Source: Anaerococcus sp. AGMB09787 (GTDB lineage Bacteria; Bacillota; Clostridia; Tissierellales; Peptoniphilaceae). Taken from it: a DNA stretch of 46,558 bases. The DNA lies in the NCBI RefSeq assembly GCF_022808955.1, contig NZ_JAKZEY010000007.1, forward strand, positions 1 to 46,558. Direction: 5' to 3'. A program made the position numbers and the translations under genes. The notes beneath the pieces were generated by a model. That model made no database searches. It was not told the origin of the DNA and was given only the letters and a program-made list of their open reading frames with translations. Shown piece after piece: positions 1 to 46,558 of this stretch (the first letter of the stretch is position 1; every line of letters begins with the position of its first letter).

Positions 1-189
1 GGCAAAAAAGTGATTAGGATATTTCCTAACGAAGATTCAGCTATACCATTAATATCTAGCTCGTCGGCTTTTGGAGACCAATCCTCATTGACATCAATGA
101 GGACCTCCTAACATCTTCTAAATTGTATATTAAAATGAAGTAGTAAATATTGTACTAGATTAATTTACACAATATTATGGACTTGACTT
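1..189 (+). mobile_element. IS256-family element, 3'-end remnant
   Basis: The stretch encodes a decayed C-terminus of the same transposase found intact at 40354-41523. It reads KKVIRIFPNEDSA where the intact copy has EKVVRIFPNEKSA, and the last residues YIKMK and stop are also preserved. After the stop, the terminal DNA is the same as the intact element's end, through ATTATGGACTTGACT. The reading frame is broken by a foreign piece of about 24 bases at 55-78 that replaces four bases of the intact copy; this piece matches the repeat unit at 27489-27600. The element continues off the left edge. It points opposite to the intact copy. Sequence identity to the intact copy is directly visible; loss of function is inferred from the frame break. 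Confidence 0.85.
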
Positions 190-427
190 AAGTAGAAATT
201 TCAAAAAAATTACTGGTTATAATTTCAAGAGATACTTGATACTAGTAAGATTATCAAAAGCTAAGGAATTATTAAAGAATACTAGTTTGTCTATTTCTGA
301 AATCTCTAGTAAAATTGGATACTCTTCAGAAAGTCTTTTTATTAGAATATTTAAAAAATACGAAAATATGACCCCATCTAGCTATAGAAATTTATATCTT
401 GAAGAGATAAAAAATGTTTCTAAATAG
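188..427 (+). pseudogene. AraC-family regulator, C-terminal remnant
   Basis: The frame is open from the IS end and reads LSRNFKKITGYNFKRYL, then AKELLKNTSLSISEISSKIGY and IFKKYENMTPSSYR. This is the second helix-turn-helix half of an AraC/XylS DNA-binding domain, which normally closes a protein of 270-300 residues. Everything before the last roughly 80 residues is missing, and the junction falls exactly where the IS256-family end stops. A TTG at 236 could start a 63-residue product, but no ribosome binding site precedes it. I read it as a dead fragment left by IS insertion or an IS-mediated deletion. Confidence 0.8.
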
Positions 428-691
428 ATAGATAATTATTTAAATGCAAACTATGACATATTGTTTTTAAATACAACTTTAATAACTTACGCTATTTCAG
501 TATAGTATTATTCAAACACAATTTCTCTAATTACTTCTTTTTTATGCCATACTTCTTGCCATAAAAATTCCTCCTGGTTAGTTGGTATTTACACTAACTA
601 GGAGGATTTTACTCAAATCTTTATATAAACTTTTGATATATTAGAATTTAATACATCTAAGCAACTTGATATTCAAAGATTTAAAATATAA
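428..691. other. Intergenic region with a long inverted repeat
   Basis: No convincing gene is present. A 13-base inverted repeat (570-582 and 593-605, one G/A difference) flanks a 10-base loop. On the minus strand, 508-588 can be read as a 26-codon tail ending FLWQEVWHKKEVIREIVFE with no start. It could be the end of a lost gene or chance. I do not recognise a family. Confidence 0.45.
568..612 (-). terminator. Probable terminator of the glucuronide operon
   Basis: A 13-base-pair stem (arms CCTCCTAGTTAGT and ACTAACCAGGAGG on the minus strand) is followed by AATTTTT. It lies about 85 bases past the stop codon of the sugar symporter, the last gene of the operon. On the plus strand the same stem is followed by ATTTT, so it could also act weakly in the other direction. 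Confidence 0.5.
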
Positions 692-2095
692 TTATTTAGC
701 TTGGTTATTTCTTAAGCTCTTTAGCTGTTGATTATTTTTCGCAACTGTTTTTCTATCTAGTGGATATATTATAAATACAACTAAACCACCGATGATTAAT
801 GATATGGCTGGTAGTAAAGTAGCTATATTATATATTCCGAGGGCAACCTCAGGGGTTTGACTTGCAGCTCCAGAAACGTATCCTACTGCTGCTAATGCAG
901 CTCCACCAAGTCCACCAGCTCCTGCTTGTCCAAGTTTTCTAGCGAATGAGTAGATTGAATAAACCTTACCGTCATCTCTTTGATTATTTTGAATTTCTAG
1001 ATCATCTATAACATCTGTTATCATAGCCCAAGTTAAGGTATTAAATATTCCTAAAAGCATGTGGGCAATAGCAGCTCCTGCCAAGAATACATACATATTC
1101 TCAACCTTAGTAAAGAAAAGTAATAGATATACTAAACCAGAACCTATTAAACCGATTGTAGCTGATTCTTTTTTACCTATTTTTTTACCCATTTGCATAG
1201 CTACAGGTGCTGTTATCATCATTGGTAATGATGTAGTTAATCCAGCAAGAGCCATCCCTGATGAATTTTTAAAATATACATTGTAAACGTAAGCGTTCAT
1301 TGTTCCTACAAGTAGCATGGCTAGTAGTAATAGAATAGATACTATTATTATAGATATTAGTGATCTTTTGGATATAACTCTTCCAATTCCTTGGAAAACT
1401 GAGGTTTTTTGTGTATTTCTAGGTACATCAACTCTTTCAATTGCATTTTTGTAGCAGTAAAAATATGATAATATTGCTAATATACCAAATATTCCTGCAA
1501 CTAATGGAAATCTTCCTTCAAGTAGTATATCTTCTCCACCAGCAACTTTTTTATATATGAAGTATGGTGTAATAAAACCGATTACTAGGTTCGCTACTGT
1601 AGCTCCTAAAGTTCTAAATGTTGATAATTCTGTTCTTTGGTCTGGATCTGCTGTTATGGCTGATGCCATTGATCCATAAGGTATATTAATAAAAGTATAG
1701 CAAAGTGAGCCCCATAAAATGTATGTTATATACATATATATTATTTTAAATGTCATTGGCATATTTTTTAATGAGGATTGGAAAAGTAAGAATCCTGCTA
1801 AGGCTACAGGAATTGCTCCCCACTTTATGAAAGGTCTGAATTTTCCATCCTTATTACCTTTAAATTTATCAACAATAGTTCCCATTCCTACATCTGTAAA
1901 GGCATCTATTATTCTTGCTGCAAAGAATAATCCAGCCACTATTCCAGGGTTAATTCCCCATACATCAGTATAGAATATCATAAGGAAACTAGCTACAAAT
2001 GCAAATGTAAAATTGTTAGCTATATCCCCTGCAGCGTAGCCTAACTTATCCTTTATACCAAATTTTATATTTCTTTTCTCCATATTAATCTCCAT
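692..2095 (-). CDS. GPH-family sugar:cation symporter, probable glucuronide transporter
   Basis: A 467-residue membrane protein of the glycoside-pentoside-hexuronide (GPH/MelB) branch of the major facilitator superfamily. It starts with the usual KLGYAAGDIANNFTF, followed by the conserved ARIIDAFTDVGMG and later the KFRPFIKWGA stretch that marks the cytoplasmic loop of this family. About twelve hydrophobic segments can be seen. Members include MelB (melibiose), XynB/XylP (xylosides) and UidB/GusB (glucuronides). The cytoplasmic beta-glucuronidase in the same operon makes uptake of intact glucuronides the likely role. It is the last gene, 8 bases after the oxidoreductase. Substrate is inferred from context; the family call is firm. 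Confidence 0.88.
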   Translation of the reverse strand: MEINMEKRNIKFGIKDKLGYAAGDIANNFTFAFVASFLMIFYTDVWGINPGIVAGLFFAARIIDAFTDVGMGTIVDKFKGNKDGKFRPFIKWGAIPVALAGFLLFQSSLKNMPMTFKIIYMYITYILWGSLCYTFINIPYGSMASAITADPDQRTELSTFRTLGATVANLVIGFITPYFIYKKVAGGEDILLEGRFPLVAGIFGILAILSYFYCYKNAIERVDVPRNTQKTSVFQGIGRVISKRSLISIIIVSILLLLAMLLVGTMNAYVYNVYFKNSSGMALAGLTTSLPMMITAPVAMQMGKKIGKKESATIGLIGSGLVYLLLFFTKVENMYVFLAGAAIAHMLLGIFNTLTWAMITDVIDDLEIQNNQRDDGKVYSIYSFARKLGQAGAGGLGGAALAAVGYVSGAASQTPEVALGIYNIATLLPAISLIIGGLVVFIIYPLDRKTVAKNNQQLKSLRNNQAK

Positions 2096-2103
2096 AATTT
2101 ATT

Positions 2104-3130
2104 TTATATATTAGTTTGTAATGTGATTGCATTTTCTTCACATAATAAACATAATTCCTGAGCCTTAAATATGTGATCTTGAGTCATTGCATTTTCTGTC
2201 CCATTAATACAATCTAGAATCATTTGTCCAAAAAATGGAAAACCTACTTTTCCATTGACCTTAAAGTGATGCTCCCCTTCTTCATCAACTAGGTAAACAT
2301 GATCTCCTGTTTCTTCCTCAGCTACATTAGTATATTTTCTAATTTCAATATATCCTTTTGTTCCAGTAATAAATGTACGTCCATCACCCCATGTTGATAA
2401 TCCCTTTGGTGAAAACCAATGAACTTTATAGAAAAATGTTGCTCCGTTATCTCCTACAAGTGTAGCATCACCATAATCTTCAAGTTCAGGTACATCTGGA
2501 TTATAATAATTAGCAACTTTTGAAGATATAACCTTCGCATCTTCATTTCCAGTGTAATATAAGAACTGTTCAATTTGATGACTTCCTATGTCTGTAAGAA
2601 TTCCACCATATTGATCTTTTTTAAAAAACCAGTCTGGTCGCTGTTCCTTGTTTAAACTATGTGGACCAAAGCCTGTAACTTGAATTACTTTTCCTATTCT
2701 TCCCTCTTTTATTAGTTCTCCAGCATAAACTGCTCCCTCTACATGGATTCTTTCTGAAAAATAGACAAAGTACCTCCTCCCCGTCTCCTTTTGAATTCTC
2801 TTTGTTTCTTCCAACTGGTCAAGACTAGTAAAACCTGTTTTATCTGTAAAATAATCCTTACCTGCAAGCATTACCTTATTACCTAAGGCTGATCTTAAGT
2901 TAGGTATAGCTGCAGCCGCTACCATTTTGATAGAAGGATCATTTAATATTTGTTCAAGGGATTCGGCTTTTTCAGTTTCTGGAAACCTTTCTATAAAGTC
3001 GTCAACTCTTTCTTCACTTTCATCATAAACATATTTTATCTCTGCTCCCGCTTCCTTTAGACCATTGGCCATACATGGATCCCGCTGTACCATAACCAAT
3101 AATTTCAAATTTCAATTTTTTCTCTGACAT
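2104..3130 (-). CDS. Gfo/Idh/MocA-family oxidoreductase, frameshifted near the N-terminus
   Basis: NAD(P)-dependent sugar dehydrogenase family. The long frame covers 2104-3108, but its first residues (MKLLVMVQRDPCM) are not a Rossmann start. The correct beginning lies in another frame: an ATG at 3130, preceded by GAGGAGATATT, reads MSEKKLKFEIIGYGTAGSMY, with the nucleotide-binding glycine-rich loop. At about 3067-3070 one extra G/C in a GGCC run moves the frame. Removing it joins this start to ANGLKEAGAEIKYVYDES and gives a normal protein of about 341 residues. The rest is intact, including TDIGSHQIEQFLYY near the substrate site. It could be a sequencing slip or a recent inactivation. The role in uronate metabolism is unknown; neighbours suggest oxidation or reduction of a hexuronate or related sugar. 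Confidence 0.82.
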
Positions 3131-3190
3131 AATATCTCCTCTTATCATCTAAGTCTTTTAGATTTCATGTTTTTAAGATTTTACTTTATC

Positions 3191-4216
3191 CTACCTTTGC
3201 ACCCTACCTGAAGCGTCTCCTCCTGCTAGTCTTTCTACTTCTTCTCGGCTTACGTGGTTGAAGTCGCCTTTGATTGTGTGTTTTAGGGCTGATGCTGCTA
3301 CTGCAAATTCTAGGGCTTCTTTTGGTCCTTTTCCATCTAGTAGGCCTGTTATTAGGCCTGCTGCGAAGCTATCTCCTCCACCTACTCTATCTACTATTCT
3401 TAGATCGTATTTTCTTGATTGGTAGAATTCTTTTCCATCGTATATTATGCCTGACCAGCCGTTATCGCTTGCTGAATATGATTCTCTGAGTGTTGATACT
3501 ACGTATTCAAATCCGAATTCTTCTTTCATTTGTTTGAAGATTTCTTGGTAGGCACTAGCATCTAGTTTTCCACTTGATACGTCTAGGCCTTTTGGTGTAA
3601 AGCCTAGGGATAATGATGCGTCTTCTTCGTTTCCTATACACACGTCTACGTATTGCATGAGGTCTTTCATCACTGCTTGGGCTTCTTCTGGTGTCCATAG
3701 TTTTGCTCTGTAGTTTAGGTCTATGGATACTTTGGCTCCTGCTTTTTTGGCTACTTTCATTGCTTCTTTTGTGATTTCTGCTCCTTTTTTGGAGATGGCT
3801 GGGGTTATGCCGGAGGTGTGGAACCATTTTGCATCTTTGAAGATTTCATCAAAGTTGAATTCGCCTTTGTCTGCTTCTGCTATGGCTGAGTTTGATCTGT
3901 CATAGATTACTTTGGATGGTCTGGATGAGGCTCCTGTTTCTGAGTAGTAGATTCCTACTCTTTCTCCTCCTCTTTTTATATAGTCTGTTTTTACTCCGTA
4001 TTTTCTTAGGGCGTTTACTGCTGCTTGGCCTATTTCGTGTTCTGGGAGTTTGGTTATATAGTAGGCATCGTAGCCGTAGTTTGCTAGTGATACTGCTACG
4101 TTGGCTTCGCCTCCTCCATAGATGGCATCGAAGGATTCTGCTTGAACGAATCTTTCATAGCCTGGTGTTGATAGTCTTAGCATTATTTCGCCTAGGGTTA
4201 CTACTTTTTTTGTCAT
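3191..4216 (-). CDS. kdgK: 2-keto-3-deoxygluconate kinase
   Basis: PfkB-family sugar kinase of 341 residues that phosphorylates 2-keto-3-deoxygluconate (KDG) to KDPG. It begins VVTLGEIMLRLSTPG, followed by the GGGEANVAVSLANYG substrate-side motif. The second PfkB signature, DRVGGGDSFAAG, carries the catalytic base D282. Its start codon overlaps the end of the aldolase gene (shared base 4216), indicating translational coupling. The product is the substrate of that aldolase. Codon use is strongly A-ending, unlike most neighbours. Function is assigned from family plus operon context. Confidence 0.93.
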   Translation of the reverse strand: MTKKVVTLGEIMLRLSTPGYERFVQAESFDAIYGGGEANVAVSLANYGYDAYYITKLPEHEIGQAAVNALRKYGVKTDYIKRGGERVGIYYSETGASSRPSKVIYDRSNSAIAEADKGEFNFDEIFKDAKWFHTSGITPAISKKGAEITKEAMKVAKKAGAKVSIDLNYRAKLWTPEEAQAVMKDLMQYVDVCIGNEEDASLSLGFTPKGLDVSSGKLDASAYQEIFKQMKEEFGFEYVVSTLRESYSASDNGWSGIIYDGKEFYQSRKYDLRIVDRVGGGDSFAAGLITGLLDGKGPKEALEFAVAASALKHTIKGDFNHVSREEVERLAGGDASGRVQR

Positions 4217-4842
4217 TATTTTCTTACCTCCGCTATTTTTTTTAGGTATTCTTGTGATTTTTCTTTTATTTCTTCTCGGCTTCCTTTTACTAGGTTAGAG
4301 CCTGCTCCTACTGCTACTACTCCTGCTTTGAACCATTCTTCTATATTTTCTAGGCTTACTCCCCCTGTTGGCATTATTTGAAAGTGTGGGTATGGACCAT
4401 GTATTGCTTTTACGTAGGATGGGCCTGTTAATGATCCTGGGAAGAGTTTTATTATGTCTACTCCGTATTTGTAGGCTTCTAGCATTTCTTTTGGTGTTAT
4501 GCAGCCTGGCATGTATGGGATGTTGTAGGTGTTGCATAGTTTGGCTACTTCTTTGTCAAATGATGGGGATACTATGAATTTGGCTCCATTCATTATGGCT
4601 AGTCTTGCTGTTGTTGGGTCTAGTACTGTACCTGCACCTATTAGGGTATCTGCTGGTAGTTCTTTTTGTAGTTTTTGGAAGACTTCTATTGCATTTGGTA
4701 TGGTGAAGGTTATTTCTAGGGTGTTTATTCCTCCATCTATTAGTCCCTTGCAATATTCTATTGCTTCATCTGTGTTTTTTGCTCTTACTACTGGTACTAT
4801 GCCGAGTTTTTTGATTTGTGTTATTGTCTCGATTTTTGACAT
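4216..4842 (-). CDS. eda: KDPG aldolase (2-keto-3-deoxy-6-phosphogluconate aldolase)
   Basis: Class I aldolase of 208 residues that splits KDPG into pyruvate and glyceraldehyde-3-phosphate, the final step of the uronate pathway. Visible family motifs are GIVPVVRAKNTDEA, LEITFTIPNA with E43, GAGTVLDP, PGCITPKE and DIIKLFPG, in which K132 forms the Schiff base. The GGVSLENIEEWFKAG segment binds phosphate. Length is normal. It follows uxaC by 9 bases and overlaps kdgK. The family also takes 2-keto-4-hydroxyglutarate. Confidence 0.94.
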   Translation of the reverse strand: MSKIETITQIKKLGIVPVVRAKNTDEAIEYCKGLIDGGINTLEITFTIPNAIEVFQKLQKELPADTLIGAGTVLDPTTARLAIMNGAKFIVSPSFDKEVAKLCNTYNIPYMPGCITPKEMLEAYKYGVDIIKLFPGSLTGPSYVKAIHGPYPHFQIMPTGGVSLENIEEWFKAGVVAVGAGSNLVKGSREEIKEKSQEYLKKIAEVRK

Positions 4843-4851
4843 ATCTCCTCC

Positions 4852-6264
4852 TTAAAATTCTATTTTTATAAATTTCTTAGCATTGTTGAAGCAAATGTTT
4901 TGAACAAGATTTCCTAAGAATTCTTCATCCCAAGGATATTCCCCTCTCTCAACAAATTCTCCAATAAAATTGCATAAGATTCTTCTAAAATATTCATGTC
5001 TAGGGTAAGACAAGAATGATCTAGAATCTGTAAGCATACCCACAAATTTAGAAAATACTCCAACTTGTGAGAATATCTTCATTTGATCAGTCATACCTTC
5101 CTTGTGGTCTAAGTGCCACCAACTTGTTCCTAGTTGAACAGTAGATATATGATCATCATTAGCCCTATTAAATGATCCTGCTATTGTTGCAATTGGATAT
5201 TGATCTTTAGGATTTAATGGGAAGACTATAGTTCTTGGTAGGCCAGATAGCTCTTCAATGTCTGATAGGATATTGGCAAAATTTTCAGAAAAAGATAAGT
5301 CAGATTGGCTATCTCCTCCTACATCAGCGCCGAGGCTATCAAAGAGCTTCTTGGAATTATTTCTTATAACTCCAACGTGGATTTCCATTGCCCAGTCATA
5401 TTTTTTGTATTGACTAGCTAAGAATATAAATAATTCTGTCTTAAATTTCTCTTCTTCTTCAATACTAATAGGCTCGTCATTTAGTTTTTTGGCTAGGATT
5501 TCGTTTAATTCTTCATTAGTAGCTCTCCTATAAGGAATGTATTTAAAGGCTTGATCTGAAGCCCTGCAACCTCTTTCATTGAAGAATTTTATCCTTGCTA
5601 GGAGGGATTCTTTGAGGCTATCAAAGTCTTTTATTTCAACGCCACTTGCTACTCCCAGCTCTTTAATATATGACTTGAAGGAATCCTTATCTATATAAAG
5701 GGCACCATCAGGTCTAAAAGCTGGTTTTACAACAAAGCCTAAGTCCTTTTCTGCTTCAAGCTTCTCATGGTATTCCAAAGTATCAACCGGGTCGTTTGTA
5801 GTACAAAGGGCTTTGACCTTACTCATTTTTATGAGTCCCCTAGGCCTATAATCATCACTATCTAAGATTTCGTTACACTTATCATAGATTTCCTTGGCTG
5901 TTGACTTATCTAGGCAATAATCAATTCCAAAATAATTTTTAAGCTCCAGGTGGGTCCAGTGATAAATTGGATTTCCTATTAGCTCAGGCATTATTTCAGC
6001 GTACTTCTCAAATTTTTCATAATCACTAGCATCACCAGTGATGTATTTCTCATCAACCCCACAAGCTCTCATAACTCTCCACTTGTAATGATCTCCTCCT
6101 AACCAAGCTTCGGTGATAGATGGTAGTTTTTCATTTTCATAAATTTCCTTAGCTTCTAGGTGACAATGAAAATCGAAAATAGGCATATCCTTAGCATATT
6201 TGTGATAAAGAGTCTTGCCGTATTCGTTGTGAATCATAAAGTCATCATTAATAAATTTGTTCAT
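4852..6264 (-). CDS. uxaC: Glucuronate isomerase
   Basis: A 470-residue member of the UxaC family in the amidohydrolase superfamily. It converts D-glucuronate to D-fructuronate (and galacturonate to tagaturonate). The FDFHCHLEAKEI motif near residue 30 provides the two metal-binding histidines, and later PLNPKDQYPIATIAGSFN and LGTSWWHLDHKEGM are typical of the family. Start chosen at the ATG behind AAGGAGGAAAA. It sits between the TRAP transporter and the aldolase and catalyses the first step after glucuronate release or import. Confidence 0.95.
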   Translation of the reverse strand: MNKFINDDFMIHNEYGKTLYHKYAKDMPIFDFHCHLEAKEIYENEKLPSITEAWLGGDHYKWRVMRACGVDEKYITGDASDYEKFEKYAEIMPELIGNPIYHWTHLELKNYFGIDYCLDKSTAKEIYDKCNEILDSDDYRPRGLIKMSKVKALCTTNDPVDTLEYHEKLEAEKDLGFVVKPAFRPDGALYIDKDSFKSYIKELGVASGVEIKDFDSLKESLLARIKFFNERGCRASDQAFKYIPYRRATNEELNEILAKKLNDEPISIEEEEKFKTELFIFLASQYKKYDWAMEIHVGVIRNNSKKLFDSLGADVGGDSQSDLSFSENFANILSDIEELSGLPRTIVFPLNPKDQYPIATIAGSFNRANDDHISTVQLGTSWWHLDHKEGMTDQMKIFSQVGVFSKFVGMLTDSRSFLSYPRHEYFRRILCNFIGEFVERGEYPWDEEFLGNLVQNICFNNAKKFIKIEF

Positions 6265-6273
6265 TTTTCCTCC

Positions 6274-7575
6274 TTATAATAATCCTGCCGCTTGTGGTAA
6301 TCCTAAAGTTACAAACGGTAGATATGTTACTAAAATCAAACCTATAAGAATTGCTGCATAGAATCTAAGCATGTATGGCATAACCTTTGATAGACTTGTA
6401 TCTCCGACTTTTATAGCCACAAATAGGGTATTTCCTACAGGTGGTGTAATATTACCTATACATAGGTTATAAACTAGTACTAGTCCAAAGTGAACTGGAT
6501 GCATTCCAAAACCAGTAACTATAGGCAAAAATAATGGGGTAAAGATAAGTATTGCAGGAGTTACGTCCATAAAGGTTCCAGCTATTAATAAAATTATATT
6601 TATTATTAATAGGAGTAAGTACTTATTTTCGGTTACTGACAATAAGGCAGAACCAATCATTTGAGGAATACCTGTAAAGGCCATTACCCAAGATAGGATA
6701 TTGGATACCCCTATCAAAAATACTACTATTCCACTCATCTTGGCTGATTCTACCAAGATATGCCATACTTTTTTCAAATTTAAGTTCTTATATAAAAATC
6801 CTAGGATAAGGGAGTATAAAACCGATACTGCAGAACCTTCTGTCGCTGTAAATACTCCAAGAACTATTCCCCCTATTACTACAAAGATTAGACCTAGGGC
6901 TGGAAGAGCATCAATAGTTGCCCTTAGTAGGTTTGACCAAGAAAACTTACCTGCATTTTGCTTGTAGCCTTTTTTCTTCGCAATGGCAACAGCTACAATT
7001 ATACAGCCTATGGCCCAAATTATACCAGGTACATAGCCCGCAAGGAATAGTGCTGCTACACTAGTACCACCTGATACCAATGAATAGGTTATAAGTGCAT
7101 TTGATGGTGGGATAAGTAAACCTGATGGTGCTGATGCTCCATTTGAGCTTGCTGCTATCGCCTTATCATAGCCTTGCTTCTCTTCTCCTTCTTTTACCAT
7201 AGATCCTACAGCAGCTGCAGCAGCTGATGCTGAACCAGATATAGCACCAAATAAGGCGTTGGCTCCTACGTTTGTAACCATAAGGGTGCCTGGAAGTTTA
7301 CCCAAAAGTGCCATAACAAAATTAACAAGTCTTTTGGCTATTCCACCTTCATTCATGAGGTTTCCTGCCAAAATGAAAAATGGTATAGCTGTCAAACTAA
7401 AGGAACTAATTCCAACAAAAGTTCTTTGAGCCGCCGTAATTACTGTAACATCTAGTGAAACTGTAAGAATTATTCCAGATATAGCTGCTATTCCTATCGA
7501 AAAGGAAATAAGTACTCCTAGTATCAACAATAGGGCGAGTACTAAAAGAATGACTGTTAGAGCTTGTAATGCCAT
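6274..7575 (-). CDS. TRAP transporter large permease subunit (DctM type)
   Basis: A 433-residue, very hydrophobic protein with about twelve membrane segments. Family stretches include GISSFSLTAIPFFILAGNLM, GAISGSASAAAAAVG and IPPSNALITYSL. It is the ion-coupled translocation subunit of a tripartite ATP-independent periplasmic transporter. Its ATG shares one base with the stop of the small subunit. Surrounding genes point to an aldohexuronate (glucuronate or galacturonate) substrate. Confidence 0.93.
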   Translation of the reverse strand: MALQALTVILLVLALLLILGVLISFSIGIAAISGIILTVSLDVTVITAAQRTFVGISSFSLTAIPFFILAGNLMNEGGIAKRLVNFVMALLGKLPGTLMVTNVGANALFGAISGSASAAAAAVGSMVKEGEEKQGYDKAIAASSNGASAPSGLLIPPSNALITYSLVSGGTSVAALFLAGYVPGIIWAIGCIIVAVAIAKKKGYKQNAGKFSWSNLLRATIDALPALGLIFVVIGGIVLGVFTATEGSAVSVLYSLILGFLYKNLNLKKVWHILVESAKMSGIVVFLIGVSNILSWVMAFTGIPQMIGSALLSVTENKYLLLLIINIILLIAGTFMDVTPAILIFTPLFLPIVTGFGMHPVHFGLVLVYNLCIGNITPPVGNTLFVAIKVGDTSLSKVMPYMLRFYAAILIGLILVTYLPFVTLGLPQAAGLL

Positions 7576-8126
7576 TAATTCTCACCTCCATTTATATATT
7601 TTTCAGTTTCTGCATCAATAACATTTTGAGATGATGATTCTTCAACTGTGGATTTCTTTTCAAATACTATCCTTCCACTTGCCATATCCTTAATATTTAG
7701 TATTGAATAAATGATATTTACAATACCGGAAATTAGTATTGGTATGTAAAAAACACCGATAGGAAGTGAAAGTGATGATGTCATTTGTCCCATACCAAGT
7801 TTAGTTATAGAAAATCCACCATAAACTAGGATTACCAAAGAAAATAATAGGATAATAACTTCAGAAAATATTCCTATAAGCTTTTGAAATCCTGGACTCA
7901 TCTTATCCATAATTACTGGGATATTCATGTGACCCCTTTCTCCAACTACAATACTTGCTCCAAAAAGAGTTGACCAGGCAAATAGGTAGGCAGTTAACTC
8001 TTCTGTCCATGTAGCAGAATTATTTAGTACATACCTGGTAAAAACTTGCCATATAACGAGTACGAACATAACTAGCAAGGTTGAAGCAGATAAAACTTTC
8101 ATTACATTATCTAAGACCTTCCTCAT
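7575..8126 (-). CDS. TRAP transporter small permease subunit (DctQ type)
   Basis: 183 residues with four hydrophobic segments. The WQVFTRYVLNNSATWTEEL motif between the first two segments is diagnostic of DctQ proteins. The tail after residue 150 is polar and cytoplasmic. The gene starts right after the binding-protein stop codon and overlaps the large permease by one base, so the three are made together. Confidence 0.92.
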   Translation of the reverse strand: MRKVLDNVMKVLSASTLLVMFVLVIWQVFTRYVLNNSATWTEELTAYLFAWSTLFGASIVVGERGHMNIPVIMDKMSPGFQKLIGIFSEVIILLFSLVILVYGGFSITKLGMGQMTSSLSLPIGVFYIPILISGIVNIIYSILNIKDMASGRIVFEKKSTVEESSSQNVIDAETEKYINGGEN

Positions 8127-9149
8127 TTAATTTGCCTCCTTAGCTGGAAATTCTTCATTGTAGTCATTTATTTTTTCGTAATATGGTTGAAGTTTATTAT
8201 TCTTGCTTATAACTTCTTCCTTAAGGGGTTCAACTACTTCGGCAAAGGCTGCTTGGTCAGGGTAGATAAACTCTACTCCCATTTCTTGAGCTTCCTTCTT
8301 AGCATTTTCTATAGCGCTCTTCCATTCATTTCTTTGAGCTGCTGAGAGAACATCAAAGCCTTCATCAAAAATTGCTCTTTCAGCCTTATCCATCTTATTT
8401 AGCCAGTTATAATTTGCTATAACGATATCCGGCACCATTTGATGCATATCGTAAGAATAATACTTGCAAATCTCTCCATGACCATTGTCTGTAAGGGACA
8501 TCTCATTATTCTCAGCCCCATCAATTATTCCAGATTGGAGAGCAGTATAAACTTCACCAAAGCCCATTGGGGATGCACTTGCTCCGAACATATCCATCAT
8601 CTTTACATTGGTAGGAGATTGTTGAACCCTAATCTTAAGTCCCTTTAAGTCTTCAGGTTTTTCAATCTTACGATCCTTTGTATAGAAAGACCTTGACCCT
8701 GCATCAAGCCAGGTAACCCCTACGAATCCACCTTCCTTGGTTGATTCAAAGATTGATTTTGTAATCCCTTCATCATCCATAACATGGTGGTAGGATTCTT
8801 CAGATGCAAATAAGTATGGCAAATTGAAAATTTCATACACATCATCAAAAGTTTCTAGTATAGCATTACTTGCTACACAAATGTCAATAGCTCCAGTTTG
8901 AGTCAATTGCACCATATCTGTTTGACTACCAAGGAGTTCTGATGGATAAACTTGGATGTCGTACTTATCACCAAGCCTCTCCTCTACATACTTCTCAAAC
9001 TCCAAAAGCCCAACATGGGTAGGGTGGTTTTGAGATTGATTGTGCCCCACCCTGATGATTGTTTTAGATTGATTAGCCTTACTTTGGCATGAAGCTAATA
9101 TTACAATCATAAAAAGGCCCATTAATATGCCCTTTATTCTTTTTTTCAT
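8127..9149 (-). CDS. TRAP transporter substrate-binding lipoprotein (DctP type)
   Basis: 340 residues. A positively charged start and hydrophobic segment end in the lipobox LASC with C21, so the protein should be a lipoprotein on the outer face of the membrane, as expected in a Gram-positive cell. The DctP fold is supported by IIRVGHNQSQNHPTHVG, FNLPYLFASEE and DLKGLKIRVQQSP, whose arginine normally binds the substrate carboxylate. A uronic acid substrate is inferred from the neighbouring uxuA and uxaC. Confidence 0.92.
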   Translation of the reverse strand: MKKRIKGILMGLFMIVILASCQSKANQSKTIIRVGHNQSQNHPTHVGLLEFEKYVEERLGDKYDIQVYPSELLGSQTDMVQLTQTGAIDICVASNAILETFDDVYEIFNLPYLFASEESYHHVMDDEGITKSIFESTKEGGFVGVTWLDAGSRSFYTKDRKIEKPEDLKGLKIRVQQSPTNVKMMDMFGASASPMGFGEVYTALQSGIIDGAENNEMSLTDNGHGEICKYYSYDMHQMVPDIVIANYNWLNKMDKAERAIFDEGFDVLSAAQRNEWKSAIENAKKEAQEMGVEFIYPDQAAFAEVVEPLKEEVISKNNKLQPYYEKINDYNEEFPAKEAN

Positions 9150-9164
9150 ATCCGAACATCCTTA

Positions 9165-10235
9165 TTATCTATCATTCTTCCCTATAGCTTCCCATAGACC
9201 GTTTATATAAGCAACTCCTAGTGCCCTATCGTATAGTCCATAGCCTGCTCTTCCTTCTTCATCCCATATCATTCTTCCATGGTCCGGTCTTAGGTAGCCG
9301 TCAAAGCCTTCATCATATAGGGCCTTCATAGTTTCGTAGATATCTAGGCTGCCTGCAGAAGATAGATGGGCTGATTCGTAGAATTCTTTGTCGCCAGTAA
9401 ACTTGATATTTCTAACATGCATGGCTCCAATCTTGCCTCTTTTGGCAAAGTCGCGGATTATTTCGCTTACATTGTTTTCTTTCCTAGAACCTAGGGAACC
9501 TGTGCATATGCAGAGGGTGTTTGATGGAGAATCTACAAGGTTTACAATTTTTTCCAAGTCTTCTACAGTAGAAGTTATTCTTGGAATATCAAATATTGGC
9601 CAAGCTGGATCATCTGGATGGACTGCCATCTTTATTCCAACTTCTTCACATACCGGGATAATGGCTTCAAGGAAATACTTGTAGTTCTCTCTGAGTTTAT
9701 CTTCATCTATATCTTCGTATTTTTTTAGGGTGTCTTCAAGTTGGGAAAGTCTTTCTGGTTCCCAGCCTGGTAGCTCAAAGTTACCAGCTCCACTTAGGAT
9801 CTCGTCTACCATGTCCCTAGGACTTAGCCCCTCTACCTTCTTTTGGTCAAAGGAAAGGGTGTTGGATCCATCTTCTAGCTCTTTTTTTAGGTCTGTTTTT
9901 ACCCAGTCAAATACTGGCATAAAGTTATAGATTACAGTCTTGACCCCACAAGCAGCCACATTTCTTAGTGATTGCTTGTAGTTTTCTATATATTTATCTC
10001 TTGTGTCAAGGCCCATCTTTATATCTTCATGAACATTGATTGACTCGATTACTTCGCAGTCAAGGCCAACTTCGTGGCATTTATCAACATATTCTTGCAA
10101 AACATCTTTTTCCCATACTTCTCCAGCTTCCCATTCATTCATCATTGCCATGACTCCTGTAACTCCAGGAATTTGAGCAATGTATTTTAATGGTATAGGA
10201 TCATTGTTTCCATAATGTCTAAAGGTCATTTTCAT
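9165..10235 (-). CDS. uxuA: Mannonate dehydratase
   Basis: A 356-residue UxuA-family enzyme with a TIM-barrel fold that removes water from D-mannonate to give KDG. It begins MKMTFRHYGNNDPIPLKYI, as the family does. MAVHPDDPAWPIFDIPRI carries metal-site histidine and aspartate residues, and LCICTGSLGSR and YLRPDHGRMIWDE are further conserved blocks. It follows uxuB by 11 bases and supplies KDG for kdgK. Confidence 0.95.
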   Translation of the reverse strand: MKMTFRHYGNNDPIPLKYIAQIPGVTGVMAMMNEWEAGEVWEKDVLQEYVDKCHEVGLDCEVIESINVHEDIKMGLDTRDKYIENYKQSLRNVAACGVKTVIYNFMPVFDWVKTDLKKELEDGSNTLSFDQKKVEGLSPRDMVDEILSGAGNFELPGWEPERLSQLEDTLKKYEDIDEDKLRENYKYFLEAIIPVCEEVGIKMAVHPDDPAWPIFDIPRITSTVEDLEKIVNLVDSPSNTLCICTGSLGSRKENNVSEIIRDFAKRGKIGAMHVRNIKFTGDKEFYESAHLSSAGSLDIYETMKALYDEGFDGYLRPDHGRMIWDEEGRAGYGLYDRALGVAYINGLWEAIGKNDR

Positions 10236-10246
10236 AATATATCTCC

Positions 10247-11824
10247 TTATAGGTATTTCTTTAAAGTCTCTCTAACTGATCCAGTTTTTTCACTAAGCTC
10301 TTCTATATATTTTTTAACTAGGTCACTTAGTCCAATTTCTTCTAGGTCTAATCCAAATATATTTTTATTGCCTAATAGCTTGTTTAGTCCGTCTGTTTCT
10401 TTGAATTCTCCTAAAGCTATTCCCTCAAGGTCCTTTTGAAGTTCTTCCATTAATGGATCTGGAGATAATTCAAACTTATTTCCCTCATCATCAACTCCTA
10501 ATAGGTATCTAACCCATCCAGCTATAGCAAGAGGAATATATTTTAGATCTTTTACATCCTTATCCTCATCTTCAATATAGGATTTGATTGTTTCACCGAA
10601 CCTAATTGCCATTTTTTGAGAAGTATCGGTCGCAATTCTTTGAGGGGTATCTGGGATAAATGGATTTGGTAATCTAACATTTATAACTTCATCTATAAAG
10701 TCCTTTGGATTTAGGATTTCTGGGTCCACTACAACTGGTAGGGCTTCGTCATATCCAATTTTCTTTATAAGACTTACAAGGTCTTCATCCTTCATTTCAT
10801 CAGCTATTGATCCATAGCCTAGGACACAACCATATGTCGCAAGGGTAGTATGGAGAGGATTTAGGCAGGTTGTTACCTTCATTTTCTCTACCTTGTTAAC
10901 CTTGTCCCTATCGGTAAGATATACACCAGCCTTGGTAAAGTCAGGTCTACCATTTTTGAAATCATCTTCGATAACTAAATATTCTGTTTCTTCACTATTA
11001 ACAAATGGAGCTATATAGGTGTTTTTGGAAGTGATTACAGGATCCATTTCTTCAAATCCAAGCCCTTCTACATAGTCTTTAACTTCCTTAGCAGGTCTAG
11101 GAGTAATCTTATCTATCATAGTCCATGGGAAGGATACATCACTTTCTAGATAAGTGATGAAATCATCTTCTACCTTTCCATCTTCATTCCAACTCTTTGC
11201 AACAAGCATTACTGATTCCTTAATCCTATCTCCATTTTGTGAGCAGTTATCAAGACTTAGGAGGGTTAGTCCCTTGCCAATATCCTTAAATCTCTTGTAT
11301 AGCATACTTGTAACAATACTCATAAGGTGTTTTGCATCAGATGGATCATTGGCTAGATCTTCTTTCACCACATCCATAAGCTCGCCATTAGGCGCATAAA
11401 GATTGTAGCCCTTTTCAGTAATTGTAAAACTTGCTATTTGCAAATTAGGATTCAAAAATATTTCTTTAATCCTATCCATATCTGCCAAAGTTAGAGCTTC
11501 AGCTAGGTTTGCTATCAAGTTCGTATCAAACTTACCATCTTTATTAAGGCTTACAGATACAGCTAAATTATCATAAGGTCTATAAATCTTCTCAATTATC
11601 TCTTCATCAAATGTTTCAACAACAGATATGCCCCTGTCAAAGTCTCCTGCATCTACCAAGTCTTGGGCAATTCTTGCAATATAACCTCTAAAAATATTAC
11701 CTGACCCAAAAGCAAGCCACTTAGGATCTTTAATTGAGTCTTCCCTTAGCTTACTAACATCAAAAGTAGGAGCCTTATCCACTAGCTTTTTAATTTCTTC
11801 TATATTCTTTATTTCTAATTTCAT
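10247..11824 (-). CDS. uxuB: Fructuronate reductase (mannitol dehydrogenase family)
   Basis: A long-chain polyol dehydrogenase of 525 residues that reduces D-fructuronate to D-mannonate with NADH. The N-terminal KWLAFGSGNIFRGYIARIAQ is the nucleotide-binding start of this family. TTCLNPLHTTLATYGCVLGY carries the conserved asparagine and histidine of the active site. I chose the ATG at 11824 (MKLEIKNIEE), which lies behind GAAAGGTTGGTT; a TTG two codons upstream is less likely. Between uidA and uxuA, the glucuronate role fits better than mannitol or tagaturonate. Confidence 0.9.
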   Translation of the reverse strand: MKLEIKNIEEIKKLVDKAPTFDVSKLREDSIKDPKWLAFGSGNIFRGYIARIAQDLVDAGDFDRGISVVETFDEEIIEKIYRPYDNLAVSVSLNKDGKFDTNLIANLAEALTLADMDRIKEIFLNPNLQIASFTITEKGYNLYAPNGELMDVVKEDLANDPSDAKHLMSIVTSMLYKRFKDIGKGLTLLSLDNCSQNGDRIKESVMLVAKSWNEDGKVEDDFITYLESDVSFPWTMIDKITPRPAKEVKDYVEGLGFEEMDPVITSKNTYIAPFVNSEETEYLVIEDDFKNGRPDFTKAGVYLTDRDKVNKVEKMKVTTCLNPLHTTLATYGCVLGYGSIADEMKDEDLVSLIKKIGYDEALPVVVDPEILNPKDFIDEVINVRLPNPFIPDTPQRIATDTSQKMAIRFGETIKSYIEDEDKDVKDLKYIPLAIAGWVRYLLGVDDEGNKFELSPDPLMEELQKDLEGIALGEFKETDGLNKLLGNKNIFGLDLEEIGLSDLVKKYIEELSEKTGSVRETLKKYL

Positions 11825-11878
11825 AACCAACCTTTCTTTTACTATTTTTCTATATCTAGGAATGAATCTAACAATTCT

Positions 11879-13693
11879 TTATTTATTTTTCTTGTAGTTA
11901 AAGTTTGGAATAGAATTCCATCTTTCTCTAAAGTAATGAGCTACTAGTTTTGGTTTTCTATCTCTTGTGAACAAGCCCTTCTTATTTCCATCGACCCTTA
12001 CTAAACCTTGGCTTGTAGCAAAGTCAGCAAAGTTCCAAGCTTGCTCACCTATAATAAAGTCAAACTTATCAAAGACATCATTATTAGCCTTATAATAATC
12101 AACTTGATATTCTTCTGTATACATAACTGGTGTAGTGTTGTGGAAGCCTGATACAGTATCTGCACCATATTCTGTAAACATTACAGGTTTATTTATTTCT
12201 CTCCATTTAATAAGCTCTGCTTCTAGGAGTTTTACAGAATCATCTATGAAAGGTCCACCAAAATACCAACCATAATACCTGTTTAAGCATACAACATCAG
12301 ACAATTCGCTAATTATATCATCTTTTGGATCAGCTCCGCTTTGAACACCAATCATTGTACAAGGTCTATTTTGAGGGTCAGTTTCCCTAGCTAGATCAAA
12401 TAAAGGCTTAAAATATTCCATAGCACCTTCTGAAGTTGTATCAGCCTCATTTGCTATGGACCACATAACAACGCAAGCATGGTTTTTATCTCTATTTATC
12501 ATTTCTTTGATAACATCTTTATGGTGGTCGAAGGTTTTTATACCTCTTTCTTTATCAAAGGTTGATACCTTTTGGCCATTAAAATTAGCCCCACCACCAA
12601 AGCTAAAGTTTATACCTACTGCAGGGGTTTCATCTATAACAACAAAGCCTTCCCTGTCACATAATCTCATCATTTCTTCTGAATATGGATAGTGGCTGGT
12701 TCTAAAACTATTGCATCCTTGCCACTTCATAATAGATAAGTCTTTGACATTCATAGCTTCATTTATACCTCTACCATTAGGGAAAGTATCTTCATGTTTT
12801 CCATAACCCTTAAAGTAGAATGGCTCTCCATTAATCAAGAACTCTAATCCTCTAACTTCTACAGTTCTAACTCCATAAGGGAGAATATATTCATCTTCGT
12901 TGAATTCAACTTTGATATCATATAGATATGCATCTAGAACTTGCCATAGTCTAACATTTTCTATTTTGAGCTTTCCTTCAGCTCCTTCAGCTTCGCTTAC
13001 CTTGTTTCCTTCTTCATCATAAACAGATACCTTGCAAGATCCACTACCCTCTGTAAATACTTTGTATTCTAATACAGCATCTTCACCTGAAATTGAGGAT
13101 ATTACATTAATATCTTTTATATAGTCTTTTGGAGTTGTATATAGTCTAACATGTCTTGTTATTCCGCAATAATTGAAGAAGTCGAAGTTAGGATTATTTA
13201 CTTTCTTTGTTTCTATTTTAAAATCATAGCCTGCCATTCCTCCAAGCATAGGATTTTCTCCACCTACTGGAAGAGTAGTATAGTCAATTACATTATCAAC
13301 TGCAACTGTCAATAGATTATTTCCATCTTTAACATAATCTTGGATTTCAACTTCGAATGGTAAAAAACCTCCCCTGTGCTCTACAAGCATTTCTCCATTT
13401 AGGTAAACCTTAGCATGGTGGGTTACAGCATCAAACCTTAAAACTAGCCTATCTTCTCTTAAAGTTTTTGGTACATATAATTGTCTTTGATAAAAGACCC
13501 ATCCATAGTGATCTCTAAAATCACTACCCTCTTTCAAGTCATTGTATGAAGAAGGTACTGGCATGGTTGTTGAATCTCCCAATGGTTTTTCAAACCATTT
13601 TTCATTAAATCCCTCACCATTATCTAATTTAAAATTCCATATTCCGTCTAGGGAACTAACCATTCTTGAATCTGTTAATATTGGATATAACAC
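11879..13693 (-). CDS. uidA: Beta-glucuronidase (GH2)
   Basis: 604 residues, with a sugar-binding domain, an immunoglobulin-like domain and a C-terminal TIM barrel. The acid/base glutamate is in WSIANEADT (about E416) and the nucleophile in VMFTEYGADT (about E508). The GNKKG motif (N570, K572) recognises the glucuronate carboxylate and separates true glucuronidases from galactosidases. There is no signal peptide, so hydrolysis is cytoplasmic and depends on imported glucuronides. No long 'loop 1' insertion like those of several gut enzymes is obvious. The start is a GTG five bases after AAGGAGG; an ATG two bases upstream is in another frame. First structural gene of the operon. Confidence 0.95.
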   Translation of the reverse strand: MLYPILTDSRMVSSLDGIWNFKLDNGEGFNEKWFEKPLGDSTTMPVPSSYNDLKEGSDFRDHYGWVFYQRQLYVPKTLREDRLVLRFDAVTHHAKVYLNGEMLVEHRGGFLPFEVEIQDYVKDGNNLLTVAVDNVIDYTTLPVGGENPMLGGMAGYDFKIETKKVNNPNFDFFNYCGITRHVRLYTTPKDYIKDINVISSISGEDAVLEYKVFTEGSGSCKVSVYDEEGNKVSEAEGAEGKLKIENVRLWQVLDAYLYDIKVEFNEDEYILPYGVRTVEVRGLEFLINGEPFYFKGYGKHEDTFPNGRGINEAMNVKDLSIMKWQGCNSFRTSHYPYSEEMMRLCDREGFVVIDETPAVGINFSFGGGANFNGQKVSTFDKERGIKTFDHHKDVIKEMINRDKNHACVVMWSIANEADTTSEGAMEYFKPLFDLARETDPQNRPCTMIGVQSGADPKDDIISELSDVVCLNRYYGWYFGGPFIDDSVKLLEAELIKWREINKPVMFTEYGADTVSGFHNTTPVMYTEEYQVDYYKANNDVFDKFDFIIGEQAWNFADFATSQGLVRVDGNKKGLFTRDRKPKLVAHYFRERWNSIPNFNYKKNK

Positions 13694-14172
13694 ATAAGCC
13701 TCCTTTATGCTACTATTCTCTCTTGTTTATTTTTAAACGTATAGACTACTTTTATAATTTTTTTGCTAGTTTAATATAATATTGACTAAAAACACAAGTT
13801 AATATAAATACTTGATTTCATATGAATCTTTAAATTTGCTATGTTTGCTTCAAGTATCTATACTCGCAACTTGTATCAAGTACTACTATCTACAAAAACG
13901 TCTTCACATTACTTGAATAATCTTCAACCCTATTAGATTCCAACAACCATTCCACGCATATAAGTCATTAAACACATAAGTATACGATACTTACCAAATC
14001 TATATTCTTATAAACCATTTTCTATATCTTAAAAAGATAAGCATTTTTTACTTAAATATTTACCTATCACCTCCTAATTTCTCCGTTTTTTGTAATCGCT
14101 TACATTATGTGTACGAAAACAACTTTTCATATAAGCCTAACTTATATTAATACTCAAGCCCATCAAAAACCA
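13694..14172. other. Long leader/intergenic region before uidA
   Basis: No protein gene found in about 480 bases. The region holds a LacI-type operator at 14091-14104, an AGGAGGTGATA sequence on the minus strand at 14065-14075 with no usable start codon behind it, and four copies of the heptamer TACTTGA (in either orientation) at 13809, 13850, 13876 and 13910. If transcription begins near the operator, the uidA message has a leader of roughly 390 bases. I see no known riboswitch. Confidence 0.5.
14091..14104. promoter_or_regulatory. LacI-family operator upstream of uidA
   Basis: TGTAATCGCTTACA is a 14-base near-perfect palindrome of the form TGTAA-N-CG-N-TTACA, the pattern bound by LacI-family regulators with a central CG. 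It lies downstream of the regulator gene and about 400 bases before uidA. On the minus strand a CATAAT hexamer sits directly upstream, which would place the operator near the transcription start. It matches the sites before the regulator itself. Confidence 0.7.
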
Positions 14173-14177
14173 AGTCA

Positions 14178-15173
14178 TCAGCTGGTTTCCTTGTCTACTA
14201 ATTTGGCTTTTATCATATTAACTCTCTCTACATCATCTCCATTATTTAATTTTATCAATGTCTCTACTGCTACTTGAGCTTGTTTAGGTATCCTCTGATC
14301 AATAGAAGATATTCTTCTGTCTGTATAATCTGTAACTAAATCATTATCAAATCCACATATAGCAAGGTCTTCTGGTATTCTTATTCCCCTATCTATAAAA
14401 AATTTATAAAAACATATGGCAATTTTATCTACCTCAAATTGGATAGCGTCTACTTGCTCTTCTTTAATGTAAGCTATAACATCATCTATTTCTTTATCTA
14501 TATCATTTATGGTGAGTTCTATGAATTCATTGTTTGGATAGTATTTTTTGAGTCCTTTGATGAATCCTGCTTTTTTGGTTATATAGGCACGGGTCAAGAA
14601 TCTTTGGTCTCTTGATATTAGCAGAGGTTTCTTGTAACCCTTATCTCTAAAATTTTTTAAAGACTGCTCCATTGCATCAACCTCATCACAGCACACATAG
14701 GCAAGTTTACTAGCCTTGGTATTATCAATAACGTTTAGCATAACAACCGGTATATCTTCACTTACTTTAGACAATTCTTTTAAGAAATCTCTCTCGCCAT
14801 AGGTGGATCCTACTGTAATAATTCCATCAACTTTTTTCTTTTGTAAAACATTTAGATATTCGATTTTTTCTTTATCCTCATCAGAAGTATTACATAGGAT
14901 AGACACCATATTATTTTCTTTTAGATTTCTTTCTAATTCGTAGGCTGATTGGTTATCAAAGTAATTTCTTATATTTCCAACCATTATTCCTATGTCATTG
15001 GTCTTGTTTGAGGCAAGCGCTCTGGCTACATCATTAGGAACATAGTCAAGCTCTTTTATAGCTTCTTCAACTTTTCTCCTGGTCTTATCTGTAACTACCT
15101 CTTTGTTATTAATAACTCTAGACACAGTAGCTACAGACACACCAGCATATTTAGCAACATCATATATATTCAT
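14178..15173 (-). CDS. LacI-family transcriptional regulator of glucuronide use
   Basis: 331 residues from the ATG at 15173, which is preceded by GGGAGTAAGT; four earlier codons starting with TTG are unlikely to be translated. The N-terminal DVAKYAGVSVATVSRVINN is the LacI helix-turn-helix with hinge. The remainder is a periplasmic-binding-protein-like sugar sensor, with VDGIITVGSTYGER, AICGFDNDLVTDYTDRRISS and the usual dimer interface. Two abutting operator-like palindromes lie 65-92 bases upstream of its start and a third before uidA. It probably represses both itself and the catabolic operon until glucuronate or a pathway intermediate binds. The inducer is unknown. Confidence 0.9.
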   Translation of the reverse strand: MNIYDVAKYAGVSVATVSRVINNKEVVTDKTRRKVEEAIKELDYVPNDVARALASNKTNDIGIMVGNIRNYFDNQSAYELERNLKENNMVSILCNTSDEDKEKIEYLNVLQKKKVDGIITVGSTYGERDFLKELSKVSEDIPVVMLNVIDNTKASKLAYVCCDEVDAMEQSLKNFRDKGYKKPLLISRDQRFLTRAYITKKAGFIKGLKKYYPNNEFIELTINDIDKEIDDVIAYIKEEQVDAIQFEVDKIAICFYKFFIDRGIRIPEDLAICGFDNDLVTDYTDRRISSIDQRIPKQAQVAVETLIKLNNGDDVERVNMIKAKLVDKETS

Positions 15174-15237
15174 ACTTACTCCCAATATTAGTATCTAATA
15201 TTATTATGATACCTTTTATTGCAATCATATGTGTACT

Positions 15238-15265
15238 AGTAAGCGATTAATTGTAACCGGTTACA
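15238..15265. promoter_or_regulatory. Tandem LacI-type operators upstream of the regulator gene
   Basis: TGTAACCGGTTACA at 15252-15265 is a perfect 14-base palindrome. Directly abutting it, 15238-15251 (AGTAAGCGATTAAT) matches 11 of 14 positions of the uidA-side operator TGTAAGCGATTACA. The centres are 14 bases apart. They lie upstream of the regulator's start, which fits autoregulation. Confidence 0.65.
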
Positions 15266-15400
15266 TTTCGTGTAAGATATATATGGTGTTGACAAGGAAA
15301 AATACGTATAAACAATAAAGCGTTTTCTTATTGTTTGACTTAATAATATCATATAATCCAAAAATTTGCAAGTAATATCGCAAAAATAAAATAAATATTT

Positions 15401-15430
15401 GAGAGGCAAGCGTGCCGGCTCGTGGAGGTC
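15401..15430 (+). repeat. Dispersed short repeat, single copy
   Basis: The sequence contains GAGAGGCAAGCGTGCCGGCT followed by CGTGGAGG. It aligns with the tandem units at 27489-27600 (GAGACAAGCCCGTCGGCTC...) with a few changes. Its centre can form a small hairpin between AGC and GGCT-type arms. Same orientation as the tandem array. Confidence 0.55.
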
Positions 15431-15487
15431 AAGCCCATCAGAATTTATAAGTCGAGCCCTCCCCTGTTAAGGTTTACTTACAAATTA

Positions 15488-15532
15488 AATAAGGCCCAAG
15501 CAATATAACTTCCTTGCATGGACCTTTTAAGC
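15488..15532. terminator. Probable terminator after the DUF1846 gene
   Basis: Arms AAGGCCCAAGCAA (15491-15503) and TTGCATGGACCTT (15514-15526) pair over 11 of 13 positions around a 10-base loop. It lies 25 bases past the stop codon at 15552. The T-rich tail is TTTT on the plus strand but only broken T's on the minus strand, so minus-strand termination may be modest. Confidence 0.5.
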
Positions 15533-15551
15533 TTTTATTAACTTTTATTTT

Positions 15552-17024
15552 TTACTCATAGTCTTCGCTAAAGCTGACTGGGTCTTGGGTGAAGTTTAGG
15601 CCTAGTTTTCTTAGCATGGATTTTTGGGAATCGTCTAGGATTACTGTTGAGTGGGCATCTAGTCCTTCTAGTTTGTTAATTTGCTCTATAGCCATATGGC
15701 TTATTGGGTTAGTTGTAGCTGATATGGATAGGGCTATTAGCATTTCGTTTATTGATAGTGAGGTTTCGTCTTCTCCTAGGGACTCAGTTTTTAGTTTGGA
15801 TACTGGTTCTATTATGTGGGGAGATATAAGGAGGATCTTATCATCAAGGTTACCTAGTTTTTTGAGGACGTTTAGGATACAGGCAGCTGGTGCTGATAGG
15901 AGGTCGCTGTGCTTGCCTGTTATTATTTTTCCATCTTCAAGTTCTATGGCAAAGGCCTCGTTTCTAGTGGCTTTTGACTTCTCCCTTGCCTTCAGAGCAA
16001 CTTCCCTATCGTCAGGGCTGATTTCTAGCTGACTCATTAGCATTTTGATTTTTTCTACTGATGAGTAGCTTTCCTTGGCATATCTAACATCTATTAGGGT
16101 GTTGTAGTACCTTCTGATTATTTCTTCCTTGCTAGCTTTTTTGGCTAGGTCTTCATCTTCTATGCAAAATCCTACCATGTTTACTCCCATATCTGTAGGA
16201 GACTTGTATGGGCAGGTACCCATAATTTTTTCTAGCATTTTTTTGAGGATTGGGAAGGCTTCTACGTCCCTATTGTAGTTGACAGAGAGTTCCCCATAGG
16301 CTTCTAGGTGGTAGGGGTCTATCATGTTTACATCATCTAGGTTGGCTGTTGCTGCTTCGTATGCCATATTTACCGGGTGCTTTAGGGGCAAATTCCATAT
16401 TGGGAAGGTCTCAAACTTGGCATAGCCTGCATTTATTCCTACTTCATGGTCAAGGTACATTTGGGATAGGCAGGTTGCCATTTTGCCTGAGCCTGGTCCT
16501 GGTCCTGTTACTACTACTAGTGGCCTACTTGTTTCAAATCTTTCATTTTGACCAAAGCCCTCATCAGATATGATGTGGTCGATGTTGTTTGGGTAGCCCT
16601 TTATATCATAGGTCTTACAAGATTTTATTTTTAGGTTATCTAGGTATTTTTGGAATTTGATGGCCTTGGGTTGTTGGTCAAATTGGGTAATTATTATCCC
16701 AGATACATAAAAGCCAAATTTCTCTAGCTCAGACTTTAGTCTCAAGCTTTCCATATCATAGGATGTTTCATTGTCCATCCTCATCTTGCCATTTTCGATG
16801 TCGTTGGCATTTACGGTTATGATTATTTCTGTCTTATCCTTGATGTTTTTTAGCATCCTAAGTTTTGAGTCAGGCAAAAATCCAGGCAAGACCCTACTAG
16901 CATGGCTATCATCAAACATCTTGCCCCCAAATTCGAGGTATAGCTTGTCAAAATGACTAATTCTCTCAAGGATTTTCTCTGATTGTAACTTTATGTATTT
17001 ATCATTATCAAAAGCTTTCTTCAC
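15552..17024 (-). CDS. DUF1846 family protein
   Basis: 490 residues, full length for this conserved family of Firmicutes and related bacteria. It starts MKKAFDNDKYIKLQSEKILER and has LYLEFGGKMFDDSHASRVLPG, then a glycine-rich TGPGPGSGKMATCLSQMYLD (about residues 172-191) resembling a phosphate-binding loop, and MGVNMVGFCIEDEDLAKKAS. The C-terminal half is the second domain of the family. Biochemical role is not known to me. It is 11 bases after the C-S lyase gene and likely cotranscribed with it. Confidence 0.88.
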   Translation of the reverse strand: MKKAFDNDKYIKLQSEKILERISHFDKLYLEFGGKMFDDSHASRVLPGFLPDSKLRMLKNIKDKTEIIITVNANDIENGKMRMDNETSYDMESLRLKSELEKFGFYVSGIIITQFDQQPKAIKFQKYLDNLKIKSCKTYDIKGYPNNIDHIISDEGFGQNERFETSRPLVVVTGPGPGSGKMATCLSQMYLDHEVGINAGYAKFETFPIWNLPLKHPVNMAYEAATANLDDVNMIDPYHLEAYGELSVNYNRDVEAFPILKKMLEKIMGTCPYKSPTDMGVNMVGFCIEDEDLAKKASKEEIIRRYYNTLIDVRYAKESYSSVEKIKMLMSQLEISPDDREVALKAREKSKATRNEAFAIELEDGKIITGKHSDLLSAPAACILNVLKKLGNLDDKILLISPHIIEPVSKLKTESLGEDETSLSINEMLIALSISATTNPISHMAIEQINKLEGLDAHSTVILDDSQKSMLRKLGLNFTQDPVSFSEDYE

Positions 17025-17035
17025 TTCTTTCTCCC

Positions 17036-18223
17036 TTATTTTTCTAAATTGTCTAATGCCATATCAAGTCTATCCATGGCATCTATTATAACTGACCTAG
17101 GTGCTGCAAGATTTATTCTCTCAAAGCCTTCCCCTTCCACTCCAAAGATATAGCCCTCATCTAGGAATAACTTAGCTTTCTCGGTCATAAAATCTTCTAA
17201 GTTCCTAGGATCCATTTCCAAGGCCCTAAAGTCTATCCAATCAAGGTAGGTTCCCTCTATTAGATTTGCCTTTATCCTTGGGTGTCTTTCTTTGAAGAAC
17301 TTGTGAACATATCTTTGGTTTTCATCAATCACCTCGATGCATTCTCTTAGCCAGTCCCTGCATTCATTGTAGGCTATTTCACAGGCCTTATAGGCAATGG
17401 ATGAGGTAGTTTTTAGAGATATGCCATCAAGACCACTGGTAAATTTCTCACGAAGTGCCTTGTTTTTTATTATTATATTTGATACTGATAGACCTGCTAG
17501 GTTAAAGGTCTTGGTAGGGGCAGTCATGGTTATAGTCCTATCAGCAAGGTCTTCGTCTATAGTTTGGAAGACTGTGTGGCTAAATCCTGGCATGATTAAG
17601 TCAAAGTGGATCTCATCAGATAGGAGGAAGAGGTCATTTGCCTTAATTATTTCAGCAAGCCTTGCTAACTCTTCCTTGGTCCACACCCTACCTACAGGAT
17701 TGTGAGGAGAACAAAAGAGAAGAATCTTGTTTGCTGGGTCCTTTGCTAGATTTTCAAAAAGATTGAAGTCTATTTCGTAATGGCCCTCCTTATTTATTAG
17801 CGGACACCTAACAAGCTTACGGTTTTGTCTTTCTATAGCAAAAGAAAAAGGGTGGTAAACTGGTGGCATAATAATGACCCCATCTCCTATATTTGTAAGT
17901 GTCCTAATGGCATTAAAGATAGCCGGCACAACTCCTGGGGTATTTATAATCCAGTCTTTTTCTATAGGGAAATTATGTTCTTCCTCCATAAAAGAAATTA
18001 CAGCCTCATAATAAGACCTGTTAGGAAGTCCATAACCCAAAAAGTCCCTATCTAAAAACTTCTTTATTCCATCTATCAACTTAGCTGGATGTTTAAATTC
18101 CATATCAGCTACAGAAAGTGGTACTATACCCTTTTCTAGCTTAGGATTTTTTCCTTCCATCTCCTTCCACTTGGCTGATCCTAGGTCTCTCCTATCCAAT
18201 ACAGTTTCAAAATCATATATCAT
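17036..18223 (-). CDS. PLP-dependent aminotransferase/C-S lyase, MalY/PatB type
   Basis: 395 residues from the ATG at 18223, which follows GAGGAGAAAGAT; an upstream TTG would add nine residues without a binding site. A fold-type I PLP enzyme: PLSVADMEFKHPAKLIDGI is the MalY/PatB opening, CSPHNPVGRVWTKEEL and SDEIHFDLIMPG contact the cofactor, and the lysine in APTKTFNLAGL binds PLP. The family cleaves cystathionine or cysteine (releasing H2S) and may also transaminate. It may work in methionine or sulfur metabolism. Confidence 0.9.
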   Translation of the reverse strand: MIYDFETVLDRRDLGSAKWKEMEGKNPKLEKGIVPLSVADMEFKHPAKLIDGIKKFLDRDFLGYGLPNRSYYEAVISFMEEEHNFPIEKDWIINTPGVVPAIFNAIRTLTNIGDGVIIMPPVYHPFSFAIERQNRKLVRCPLINKEGHYEIDFNLFENLAKDPANKILLFCSPHNPVGRVWTKEELARLAEIIKANDLFLLSDEIHFDLIMPGFSHTVFQTIDEDLADRTITMTAPTKTFNLAGLSVSNIIIKNKALREKFTSGLDGISLKTTSSIAYKACEIAYNECRDWLRECIEVIDENQRYVHKFFKERHPRIKANLIEGTYLDWIDFRALEMDPRNLEDFMTEKAKLFLDEGYIFGVEGEGFERINLAAPRSVIIDAMDRLDMALDNLEK

Positions 18224-18276
18224 ATCTTTCTCCTCATATGCTAATAACAAAAATAGAGGGTCCTAGCCCTCAATTT

Positions 18277-19410
18277 CTAATCTAGATCGAAGTCTTTATC
18301 TTCAATCTCATCCCAACCTTCTGATTTGTACTCATTACCTTCAGTATCTATCCAATAACCCAGGGCATTATTCTCATCCAAGATCTTTTGGCCCTCTTCT
18401 TGATCAATAAGGAATAGGTAGGTTGATAGGGTATCTGCTAGAGCAATACTATCTGTAGTTACCGAAACACTTTTCCACTTATCTGAGGGATAATTTGTTT
18501 CTGGATCAATTATATGGTGGTAGTTTTTTCCATCTACTGTGAAGTATCTTTGGTAGTCCCCACTTGTTACAAAAGCAGTGTCGCTCACATCAACAACTGC
18601 AGCATAAGGCTTATCTTTTTGGTCTAGGAAGGGATTTTGAACGGCAATTTTCCACTTACCTTCCTCATTATTAGGATTTAGACCTATAATAACATCATCT
18701 CCACCTACTGACAAGAGTCCGCTGGTAAAGCCTTCATTCTTTAGGACTTCTGCTATTTTTTCTGTAGCAAAACCCTTACCTATAGCTCCTATATCTATCC
18801 TAACCTCAGGGTCTTTTATGAATACTGTTGAATTTTCATGGTCAACTTCTATTGCATCTATATCCTTATGCTTAGCTGCTTCTTCTAGTTCCTTATCACT
18901 TGGTATAGCTACACTATCAGGGTCCTTGGTTGCTATATCCCTATAATTATGCCAAACTTCAAGCACCCTACCCAGGGCAATATTTATCTTCCCACCAGTT
19001 AACTCATACATCTCTTTTGAGTAGTCGATAAGTTCTATAATCTCAGGCTCAACTTTTACAGGTTCTACTCCGGCCTTATCATTTATAGTCTTAAAATTAT
19101 TGACTCCCTCAAATTCATCATAGGAATTGTAAAGTTTGTGGTACTTGGCAAGTTCTTTTTCTAATACCTCGCTAATCCTCTTAAACTCATCCTCATCATC
19201 ACTGTAGGTTAGGAGGGTGGTTACTGTATCAAAGTACTCGTAGTAGGTCTTGTCTAGCTTTTTTACACTTCTTGAATCAGACGTCTCATTCTCTCTTATA
19301 TCTTCAACTTCCTCTATATCCTTAACTTCCTTTGGGTCTACCTTATCATTGGCACAGCCTGTAATAAGTGTAGCAAGGGCAAGGATATAAACTATCTTCT
19401 TTAAACTCAT
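18277..19410 (-). CDS. apbE: FAD:protein FMN transferase, ApbE-family lipoprotein
   Basis: 377 residues. A lipobox LITGC with C19 ends the signal segment, followed by an acidic linker to about residue 50. The ApbE domain is shown by YYEYFDTVTTLLTYSDDE, DIGAIGKGFATEKIAEVL, LLSVGGDDVIIG, HHIIDPETNYPSDKW and SVTTDSIALADTLSTYLF. It transfers FMN from FAD to a Thr in flavoproteins such as Rnf/Nqr or extracellular flavin reductases. No target gene lies nearby. Its start overlaps the preceding gene by four bases. Confidence 0.92.
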   Translation of the reverse strand: MSLKKIVYILALATLITGCANDKVDPKEVKDIEEVEDIRENETSDSRSVKKLDKTYYEYFDTVTTLLTYSDDEDEFKRISEVLEKELAKYHKLYNSYDEFEGVNNFKTINDKAGVEPVKVEPEIIELIDYSKEMYELTGGKINIALGRVLEVWHNYRDIATKDPDSVAIPSDKELEEAAKHKDIDAIEVDHENSTVFIKDPEVRIDIGAIGKGFATEKIAEVLKNEGFTSGLLSVGGDDVIIGLNPNNEEGKWKIAVQNPFLDQKDKPYAAVVDVSDTAFVTSGDYQRYFTVDGKNYHHIIDPETNYPSDKWKSVSVTTDSIALADTLSTYLFLIDQEEGQKILDENNALGYWIDTEGNEYKSEGWDEIEDKDFDLD

Positions 19411-19874
19411 AATTTGTTAATGTTAATAATCTCCATGTCCTTATTTATAGGAATTTCTTCATCCAAGGCCCAGTTTAGCAGGAGTCCTGCTATTGCTTGT
19501 CTTTGGAATTCGTTCCACTCTTTGTCAAGACCTAGCTCATAGACCTTATCCATAAATTCTTCCCTAGGTGAAATTCCCTCATAGCTATCTACAAAATTAT
19601 CCCTTGTCTGTCTACTAAGCTTTGACAAAAAGGCAGACCTTAAGTCCTGTTCGCAAAGTTCATCTTCAGTAGGCATAAGTATATAATTTTCTACATCTGA
19701 GTCTATATCAATATAATTTGCTTCTATATCTTCTACGCTTTCGATTTCCTTATTAATTCTAACAAAATCTAAGGATTCAGTATTAAGCCACATATTTTTA
19801 AGATATGAATCTTCATCTACCAGGGTCCATTTTTCAACAAGCCATGATAGGTTAATAGGCTTTTTTTCCTTCAT
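19407..19874 (-). CDS. UPF0158-like protein
   Basis: 155 residues, acidic and soluble, without cysteine pairs or membrane segments. The order of elements, NYIDIDSDVENYILMPTEDE, then RDNFVDSYEGI and a terminal WNEFQRQAIAGLLLNWALDE, resembles the UPF0158 family, whose members begin with a D/E-rich strand reporting a value and end in a helix with W..F. I hold this match loosely. Its first 23 bases lie inside the end of glgB, and its stop overlaps apbE, so it is in the glgB-apbE transcription unit. Function unknown. Confidence 0.6.
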   Translation of the reverse strand: MKEKKPINLSWLVEKWTLVDEDSYLKNMWLNTESLDFVRINKEIESVEDIEANYIDIDSDVENYILMPTEDELCEQDLRSAFLSKLSRQTRDNFVDSYEGISPREEFMDKVYELGLDKEWNEFQRQAIAGLLLNWALDEEIPINKDMEIININKL

Positions 19875-21675
19875 AAGTATCTATCTTTAGTATAAGAGCC
19901 TCATATTCCCAAAGCTCTACTACCAAGTCTTCTCCTTTCTTGATTATTTTCTTACGGTCAGCATCCCTGCTGCCCCCGTATTTTTTATCTAAATTATTTA
20001 AAACTTCTTTAAATATTAAATTTTCATCATAAGGGATGTGATAGGCTCCCTTGTAGGTATTGGTCATATTTAGTATAACCAAAAATCTCTCATCTCCTGC
20101 CCTTCTCTCATAGGCAAAGACAGAATTTTCATTATCATCTACTACCTTCCACTCAAATCCTTCTTCCTCGTAGTCTTTTTCATAGAAGACCTTGTTATCC
20201 TTATAGAGATAATTCAAGTCCCTGACATACCTGTTCAAATCATCGTGGACAGGGAATTTTAATATGTCCCAATTTATGGAAGCATTCTCATTCCACTCAT
20301 CAAAGGTCGCAATGTCGTTGCCCATAAAGTTTAATTTTTTGCCAGGATGGGTCATTTGGTAGGTATATAAGAGTTTTAGTTCCTTAAAGCTATCCTCATA
20401 GGACCCACTCATCTTCTTAATCATAGACCCCTTCAAGTGGACAACTTCGTCATGGCTTAGGGGCAAGATGAAATTTTCATTATAAAAGTAGAACATAGAA
20501 AAATTGATGTACTTTTGATAGTCAATCCTATTAAAAGAATCAACCTTAAAATACCTCAAAGTATCATTCATCCAACCCAAATCCCACTTGTAGTCAAAGC
20601 CTAGTCCACCTTCATCTACAGGGCTTGTAACATCAGGATAATCTGAGCTATCCTCTGCAATAAGCATAACATTTGGATACTTGTCATTAATAGTCCTACT
20701 TAGATCTTTCAAGAAGGAAATATTATCCCTGTGAGGTCCACGATTTTTGTTGCCACTATAGTAAATCATATAGGACACTGCATCTACCCTTATTCCATCA
20801 AAATGGAAGTTTTCTATCCAGTAGGTAAATACTGACTTCATAAAGGACCTTACGTGTCCCTTAGAATAGTCAAAATTGTTTGAACCCCATTCGCTGTATT
20901 TTAGGTCCTGATACTTGGACTCATACATGGCAGTTCCATCAAAATGGTCTAGTCCAAAGGCGTCTGATGCAAAATGAACTGTAACCATATCGAGGATTAC
21001 CCCTATGCCATTTTGGTGAAGGAGGTCCACAAAGTTCTTTAAGTCTCGGACACTTCCATACCTGCTAGAGGTCGCAAAAAATCCACTAGATTGGTAGCCC
21101 CAAGATGGATAGAAGGGATGCTCTGTAACAGGCATAATCTCGATATGGGTGTAGCCCATCTTCTTGACATAGGCTATTAGCTTATCCACTATATCTAGGA
21201 AATTAACCCTATCAGAAAGCCTAAGCCATGAGCCAATATGGATCTCATAGATATTCATAGGCCTATCGAAGTTCTTGCTCCTAGTTTCTAAGTATTCTCC
21301 ATCATGGAAGTCATAGGACTCATCTACTATAAGGCTAGCAAAGTCCCCCTCGGCATTCATAGATCTTCCATAGGGGTCAGCCTTTTCTATAAAGTTAGAA
21401 TCCTTGCCTATGACAAACTTGTAGTAGTCCCCTTCCCTGGCAGGGACTCTAAGGTAAAAATAACCATACTTAGGATTTTTGGTCATTTTAAGCCCTTGCC
21501 ATGAAGAAAAATCTCCCTTTAGGTAAACTTCGTCAGCCTCTGGTGCATAGAGTCTAAAGGTGTATATTCCATCATCGTTTTTGATAGGTCCAAAGATTTC
21601 AAAGCCCCTAGAAGTGTCTCCCCTTATATAATCTTCTATTAACTTATGGTCTATTTCGCTTATGCTTACTTTCAT
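19852..21675 (-). CDS. glgB: 1,4-alpha-glucan branching enzyme
   Basis: 607 residues. An N-terminal CBM48 domain (about 25-110, with FRLYAPEADEVYLKGDFSSW) precedes a GH13 catalytic barrel. HIGSW, MPVTEHPFYPSWGYQSSGFF and GIGVILDMVTVHF are branching-enzyme signatures. The catalytic residues are D298 in GIRVDAVSYM, E341 in LIAEDSS and the histidine-aspartate in LSHDEVVH (408-409). It creates alpha-1,6 branches in glycogen. No other glycogen genes lie nearby, which is unusual. It follows the uridine kinase gene by one base. Confidence 0.94.
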   Translation of the reverse strand: MKVSISEIDHKLIEDYIRGDTSRGFEIFGPIKNDDGIYTFRLYAPEADEVYLKGDFSSWQGLKMTKNPKYGYFYLRVPAREGDYYKFVIGKDSNFIEKADPYGRSMNAEGDFASLIVDESYDFHDGEYLETRSKNFDRPMNIYEIHIGSWLRLSDRVNFLDIVDKLIAYVKKMGYTHIEIMPVTEHPFYPSWGYQSSGFFATSSRYGSVRDLKNFVDLLHQNGIGVILDMVTVHFASDAFGLDHFDGTAMYESKYQDLKYSEWGSNNFDYSKGHVRSFMKSVFTYWIENFHFDGIRVDAVSYMIYYSGNKNRGPHRDNISFLKDLSRTINDKYPNVMLIAEDSSDYPDVTSPVDEGGLGFDYKWDLGWMNDTLRYFKVDSFNRIDYQKYINFSMFYFYNENFILPLSHDEVVHLKGSMIKKMSGSYEDSFKELKLLYTYQMTHPGKKLNFMGNDIATFDEWNENASINWDILKFPVHDDLNRYVRDLNYLYKDNKVFYEKDYEEEGFEWKVVDDNENSVFAYERRAGDERFLVILNMTNTYKGAYHIPYDENLIFKEVLNNLDKKYGGSRDADRKKIIKKGEDLVVELWEYEALILKIDTYEGKKAY

Positions 21676-21676
21676 C

Positions 21677-22294
21677 TTATCCCTCGATTAAATGAGCTAT
21701 ATGCCTCTTTAAGATTTGAATGCCCTTGAGGTTTCTAGCTCCCCTAGGGATTATTATGTCGGCATATTTTTTGCTAGGCTCTATATAGGTTTCGTGCATG
21801 GGTTTAACTTGGGAAATATATTGAGCTAGAACAGATTCTAATGACCTGCCTCGCTCCTTGGTATCCCTCAATATTCTTCTTTGCAATCTCACATCGCTAT
21901 CAGCATCTACAAATACCTTTGTATCAGTGATAGACCTTATCCTCTCATCATAAAGGACCAAAATTCCCTCTATCAAGATGATCTTCTTTGGCTTGACCCT
22001 AATTGTTTCCTTGGCCCTAGTGTGGAGGTTGTAATCATAAGTTGGCATATCAATCTCCCTACCATCTAAGAGCTTCAATAGGTCCTTGTAGAAAAGATCA
22101 TTGTCAAAGGCACCTGGATAATCATAGTTTAATTTTTTCCTTTGGTCAAAATCTATATCGTCATGGGCCTTATAGTAATTATCATGGCCAATTACTACCA
22201 AATCGTCCTTAAACCATTCACTAATTTCTCTCACTATAGAAGATTTGCCGCTAGCAGAACCTCCCGCTATGGCCACGATTTTCACATCACTCAT
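21677..22294 (-). CDS. udk: Uridine kinase
   Basis: 205 residues. The Walker A loop AIAGGSASGKSSIVREI opens the protein, followed by VIGHDNYYKAHDDIDFDQR and NYDYPGAFDNDLFYKDL. IILIEGILVLYDERI and RRILRDTKERGRSLESVL (lid region) are typical of Udk. It phosphorylates uridine and cytidine using ATP or GTP in pyrimidine salvage. Its start overlaps the stop of the dehydrogenase gene by four bases. Confidence 0.93.
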   Translation of the reverse strand: MSDVKIVAIAGGSASGKSSIVREISEWFKDDLVVIGHDNYYKAHDDIDFDQRKKLNYDYPGAFDNDLFYKDLLKLLDGREIDMPTYDYNLHTRAKETIRVKPKKIILIEGILVLYDERIRSITDTKVFVDADSDVRLQRRILRDTKERGRSLESVLAQYISQVKPMHETYIEPSKKYADIIIPRGARNLKGIQILKRHIAHLIEG

Positions 22295-23238
22295 AGTTTT
22301 ATCTCGTTAACAATCTCTCCATCTAGATATTTGTATAGGTTATCAAAGACAATTCCTGCTCTGATTTCCATAGCTTCTCTTGTGTAGAAGGCAACGTGGT
22401 TAGTTAGGATTACATTCTTAGCATTCCTAAGTGGGTAGTCTTCTGGAAGTGGTGGTTCCATATCGAATACATCTATACCAGCTCTTAGTTTATCTTCATT
22501 AAGTAGTTTAGCTAGGTAGTCATTATCTACAACAGCACCCCTAGCGCAGTTAATTAGAACAGCTCCCTCTTTCATTAGGTCAAGTTCTTCCTTGCCTAGG
22601 AAGTGTTTTGTTTCCTTGTTGTTTGGTATATGGAGTGATACTATATCGCTTTCTTTAAGGAGGGTTTGTAGGTCTACATACTTAACACCCTTAGCCTTAA
22701 TTTCTTCCTTTTCACTTCTAGAATATGCAATTATATCACATCCAAAAACTTGTAGCAAGTCGATTAATTTTTCACCGATATGGCCTGTTCCTATAACACC
22801 AAAGGTCTTGCCCTTGATTAGTTCTCCAAGTAAAGGATTAGTCTTGCCATCAAAAATATTTTCTCTATTTTTGTTAAACTTTCTCAAAACTCCAATTGTT
22901 AGACCAATTACTAATTCTGCGACACTATCATCACTGTAGCCACTAGCATTTAGGACCTTGATACCCTTTTCTTTAGCTGCATCTAGGTCTACGTGGTCCA
23001 CACCTGTAAAGGCAACATCGATCAATTCTAGATTTGTATTGTTGATAACTTCTGCTGATAGTGGTTTGTTGGTTATAATAGCAACATCGCTATCCTTAAG
23101 TCTTTCGATTTTTTCTTCATCGCTTGAAGCACTTTGGTCAAAATACTCAAATTCATGACCTAGTTCTTCGATTTTTTTCTTATTTTCATCTATAATACTT
23201 TGATCAACTTCTAATGGGTCTATTAAAGAAATTTTCAT
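22291..23238 (-). CDS. D-isomer 2-hydroxyacid dehydrogenase
   Basis: 315 residues with the two Rossmann lobes of the D-2-hydroxyacid dehydrogenase family. The NAD-binding loop is FGVIGTGHIGEKLIDLLQVF. The catalytic arginine is in INCARGAVVDNDYL, the glutamate in GIDVFDMEPPLP, and the histidine in LTNHVAFYTREAM. The substrate could be lactate, glycerate, hydroxypyruvate or 2-hydroxyisocaproate; the sequence alone does not decide. Confidence 0.9.
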   Translation of the reverse strand: MKISLIDPLEVDQSIIDENKKKIEELGHEFEYFDQSASSDEEKIERLKDSDVAIITNKPLSAEVINNTNLELIDVAFTGVDHVDLDAAKEKGIKVLNASGYSDDSVAELVIGLTIGVLRKFNKNRENIFDGKTNPLLGELIKGKTFGVIGTGHIGEKLIDLLQVFGCDIIAYSRSEKEEIKAKGVKYVDLQTLLKESDIVSLHIPNNKETKHFLGKEELDLMKEGAVLINCARGAVVDNDYLAKLLNEDKLRAGIDVFDMEPPLPEDYPLRNAKNVILTNHVAFYTREAMEIRAGIVFDNLYKYLDGEIVNEIKL

Positions 23239-23363
23239 AATACTCTCCTTTTATTCATACTTGTTCTACTTATTATTATACTTCAAATACTATTTTTTAA
23301 AGAAATACCCCCGATTAATAAAGCTAAAATTCTAGGAAGGACCTTATAAGCAAAACTATAAAC

Positions 23364-23411
23364 AAAAAAAGCCAGTGCCTGGACTCAACTCAAGTTCCAT
23401 AGCTACTGGTC
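23364..23411 (-). terminator. Rho-independent terminator of tadA
   Basis: On the minus strand the stem CCAGT...GGAACT pairs with AGTCCAGG...ACTGG and is followed by seven T's. It lies about 30 bases beyond the tadA stop codon. Confidence 0.75.
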
Positions 23412-23439
23412 ATTGTAGTCAGTATATGCCTTAAATATT

Positions 23440-23970
23440 TTAATCCTCAAGGCTTTTATTAAGCTTTGCCTTCACTTCCTTTTTCTTAAGTTTGCTTCTC
23501 TTCCTTAGCATTTTAAAAAAAGATTGGAGTTCATAAAGGGATTCTTCTTCCAGGAGGGAAAATTCTGGGTCGATCCAATGGAGGCCATTTCTATCACTTA
23601 TGACATCGACATTTGACCCACAGGCTCCTCTTTTATGGTCACGAAGTCCTATTACAAGCCTATCAATCCTAGAATTTATTATGGCCCCTGCACACATGAC
23701 ACATGGCTCCATGGTCACATACATTGTGCAGCCTTCTAGCCTAAAATCATCCATAAACTTACTAGCTTCATCTATGGCCATGATTTCTGCATGGTAGATG
23801 GCAGACTTGCCCTTGTAGGTAAAATTATGTCCCCTACCGATAATCTTTCCCTCGTAGACTATGACAGCTCCTACCGGCACTTCCTCAATAAATCTCGCGA
23901 ATCTCGCTTCATTTAAGGCTTCTTCCATAAAAAATATATCTTGGTCTGAAAATTTTTGTCTTTCTTCCAT
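23440..23970 (-). CDS. tadA: tRNA-specific adenosine deaminase
   Basis: 176 residues. Zinc ligands and the proton shuttle are H60 and E62 in YHAEIMAIDEA, with C90 and C93 in MEPCVMCAGAI. It converts the wobble A34 of tRNA-Arg(ACG) to inosine. The EARFARFIEEVPVGAVIVY opening and the RDHKRGACGSNVDV stretch are characteristic of TadA rather than other cytidine deaminases. The basic tail after residue 155 contacts tRNA in the family. The tRNA gene upstream is a different arginine tRNA (CCU). Confidence 0.93.
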   Translation of the reverse strand: MEERQKFSDQDIFFMEEALNEARFARFIEEVPVGAVIVYEGKIIGRGHNFTYKGKSAIYHAEIMAIDEASKFMDDFRLEGCTMYVTMEPCVMCAGAIINSRIDRLVIGLRDHKRGACGSNVDVISDRNGLHWIDPEFSLLEEESLYELQSFFKMLRKRSKLKKKEVKAKLNKSLED

Positions 23971-24018
23971 AAAATCCCCATATAAAAAATTGGCTGCTGC
24001 CTAAGCAACAACCATACT

Positions 24019-24095
24019 TGGTGTACCGGAGAGGATTCGAACCTCCGACACCCGCCTTAGGAGGGCGGTGCTCTATCCAGCTGAGCTACCGATAC
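24019..24095 (-). tRNA. tRNA-Arg (anticodon CCU)
   Basis: A 77-base cloverleaf including an encoded CCA. The acceptor arms GTATCGG and CCGGTAC pair, the D arm contains AGCTCAGCTGGATAGAGC, the anticodon stem-loop is CCGCC-CTCCTAA-GGCGG with CCT at positions 34-36, and the T arm has GGTTCGAATCC. It reads AGG codons. Confidence 0.97.
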
Positions 24096-24099
24096 TTAA

Positions 24100-24126
24100 A
24101 AAATAAAGAATGCACTTAAGCATTCC
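24100..24126 (-). terminator. Terminator of the carboxypeptidase gene
   Basis: GAATGC (24108-24113) and GCATTC (24120-24125) form a six-pair stem. On the minus strand it is followed by TTTATTTTTT. It sits between the carboxypeptidase stop codon and the 5' end of the tRNA. Confidence 0.7.
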
Positions 24127-24144
24127 TTATTATTATACGACAAT

Positions 24145-25356
24145 TTATCTAGCAATCAATAGGTCAATCATAAAATTTACAGAATTTCCTATAGTTCTAA
24201 ATATTTTCCCGAAGGTAGAGGCCTGAGCCACGTCATTTTGAGCAACCAAATTGACCTCATAGCTTTCATCATCATATGTAACATAAACTTTTCCAAGGAC
24301 ATCTCCCTTTTTGATAGGGGCTTGTATATTTTCATTTATAGATACCTTTTTAGATACAATCTTGTCATCCTTTGATACTATAGTTATATTTTGGTCAGGA
24401 TATAGGTCGACATAACCTTGCTTGGCTGATATCAAATCAAGGCTCTTTACACTTTCCTTGGTACTAAGGACATCCTTATAGGAATAGTAGCGGCTTATAT
24501 AATAAATTAAATCGCTCATTACAGAATTCCTAGTATCCTTTTGGTCTGCTCCCATAACCACACCTATGCACCTGAAGTTATCAGATGGATCTACTCCTGC
24601 CATATCAACTGTAGTTATTAGGCAATAGCCAGCCTTCTCTGTTGTTCCTGTCTTTAGTCCATCAACTCCTCCTATGTCATCCATTAGGGGAATGGTTGAT
24701 GGTTCACTTATGCCCTTATCAGGAAGGCTTACCTCATCCATAGTAGTGTACTTGCTTATATCTGGATAAGTTTTTCTTATATATTGGGCAAGTTTAAAGA
24801 GGTCCCTGGCTGATGAAGTATTTTCCTTGCCATCTTCTGTTTCTATACCTGATGCATTGTAGTAGCGTTGACTAGCAAGGCCCAGTTCGTTGGCCTTATC
24901 ATTCATTTTTTGAGCAAATTTTTCTTCGCTCCCTGCTAGAGATTTTGCCAAGAGATAGGCGCAGTCATTACCACTTACCACAAGGAGACCTTGGATAAGC
25001 TCTTCAACTGTGTATTCTTCCCCTTCTTCTAGGCCCAAGGCACTATATTCCCAGGAAGTTAATTTCTCAGTTTCTTCATCTGCCTTAAACTTTGTATCTA
25101 GGGTGATCTCGCCGTTATCTATGGCCTCTTGGGTCAAAAGATAGGTCATTAGCTTAGTCAATGATGCTATAGCTCTACTATCATCGGCGTTTTTTTCGTA
25201 GTATATTTCCCCACTTTCTTCATTTCCTATAAGGTAGGCTTCTACATTCTCATCAAGACCAACAACCCTGCCTTCGCCTTGGGCATAGGCTAGATTTATA
25301 GGGAAAAGTAAAATTATACTTAAAATTATTGATCCAATTACCTTAACTCTTTTCAT
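24145..25356 (-). CDS. D-alanyl-D-alanine carboxypeptidase (PBP5 type)
   Basis: 403 residues. A signal peptide ends near AYA (residues 23-25), so the enzyme acts outside the membrane. The serine peptidase S11 motifs are complete: S65-L-T-K68 in AIASLTKLMTYL, S128-G-N130 in VVSGNDCAYLL, and KTG at 235-237 in VDGLKTGTTEKAGYC. A beta-rich C-terminal domain follows from about 290, and the last 20 residues (FRTIGNSVNFMIDLLIAR) form an amphipathic membrane anchor. It trims the terminal D-Ala from peptidoglycan stem peptides. Confidence 0.94.
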   Translation of the reverse strand: MKRVKVIGSIILSIILLFPINLAYAQGEGRVVGLDENVEAYLIGNEESGEIYYEKNADDSRAIASLTKLMTYLLTQEAIDNGEITLDTKFKADEETEKLTSWEYSALGLEEGEEYTVEELIQGLLVVSGNDCAYLLAKSLAGSEEKFAQKMNDKANELGLASQRYYNASGIETEDGKENTSSARDLFKLAQYIRKTYPDISKYTTMDEVSLPDKGISEPSTIPLMDDIGGVDGLKTGTTEKAGYCLITTVDMAGVDPSDNFRCIGVVMGADQKDTRNSVMSDLIYYISRYYSYKDVLSTKESVKSLDLISAKQGYVDLYPDQNITIVSKDDKIVSKKVSINENIQAPIKKGDVLGKVYVTYDDESYEVNLVAQNDVAQASTFGKIFRTIGNSVNFMIDLLIAR

Positions 25357-25361
25357 AAAAC

Positions 25362-26192
25362 CTACCTCAACAAAGCTTCTAGCTTCTTATAATTTTTTCT
25401 TAGTAATTTTAGAGTCTTGACATCAGCTTCTTTGTTGTATTCGTAGCCAAGCTTCTCAGCTTCTGCCATACCCACTTTTCTAAAGAGGCCACAGGCCTTA
25501 AAGAGACAGTTATAAATATCAAGTGGATCATTGGTCGCAAAGGTTAGCTCAAAATCTTCCTTGATTTCTTTACTGAGGGTTTGATCAAAGTTTTTTCCAT
25601 CAAGCCCCATATCCCTTAGACCAAAGAACTTGTTAATCACATAGAAATTAAGCATCTTTGAAAGCTCACTTCTAAGCTTATCCATAACAAGAGATGAGGC
25701 TATCACATCGTTTTGACCAAGATAGAGGCTAACCTCGTAGGCTCTGGCAAAAAAACTATCCACAGTAGCCTTAAACTCATACTCCTTAGGAAGGTCATAC
25801 TTAAAGTTTTTGTTAGGATTTATTTGACCTAGGTCAGACCTATTGTAAATAAATTCTATATCCTTAGGAATTTGCCTAATAAAATCTTCCAGAAAATCAT
25901 AGGCAATGATGCTTTCTGATATCTTGACCCCTCTTTCCGTAAAGGCCTCTAGGATGGTATAATTTTGCCTATCCTTATCAAGGGCAAAGGAAGATTTGAC
26001 CCTATTTATCAAAAATACATCAGTAAACAAGGACTTCAATTCTTCTTCAAGTTTTCCAACAATAACCTCATCAACCACTGTACAGAGGTCCACAAAGTCC
26101 TCATCAGTATTGGACTTTAGATAAAAGATAGAAACAACCTTGTCATTATACTTGCCATATTCAATAAAACGATTTTTTATATCATTATTCAT
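25362..26192 (-). CDS. Aminoglycoside 6-adenylyltransferase-like protein, divergent
   Basis: 276 residues. The body resembles the ANT(6)/AadE family: a nucleotidyltransferase half with DFVDLCTVVDE, then a helical half with FFARAYEVSLYLGQNDVIAS, KLRSELSKMLNFYV and a tail FRKVGMAEAEKLGYEYN. The usual active-site motif near the N-terminus (GSR...D.D) is not visible; only SIFYLKSNTDEDFVDLCTVV stands in that place. Catalysis and resistance are therefore doubtful. It overlaps the Nudix gene by eight bases and precedes the carboxypeptidase by five, so it appears to be a resident gene. Confidence 0.55.
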   Translation of the reverse strand: MNNDIKNRFIEYGKYNDKVVSIFYLKSNTDEDFVDLCTVVDEVIVGKLEEELKSLFTDVFLINRVKSSFALDKDRQNYTILEAFTERGVKISESIIAYDFLEDFIRQIPKDIEFIYNRSDLGQINPNKNFKYDLPKEYEFKATVDSFFARAYEVSLYLGQNDVIASSLVMDKLRSELSKMLNFYVINKFFGLRDMGLDGKNFDQTLSKEIKEDFELTFATNDPLDIYNCLFKACGLFRKVGMAEAEKLGYEYNKEADVKTLKLLRKNYKKLEALLR

Positions 26193-26772
26193 CTTTATGC
26201 CAGCTTTCTATAAAATTTTTCAAAAGTTTTGCAGTAAGTCCCCATACAACCGGATCTGTATCATAAAAATACATATCATTATACCCTGTTATAAACTTAT
26301 AGTCCCTACCATTGGGTATCTTATCGAAAGGAAAATCTTTAGGAAAGTCCATCTTGTAGGGAGCCCTGTACCTAATTGGCGGATTTTTCTTTAGAAAATC
26401 TATATCTAGGGTAAAAAGCCTCTCCACTTCTTCATTAAAATCAATATCTTCTATATTTCTATTTATTCTACCATAAAAGGCCTTGATATGCCTATATGAA
26501 GAAGTCAAAATCATAGAGGAATAACCCAGATATTCTATATCTTCTCTAAGTAGGTTAAGCTCTTCCATAGTCTCTCTTATGGCAGCCTCCTTAAAGTCTT
26601 CCCCTTCCTCCACACTTCCTCCAGGAAAAGAAACCTCTCCCCCTTGAGATATATCCTTACTTCTAACCTCAAATAAAATTTGATCTACACCATCTACCCT
26701 TATAATTGGTATGAAGATAGCATAATTTTTAAGTCTATTAAAAAATTCTTCGTCTACTTGTAAATTTTTCAT
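26185..26772 (-). CDS. Nudix hydrolase, CoA-pyrophosphatase type
   Basis: 195 residues. The Nudix box is GSVEEGEDFKEAAIRETMEE, matching GX5EX7REUXEEXGU. Just before it, RSKDISQGGEVSFPGG is the pattern of the NudL/CoA pyrophosphatase subgroup, which splits CoA and its derivatives into phosphopantetheine and 3',5'-ADP. The C-terminal PVVWGLTAKLLKNFIESW is also usual in that subgroup. Substrate is inferred from family. Confidence 0.85.
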   Translation of the reverse strand: MKNLQVDEEFFNRLKNYAIFIPIIRVDGVDQILFEVRSKDISQGGEVSFPGGSVEEGEDFKEAAIRETMEELNLLREDIEYLGYSSMILTSSYRHIKAFYGRINRNIEDIDFNEEVERLFTLDIDFLKKNPPIRYRAPYKMDFPKDFPFDKIPNGRDYKFITGYNDMYFYDTDPVVWGLTAKLLKNFIESWHKDE

Positions 26773-26869
26773 AATACTCCTTTATAAAATCATATTAAAT
26801 AATACATTTAAAGTCAAATTTAAAATAAGGGGTATACTCATTAAGTAGAACAAAATAATAGGAGGACTT

Positions 26870-27286
26870 ATGTTCAAAGAATTTAAGGAATTTATTGCAC
26901 GTGGTAATGTAATCGATATGGCTATAGGTCTAGTAATGGGATCTGCCTTTACAGCTATAGTAAATGCAGTAGTTGATAACATCCTAATGCCCATTATATC
27001 AGGCCTTACAGCTGGAGTTAACTATGAGGATATAGTTTTAACAATTGGTGGATCAACCCTAAAGATTGGTCTAGTTATAAACGCTATTATTTCATTCTTG
27101 ATTATATCCTTGTTTATGTTCTTTGTTGTAAAGGCAATCAATGCTATGAGAAGAGACAAAGATGAAGTCGAAAAAGCTCCAACTACCAAGACCTGCCCAT
27201 ACTGCCATAGTGAAATCCCAGTAGACGCTATTAGGTGTCCACATTGTACATCAAAACTTGAAGGATACGCAAATCCTCTAGAATAA
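26870..27286 (+). CDS. mscL: Large-conductance mechanosensitive channel MscL with C-terminal zinc ribbon
   Basis: 138 residues. The first 95 are a standard MscL: FKEFIARGNVIDMAIGLVMG (N-terminal helix and TM1 pore), then a periplasmic loop and TM2 IGLVINAIISFLIISLFMFF. The C-terminal cytoplasmic helix bundle is replaced by a zinc ribbon, C109-P-Y-C112 and C123-P-H-C126. Start is preceded by AGGAGGACTT. It opens on membrane tension during osmotic downshock. It is the only plus-strand gene of its neighbourhood and has its own TATACT-type -10 box at 26833-26838. Confidence 0.94.
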   Translation: MFKEFKEFIARGNVIDMAIGLVMGSAFTAIVNAVVDNILMPIISGLTAGVNYEDIVLTIGGSTLKIGLVINAIISFLIISLFMFFVVKAINAMRRDKDEVEKAPTTKTCPYCHSEIPVDAIRCPHCTSKLEGYANPLE

Positions 27287-27425
27287 TAAATAGGTGGTGA
27301 CAAAGATTATCCAAGTTAATCTAAGTCCCCACCTTTTTTCTTTGTTTCTATATATAATATATTAAGCTTATACTGTTAAAATACAAGCAATTAATTATTG
27401 GTCATCAATTATTCTTTCCTACATC

Positions 27426-27672
27426 GGGGCTGTTGCAAAAATATGACTAATCATCGTCCCATCGTTAGAAGCTTGTCTTAGACAATTTGAGACTAGCCTG
27501 TCGGCTCATGGAGACAAGCCTGTCGGCTCTAAGAGACAAGCCCGTCGGCTCATGGAGACCTAGCCCGTCGGCTCTTTGAGACCTAGCCCGTCGGCTCATA
27601 GAATCCAAATTGTCGTATATGTTCTTCTAACGTTATCGGGACGATTTATTCATTCTACAACGCCCCTTTTTT
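27426..27672. repeat. Nested inverted repeat with five tandem units at its apex
   Basis: Outer arms pair in order: GGGGC (27426-27430) with GCCCC (27662-27666), ATCGTCCC (27453-27460) with GGGACGAT (27638-27645), CGTTAGAAG (27463-27471) with CTTCTAACG (27624-27632), and GACAATTTG (27481-27489) with CAAATTGTC (27606-27614). Six T's follow. Five units of 22-23 bases fill the tip. It follows mscL and could end transcription, but its size suggests a mobile or structured-RNA element. Confidence 0.8.
27489..27600 (+). repeat. Five tandem 22-23-base units
   Basis: Units start at 27489, 27511, 27533, 27555 and 27578 with no spacers. Each starts GAGAC, contains the core AGCCYGTCGGCTC and ends in a variable ATG/TAA/TTT/ATA. 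The core itself is a small inverted repeat (AGCC and GGCT around four bases). The first three units are 22 bases and the last two 23. Related single units occur at 55-79 and 15401-15430. Confidence 0.9.
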
Positions 27673-27743
27673 ACTAACTCGTGTTTCTTAAGTTCATATA
27701 AAATAACAATTATCAGATAATTATTAATATTTAAAAATAATTA

Positions 27744-27772
27744 TTGACAAATATTTATTCTTATAGTACTGT
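27744..27772 (+). promoter_or_regulatory. Promoter of the small peptide/ABC cassette
   Basis: TTGACA at 27744-27749, a 17-base spacer and TACTGT at 27767-27772; a perfect TATAAT also lies at 27776-27781. The inverted repeat just upstream overlaps the -35 box by one base and could be a regulator site. Transcription would start near 27780-27790, about 40 bases before the peptide start codon. Confidence 0.55.
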
Positions 27773-27826
27773 TATTATAATTTTATTAGGCTAATGAGAT
27801 AAATATGAAAGGAGATCAATCGATTT

Positions 27827-27919
27827 ATGATAATAGATTTAAGATTACCAGTAGATATACTTATACCTTTATGTACTAATTCATCACATTCTTGTGGCGG
27901 TGGACGTTTAATTATATAA
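27827..27919 (+). CDS. Small peptide, candidate exported peptide precursor
   Basis: A 30-residue open frame starting MIIDLRLPVDILIPL and ending in CTNSSHSCGGGR plus LII. Two cysteines are seven residues apart, followed by three glycines and an arginine. GAAAGGAGATC lies 11-13 bases upstream, a strong but slightly distant ribosome binding site. A promoter precedes it, and a 64-residue protein and an ABC exporter follow on the same strand. This is the layout of small bacteriocin or signalling peptides. I recognise no family, and no modification enzyme is adjacent. A competing frame with ATG at 27805 is 24 codons long and lacks a good binding site. Confidence 0.5.
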   Translation: MIIDLRLPVDILIPLCTNSSHSCGGGRLII

Positions 27920-28031
27920 TTTGTGATAAATTTTAATAATATTATTATTTTAAAATAAATAAAGCAAAATTTTTTACTTATTAAGCCATCAGTCTATTAA
28001 AGTTTTTAATTTTTCTTTTAGGAGGAGTTAT

Positions 28032-28226
28032 ATGAAGGAAAACTTTATAAAAATAAAAAAGATTAAAGGAAAAAAATTTTTATTTGATTCAAAGAATATG
28101 ATACTTATTTTAAAAAATGTGTGCGAAAGAGAAAAAAGATTTGACTATGCACTAGAGAAAGTACTAGAAAAAATAGTAACTGGTGAAATAAATAAGATAA
28201 GAGATAATTTTATAAATTATATATGA
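28032..28226 (+). CDS. Small basic protein of the peptide/ABC cassette
   Basis: 64 residues, basic, with no signal peptide or membrane segment. A strong AGGAGGAGTTAT precedes the ATG. The sequence runs KKIKGKKFLFDSKNMILILKN, then a helical RFDYALEKVLEKIVTGEINK. The layout, a short strand segment followed by helices, faintly resembles the PqqD-like recognition fold of peptide-modification systems, but I cannot confirm this. It is 12 bases before the exporter, so the two are surely cotranscribed. It could bind the peptide or act in immunity. Function unknown. Confidence 0.7.
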   Translation: MKENFIKIKKIKGKKFLFDSKNMILILKNVCEREKRFDYALEKVLEKIVTGEINKIRDNFINYI

Positions 28227-28237
28227 GGTAAAATTTT

Positions 28238-29782
28238 ATGCAATACATAAAACACACAATTAAAAATCATAGAAAAACATCTGCCTGGCTAGTAATTGGA
28301 GTAAGCCTTTGTAATATCCTAGCTCTTTTATATAATTATAACTTCAAATATGTAATCGATGCTGTTGTAGCAAAAGATATTAACCTAGCTTTAAAAAATT
28401 TTATTTTACTTGTCATTTTACAAATCTTTGTTACTCTAGGCACTCTATTAGTCTATGATTATTATTTAAAAATCTTTCAAAAAAAGATAGAACGTGGGAT
28501 AAGATATGACCTTATGAAAGAGATTTTAGCTTGGCCTTTCTCTAAGTCCAAAGATATTTCCTCTGGCAAGCTATCTACTCTAATTAACCAAGATGTAAGC
28601 CAAATTGGCCAATATGTTTCTTTATATGATTTTATGTTAGTAGCCAATACACTTAGATTTTTCATCACTTACTTTCTTCTCTTTACATTGGATAGATTAA
28701 TAGCTCTTGTAGTCTTATTATCAGTTCCCCTTTATTATCTGCTTACTAAGTTTACCCTAGAGCCTATGAAAAATTTCGTAGATGAAGGCTACATACAAAA
28801 AGATAAATTAAATAATTCTTTTATAGATATTTTAAATAATCTGATGACAATAAAATCATACAAGCTAGAAAATATAATAGGTAATGAAGCAGAAAAAAAG
28901 ACAAATGAGCTTTATCTTAAAGAAAAGGGGCTTCAAAAATGGACAGCCATCTTTTATTTTATAAGAAACTTCCTAACAAGCTTTATGCCAGTAGCAATCT
29001 TGGGCTTATCTATTGTAAGAATCATATCAGGTAATATGACCATAGGAACTATGGTTGCTATTTTTGGTTTTTTAGATGCTGTGTATCTACCAATTTCAGA
29101 ACTTTTTTATTTTAAGGCTATGAAAAATAATTTAGAACCTGTAGTTGATAGAATAGAACCAATTATAAATTCTAAGATTAATAAAAATGATATGAGAGAT
29201 CTATCTTATGGATATCCTATGATTAAAACATCAAACTTATCTTACTCTTATGGTAAAAATCAAGTAATTGATAAGCTAAATTTAAATATAGATAGCCCTG
29301 GTCTATATAGGATATGTGGACAAAATGGAAATGGAAAGACTACCTTATTTAACATAATAGCAGGCTTATATAATGATTTTTCAGGAAAAGTTCAATTAAA
29401 TTTAAGTAAAACTTATCCAAATCTTGCTTACATGAACCAAAATGATACGCTATTTGCGAGCAATTTACTTGATAACATAAGCCTTTTTAATAAAAATAAA
29501 TTAAATAAGCTTTCACTTGATTTAATAGAAAAATTTAGAAAAAGGGAAGATACCGCTGATAGTTTCTCAGGTGGAGAAAAAAGATTATTTCTTTTCTTAA
29601 GAACTATAAATGCAAAGGCCTCCATTTACTTATTCGATGAGCCCTTTGAAGGAGTAGATCCTGTTAACAAAGAAATAATGAAAGATATAATAAGAAATCT
29701 AGCCAAAGATAAGATTGTTCTAATAATTACCCATAATGATGATCTATCTAATCTGAGATATAAAAATATAGACCTTAAATAA
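28238..29782 (+). CDS. ABC exporter, membrane and ATPase domains fused
   Basis: 514 residues, slightly short for the type because the ATPase domain is compact. Six membrane segments (about 15-285) are followed by the ATPase: Walker A GQNGNGKTTLFNII, Q-loop YMNQNDTLF, signature FSGGEKRLF, Walker B IYLFDEPFEGVDP and the H-loop histidine in LIITHND. There is no N-terminal C39 peptidase, so it would not cleave a leader itself. A homodimer is expected. With the upstream small genes it is the likely exporter of the 30-residue peptide, or a self-protection pump. Confidence 0.88.
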   Translation: MQYIKHTIKNHRKTSAWLVIGVSLCNILALLYNYNFKYVIDAVVAKDINLALKNFILLVILQIFVTLGTLLVYDYYLKIFQKKIERGIRYDLMKEILAWPFSKSKDISSGKLSTLINQDVSQIGQYVSLYDFMLVANTLRFFITYFLLFTLDRLIALVVLLSVPLYYLLTKFTLEPMKNFVDEGYIQKDKLNNSFIDILNNLMTIKSYKLENIIGNEAEKKTNELYLKEKGLQKWTAIFYFIRNFLTSFMPVAILGLSIVRIISGNMTIGTMVAIFGFLDAVYLPISELFYFKAMKNNLEPVVDRIEPIINSKINKNDMRDLSYGYPMIKTSNLSYSYGKNQVIDKLNLNIDSPGLYRICGQNGNGKTTLFNIIAGLYNDFSGKVQLNLSKTYPNLAYMNQNDTLFASNLLDNISLFNKNKLNKLSLDLIEKFRKREDTADSFSGGEKRLFLFLRTINAKASIYLFDEPFEGVDPVNKEIMKDIIRNLAKDKIVLIITHNDDLSNLRYKNIDLK

Positions 29783-29806
29783 TTTTCGATGGATCTTTAA
29801 GAAAAT

Positions 29807-29926
29807 AAATCGTCCCATAGTCTTAGATAAAGCTTCACAATGGTTACTTAACCAGTGGACTTGCATCCACGAAGTGCAAGCCTAGTGATTAACTAGATTT
29901 TCTAAGCTGGAACGATTTATTTTTAA
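29807..29926. repeat. Multi-hairpin inverted repeat between convergent genes
   Basis: Outer arms AAATCGTCCCA (29807-29817) and TGGAACGATTT (29908-29918) enclose CTTAGA with TCTAAG, the palindrome TGGTTACTTAACCA (29841-29854), GTGGA with TCCAC, CTTGCA with TGCAAG, and CTAGT with ACTAG. Two of these pairings overlap and exclude one another. ATTTTTAATTTTTT follows. The outer arms resemble those of the element at 27426-27672. It lies between the exporter stop and the topA stop and may end transcription from both sides. Confidence 0.75.
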
Positions 29927-29930
29927 TTTT

Positions 29931-31988
29931 TTATCTTCTTTTTTCTTTTACATAATCACAAGATGAGCATCTGATTTCGTCTGTTGACCTATTTTTCTTG
30001 TGAACCAAAAGTGAGCCACACTTTGGACAGGTTTCTCCTGTTGGAGGGTCCCAGAGGGCGAAGTCACATTTTGGATAGTTGGAACAACCATAAAATCTCT
30101 TGCCTTTTTTGCTGACCTTCTCGATTAGCTCTCCATCACCACATTGAGGGCATTTGACCCCGGTGGATTTGACAATTGACCTTGTATAGTCGCAATCAGG
30201 AAAACCGGTACAGCCTATAAATTTACCATTTCTGCCGTGTTTTATGGCGAGATTTCTACCACACTTTGGACATTTTTCGTCAAGGACTTCATCTTTTACC
30301 TTGTAGTCCTTGCTATCTTTTTTGACCTCTTTTATATCTTTTTCAAAACTTGAGTAGAAGCTTCCTAGGTCATCCTTCCAGAAGGACTCCCCTTCTGCAA
30401 TCTTATCGAGCTTATCTTCCATAAATGCCGTAAATTCTATGTTTATAAAGTCCTCAAAGTTTTCTTGGAGAAATTGATTGACAGTTATGCCTAGTTCTGT
30501 TGGATAAATGGACTTCCCTTCAAATTCTACATAGTTTCTACTTATTATTTGGTTGATGGTAGCAGAATAGGTAGAAGGTCTGCCTATACCATATTCTTCT
30601 AGGGTTTTTACTAAGGAAGCCTCAGTGTACCTTGCTGGAGGCTTGGTAAAGTGTTGGTCCTTATCAATCTTTTCTGCTCCAAAGACATCTCCTTTTTTGA
30701 GGTCTGGGAGGATGTTTTCATTTTCCTTGTTTGGATTTAGCTTGTTGTATCCTTCAAAAATCGTAATTTTACCATTGGCCTTAAAGATAATCCCCTCATT
30801 ATCTAGGCTAACTTGGGTTGATTCATATACATAGTCGCTCATTTGGCTAGCTACTACTCTTTGCCATATTAGCTTGTAGAGTTTGTATTGGGGATCTGAT
30901 AGGTAGTCCTTTATCTCTATAGGGGTCCTATAGATTGATGTAGGTCTTATGGCCTCGTGAGCGTCTTGTGAGCCTTTTTTCTTGCCTCCATAGGTGTTAC
31001 CCTTGCCTGCGTAGTCATCACCGTATTTTTCCTTGATGTAGGCTAGAGCATCATTTACTATTTCCTTTGAAATCCTATTGGCATCAGTTCTCATGTAGGT
31101 TATTAGTCCGACACTACCCTCACTACCTATGTTTATACCCTCAAATAGTTGTTGGGCTAGCTGCATGGTAAATTTGGTCGAAAAGCCCAACTTATTGGAA
31201 GCGTCTTGTTGGAGGGTTGATGTTGTGTAAGGCTTTGGAGGTTTTCTCCTTTTTTTGGTCTTATTAACACCTACTACCTTAAATTTGTCCTTAGATATTT
31301 TATTTAAGACCTTATTAGCACCTTCTTCGTTGGAGATTTTTATTTTTTTCTTATCATTGCCATAAAATTCTGAATCGAATTTCATTTTTTGGTAGTTATG
31401 GTGGGCTGTTATTGTCCAGTATTCTTCTGGTTTGAAGTCGTCAATTTCTTTTTGCCTATCTACTACAAGTTTTAGGGCAACTGATTGGACTCTACCAGCA
31501 CTTAGACCACTTTTTACCCTCTTCCATAGGAGGGGACTTAGCTCATATCCTACTATCCTATCCATCACCCTCCTTGCCTGTTGGGCGTCTACTAGGTCTT
31601 GGTTGATTTTTCTAGGGTGCTTCATGGCTTCCTTGACATTTTCCTTGGTTATTTCATGGAATTCTACCCTATTTTCATCCTTTGGGTCAAGTCCCAGCAG
31701 ATATTGGAGGTGCCAGCTAATAGCTTCTCCCTCCCTATCAGGGTCTGTCGCGAGATACACTTTCTCAGCCTTTTCTGATTCTTTTTTTAATTCATTTATA
31801 GTTTTAGCCTTGCCCCTAACCTTTATATATTGAGGTTCGAAGTTATTTTCTATATCTACTCCAAACTTGCTCTTGGGAAGGTCTCTCAGGTGGCCTACTG
31901 TTGCCATAACCTTGTAATTTCTTCCAAGCATCTTTGATATTGACTTGGCTTTAGTAGGCGATTCTACTATAACTAAATTCTTAGCCAA
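29931..31988 (-). CDS. topA: DNA topoisomerase I
   Basis: 685 residues. The N-terminal Toprim domain has LVIVESPTKAKSISKML and the metal-binding DPDRE at 82-86. The active-site tyrosine is Y298 in GLITYMRTDANRIS. Three C-terminal zinc ribbons follow: CPKCGRNL...CTGFPDC, CPQCGDGEL...CSNYPKC and CPKCGSLLV...CSSC. It relaxes negative supercoils. It sits 5 bases after dprA, the common topA-dprA order of Firmicutes. Confidence 0.97.
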   Translation of the reverse strand: MAKNLVIVESPTKAKSISKMLGRNYKVMATVGHLRDLPKSKFGVDIENNFEPQYIKVRGKAKTINELKKESEKAEKVYLATDPDREGEAISWHLQYLLGLDPKDENRVEFHEITKENVKEAMKHPRKINQDLVDAQQARRVMDRIVGYELSPLLWKRVKSGLSAGRVQSVALKLVVDRQKEIDDFKPEEYWTITAHHNYQKMKFDSEFYGNDKKKIKISNEEGANKVLNKISKDKFKVVGVNKTKKRRKPPKPYTTSTLQQDASNKLGFSTKFTMQLAQQLFEGINIGSEGSVGLITYMRTDANRISKEIVNDALAYIKEKYGDDYAGKGNTYGGKKKGSQDAHEAIRPTSIYRTPIEIKDYLSDPQYKLYKLIWQRVVASQMSDYVYESTQVSLDNEGIIFKANGKITIFEGYNKLNPNKENENILPDLKKGDVFGAEKIDKDQHFTKPPARYTEASLVKTLEEYGIGRPSTYSATINQIISRNYVEFEGKSIYPTELGITVNQFLQENFEDFINIEFTAFMEDKLDKIAEGESFWKDDLGSFYSSFEKDIKEVKKDSKDYKVKDEVLDEKCPKCGRNLAIKHGRNGKFIGCTGFPDCDYTRSIVKSTGVKCPQCGDGELIEKVSKKGKRFYGCSNYPKCDFALWDPPTGETCPKCGSLLVHKKNRSTDEIRCSSCDYVKEKRR

Positions 31989-31992
31989 ATTA

Positions 31993-33084
31993 TCACTCCT
32001 TTATTGTAAATTCGTCATTTCCTATGTTTTCTATATAATCTTTTAGCTCTAATGAAGTCAAGAGGTAATTTATTTCTTCAACTGGCTTATTAGTTAAGTC
32101 GACTAACTTATCTACGCCAATTGATGGATATTCTTCAATATATCTTACTACTAGACCTTCATCTTTATCAAGCCCACTTAGGTCCAAAGTTCTTTTTTCT
32201 TCTATCTTTTCTATCAAATAGTCAAGCTCTTCGATTATATCTTCTGCCCTTAGGACGAGTTTTGCCCCCTCTTGGATTAGTTTATTAGTTCCTTTGGAGT
32301 AAATGGAATTAATATTGCCAGGCACTGCAAAAACTTCCCTCCCCTGCTCTAAGGCGCACTTGGTCGTTATCATTGTCCCTGATTTTTCCTTGGCTTCTAC
32401 TACTACTGTTCCTAGGGAAATGCCTGATATGATCCTATTTCTCCTAGGGAAGTTGTAGGCAACAGGTTCTGTGCCTAGGGGAAATTCTGATAAGATAAGG
32501 CCCTTCTCCTCCATAGCTTGGTAGAGATCCTTATTTTGCTTGGGATATATCTTATCTATCCCACAGCCTATAACCCCTATGGTTCTCTTGCCCCTATCAA
32601 GGGTCTCCCTATGGCAAACTGCATCAATTCCATAGGCAAGACCTGATACAGTAGTAAGGCCGTAGCTAGCTATGTCGGTTACGAGGGTCTTTGTTACCCA
32701 CCTCCCATAAGGAGTACATTTACGAGAGCCAACAAAGGCTAAAGAATTTTTGTCAGCTAGGCTATCAAGTCTTCCTTTATAGTAAAGGATAGCTGGCCTG
32801 TCGTCTATATTTCGTAGGTTAATAGGATAGTCCTCATCGAGAAAGGTTACATAGTCATAGCCATAGGTCTTGACCTTATCATAATAAACCCTGAAGGCTT
32901 CGATATTTGTATCAGAGAAGATCTTTTCGTATTGCTTATCTGTCAAAAAATCATAGAACTTCCTATCTCTCTCGAAAAAATTCTCAAATCCTGTCGCATC
33001 ATAGATTTTTAAAATAAGGGAATTATTTAGGTAAATAAAATTTAAATAAAGGATTACTTCTTCCTTGGTCATCTTGAGATTCAT
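31993..33084 (-). CDS. dprA: DNA processing protein DprA (Smf)
   Basis: 363 residues with the DprA Rossmann-like domain: LAFVGSRKCTPYGRWVTKTL, GLAYGIDAVCHRETL, IGVIGCGIDKIYPKQNKDLY, PVAYNFPRRNRIISGIS and SGTMITTKCALEQGREVFAV. A helical N-terminal part and a C-terminal winged-helix-like part flank it. It loads RecA on incoming single-stranded DNA during transformation. Start is an ATG without an ideal binding site; a methionine at codon 5 is an alternative. Confidence 0.94.
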   Translation of the reverse strand: MNLKMTKEEVILYLNFIYLNNSLILKIYDATGFENFFERDRKFYDFLTDKQYEKIFSDTNIEAFRVYYDKVKTYGYDYVTFLDEDYPINLRNIDDRPAILYYKGRLDSLADKNSLAFVGSRKCTPYGRWVTKTLVTDIASYGLTTVSGLAYGIDAVCHRETLDRGKRTIGVIGCGIDKIYPKQNKDLYQAMEEKGLILSEFPLGTEPVAYNFPRRNRIISGISLGTVVVEAKEKSGTMITTKCALEQGREVFAVPGNINSIYSKGTNKLIQEGAKLVLRAEDIIEELDYLIEKIEEKRTLDLSGLDKDEGLVVRYIEEYPSIGVDKLVDLTNKPVEEINYLLTSLELKDYIENIGNDEFTIKE

Positions 33085-33107
33085 CGGCTAAGCATTCCTC
33101 CATAAAA

Positions 33108-34574
33108 CTAATCTATTTCCTTTAGGAATTTCTTGGCATAGTCAAGGTATTCTTCCATAACCTTAATTCTTGCATATTTTTTGTCATTGCCCTCTACCAC
33201 AATCCATGGGGCATAGTCGGTGGTGGTCCTATCAAGCATTTCATTCATTGCTTCTATATATGGATCCCACTTCTCCCTATTTCTCCAGTCTTCGTCAGTT
33301 ATCTTGTACCTCTTATCTGGTTCTATCTCCCTATCCTTAAACCTCTCTAGTTGGACATCCTTATCAATAACTACGAAGAACTTGAGGACCATGGTCTTGT
33401 TTTTAACTAGGAACTTCTCGAACTTCTTTATTTCTTCAAAGGCCCTGTCCCATTCTCCAATACTCGCAAAGCCCTCTATCCTCTCAACCATGACCCTACC
33501 ATACCAAGACCTTGAGAAGATTGATACATAGCCCTTCTTGGCAAGTCTATTATAAAATCTCCATAGGTAGTGGTGGCTAAGTTCAAGCTCTGTAGGTGCT
33601 GATATGGCGTGGACTGTATAAAGCCTTGGGTCTACATCCTTGATGAGCCTCTTTATGGCCCCGTCCTTACCGGCAGCATCTACCCCCTCAAAGACTAGGG
33701 CTGAGGCTATTCCCTTGTCATAGAGCTTATACATGGTCTCTGCTACTTCTTCTTGGAGCTTATCCTTTTTTTCTTGGTATTCTTCATCATCCATGGCCTT
33801 CACTAGGTCTAGATTTTCTATAGTGTGGGATTTTTTGTCATAGGACCTCTCGAAAGCTGTTTCATCCTTTTGTTGGTTGCCGACTCTCTCTATACCTAGG
33901 GTTAGTATTTCAGACAAAATCCCCAAGACTTCCTTGCTAGCATTCTTGGTATCACTAGCTTCTATGACATTCCACCTAGCGAAGTCAAAGCTAGTTTGCC
34001 CTATAATACTTTTAAAGTTTTTCTTAAAGTCCTTATGGTTTTTAACTTGTCTCTTATCAAGGTCCTTAACATAGAAAGATTGCTTGTAGGAATCCTTCAA
34101 GTCTTCTAGCCTTTCCTTTTGAGTTTTCTCGTCTATATCTAGGAAGATTTTTATTACTATGGCTTGGTCATCGGTTAGCATTTTTTCAAAATTTTCGATT
34201 TCTTCAACCTTAGCCTTGATCTCATCTTTATCAGCATCAAGGTTTTCAAACAAGTCATAATAATAAGACTTGGTTTGGATTTTGATGTGGGATTTGGCTG
34301 GAGAATTGACCCAGGCATCCCTTATAAAAGAGTAGTTCCCGTAGTCAGGATTATCCCCTGCTACATCTACATCAAAATACTTGGGGTTAAGGTCCTTACT
34401 AAGTTGGCTCACTATATAGCCTCTACCAGAAGATTCCCAGCCGTCTATCAAGATCAATACTGGAATTTTGAAATTCTCGCATATCCTACTTATCCTCGCA
34501 AGGTTTGTCCTTAGCTCATCCTTTGAAAAATCAACAAATTTAAAGTCATCTTGTCTTATCTCATTTACTTTCAT
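33108..34574 (-). CDS. Two-domain PPK2 polyphosphate phosphotransferase
   Basis: 488 residues containing two PPK2 domains in tandem. The second has a canonical P-loop, FEGVDAAGKDGAIKRL (about residues 294-309), plus SRSWYGRVMVERIEGF and the lid motif REKWDPYIEAMNEML. The first has a weakened loop, DGWESSGRG at 44-52, in which the usual lysine is replaced. Two-domain members of the family (polyphosphate:AMP phosphotransferase type) use polyphosphate to phosphorylate AMP, and only one domain is active. The exact acceptor is inferred from that architecture. Confidence 0.85.
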   Translation of the reverse strand: MKVNEIRQDDFKFVDFSKDELRTNLARISRICENFKIPVLILIDGWESSGRGYIVSQLSKDLNPKYFDVDVAGDNPDYGNYSFIRDAWVNSPAKSHIKIQTKSYYYDLFENLDADKDEIKAKVEEIENFEKMLTDDQAIVIKIFLDIDEKTQKERLEDLKDSYKQSFYVKDLDKRQVKNHKDFKKNFKSIIGQTSFDFARWNVIEASDTKNASKEVLGILSEILTLGIERVGNQQKDETAFERSYDKKSHTIENLDLVKAMDDEEYQEKKDKLQEEVAETMYKLYDKGIASALVFEGVDAAGKDGAIKRLIKDVDPRLYTVHAISAPTELELSHHYLWRFYNRLAKKGYVSIFSRSWYGRVMVERIEGFASIGEWDRAFEEIKKFEKFLVKNKTMVLKFFVVIDKDVQLERFKDREIEPDKRYKITDEDWRNREKWDPYIEAMNEMLDRTTTDYAPWIVVEGNDKKYARIKVMEEYLDYAKKFLKEID

Positions 34575-34586
34575 AGTATCCTCCTT

Positions 34587-34934
34587 CTAAAAAGCGTTTT
34601 CTATATAATTCAATTCCTTTTCTTCCACCAAAACTTCGCACACATCAAATCTCATTATATAATCAGTCAGATTTTTCTCTATAAGGAAGGCTTGGCTAGC
34701 CTTGATAATCCTTTGCTGCTTGGCGAAGTTAACAGCCTCCCTGGGATTAGAGAAGTTATTATTGGACCTTGTTTTCACCTCTACAAAGGCTATAAGCTTA
34801 TCCTTCCTGGCAATTATATCGACTTCTCCATAGGGCTTCCTATAGTTTCTAGCAAGGATTTTATAAGATTTTTCTTCTAGGTAGGTGGCTACTAGATTTT
34901 CCCCGTAGTCACCCAGATTTTTCTTATAGGTCAT
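34587..34934 (-). CDS. YraN family protein (UPF0102)
   Basis: 115 residues, of which NLGDYGENLVATYLEEKSYKIL is the family start. GEVDIIARKDKLIAFVEVKT carries the D...E-x-K pattern of restriction-endonuclease-like nucleases. It normally sits beside rnhB and rbgA, as here, and overlaps rnhB by 11 bases. The cellular role is not established; a nuclease or Holliday-junction role is suggested for the fold. Confidence 0.9.
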   Translation of the reverse strand: MTYKKNLGDYGENLVATYLEEKSYKILARNYRKPYGEVDIIARKDKLIAFVEVKTRSNNNFSNPREAVNFAKQQRIIKASQAFLIEKNLTDYIMRFDVCEVLVEEKELNYIENAF

Positions 34935-35553
34935 AGATACTTAACTGCCTTTCGTGAAACTTCTTTAGGAAACTTTTCCTATGGATAGGAGTCTCCCCAT
35001 ATTCTTCTAGCGCCCTATAATGTGCCCTGGTCCCATAGCCCATATTGGTTTCAAAGCCATAGCCCCTATATATTTTAGAAAAATTAATCATTATATCATC
35101 TCGTCTAATCTTGGCTAGGATGGAGGCAGCTGATATTGCATATTCCTTGAGGTCACCCTTCACTATATTTAGCTGGTTGATATCTGTATTAATCCTCTCT
35201 GCATCTATCAGAACTATATCAGGCCTTAGCTTTAATTGATTTAGAGCATCCTCCATGGCCCTGTGGGTGGCATTTTTGATATTAATCTCATCAATCAAGT
35301 GAGGATTTCCATAGCCGTATGCATAGGCGAGAGCGTCCTTTAGGATATCTTCCTTAAGAGCTAGCATCTTCTTGCGACTTAGTTTCTTGGAGTCAGTTAC
35401 TCCCTCTATATGGGAATCCTTCTTCATAATCACTGCACAGGCCACGACTGGCCCTGCCAGAGGCCCCCTGCCCACTTCATCAATCCCTGCTACAAGGTCG
35501 TACTTGTCGTATATTTCTTTTTTTATTTGGTCGTTGTAGTCTGAGTATATCAT
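34924..35553 (-). CDS. rnhB: Ribonuclease HII
   Basis: 209 residues. The DEGRG-type motif is present as LVAGIDEVGRGPLAGPVVAC, and SILAKIRRDDIM and VTDSKKLSRKK are conserved blocks. It removes ribonucleotides and RNA from RNA-DNA hybrids. Its start overlaps the rbgA stop by four bases. Confidence 0.95.
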   Translation of the reverse strand: MIYSDYNDQIKKEIYDKYDLVAGIDEVGRGPLAGPVVACAVIMKKDSHIEGVTDSKKLSRKKMLALKEDILKDALAYAYGYGNPHLIDEINIKNATHRAMEDALNQLKLRPDIVLIDAERINTDINQLNIVKGDLKEYAISAASILAKIRRDDIMINFSKIYRGYGFETNMGYGTRAHYRALEEYGETPIHRKSFLKKFHERQLSIYDL

Positions 35554-36395
35554 AGTCTTTCTAAGGTTATTCTTCCAAGTTTACCTGACCTAAAATCATT
35601 CAGGATAATATTAGCAGTTCTTGTATAATCAAAATCTCCGCCCCTTATTATTGCTCCACGTTTTTTAGCAATGGCCTCATAGATTTCTATAGGACTTAGG
35701 TCTTCTGCCTTAATTCCGTATCTTTCATTCAAGTTATCAGGGTAGGCTTCCTTCATTAGCTCGATAAACTTCATTGTCAAATCTTCTATATTTAAAACTT
35801 CATCCTTGATGGCATTGGTAAAGGATAGGTTAAGGCCTGTTACTTCGTCAAACTTAGGCCATAGGACTCCGGGAGTATCCAATAGCTGTATATTAGATTT
35901 CGTCTTTATCCACTGCTTTGTTTGTGTTACTCCAGGTCTATTTCCAACTCTAGCTCCTTTTTTCTGAGAAACATTATTTATAAAGGTGGACTTGCCGGAA
36001 TTTGGAACTCCTACTATCATTATTTTGATTAAAGGATTTTCTATGCTCTTTTCCTTGTTCCTATCGAACTTTTCCTTCAAGAGTCCTTTCGCAAGGGCAT
36101 AAATCCTGTCGACATTTACCCTTTCCTTGCTAGATATAGCTATAGAAGCAATCCCTTCTTCCTTAAATTTCTCAAGCCACCTAGCATTTTCTTGCTTATC
36201 TGATAGGTCAGCCTTGTTCATAATAATCATCCTAGGCTTATCACCGATTATCTCATCTATCATAGGATTTCTACTAGATATAGGAATCCTCGAATCGATA
36301 ATCTCCAAAACTATATCCACTAGCTTTAGATTATCTATTATCATTTCCTTGGTCTTTTTCATATGACCCGGAAACCAGTTTATATTCATAGTCAT
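35550..36395 (-). CDS. rbgA: Ribosome biogenesis GTPase RbgA (YlqF)
   Basis: 281 residues. A circularly permuted GTPase: G4 comes first as IIMNKADLSDK, then G1 GVPNSGKSTFINNV, and G3 as LLDTPGVLWP. NWFPGHMKKTKEMI is the family N-terminus. It helps late assembly of the 50S subunit. The first ATG at 36395 follows AAGGAGAAGACT, so I keep it rather than the second ATG two codons later. Confidence 0.95.
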   Translation of the reverse strand: MTMNINWFPGHMKKTKEMIIDNLKLVDIVLEIIDSRIPISSRNPMIDEIIGDKPRMIIMNKADLSDKQENARWLEKFKEEGIASIAISSKERVNVDRIYALAKGLLKEKFDRNKEKSIENPLIKIMIVGVPNSGKSTFINNVSQKKGARVGNRPGVTQTKQWIKTKSNIQLLDTPGVLWPKFDEVTGLNLSFTNAIKDEVLNIEDLTMKFIELMKEAYPDNLNERYGIKAEDLSPIEIYEAIAKKRGAIIRGGDFDYTRTANIILNDFRSGKLGRITLERL

Positions 36396-36630
36396 AGTCT
36401 TCTCCTTGTTATTAATATATCCAGTCTAATTATAGTAAAATCATCCACTTTACTTTGCCTAAGACCCTTTTTATCTCTATTATCTATTAATTTTATCTTC
36501 CATTTTGCATGGCTGTACTTATTTCCAGTTTTTATGAAGATACCTCATATATAATAATTTTTCAATGAAAGTTCACTTAACTAACCCCTATTAGGAGAAT
36601 ATACTTGAAAGTAAAGTAATTTTTCTATTT

Positions 36631-38394
36631 TTACCTAAAAGACTCACTTTTTGCGTCCCAAATTCTTTTAAAGGCTCCTTCTTCTCCCCTAAGTTTATCA
36701 AAGCTTCCTCGTTGGCTAATCTCCCCATCTGCCATTACTATTATCTCATCAGCAAGTTTTGCACTAAGTAATTTATGGGAAATAATTATCATGGTTCTAT
36801 TTTCCTTATATTTTTCTAAGAACTTAAATATTTTCTCTTCCTTTAGGGGATCTATATCATTAGTTGGCTCATCAAAAATAACGAAATTTCTATTCCTATA
36901 TATGCATCTTAATATCGCTAGCTCTTGCCATTGACCTTTTGACAAATTAAAATCTCCTAGGTCCTCACCTACTATTTTTTCATAGGGAAAAGTTCTAAAG
37001 GATGACTTATCTAAGATATTTATAGCCCTATCTTTACTTGCTTTAGTATCGGATATTGTAACATTTTCTATAATAGAAAGAGGATATTTGGCATAATTTT
37101 GAAAAGTTGCGCTCTTATCCGTATAAGTATCTAATAAGTCTACATCTACCCTAGAGCCATCTACTAACACACTTCCACTTTCTGCCTTGTATAAACCCAA
37201 TATAATACTTACAAGGCTTGTTTTACCTGAGCCATTTTCTCCAACAATGACATAGGTCTTGCCTTTTTCTATCTTTAAATCCAACTTATCTAGGGTATAA
37301 TTCGTGGAATTAGGGTATTTAAATTTGATATTTTTAAATTCTAAAAAGTTATTAAAATCTTCTGACAATGCTTTTTTCTTAGCATCTTTATAAGTCTTAT
37401 AGAATTTAAAGTAGGCTTCTGTCATATCAATAAATATTCCTTCATAACTTGATAGGCTTGAATATTGTTCGCTTGTTTGAAGAATCATTCTCATAGCAAA
37501 GAAACTTAAGGCAAAGCCTACGAAATCTTTCCTCACCATAAGAATATAATATAAGTAAAAATACAAGGCTATATTTAATATTAGGGACAATATCTTTATT
37601 TTACCTGCCTTAAAGGCTAAATCATTATTAACTTTTTGGGCTGTCTTTTCAAAATTATCAAAAAGCTTATCACATTTACACTTTATAAATGTATAGAAAT
37701 TGTAGATCTCATTATCTCTTACATATCCTGGCCTAGTTAATAAGTCGGTTATTTCCAACTTTTTTAAAGTAAATTTATGGATTTCATCCTTGCTTTCATC
37801 GATTATCCTATGCTTACTATTATTTTCTATATAACCTAATATCAAAGATAATAGCAAAAATAGTAAGTATGTCCAGCTTAAATTTATAAAAAATACAGAA
37901 AGTAGTATAAAATTTAAAATCAATCCTATTTTTTCTATAGATATTTCTACAAGCCTAAAAATATTAGTAGCAGACACACTTGCCTCATATATGTCCCTAT
38001 AGATTTTCCTATCTTCAAATTTTATAGGCTCTATATTTGAACTTATATCTTGCATATGTAATTTAAACTTCTTTTCAAAACTAGGCAGCAAGACAAATTG
38101 GACATAATAGGAATTAAAGAAGGACTTTTTAACTTGTAAGATCAAGACAACAAATAAATATATTAACAAAGCTTCAACTACTAAGGCAAAATAACTTATA
38201 GAATTCTTTTTCCCTAAGACTTGTAATAGGTTGTTAAGAGCAAATAAAGCTAGAAAATTTACAAAAGTAAACCCTATCTCTACGAAAGCAATAATTACAA
38301 AAGTTTTTCTATCAATTTTTAGAAATTCTCTAATAGCCCTCTTAATTTTTGAAAACTTATTTGTACAATTTCTTTTGTGCCTGATATAAACCAT
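36631..38394 (-). CDS. ABC half-transporter of the peptide locus, second pair, partner B
   Basis: 587 residues: six membrane segments (about 30-320) and an ATPase. Walker A is GENGSGKTSLVSII, the Q-loop TFQNYAKYP, Walker B FVIFDEPTNDIDP and the H-loop IISHK. The signature is degenerate, FNLSKGQWQE instead of LSGGQ, so one of the two ATP sites of the heterodimer is probably weak. Its start lies 38 bases inside the end of the preceding gene, indicating coupling. No C39 peptidase domain. Last gene of the locus; substrate inferred from context. Confidence 0.87.
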   Translation of the reverse strand: MVYIRHKRNCTNKFSKIKRAIREFLKIDRKTFVIIAFVEIGFTFVNFLALFALNNLLQVLGKKNSISYFALVVEALLIYLFVVLILQVKKSFFNSYYVQFVLLPSFEKKFKLHMQDISSNIEPIKFEDRKIYRDIYEASVSATNIFRLVEISIEKIGLILNFILLSVFFINLSWTYLLFLLLSLILGYIENNSKHRIIDESKDEIHKFTLKKLEITDLLTRPGYVRDNEIYNFYTFIKCKCDKLFDNFEKTAQKVNNDLAFKAGKIKILSLILNIALYFYLYYILMVRKDFVGFALSFFAMRMILQTSEQYSSLSSYEGIFIDMTEAYFKFYKTYKDAKKKALSEDFNNFLEFKNIKFKYPNSTNYTLDKLDLKIEKGKTYVIVGENGSGKTSLVSIILGLYKAESGSVLVDGSRVDVDLLDTYTDKSATFQNYAKYPLSIIENVTISDTKASKDRAINILDKSSFRTFPYEKIVGEDLGDFNLSKGQWQELAILRCIYRNRNFVIFDEPTNDIDPLKEEKIFKFLEKYKENRTMIIISHKLLSAKLADEIIVMADGEISQRGSFDKLRGEEGAFKRIWDAKSESFR

Positions 38395-40054
38395 AGAATT
38401 CCTCTTTTTTATCCATCAATTCATCAAATGTCCCCTCTTCAAAGAGTTTATTGTCCTTCAACACCAAGATCTTATCACATATCGACACTATTCCCATCCT
38501 ATGTGATATAAATATCGACAAGTTATCATCTGTAAACTTATCTATATTCTTATAAAAATTAAGCTCAGATATAGGATCAAGGCTAGCTGTAGGTTCATCT
38601 AAAATCAAAACCTTGTTTTTGTCTTTGTATACTCTTTCCATAAATACTTTTTGCCATTGGCCGCCAGATAGGTCTACGGGACTATCATCTAATTTAGATA
38701 GATTTGCCTGTAAGCCGTGAGGAAATTTTTTAGCAAGCTTCAGTATATCTTCTGAATAGCTGGTCTTGGCTTTAACTGATAAATCGATATTATCTTTGAT
38801 AGTAAAAGGATATTTGCTAGAATCTTGTAATAAGATAGAAAATAAATTTCTCTTATCTTGACTGCTTAGACTATAAGTGGGTATTCCATTTATAGTAACT
38901 TCTCCTTTTGTAGGCTCATATAAACCCAATAAAAGTTTTATCAAAGTTGATTTTCCTGCTCCATTTTCACCTATTATTAAGTAGGAAATACCTGAAGTAA
39001 AGGTATAGGAAAAATCTTCTAGTGTATATTTATTTGATCCTGGATAAGAAAAATACACATTCTTAAAGTCTATCTTATACTTGCTAAATTCTTCCTTTAC
39101 TCTATATTCGTTATTAGGTCTTGGTTTTAAAACTAGCTTATCCATAATATCTAAGGCTAAATTATATTGGTTAAATAAATCCTTATCTGCCAAGATATTT
39201 TGAATCACTCCATCAGCGCCTAATTTTAATGATAAGATTAATATTATTTTTGAAAATGATATAGATGAATTCTGGTCTAAACACGCTGATAATAATATAG
39301 ATACTCCTGTTGTTAGAATTGATAGTACCAACAAGATAGCTTCTAGGATAAATTTACTTTTCCCTAACTTTCGATTACTTCTACTGCCCTTATCAAAAGA
39401 TTTAGAAAATTTTGCCTGTATGTAGTCCTTAAAATTAAATAAATTTCTCTCATACAAGTGGTCTTTATCTATCAAAATTTTGTCAATAATATTTGAAACT
39501 CTCATATTGCCCATATACTCTGGCCAAATCGCTTTGTTCTTTTGAGAAACTTTTATATTTATAGGAATATATAGTAAGGCTGAGATTATAAAAATTAGAA
39601 ACAAATAAAAGTTTATATTAAATATAAAAACATATACACTTATTAAGTAAGCTATCCCCTTAATAATATTAGCTAGGCTAATAAAATATGTCCTCCTATC
39701 TTTTAAAAAATTAGCCAAAATACTATAATCTCTTTGGTAGTTAGCATTTTCGCTATCTACTAAACTTAAAGGTTTATCTAGATAAATCTTTGTGAAATAA
39801 TCCTTCTCTTCCAAGTATGTCTTCTTATTAATCAAATAAGTAGTTACACTTTCAGCAAATTTCTTAACCAAGAGACTTATAGCAAATAAAACAAAAGTTC
39901 CTAATATATCCTCATTCTTTTCTACAATAAAGCTCGATACCTCAAAAATTAAGTAAAGGGAATAAAAATTTAAAAATCCTAGCAAAATAGACAAAAATGA
40001 TATGAGCCGGGAGTAAAGCTTATTATATTTAAAAAAGTCTCCTATAATTTTCAT
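38357..40054 (-). CDS. ABC half-transporter of the peptide locus, second pair, partner A
   Basis: 565 residues with six membrane segments and a complete ATPase: Walker A GENGAGKSTLIKLL, Q-loop LLQDSSKYPF, signature LSGGQWQKVF, Walker B VLILDEPTASLDP and H-loop FISHRMG. The GGQWQK form of the signature is common in Firmicute peptide exporters (established for several bacteriocin loci, as I recall). It probably pairs with the next gene, which has a degenerate signature. Its start lies inside the end of a broken gene. Confidence 0.88.
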   Translation of the reverse strand: MKIIGDFFKYNKLYSRLISFLSILLGFLNFYSLYLIFEVSSFIVEKNEDILGTFVLFAISLLVKKFAESVTTYLINKKTYLEEKDYFTKIYLDKPLSLVDSENANYQRDYSILANFLKDRRTYFISLANIIKGIAYLISVYVFIFNINFYLFLIFIISALLYIPINIKVSQKNKAIWPEYMGNMRVSNIIDKILIDKDHLYERNLFNFKDYIQAKFSKSFDKGSRSNRKLGKSKFILEAILLVLSILTTGVSILLSACLDQNSSISFSKIILILSLKLGADGVIQNILADKDLFNQYNLALDIMDKLVLKPRPNNEYRVKEEFSKYKIDFKNVYFSYPGSNKYTLEDFSYTFTSGISYLIIGENGAGKSTLIKLLLGLYEPTKGEVTINGIPTYSLSSQDKRNLFSILLQDSSKYPFTIKDNIDLSVKAKTSYSEDILKLAKKFPHGLQANLSKLDDSPVDLSGGQWQKVFMERVYKDKNKVLILDEPTASLDPISELNFYKNIDKFTDDNLSIFISHRMGIVSICDKILVLKDNKLFEEGTFDELMDKKEEFYGLYQAQKKLYK

Positions 40055-40308
40055 AACATCCTCGATTAAATTCTTTTTTTATAATATCTAAAGTAAATTT
40101 TTCTGCTTCTCTTGCTAAATCATCATAAGTTTCTAGTAAATCTTCTTTACTTTGATTAGCAGATATATATATATAAATTGCTCTTTTGTTCCGTATTTAT
40201 ATAAAAACGAAAAGAAAATTTTTCCTACTCTCATAAATAATTTATCATATAAATTATAATAATTTTCAGGTAGATCACACAAATTAATTATTGAATTTAT
40301 GTTTTTAG
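40029..40308 (-). pseudogene. Unrecognised gene, truncated by IS256 and frameshifted at a TA repeat
   Basis: From the IS end the frame reads LDSKNINSIINLCDLPENYY, then FFSFLYKYGTKEQFIYI, and stops soon after. At 40163-40175 there is a run of alternating A and T. Removing one TA pair joins the frame to SANQSKEDLLETYDDLAREA, then EKFTLDIIKKEFNRGCYENY, ending at 40029 inside the first codons of the ABC gene. The N-terminus is absent, also on the far side of the IS. I do not recognise the family. It lay in the same operon as the exporters. Confidence 0.65.
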
Positions 40309-41617
40309 AGTCAAGTCCATAATATTGTGTAAATTAATCTAGTACAATATTTACTATTTCATTTTAATATACAATTTAGAAGATGTTAGGAGGTCCTCAT
40401 TGATATCAATGAGGATTGAACCTATTAAGCGCATAGCAGATTTTTCATTAGGAAATATCCTAACGACTTTCTCTCGTCTTCTAACTTCTTGATTTAATCT
40501 TTCTATGCAATTTGTTGACCTAAGTCTACTATGAATTACATCATTAGCTAGATATGCAAAAGTATCTTCAAATCCTTCATCTAAGGTCTTTAAAGAGTTT
40601 TGAAATTTCTTTTCGTTTTCATATTTTACGAATATCTCATCTTTCATTTTTCTTGCTAGAGATATATCTTGAATTTTAAATAAAGACTTCATATCTGCCC
40701 TAAATTCTTCAGTGTTTTTCTTTGGTGCTTTTGATAGGATGTTTCTTAGAAAATGGACTTGACATCTTTGCCATGATACATTTATAAATGTTTCTTTTAT
40801 TGCTTTGACTAGACCTTTGTGAGCATCTGATATTACCATTTTAACTCCAGATAGTCCCCTAGCTTTTAAATATTCAAAGAAGTTTGACCATGAGTATTCA
40901 CTTTCACCCTCACTTAGATCTAAGCCTATGATTTCTCTATTTCCTTTTTCATTTATTCCTATTGCTATATGGCAAGCTTTTGATACTACTCTATTGTTTT
41001 CTCTTACTTTTATGTATACTACATCTACAAGTATGTAGGGATATGTTATTGTGCTTAGATCACTATTTCTCCATAGTTTTACTTCTTCATCTAGCTCTTT
41101 AGTTAAGGATGATACAAAGGATTTGGAATATATTTTACCACACATGTTTTCTATTACCTTGGATACTTTTCTTGTTGATACTCCTTGGATGTACATTTCT
41201 AACATGGTTGCAAGTAGAGCTTTTTCATTTCTTTGATATCTTTCGAATAGCTCTGTCGAGAATTTACCATCCCTTGTTCTAGGTACTCTTAGGGTTAAAG
41301 TTCCTATTTTTGTCGTATAGTCACGTTCATAGTATCCATTACGGTAAGTGCTCCTATTAGGATCTCTTTGATAGGCTTGATTATCTAAGTATTCATCTCT
41401 TTCTTTTTCCATAAGTTCATTAAAAACTTTTGTTAGGATAGATTTAGCAATTTTATTATTTACAGATTCATTAATTAAATTTTGTATTTCTTCTTGATTA
41501 ATTGTAAAATGTAATTGGGTCATTTGTTCCTCCTAGTTGTTTTTGTGGTTAAAAACATTGTACTAGTTTAGGTTTCAAATGACCTTTTTCTTTTTACACA
41601 ATTATACGGGCACTATC
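40309..41617 (-). mobile_element. Complete IS256-family insertion sequence
   Basis: About 1.3 kb. Inner ends GTCCATAATATTGTGTAAA (40315-40333) and, reversed at 41593-41611, GCCCGTATAATTGTGTAAA agree at 15 of 19 positions; the outer GATAGTG-like extension recalls IS256 itself. The right boundary is supported by the remnant at 1-189, which matches exactly up to the same base. No target-site duplication is evident (GTTTTTAG versus AAAAATCC), so flanking DNA may have been lost. Confidence 0.88.
40354..41523 (-). CDS. IS256-family (mutator type) transposase
   Basis: 389 residues, normal length. The DDE residues fit D167 (ILVDVVYIKV), D233 (MVISDAHKGL) and E341 (NCIERLNQEVRRR). C254 and H257 in SWQRCQVHFLRNIL are the family's C...H motif. 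RVPRTRDGKFSTELFERYQR is the usual N-terminal domain end. It appears intact and may be active. Confidence 0.95.
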   Translation of the reverse strand: MTQLHFTINQEEIQNLINESVNNKIAKSILTKVFNELMEKERDEYLDNQAYQRDPNRSTYRNGYYERDYTTKIGTLTLRVPRTRDGKFSTELFERYQRNEKALLATMLEMYIQGVSTRKVSKVIENMCGKIYSKSFVSSLTKELDEEVKLWRNSDLSTITYPYILVDVVYIKVRENNRVVSKACHIAIGINEKGNREIIGLDLSEGESEYSWSNFFEYLKARGLSGVKMVISDAHKGLVKAIKETFINVSWQRCQVHFLRNILSKAPKKNTEEFRADMKSLFKIQDISLARKMKDEIFVKYENEKKFQNSLKTLDEGFEDTFAYLANDVIHSRLRSTNCIERLNQEVRRREKVVRIFPNEKSAMRLIGSILIDINEDLLTSSKLYIKMK

Positions 41618-41650
41618 AAAAATCCACCACTAGGCCATGATGGATTTATA
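41618..41650 (-). terminator. Terminator after the first ABC pair
   Basis: On the minus strand AATCCATCA and TGGTGGATT form a nine-pair stem (one G-T) around TGGCCTAG, followed by TTTTT. It lies about 70 bases after the ABC stop and immediately outside the insertion sequence end. It would limit read-through from the first pair into the second. Confidence 0.65.
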
Positions 41651-41717
41651 TATATCTAATATAAGTATATGATTTTAAATCAAAAGAGAAAGCCCCTTGT
41701 TTAATAAAACCTCACTA

Positions 41718-43514
41718 CTAACCTTTATAAGCCCTCCTTTGACTTAAGTATAGATCTTTATAGAGGCCCTTTTTCTCCATTAATTCTTCATGCGAACCAA
41801 ATTCCCTTACACAGCCCTTGTCCATGACTATTATCTTATCAACGAATCTAGTCATAGCCATACGATGGGTTATGATTATAGCAGTTTTCCCCTTAGCCAT
41901 AGTTAGAAAGTTATTGAATAACCCGCTCTCTTCAATAGGGTCTATGGCAGAAGTGGGCTCATCAAGGATTATAATTTTTGAGCCTTTGTAAAGTCCTCTG
42001 GCAATAGCAACCTTTTGCCATTGTCCACCTGAAAGATCAACTCCTCCAAAGTCTCTAGACAACATTGTTTCCATTCCCTTAGGAAAGACGCTTTTATTTA
42101 ATACTAAATTGCTCTTCTCTAAACTTTCCCTTATAGAAAAATCTGATATATTTTTACTAAAATCACTTATAACTATGTTATCAAAAAGGCTCATCTTGTA
42201 TTTACAAAAATTTTGAAACACTGCAGAGACATTAAGACTTATGTCTTCGTCTTCTTTACAAGGGTTTCTACCATCATAGCTTATAAAACCCGATGTAGGT
42301 CTATAAATTCCACCTATAATACTTGCAAGAGTTGACTTTCCCGATCCGTTTTCACCAACTATGGCAATTGTATCTCCTCTATTTATGACAAGATTTATAT
42401 TAGACAATGATTTAGTCTTACTTAATGGATAGGTAAATGAAATATTATGTAAAACTATTTCAGGAGAGCTTTCCATGCTGATTTTTTTATATTTCTTATC
42501 TTTAACTTCTATGAAGTTAATATAATTTTCTACATAGACCACCTGTTTTATGGCGGATCCTATTACATAAAATATAAATTCTTCAGCCATCATCATAAGC
42601 ATATTGATAGATCCTATAACAGCACCAAAATTTCCTATACTAATAAATCCGCCCATCAAATACTTTGATAACATCAATAAACTTATTATATTGGCAATAA
42701 ATAAAGGAATCTTAAAAACGAATTCAATTTTTGATGATTTTACTTGAGTATCTAAAGACTCTCGATTCATCACTTTTAATTTATCCTTATATCTTCCCAT
42801 AAAAAAATGAAAAGCCCCTAACATTCTTGTCTCTTTAAGTTTATCACTAGCTATTAAACATTCTTTATAATGATCACACTCCCTACGAAAATAGCTTACA
42901 TTATTTTCCAATCTTGCGTATAATTTCTTCTTAAACAATTGTGAAAGTATCGGTCCAATAATGAATAAAAATAAAATAAATATAAGGATAGGCCTTATCC
43001 TATATAAATATATTCCTAATGTTATAAAATAAGGAATATAAGTAAAAATACCAAGACTTAGTCCAGTTACTAGTTGAACTATACTATTTATTCCCTTATG
43101 TGCCTTATTTATTGTATTCAAATATTCTGATGATTCAAATTTAATAGGTGATTCTTTAGAACATTTGAGATTAAATTCTTTTTCAATCTTTCCTTGAACT
43201 TTAAGCTCAAAATCACTTGACAATGTCGTATTTATGCCATTAAAAACTGGATTTGCTAATATAGTCAATAATAAGATTAGAAAATTTACAAAGACAATCG
43301 AAATATCGACCTTACCTTTGATATAATAATCAACCACATTTAAAAATTGATCAAGCCTAACAGTATTATATGCCAAGATAAACCCTAAAGTAAAATTTAT
43401 ACAAGCTATAAGCAAAAAATATAAAGGAGATGCTTTTACAACAATTTTAAAAGAATAATATATGTTCTTAAAATCAAATTTATTTTTCATCTTCGTACCA
43501 TTTCTTTTGCTCAT
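41718..43514 (-). CDS. ABC half-transporter of the peptide locus, first pair, partner B
   Basis: 598 residues with six membrane segments (about 20-320). Walker A is GENGSGKSTLASII, Q-loop VFQNFCKYKMS, signature LSGGQWQKVAIARG, Walker B IIILDEPTSAIDP, H-loop IITHRMA. The first ATG overlaps the upstream gene by 35 bases; a second ATG at 43490 (MKNKFDFKN) is an equal candidate start. No peptidase domain. It likely forms a heterodimer with the gene upstream to move the modified peptide. Confidence 0.88.
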   Translation of the reverse strand: MSKRNGTKMKNKFDFKNIYYSFKIVVKASPLYFLLIACINFTLGFILAYNTVRLDQFLNVVDYYIKGKVDISIVFVNFLILLLTILANPVFNGINTTLSSDFELKVQGKIEKEFNLKCSKESPIKFESSEYLNTINKAHKGINSIVQLVTGLSLGIFTYIPYFITLGIYLYRIRPILIFILFLFIIGPILSQLFKKKLYARLENNVSYFRRECDHYKECLIASDKLKETRMLGAFHFFMGRYKDKLKVMNRESLDTQVKSSKIEFVFKIPLFIANIISLLMLSKYLMGGFISIGNFGAVIGSINMLMMMAEEFIFYVIGSAIKQVVYVENYINFIEVKDKKYKKISMESSPEIVLHNISFTYPLSKTKSLSNINLVINRGDTIAIVGENGSGKSTLASIIGGIYRPTSGFISYDGRNPCKEDEDISLNVSAVFQNFCKYKMSLFDNIVISDFSKNISDFSIRESLEKSNLVLNKSVFPKGMETMLSRDFGGVDLSGGQWQKVAIARGLYKGSKIIILDEPTSAIDPIEESGLFNNFLTMAKGKTAIIITHRMAMTRFVDKIIVMDKGCVREFGSHEELMEKKGLYKDLYLSQRRAYKG

Positions 43515-45297
43515 TAAACATCTGTCTATAAAGTCCGTCTATGCTCATTAGACTTTTATAATCTCCTTCTTCTACAAGTCTTCCATCATCAAATACAAAT
43601 ATCTTGTCAGCAAAAACTGTAGAAGCCAATCGATGACTAATAAATATTGCAAGCTTATCCTTATTTTCTCTTTTAAATATTTCATATAAGTCATTTTCAC
43701 TAAATGGATCCAGATTTGAAGTAGGCTCATCAAGGACTCTTACTGGCGCATCACTCATCATAGCCCTTGCTATGGCGATTTTTTGCCATTGTCCTCCTGA
43801 AAGATCAACACTTTCTCTTTTTATTTTACCTAAAGGTGTATCTAAACCCTTACTAAGAGTATTACTTAAATCAAATATACCTAAACTTCTAGAAATCCTA
43901 TTAATTTTTTTCTCATTTATTCCATTATCAAAATTATTTACATCACCAAGCTCGATATTTTCCCTAATAGTAATGCCATATTTTGCATAATCTTGATAAA
44001 TAACTGAGAAAATAGCTTTCAATTCTTCATTCTTATAATTCTTAAGCGATATACCATTTATAAGTACTTCACCCTCATATTCATCATAAAGTCCAGTTAA
44101 AATTTTTATAAGTGTACTTTTACCACATCCATTTTTACCCACTAGGGCATAATGTTTTTTATCATTCATAGTAAAATTTAGCTTATGCAACACATACCTA
44201 TCAGTTCCTGGATATTTGAATGAAAGATTTTTAAATTCTATGCTTTTAATTTCGAATCTTTCTTTGGAAGGTAGGGATAAGTAAGTTAAGTCTTTATCTA
44301 AATTTATTAACTTCTCCATATAATGCAAAAAGTTCATTGAATTAGACAAACTTTCGCTATATTCAGGAAGTTCCCGTGATAGGTTGGGTATTAAAGATAT
44401 AATTGCATTTACTATAGCAACAAATGTTCCGAAAGTTAAATTACCTTTCTTTAAAGGATTAAGAATAATTAAAATAATAAGTCCTATCAAAAAGGAAGTT
44501 AATAGACCTGATATTTCAGAACCCGATAGCCATTTTAGACTAGCCTTTCTTTTTATAATCCTAGCTTTCTCATATTCTTCATACCATCTAGCCTTTATTT
44601 CTTGTGAATAATTAAAAAGACTTCTTTCTTTTACAAAATCTCTCCCTGTTAAAAGACCGGAAAAATAATTTGCATATCTTTTGTGCCTCTCCTGATCTAT
44701 ACTTGCTTTATAATTTACTTTACCAGCCTTAATTGCTAGAAAAATACCAGGAATAGATACCAAAGTTATAATAAAAGTAGCCTGTGGAATTTTAACAAAG
44801 AGAAAGAAAATAATACTTAAGATTTTTATAATTAAGCTTCCTGCCCTAAGTAAATTCAGATAAGAATCAGACAAATAAGTTTCCGGATTATCAACTATTC
44901 TTGAAATCATATCAAGGCTTTCCGGATTTTCAAAATATTTATATTTCAAAGTTCCTATAGTTTCTACTAATTCAACAGTAAAAGTTTCACTTAAACTATT
45001 TTTTAATTTTAATTTAACATAGTCACTTATTATCGGATATAAATATGTATAAATCAAACTTATAACTATAAGTGATAAATATATATAAATATCTCCAATG
45101 AAGATACCCTCCTTTACAAATAAAGCCATAGAATCTATAAAGGATGATATGGCTTTTAATGATATAAGAGGAATAAACCCGTTAAAAAAGCTCAATACAA
45201 GTAAAGCAATTGAACATCCCCTTGAATAATAAAAAGGGATATGGACTATATCCAAAAAATTTAAATTTTTCTTAGCAAATAAATCGTAATTTTTCAT
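43480..45297 (-). CDS. ABC half-transporter of the peptide locus, first pair, partner A
   Basis: 605 residues. Six membrane segments (about 25-310) precede an ATPase with Walker A GKNGCGKSTLIKIL, Q-loop IYQDYAKYGI, signature LSGGQWQKIAIARA, Walker B VRVLDEPTSNLDP and H-loop FISHRLA. All motifs are canonical. It follows the radical SAM gene by 13 bases, so it is in the same operon. Export of the precursor-derived peptide is inferred from position. Confidence 0.89.
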   Translation of the reverse strand: MKNYDLFAKKNLNFLDIVHIPFYYSRGCSIALLVLSFFNGFIPLISLKAISSFIDSMALFVKEGIFIGDIYIYLSLIVISLIYTYLYPIISDYVKLKLKNSLSETFTVELVETIGTLKYKYFENPESLDMISRIVDNPETYLSDSYLNLLRAGSLIIKILSIIFFLFVKIPQATFIITLVSIPGIFLAIKAGKVNYKASIDQERHKRYANYFSGLLTGRDFVKERSLFNYSQEIKARWYEEYEKARIIKRKASLKWLSGSEISGLLTSFLIGLIILIILNPLKKGNLTFGTFVAIVNAIISLIPNLSRELPEYSESLSNSMNFLHYMEKLINLDKDLTYLSLPSKERFEIKSIEFKNLSFKYPGTDRYVLHKLNFTMNDKKHYALVGKNGCGKSTLIKILTGLYDEYEGEVLINGISLKNYKNEELKAIFSVIYQDYAKYGITIRENIELGDVNNFDNGINEKKINRISRSLGIFDLSNTLSKGLDTPLGKIKRESVDLSGGQWQKIAIARAMMSDAPVRVLDEPTSNLDPFSENDLYEIFKRENKDKLAIFISHRLASTVFADKIFVFDDGRLVEEGDYKSLMSIDGLYRQMFNEQKKWYEDEK

Positions 45298-45310
45298 ACT
45301 ATAAAATTAA

Positions 45311-46411
45311 TCACCAAAAATTTATATAATTATTGAACAATTTTTCAAGTTCATCAATACTACGATCATATATCTTTATTAAATAATTTACAGAATATTC
45401 GTAGTATATCTTCTTTTTGCAATCATTCAATCTTGAAATTTGCTTTGATTTTCCATAAAAAAATCTAACTATACAATCGCTACATATATTATTTGCCCGA
45501 CACTCATTGCAAGGATACCTATCCTTAGTGTTAATTTTATTGATTTTTTCAAAATCTATATCTTCCTTTATAAGGCTGATACAATGATGCCTGTTGCCCT
45601 TAGTATCGTATGTCTCTGAATTTCCTTCAACAAACTCATTACAAAATTTATTTGTAGCATATCCATATACCATAGATTCTATTAAATCCCTAACATAAGA
45701 AATCATTTCTCTGTTTAATGAATTATTAATTATTCGTTCATAAGTATTTTCTATGCACTTTTTTATGTATCTATCATAATCCTGATTATCTATTTTAAGT
45801 CTACGATCTTCAGTTATTACATCTGATATATGATAGGTTATATTAAATGAATCAAAAAATGAAATTAATTTATCATACTCTATATTCTCTTTGTGAATAT
45901 TAGTATATGTGCAATTCAATTCAAGATTATCATATAGATTAACTTCAGATATTTTTTGTATAGTATTAACTATATCTTTATATCGTATATTTCCCCTTAA
46001 TTTATCATTTATATATTCCGGACCGTCAATACTTATAATTATTTTAAAATTGTATTTTATTAGGAAATCTATTATTTCATCACTAAATAACACTCCGTTT
46101 GAGGTTATAATAAATCTATCAATTATAAAATCGTTATCTAACTCTTCAGTGATATATTTCATAATATTAAAATTAAGTAAAGGTTCGCCGCCAAAAAAGC
46201 TTACTGTCTTGATTCTTTTATACATCCCACTCAATTTATTTATTATTTTATCAGCCACATTCTTATTCATAAAACTATTGTTGTCATTAAAAAAATTATC
46301 TCTTTGATAGCAATAAATACATTTACCATTACAATCGGTAGTTAATAATATCTCTAATTTTTCTAATATACCTGGTTCTGGCTTAAAGTAATCTATTCCA
46401 TGTATACGCAT
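45311..46411 (-). CDS. Radical SAM/SPASM peptide maturase
   Basis: 366 residues. C27, C31 and C34 (CNGKCIYC) hold the SAM-binding iron-sulfur cluster, followed by FFGGEPLLN and ISIDGP. The C-terminus has a full SPASM set: C257, G272-x4-C277, C301-x2-C304-x5-C310-x2-C313 and C331, for two auxiliary clusters. SPASM enzymes modify peptides by thioether, C-C or related bonds, or form formylglycine. The core domain starts at about residue 18, so no N-terminal RRE/PqqD-like recognition domain is present. It starts 13 bases after the small peptide gene, whose product is the natural substrate candidate. The chemistry cannot be told from sequence. Confidence 0.9.
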   Translation of the reverse strand: MRIHGIDYFKPEPGILEKLEILLTTDCNGKCIYCYQRDNFFNDNNSFMNKNVADKIINKLSGMYKRIKTVSFFGGEPLLNFNIMKYITEELDNDFIIDRFIITSNGVLFSDEIIDFLIKYNFKIIISIDGPEYINDKLRGNIRYKDIVNTIQKISEVNLYDNLELNCTYTNIHKENIEYDKLISFFDSFNITYHISDVITEDRRLKIDNQDYDRYIKKCIENTYERIINNSLNREMISYVRDLIESMVYGYATNKFCNEFVEGNSETYDTKGNRHHCISLIKEDIDFEKINKINTKDRYPCNECRANNICSDCIVRFFYGKSKQISRLNDCKKKIYYEYSVNYLIKIYDRSIDELEKLFNNYINFW

Positions 46412-46424
46412 TGTTATACATATC

Positions 46425-46517
46425 CTACTTTTCTACATCTATACCTGTTTTATGTACTCCACAATTAGATGGAGTATCACCTTTTTTCTTTTTAACTCTG
46501 ACAACTTTAATTTTCAT
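46425..46517 (-). CDS. Candidate precursor peptide for the radical SAM enzyme
   Basis: 30 residues: a basic leader (MKIKVVRVKKKK) followed by GDTPSNCGVHKTGIDVEK. One cysteine follows an asparagine; histidine, lysine and threonine come after it. AAAAGGATGTTTT provides a weak ribosome binding site. The size matches the streptide precursor (about 30 residues), but the sequence is different. A leader of only about 15 residues, together with an enzyme lacking a recognition domain, is unusual. The short open frame is real in sequence; its role rests on position and composition. Confidence 0.68.
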   Translation of the reverse strand: MKIKVVRVKKKKGDTPSNCGVHKTGIDVEK

Positions 46518-46552
46518 AAAACATCCTTTTAAAAAATTTAAGAATATTCTCG

Positions 46553-46558
46553 ATTATA
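46553..46558 (-). promoter_or_regulatory. Likely -10 box of the radical SAM peptide operon
   Basis: The final six bases read TATAAT on the minus strand, placing a start of transcription about 30 bases before the precursor's ATG. The -35 box lies beyond the window. It implies that the small peptide is the first gene of its operon. Confidence 0.45.

Follow-up and report, generated by a model that had tools for sequence, protein, structure and literature searches.

Streptide (KxxxW) is a described radical SAM peptide whose locus also carries a transporter. Streptosactin (GggA/GggB) belongs to the GGG group of RaS-RiPPs, which in the available portion of PMC13361665 are given from streptococci only; its mature form is listed as NASCGPSHSCGGGR (PMC12445099, Table 4), and a figure legend in PMC8172795 assigns a protease, GggC, to the cluster of streptococci. 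Among the titles listed for streptosactin papers, none reports a genus other than streptococci, and among the papers listed for the host family together with radical SAM none was of use. Here, we describe two loci in one window, the whole stretch of 46,558 nucleotides analysed and an entire contig (C51): locus B, a candidate radical SAM RiPP operon, and locus A, a streptosactin-type locus with a broken maturase gene.

Locus B lies on the (-) strand and comprises a 30-codon frame, a radical SAM gene and four ABC half-transporter genes, arranged in pairs on either side of an IS256-type element:

36631-46517 (-), locus B operon as proposed
46425-46517 (-), putative RiPP precursor of 30 aa with a single Cys (C19), from codon usage and Shine-Dalgarno AAGGA
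45311-46411 (-), GggB-like radical SAM maturase of 366 aa, from family profiles, tree and motifs
43480-45297 (-), ABC1 half-transporter, type-a subunit without C39 peptidase domain, from family profiles and ABC comparison
41718-43514 (-), ABC2 half-transporter, type-b subunit, from family profiles and ABC comparison
40317-41609 (-), IS256-family element, ends tentative, from inverted repeat
40354-41523 (-), IS256-family transposase gene, from family profile
40055-40317 (-), gene piece of unknown kind beside the IS256 element, not open in one frame
38357-40054 (-), ABC3 half-transporter, from family profiles and ABC comparison
36631-38394 (-), ABC4 half-transporter with signature LSKGQ, from family profiles and ABC comparison

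The initial annotation had described a 30-codon frame 13 bases ahead of a SPASM-type radical SAM gene, with ABC pairs around an insertion sequence, and all of these elements were recovered. A gap of 13 bases likewise separates the radical SAM gene from ABC1, and the genes overlap by 35 bases in the ABC1/ABC2 pair and by 38 bases in the ABC3/ABC4 pair. G+C content is 27.9% in 41718-46517 vs 36.2% in bases 1-27000, which fits acquisition of locus B from outside, and we regard such an origin as probable.

By profile and tree placement, the enzyme of locus B belongs to the GggB clade as a divergent member. Its top NCBIfam match is GggB (NF050038), the streptosactin maturase, with 170 bits (curated cut-off 650), and the next family reaches 88. 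It carries CxxxCxxC at C27/C31/C34, with only 26 residues ahead of the first cluster Cys, and seven C-terminal Cys in SPASM-like spacing, all present. In a tree of 40 rows, which contains no streptococcal GggB, it groups with the enzymes of two genomes of the same bacterial family, G029 and G068 (support 99/98), to which it is 31-34% identical; the searches yielded no relative more than 34% identical. These two enzymes also have GggB as first match (238 and 232 bits, likewise below the cut-off of 650), and each is encoded downstream of a peptide of about 30 aa with a C-terminal Cys-Gly. A first scan of genome contigs gave no match, viral contigs, plasmids and phages gave nothing of use, and the best 80 of 335 relatives in a second scan of genome contigs were all general radical SAM proteins, 21-44% identical over the best segment. 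Kinship with anaerobic sulfatase activators, which the initial annotation had named as a finding that would refute its reading, did not emerge: the enzyme scores 51 bits with that family (TIGR03942, cut-off 349) vs 170 with GggB, and the genome's own sulfatase-maturase-like enzyme (C1, 378 bits with that family) falls elsewhere in the tree.

The locus B peptide is MKIKVVRVKKKKGDTPSNCGVHKTGIDVEK. Of the window's 169 ORFs with 25-40 codons, its frame ranks fourth by codon usage, and among the 13 of these with a Shine-Dalgarno match of at least 5 bases it ranks best; it thus looks like a real gene, more than chance. The peptide has one Cys (C19) in the context CGVH and no Trp, with Cys-Gly near the C-terminus; in the C-terminal part quoted by the initial annotation the single Cys and the single His (H22) are confirmed, but there are two Lys (K23 and K30), not one. 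GGG precursors have two Cys and a Cys-Gly-Gly-Gly core, and neither feature is found here. PSNCGVHK resembles PSHSCGGGR by eye, and descent from a GGG precursor was considered and dropped, as neither pairwise comparison nor a profile gave support. Against one GGG precursor the peptide ranked 5th of 446 ORFs, with its score reached by 446 of 10000 shuffles; against the other it ranked 339th of 446 (8391 of 10000 shuffles). With a profile of five GGG peptides it scored -1.7 bits, a value that 369 of 751 ORFs, the peptide among them, and 1184 of 2000 shuffles reach. This absence of a match to the GGG peptide family points to a different, single-Cys kind of peptide. It had been said to match no recognised class, which holds (no match in Pfam, NCBIfam or the GGG profile); the enzyme does lie near a named class, the streptosactin (GGG) maturases. 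Among 130 genomes of the family, a search at E up to 0.5 returned, apart from the peptide, a single match at chance level (E 0.288); small peptides do adjoin related maturases, as conservation of the frame would have it, but none is recognisably homologous to this one.

The genes of locus B, their order, the kinship of the enzyme, its intact cluster cysteines and the kinship of the ABC genes can be read from the DNA itself. We give a probability of roughly 55% to locus B being a radical SAM RiPP operon in which a GggB-clade enzyme makes a thioether on Cys19 of the 30-aa peptide. Counted in favour of a RaS-RiPP are the top match to GggB, the grouping with the G029 and G068 enzymes, the coding signs of the peptide, the gene spacing, the set of cysteines, the ABC kinship and the G+C content; counted against it are the unlikeness of the peptide to GGG precursors, its lack of relatives, the score of 170 against 650 bits, the contig end, and the insertion sequence with its broken gene piece. 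The 30-aa peptide would be precursor and substrate of the 366-aa SPASM-type enzyme, which would use a 5'-deoxyadenosyl radical to join C19, the sole Cys, to the alpha-carbon of a residue close by. With the Cys31-Gly34 bond of streptosactin as a model, the partner would most likely be His22, giving a four-residue ring and a loss of 2.016 Da. The leader would then be cut off by a protease (none with this role was recognised among the genes of the window), and the putative ABC1/ABC2 heterodimer would export the product. The layout thus upholds the initial annotation as to a radical SAM RiPP, but its comparison with streptide gives way, since GggB is the best family and the peptide has no Trp; on the same two grounds, a Cys thioether is favoured over a streptide-type Lys-Trp link.

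The enzyme might instead modify the peptide by something other than a Cys thioether, such as a C-C or ether link, an epimerisation or a bond at His22. The available part of PMC13361665 describes a wide range of bonds made by radical SAM maturases of short peptides, and this peptide falls outside the GGG kind. We judge this rather unlikely, as the characterised family closest to the enzyme by profile forms thioethers (per the available part of PMC8172795) and the one Cys-Gly is kept near the C-terminus of the peptide.

The surroundings of locus B bear on whether it still functions. Its exporter pairs, described in the initial annotation as duplicated, are by comparison two different predicted heterodimers separated by the insertion sequence: ABC1 and ABC3 are only 31% identical and ABC2 and ABC4 30%, which rules out that the second pair arose by copying the first. 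ABC1/ABC2 match type-a/type-b pairs encoded at other places in the genome, and one of these pairs (C31) adjoins a YcaO gene together with three radical SAM genes. No target duplication was established at the tentative ends of the IS256 element, and a weak Pfam line for the AT-rich piece at 40055-40317 (16 bits, cut-off 52) was taken as chance and dropped. The element and the broken gene piece point to possible decay along one flank of locus B, and on the other flank only 41 bases lie between the peptide gene and the contig end, so another precursor upstream of 46558 is possible. Together with two other broken radical SAM peptide loci in the genome (locus A and C1), the contig end, insertion sequence and gene piece would fit a non-functional remnant in which expression of the small frame and the enzyme has been lost; we hold this decidedly unlikely, as the four frames for peptide, enzyme, ABC1 and ABC2 are uninterrupted, their motifs are intact and they are spaced as in an operon.

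Locus A (27827-29782, +) lies about 18 kb from locus B and contains a precursor, a maturase remnant and an ABC gene:

27827-27919 (+), streptosactin-type precursor of 30 aa ending CTNSSHSCGGGRLII, from peptide comparisons
28032-28226 (+), 64-codon GggB-like maturase remnant with 25 residues of the front and 39 of the end, catalytic core absent
28238-29782 (+), ABC half-transporter of 514 aa, 61% identical to one in the G029 GGG locus

The precursor carries the streptosactin-type core of a Cys and Ser-His-x-Cys-Gly-Gly-Gly (CTNSSHSCGGGR); the eight residues SHSCGGGR are identical in mature streptosactin, and the first Cys stands one residue farther from Ser-His. It shares 68% identity over 25 residues with the G029 peptide (E 1e-8). 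No intact GggB-type maturase is encoded at locus A, the 64-codon frame holding the enzyme's two ends only; a weak family line for this remnant was taken as chance and dropped. The same maturase gene carries a different deletion in G027, where the enzyme piece is 59% identical to the G029 enzyme and 30% to that of locus B, which rules out that the core lost from the locus A enzyme has moved to locus B. In both this genome and G027 the ABC gene is still open, and its outlasting of two different maturase breaks suggests that the transporter may shield the cell from the peptide.

Could the locus B enzyme act in trans on the orphan precursor of locus A? Precursor and exporter are intact there beside a coreless maturase, and among the eight radical SAM places found in the genome the only unbroken enzyme with GggB as best family is that of locus B (GggB also comes narrowly first, 65 vs 61 bits, for a broken frame at C1, and the enzyme at C2 has PapB as best family, 372 bits against a cut-off of 340). 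We consider this very unlikely: the enzyme has its own adjacent peptide and is distant from both the G029/G068 enzymes (31-34%) and the G027 piece (30%). In G027, a search at E 1e-25 saw no locus B enzyme and another gave a piece on C80 only, so the decay of locus A needs no locus B. Least probable of all is that one GggB-clade enzyme, without the front part of its relatives, serves both the orphan precursor and its own single-Cys substrate.

The gene content, with a SCIFF maturase encoded in the same genome (737 bits), suggests a clostridial anaerobe rather than a streptococcus as the host. The host's TopA does not discriminate, being 53% identical to that of Acetoanaerobium and 51-52% to those of Bacillus and others among the records shown. 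If the host is a clostridial anaerobe, the window together with G029, G068 and G027 would widen the GGG family to hosts other than streptococci and to operons that include an ABC gene. The preferred reading of locus B, a thioether-forming operon, would then pair a GggB-related enzyme with a quite different single-Cys peptide, which would make the substrate rule of GggB-type enzymes testable.

Compared with known systems, locus B is most like streptosactin in its best match to GggB and in the short precursor just upstream, and differs in a peptide with one Cys, no GGG and no GGG profile match; ABC half-transporters follow, and for the cluster of streptococci a protease, GggC, is named (figure legend, PMC8172795). 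Locus A differs from streptosactin in a maturase without its core. Locus B shares with streptide a short precursor and a SPASM-type enzyme, but the Lys and Trp of a KxxxW core are not both present, its 30-aa peptide having no Trp, and its enzyme best matches GggB. The PapB-type ranthipeptide maturases (NF047865), which several loci in this bacterial family match best, are a related SPASM-type family with which the enzyme scores 80 bits (cut-off 340), half its score with GggB. The proposed ring also resembles, going by their descriptions in the available parts of PMC13361665 and PMC12445099, those of suisactin and enteropeptin, small-ring sactipeptides with small sactionine rings in short peptides.

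Locus B pairs a GggB-clade radical SAM enzyme with an unlike, single-Cys peptide, and is a variant on the known streptosactin-type theme (the GGG class, with precursor GggA and maturase GggB). The peptide frame, radical SAM gene, ABC pairs and insertion sequence named in the initial annotation were all found where it had placed them, and its finding is real and was partly well read. The features discussed are as follows.

36631-46517 (-): locus B
46425-46517 (-): gene for the 30-aa locus B peptide
45311-46411 (-): radical SAM enzyme of locus B (window enzyme)
40055-40317: gene piece bordering the insertion sequence of locus B, not open in one frame
27827-29782 (+): locus A, with streptosactin-type peptide, maturase remnant and ABC gene
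27827-27919 (+): locus A peptide, MIIDLRLPVDILIPLCTNSSHSCGGGRLII
28032-28226: maturase remnant of locus A

The window enzyme (366 aa) has a radical SAM domain (Pfam), a core motif of C27/C31/C34 and SPASM-like spacing of C257, C277, C301, C304, C310, C313 and C331; the Pfam search gave no SPASM line. Its top NCBIfam match is GggB, the streptosactin maturase (170 bits), followed by nif11-type (88 bits), PapB (80 bits) and anaerobic sulfatase maturase (51 bits) families, and since 170 bits is far below the GggB cut-off of 650 the enzyme is not filed as GggB. GggB is also the first family match of enzymes from two related genomes, G029 (238 bits) and G068 (232 bits), and a 40-row tree (38 of the rows different) groups the window enzyme with these two (support 99/98). 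Its long end branch (1.6) and unusual letter make-up were both flagged by the program. Ahead of the first cluster Cys lie 26 residues in the window enzyme, 68 in that of G068 and, counting from Met20, 65 in that of G029 (84 from the listed start); the front part carried by the latter two is absent from the window enzyme. Enzymes lacking such a front part exist, as with the WgkB model, which is 367 positions long and aligns from position 11 onward, near the core.

Matches to the window enzyme were found in 3 of 130 family genomes (E ≤1e-25), namely its own, G029 and G068, and in the same three of 249 order genomes (1e-28). Only its own genome matched among 398 phylum genomes (1e-28) and, with a three-row profile at 1e-45, among 391 class genomes, the class and phylum searches being samples with only some candidates scored per genome, so that misses are possible. 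The GggB family at 1e-40 likewise matched one of 299 genomes, its own, with none above cut-off. At 1e-25 the three-row profile matched 97 of the 130 family genomes; twelve loci were opened from this set and seven scanned against families, with PapB the first match for six (L206, L209, L212, L213, L214 and L215) and no family match at 1e-15 for the L205 piece. The peptides of L208 and L216 are presumably SCIFF-like. Eight radical SAM places were found in the own genome with the window enzyme as query.

Radical SAM places in the own genome, by contig; three radical SAM genes of C31 are not among them
C51: window enzyme; best family GggB
C16: best family PapB
C37: best family mycofactocin-type
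C4: SCIFF maturase, 737 bits, above cut-off
C2 (L004 1237-2589): PapB ranthipeptide maturase, 372 bits, above cut-off 340
C52: best family FibroRumin
C1:125391: anaerobic sulfatase maturase, 378 bits, above cut-off
C1:195421: broken frame; GggB 65 vs PapB 61

On C16, L215 4052-7552 combines a 44-aa peptide containing SSCGKACGG with a 153-aa protein unmatched in NCBIfam, a radical SAM enzyme of the PapB type and an ABC gene. On C1 (L006 1281-1373), the small frame MNEITCTTSNVVMLLCGCVIGSCGNTVTPD adjoins a radical SAM gene whose frame is disrupted and which is missing one cluster Cys, and a CGCAIGSC stretch like that of this small frame also occurs in a peptide of L214. C31 (L119), like L121 of genome G028, carries three radical SAM genes, which match cobalamin-type families, in a row with YcaO and the genes of an ABC heterodimer.

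The window is the complete contig C51 of a 2.0 Mb genome. It ends at base 46558, which leaves 41 bases on the upstream side of the locus B peptide gene. Of its last 141 bases the own genome contains no further long copy, other matches being of at most 39 bases. The small frame is likely to be a gene. It ranks fourth in codon usage among 169 window ORFs of 25-40 codons and best among the 13 with a Shine-Dalgarno match of at least 5 bases, in a ranking that is imperfect (the locus A peptide, judged real on other grounds, is only 72nd, though with a six-base Shine-Dalgarno). Within the gene, a stem-loop followed by T's reads on the + strand (46454-46477; found 1, expected 0.1 from shuffles of the region). 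G+C content is 27.9% at 41718-46517 (locus B) and 26.4% at 27827-29782 (locus A), compared to 36.2% in bases 1-27000, and this AT-richness of both loci fits acquisition from outside.

The peptides upstream of the G029 and G068 enzymes (MTYIDLKLPADIELPLCTNQSHACGAGHSPS and MKKIKLRLCKKEIVVLCHNNSGSCGGGRSIDIQ) are taken as GGG-type by comparison with mature streptosactin, given as NASCGPSHSCGGGR in Table 4 of PMC12445099, and its bonds, given for GggA as Cys25-Ser28 and Cys31-Gly34 in section 10 of PMC8172795, which elsewhere prints a Cys15 for the first bond that does not fit the 14-mer. These two peptides are alike, with 0 of 10000 shuffles reaching their score. In G068 a second peptide, MKKLKLRLSKKEIVVLCQNSSHACGGGRTIDIC, lies ahead of the preceding ABC gene, so that this locus (L117, G068:C35) has two distinct GGG-type precursors and reads peptide-ABC-peptide-enzyme-ABC, with the contig ending inside the last ABC. 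Against 446 background ORFs (drawn, with some overlap, from the window plus 12 loci of the own genome), the locus B peptide ranks 5th for likeness to the G068 peptide (446 of 10000 shuffles as good) and 339th for the G029 peptide (8391 of 10000). On a five-peptide profile it scores -1.7 bits, a value that 369 of 751 distinct ORFs (the peptide itself among them) and 1184 of 2000 shuffles attain; by these pairwise and profile scores it does not belong with the G029/G068 GGG-type peptides. A search for its relatives in the 130 family genomes yielded itself and one match (E 0.288).

Streptosactin-type locus A, 18 kb from locus B, is in decay. Its peptide, which surfaced while background ORFs were scored, scores 88 against the G029 peptide (next ORF 14), and 6 of 130 family genomes matched it at E ≤0.5: itself, the G029 peptide (1e-8), both G068 peptides (1.8e-5 and 0.0015) and three chance-level lines (0.15-0.45). 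Its high score on the five-peptide profile is by construction, as it was in the profile. The maturase remnant consists of 64 residues, 25 from the front of the G029 enzyme (from Met20) and its last 39, with the catalytic core absent, and is followed by an intact 514-aa ABC protein with 61% identity to that of G029. The corresponding chromosomal site of G027 (L205 1-1919, G027:C80) has the same neighbours, its DNA being 92-97% identical over four pieces, and lacks both the peptide and the enzyme front. What is left of the enzyme is a 135-aa frame, 133 residues of which align with the final part of the G029 enzyme, and the ABC frame runs uninterrupted for 500 codons until the contig stops. As assembled, the two genomes have the site disrupted differently, and in both the ABC gene stays open, an assembly error being possible in either; this pattern may reflect an immunity role of the transporter. 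Upstream of locus A, a 22-base tandem repeat (GAGACTAGCCCGTCGGCTCATG) is present in 5 copies at 27489-27599, with a shorter run, by eye, in G027.

For the exporter pair beside the window enzyme, the closest relatives among the ABC proteins compared are C53a (37%) and C31a (30%) for ABC1 and C53b (38%) and C31b (36%) for ABC2, placing this pair, by sequence, in a heterodimer family of which the own genome has three pairs or more. ABC1-like genes occur in 31 of 31 genus genomes, so ABC1-type genes as such are no marker of peptide loci. The second pair, ABC3 and ABC4, was compared with 12 other ABC proteins, including ABC1 and ABC2, and shows 25-33% identity to them; ABC4-like genes (1e-40) occur in 7 of 31 genus genomes, own included, at 27-30% identity in the 13 matches listed, self apart. 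Pfam places a C39 peptidase domain in none of the four. The insertion sequence between the pairs belongs to the IS256 family (NCBIfam), with tentative ends and no target duplication established.

By analogy with GggB, the locus B enzyme would form an alpha-thioether from Cys19 of the peptide, with His22 the predicted partner if the spacing follows the i to i+3 pattern seen in streptosactin. A figure legend of PMC8172795 gives GggC as a protease in the streptosactin cluster. Among the genes of locus B, none was recognised as encoding a protease. The locus A peptide and streptosactin both contain SHSCGGGR, a string present in one of the papers searched, on Streptococcus thermophilus, and the first Cys of the locus A peptide is one residue farther from the Ser-His than in streptosactin. 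Going by where the SCIFF family usually occurs, the above-cut-off SCIFF maturase on C4 suggests a clostridial anaerobe as host. A thuricin-like radical SAM gene is listed for Anaerococcus prevotii in PMC4289311, so that for anaerobes of this sort radical SAM peptides are no novelty as such.
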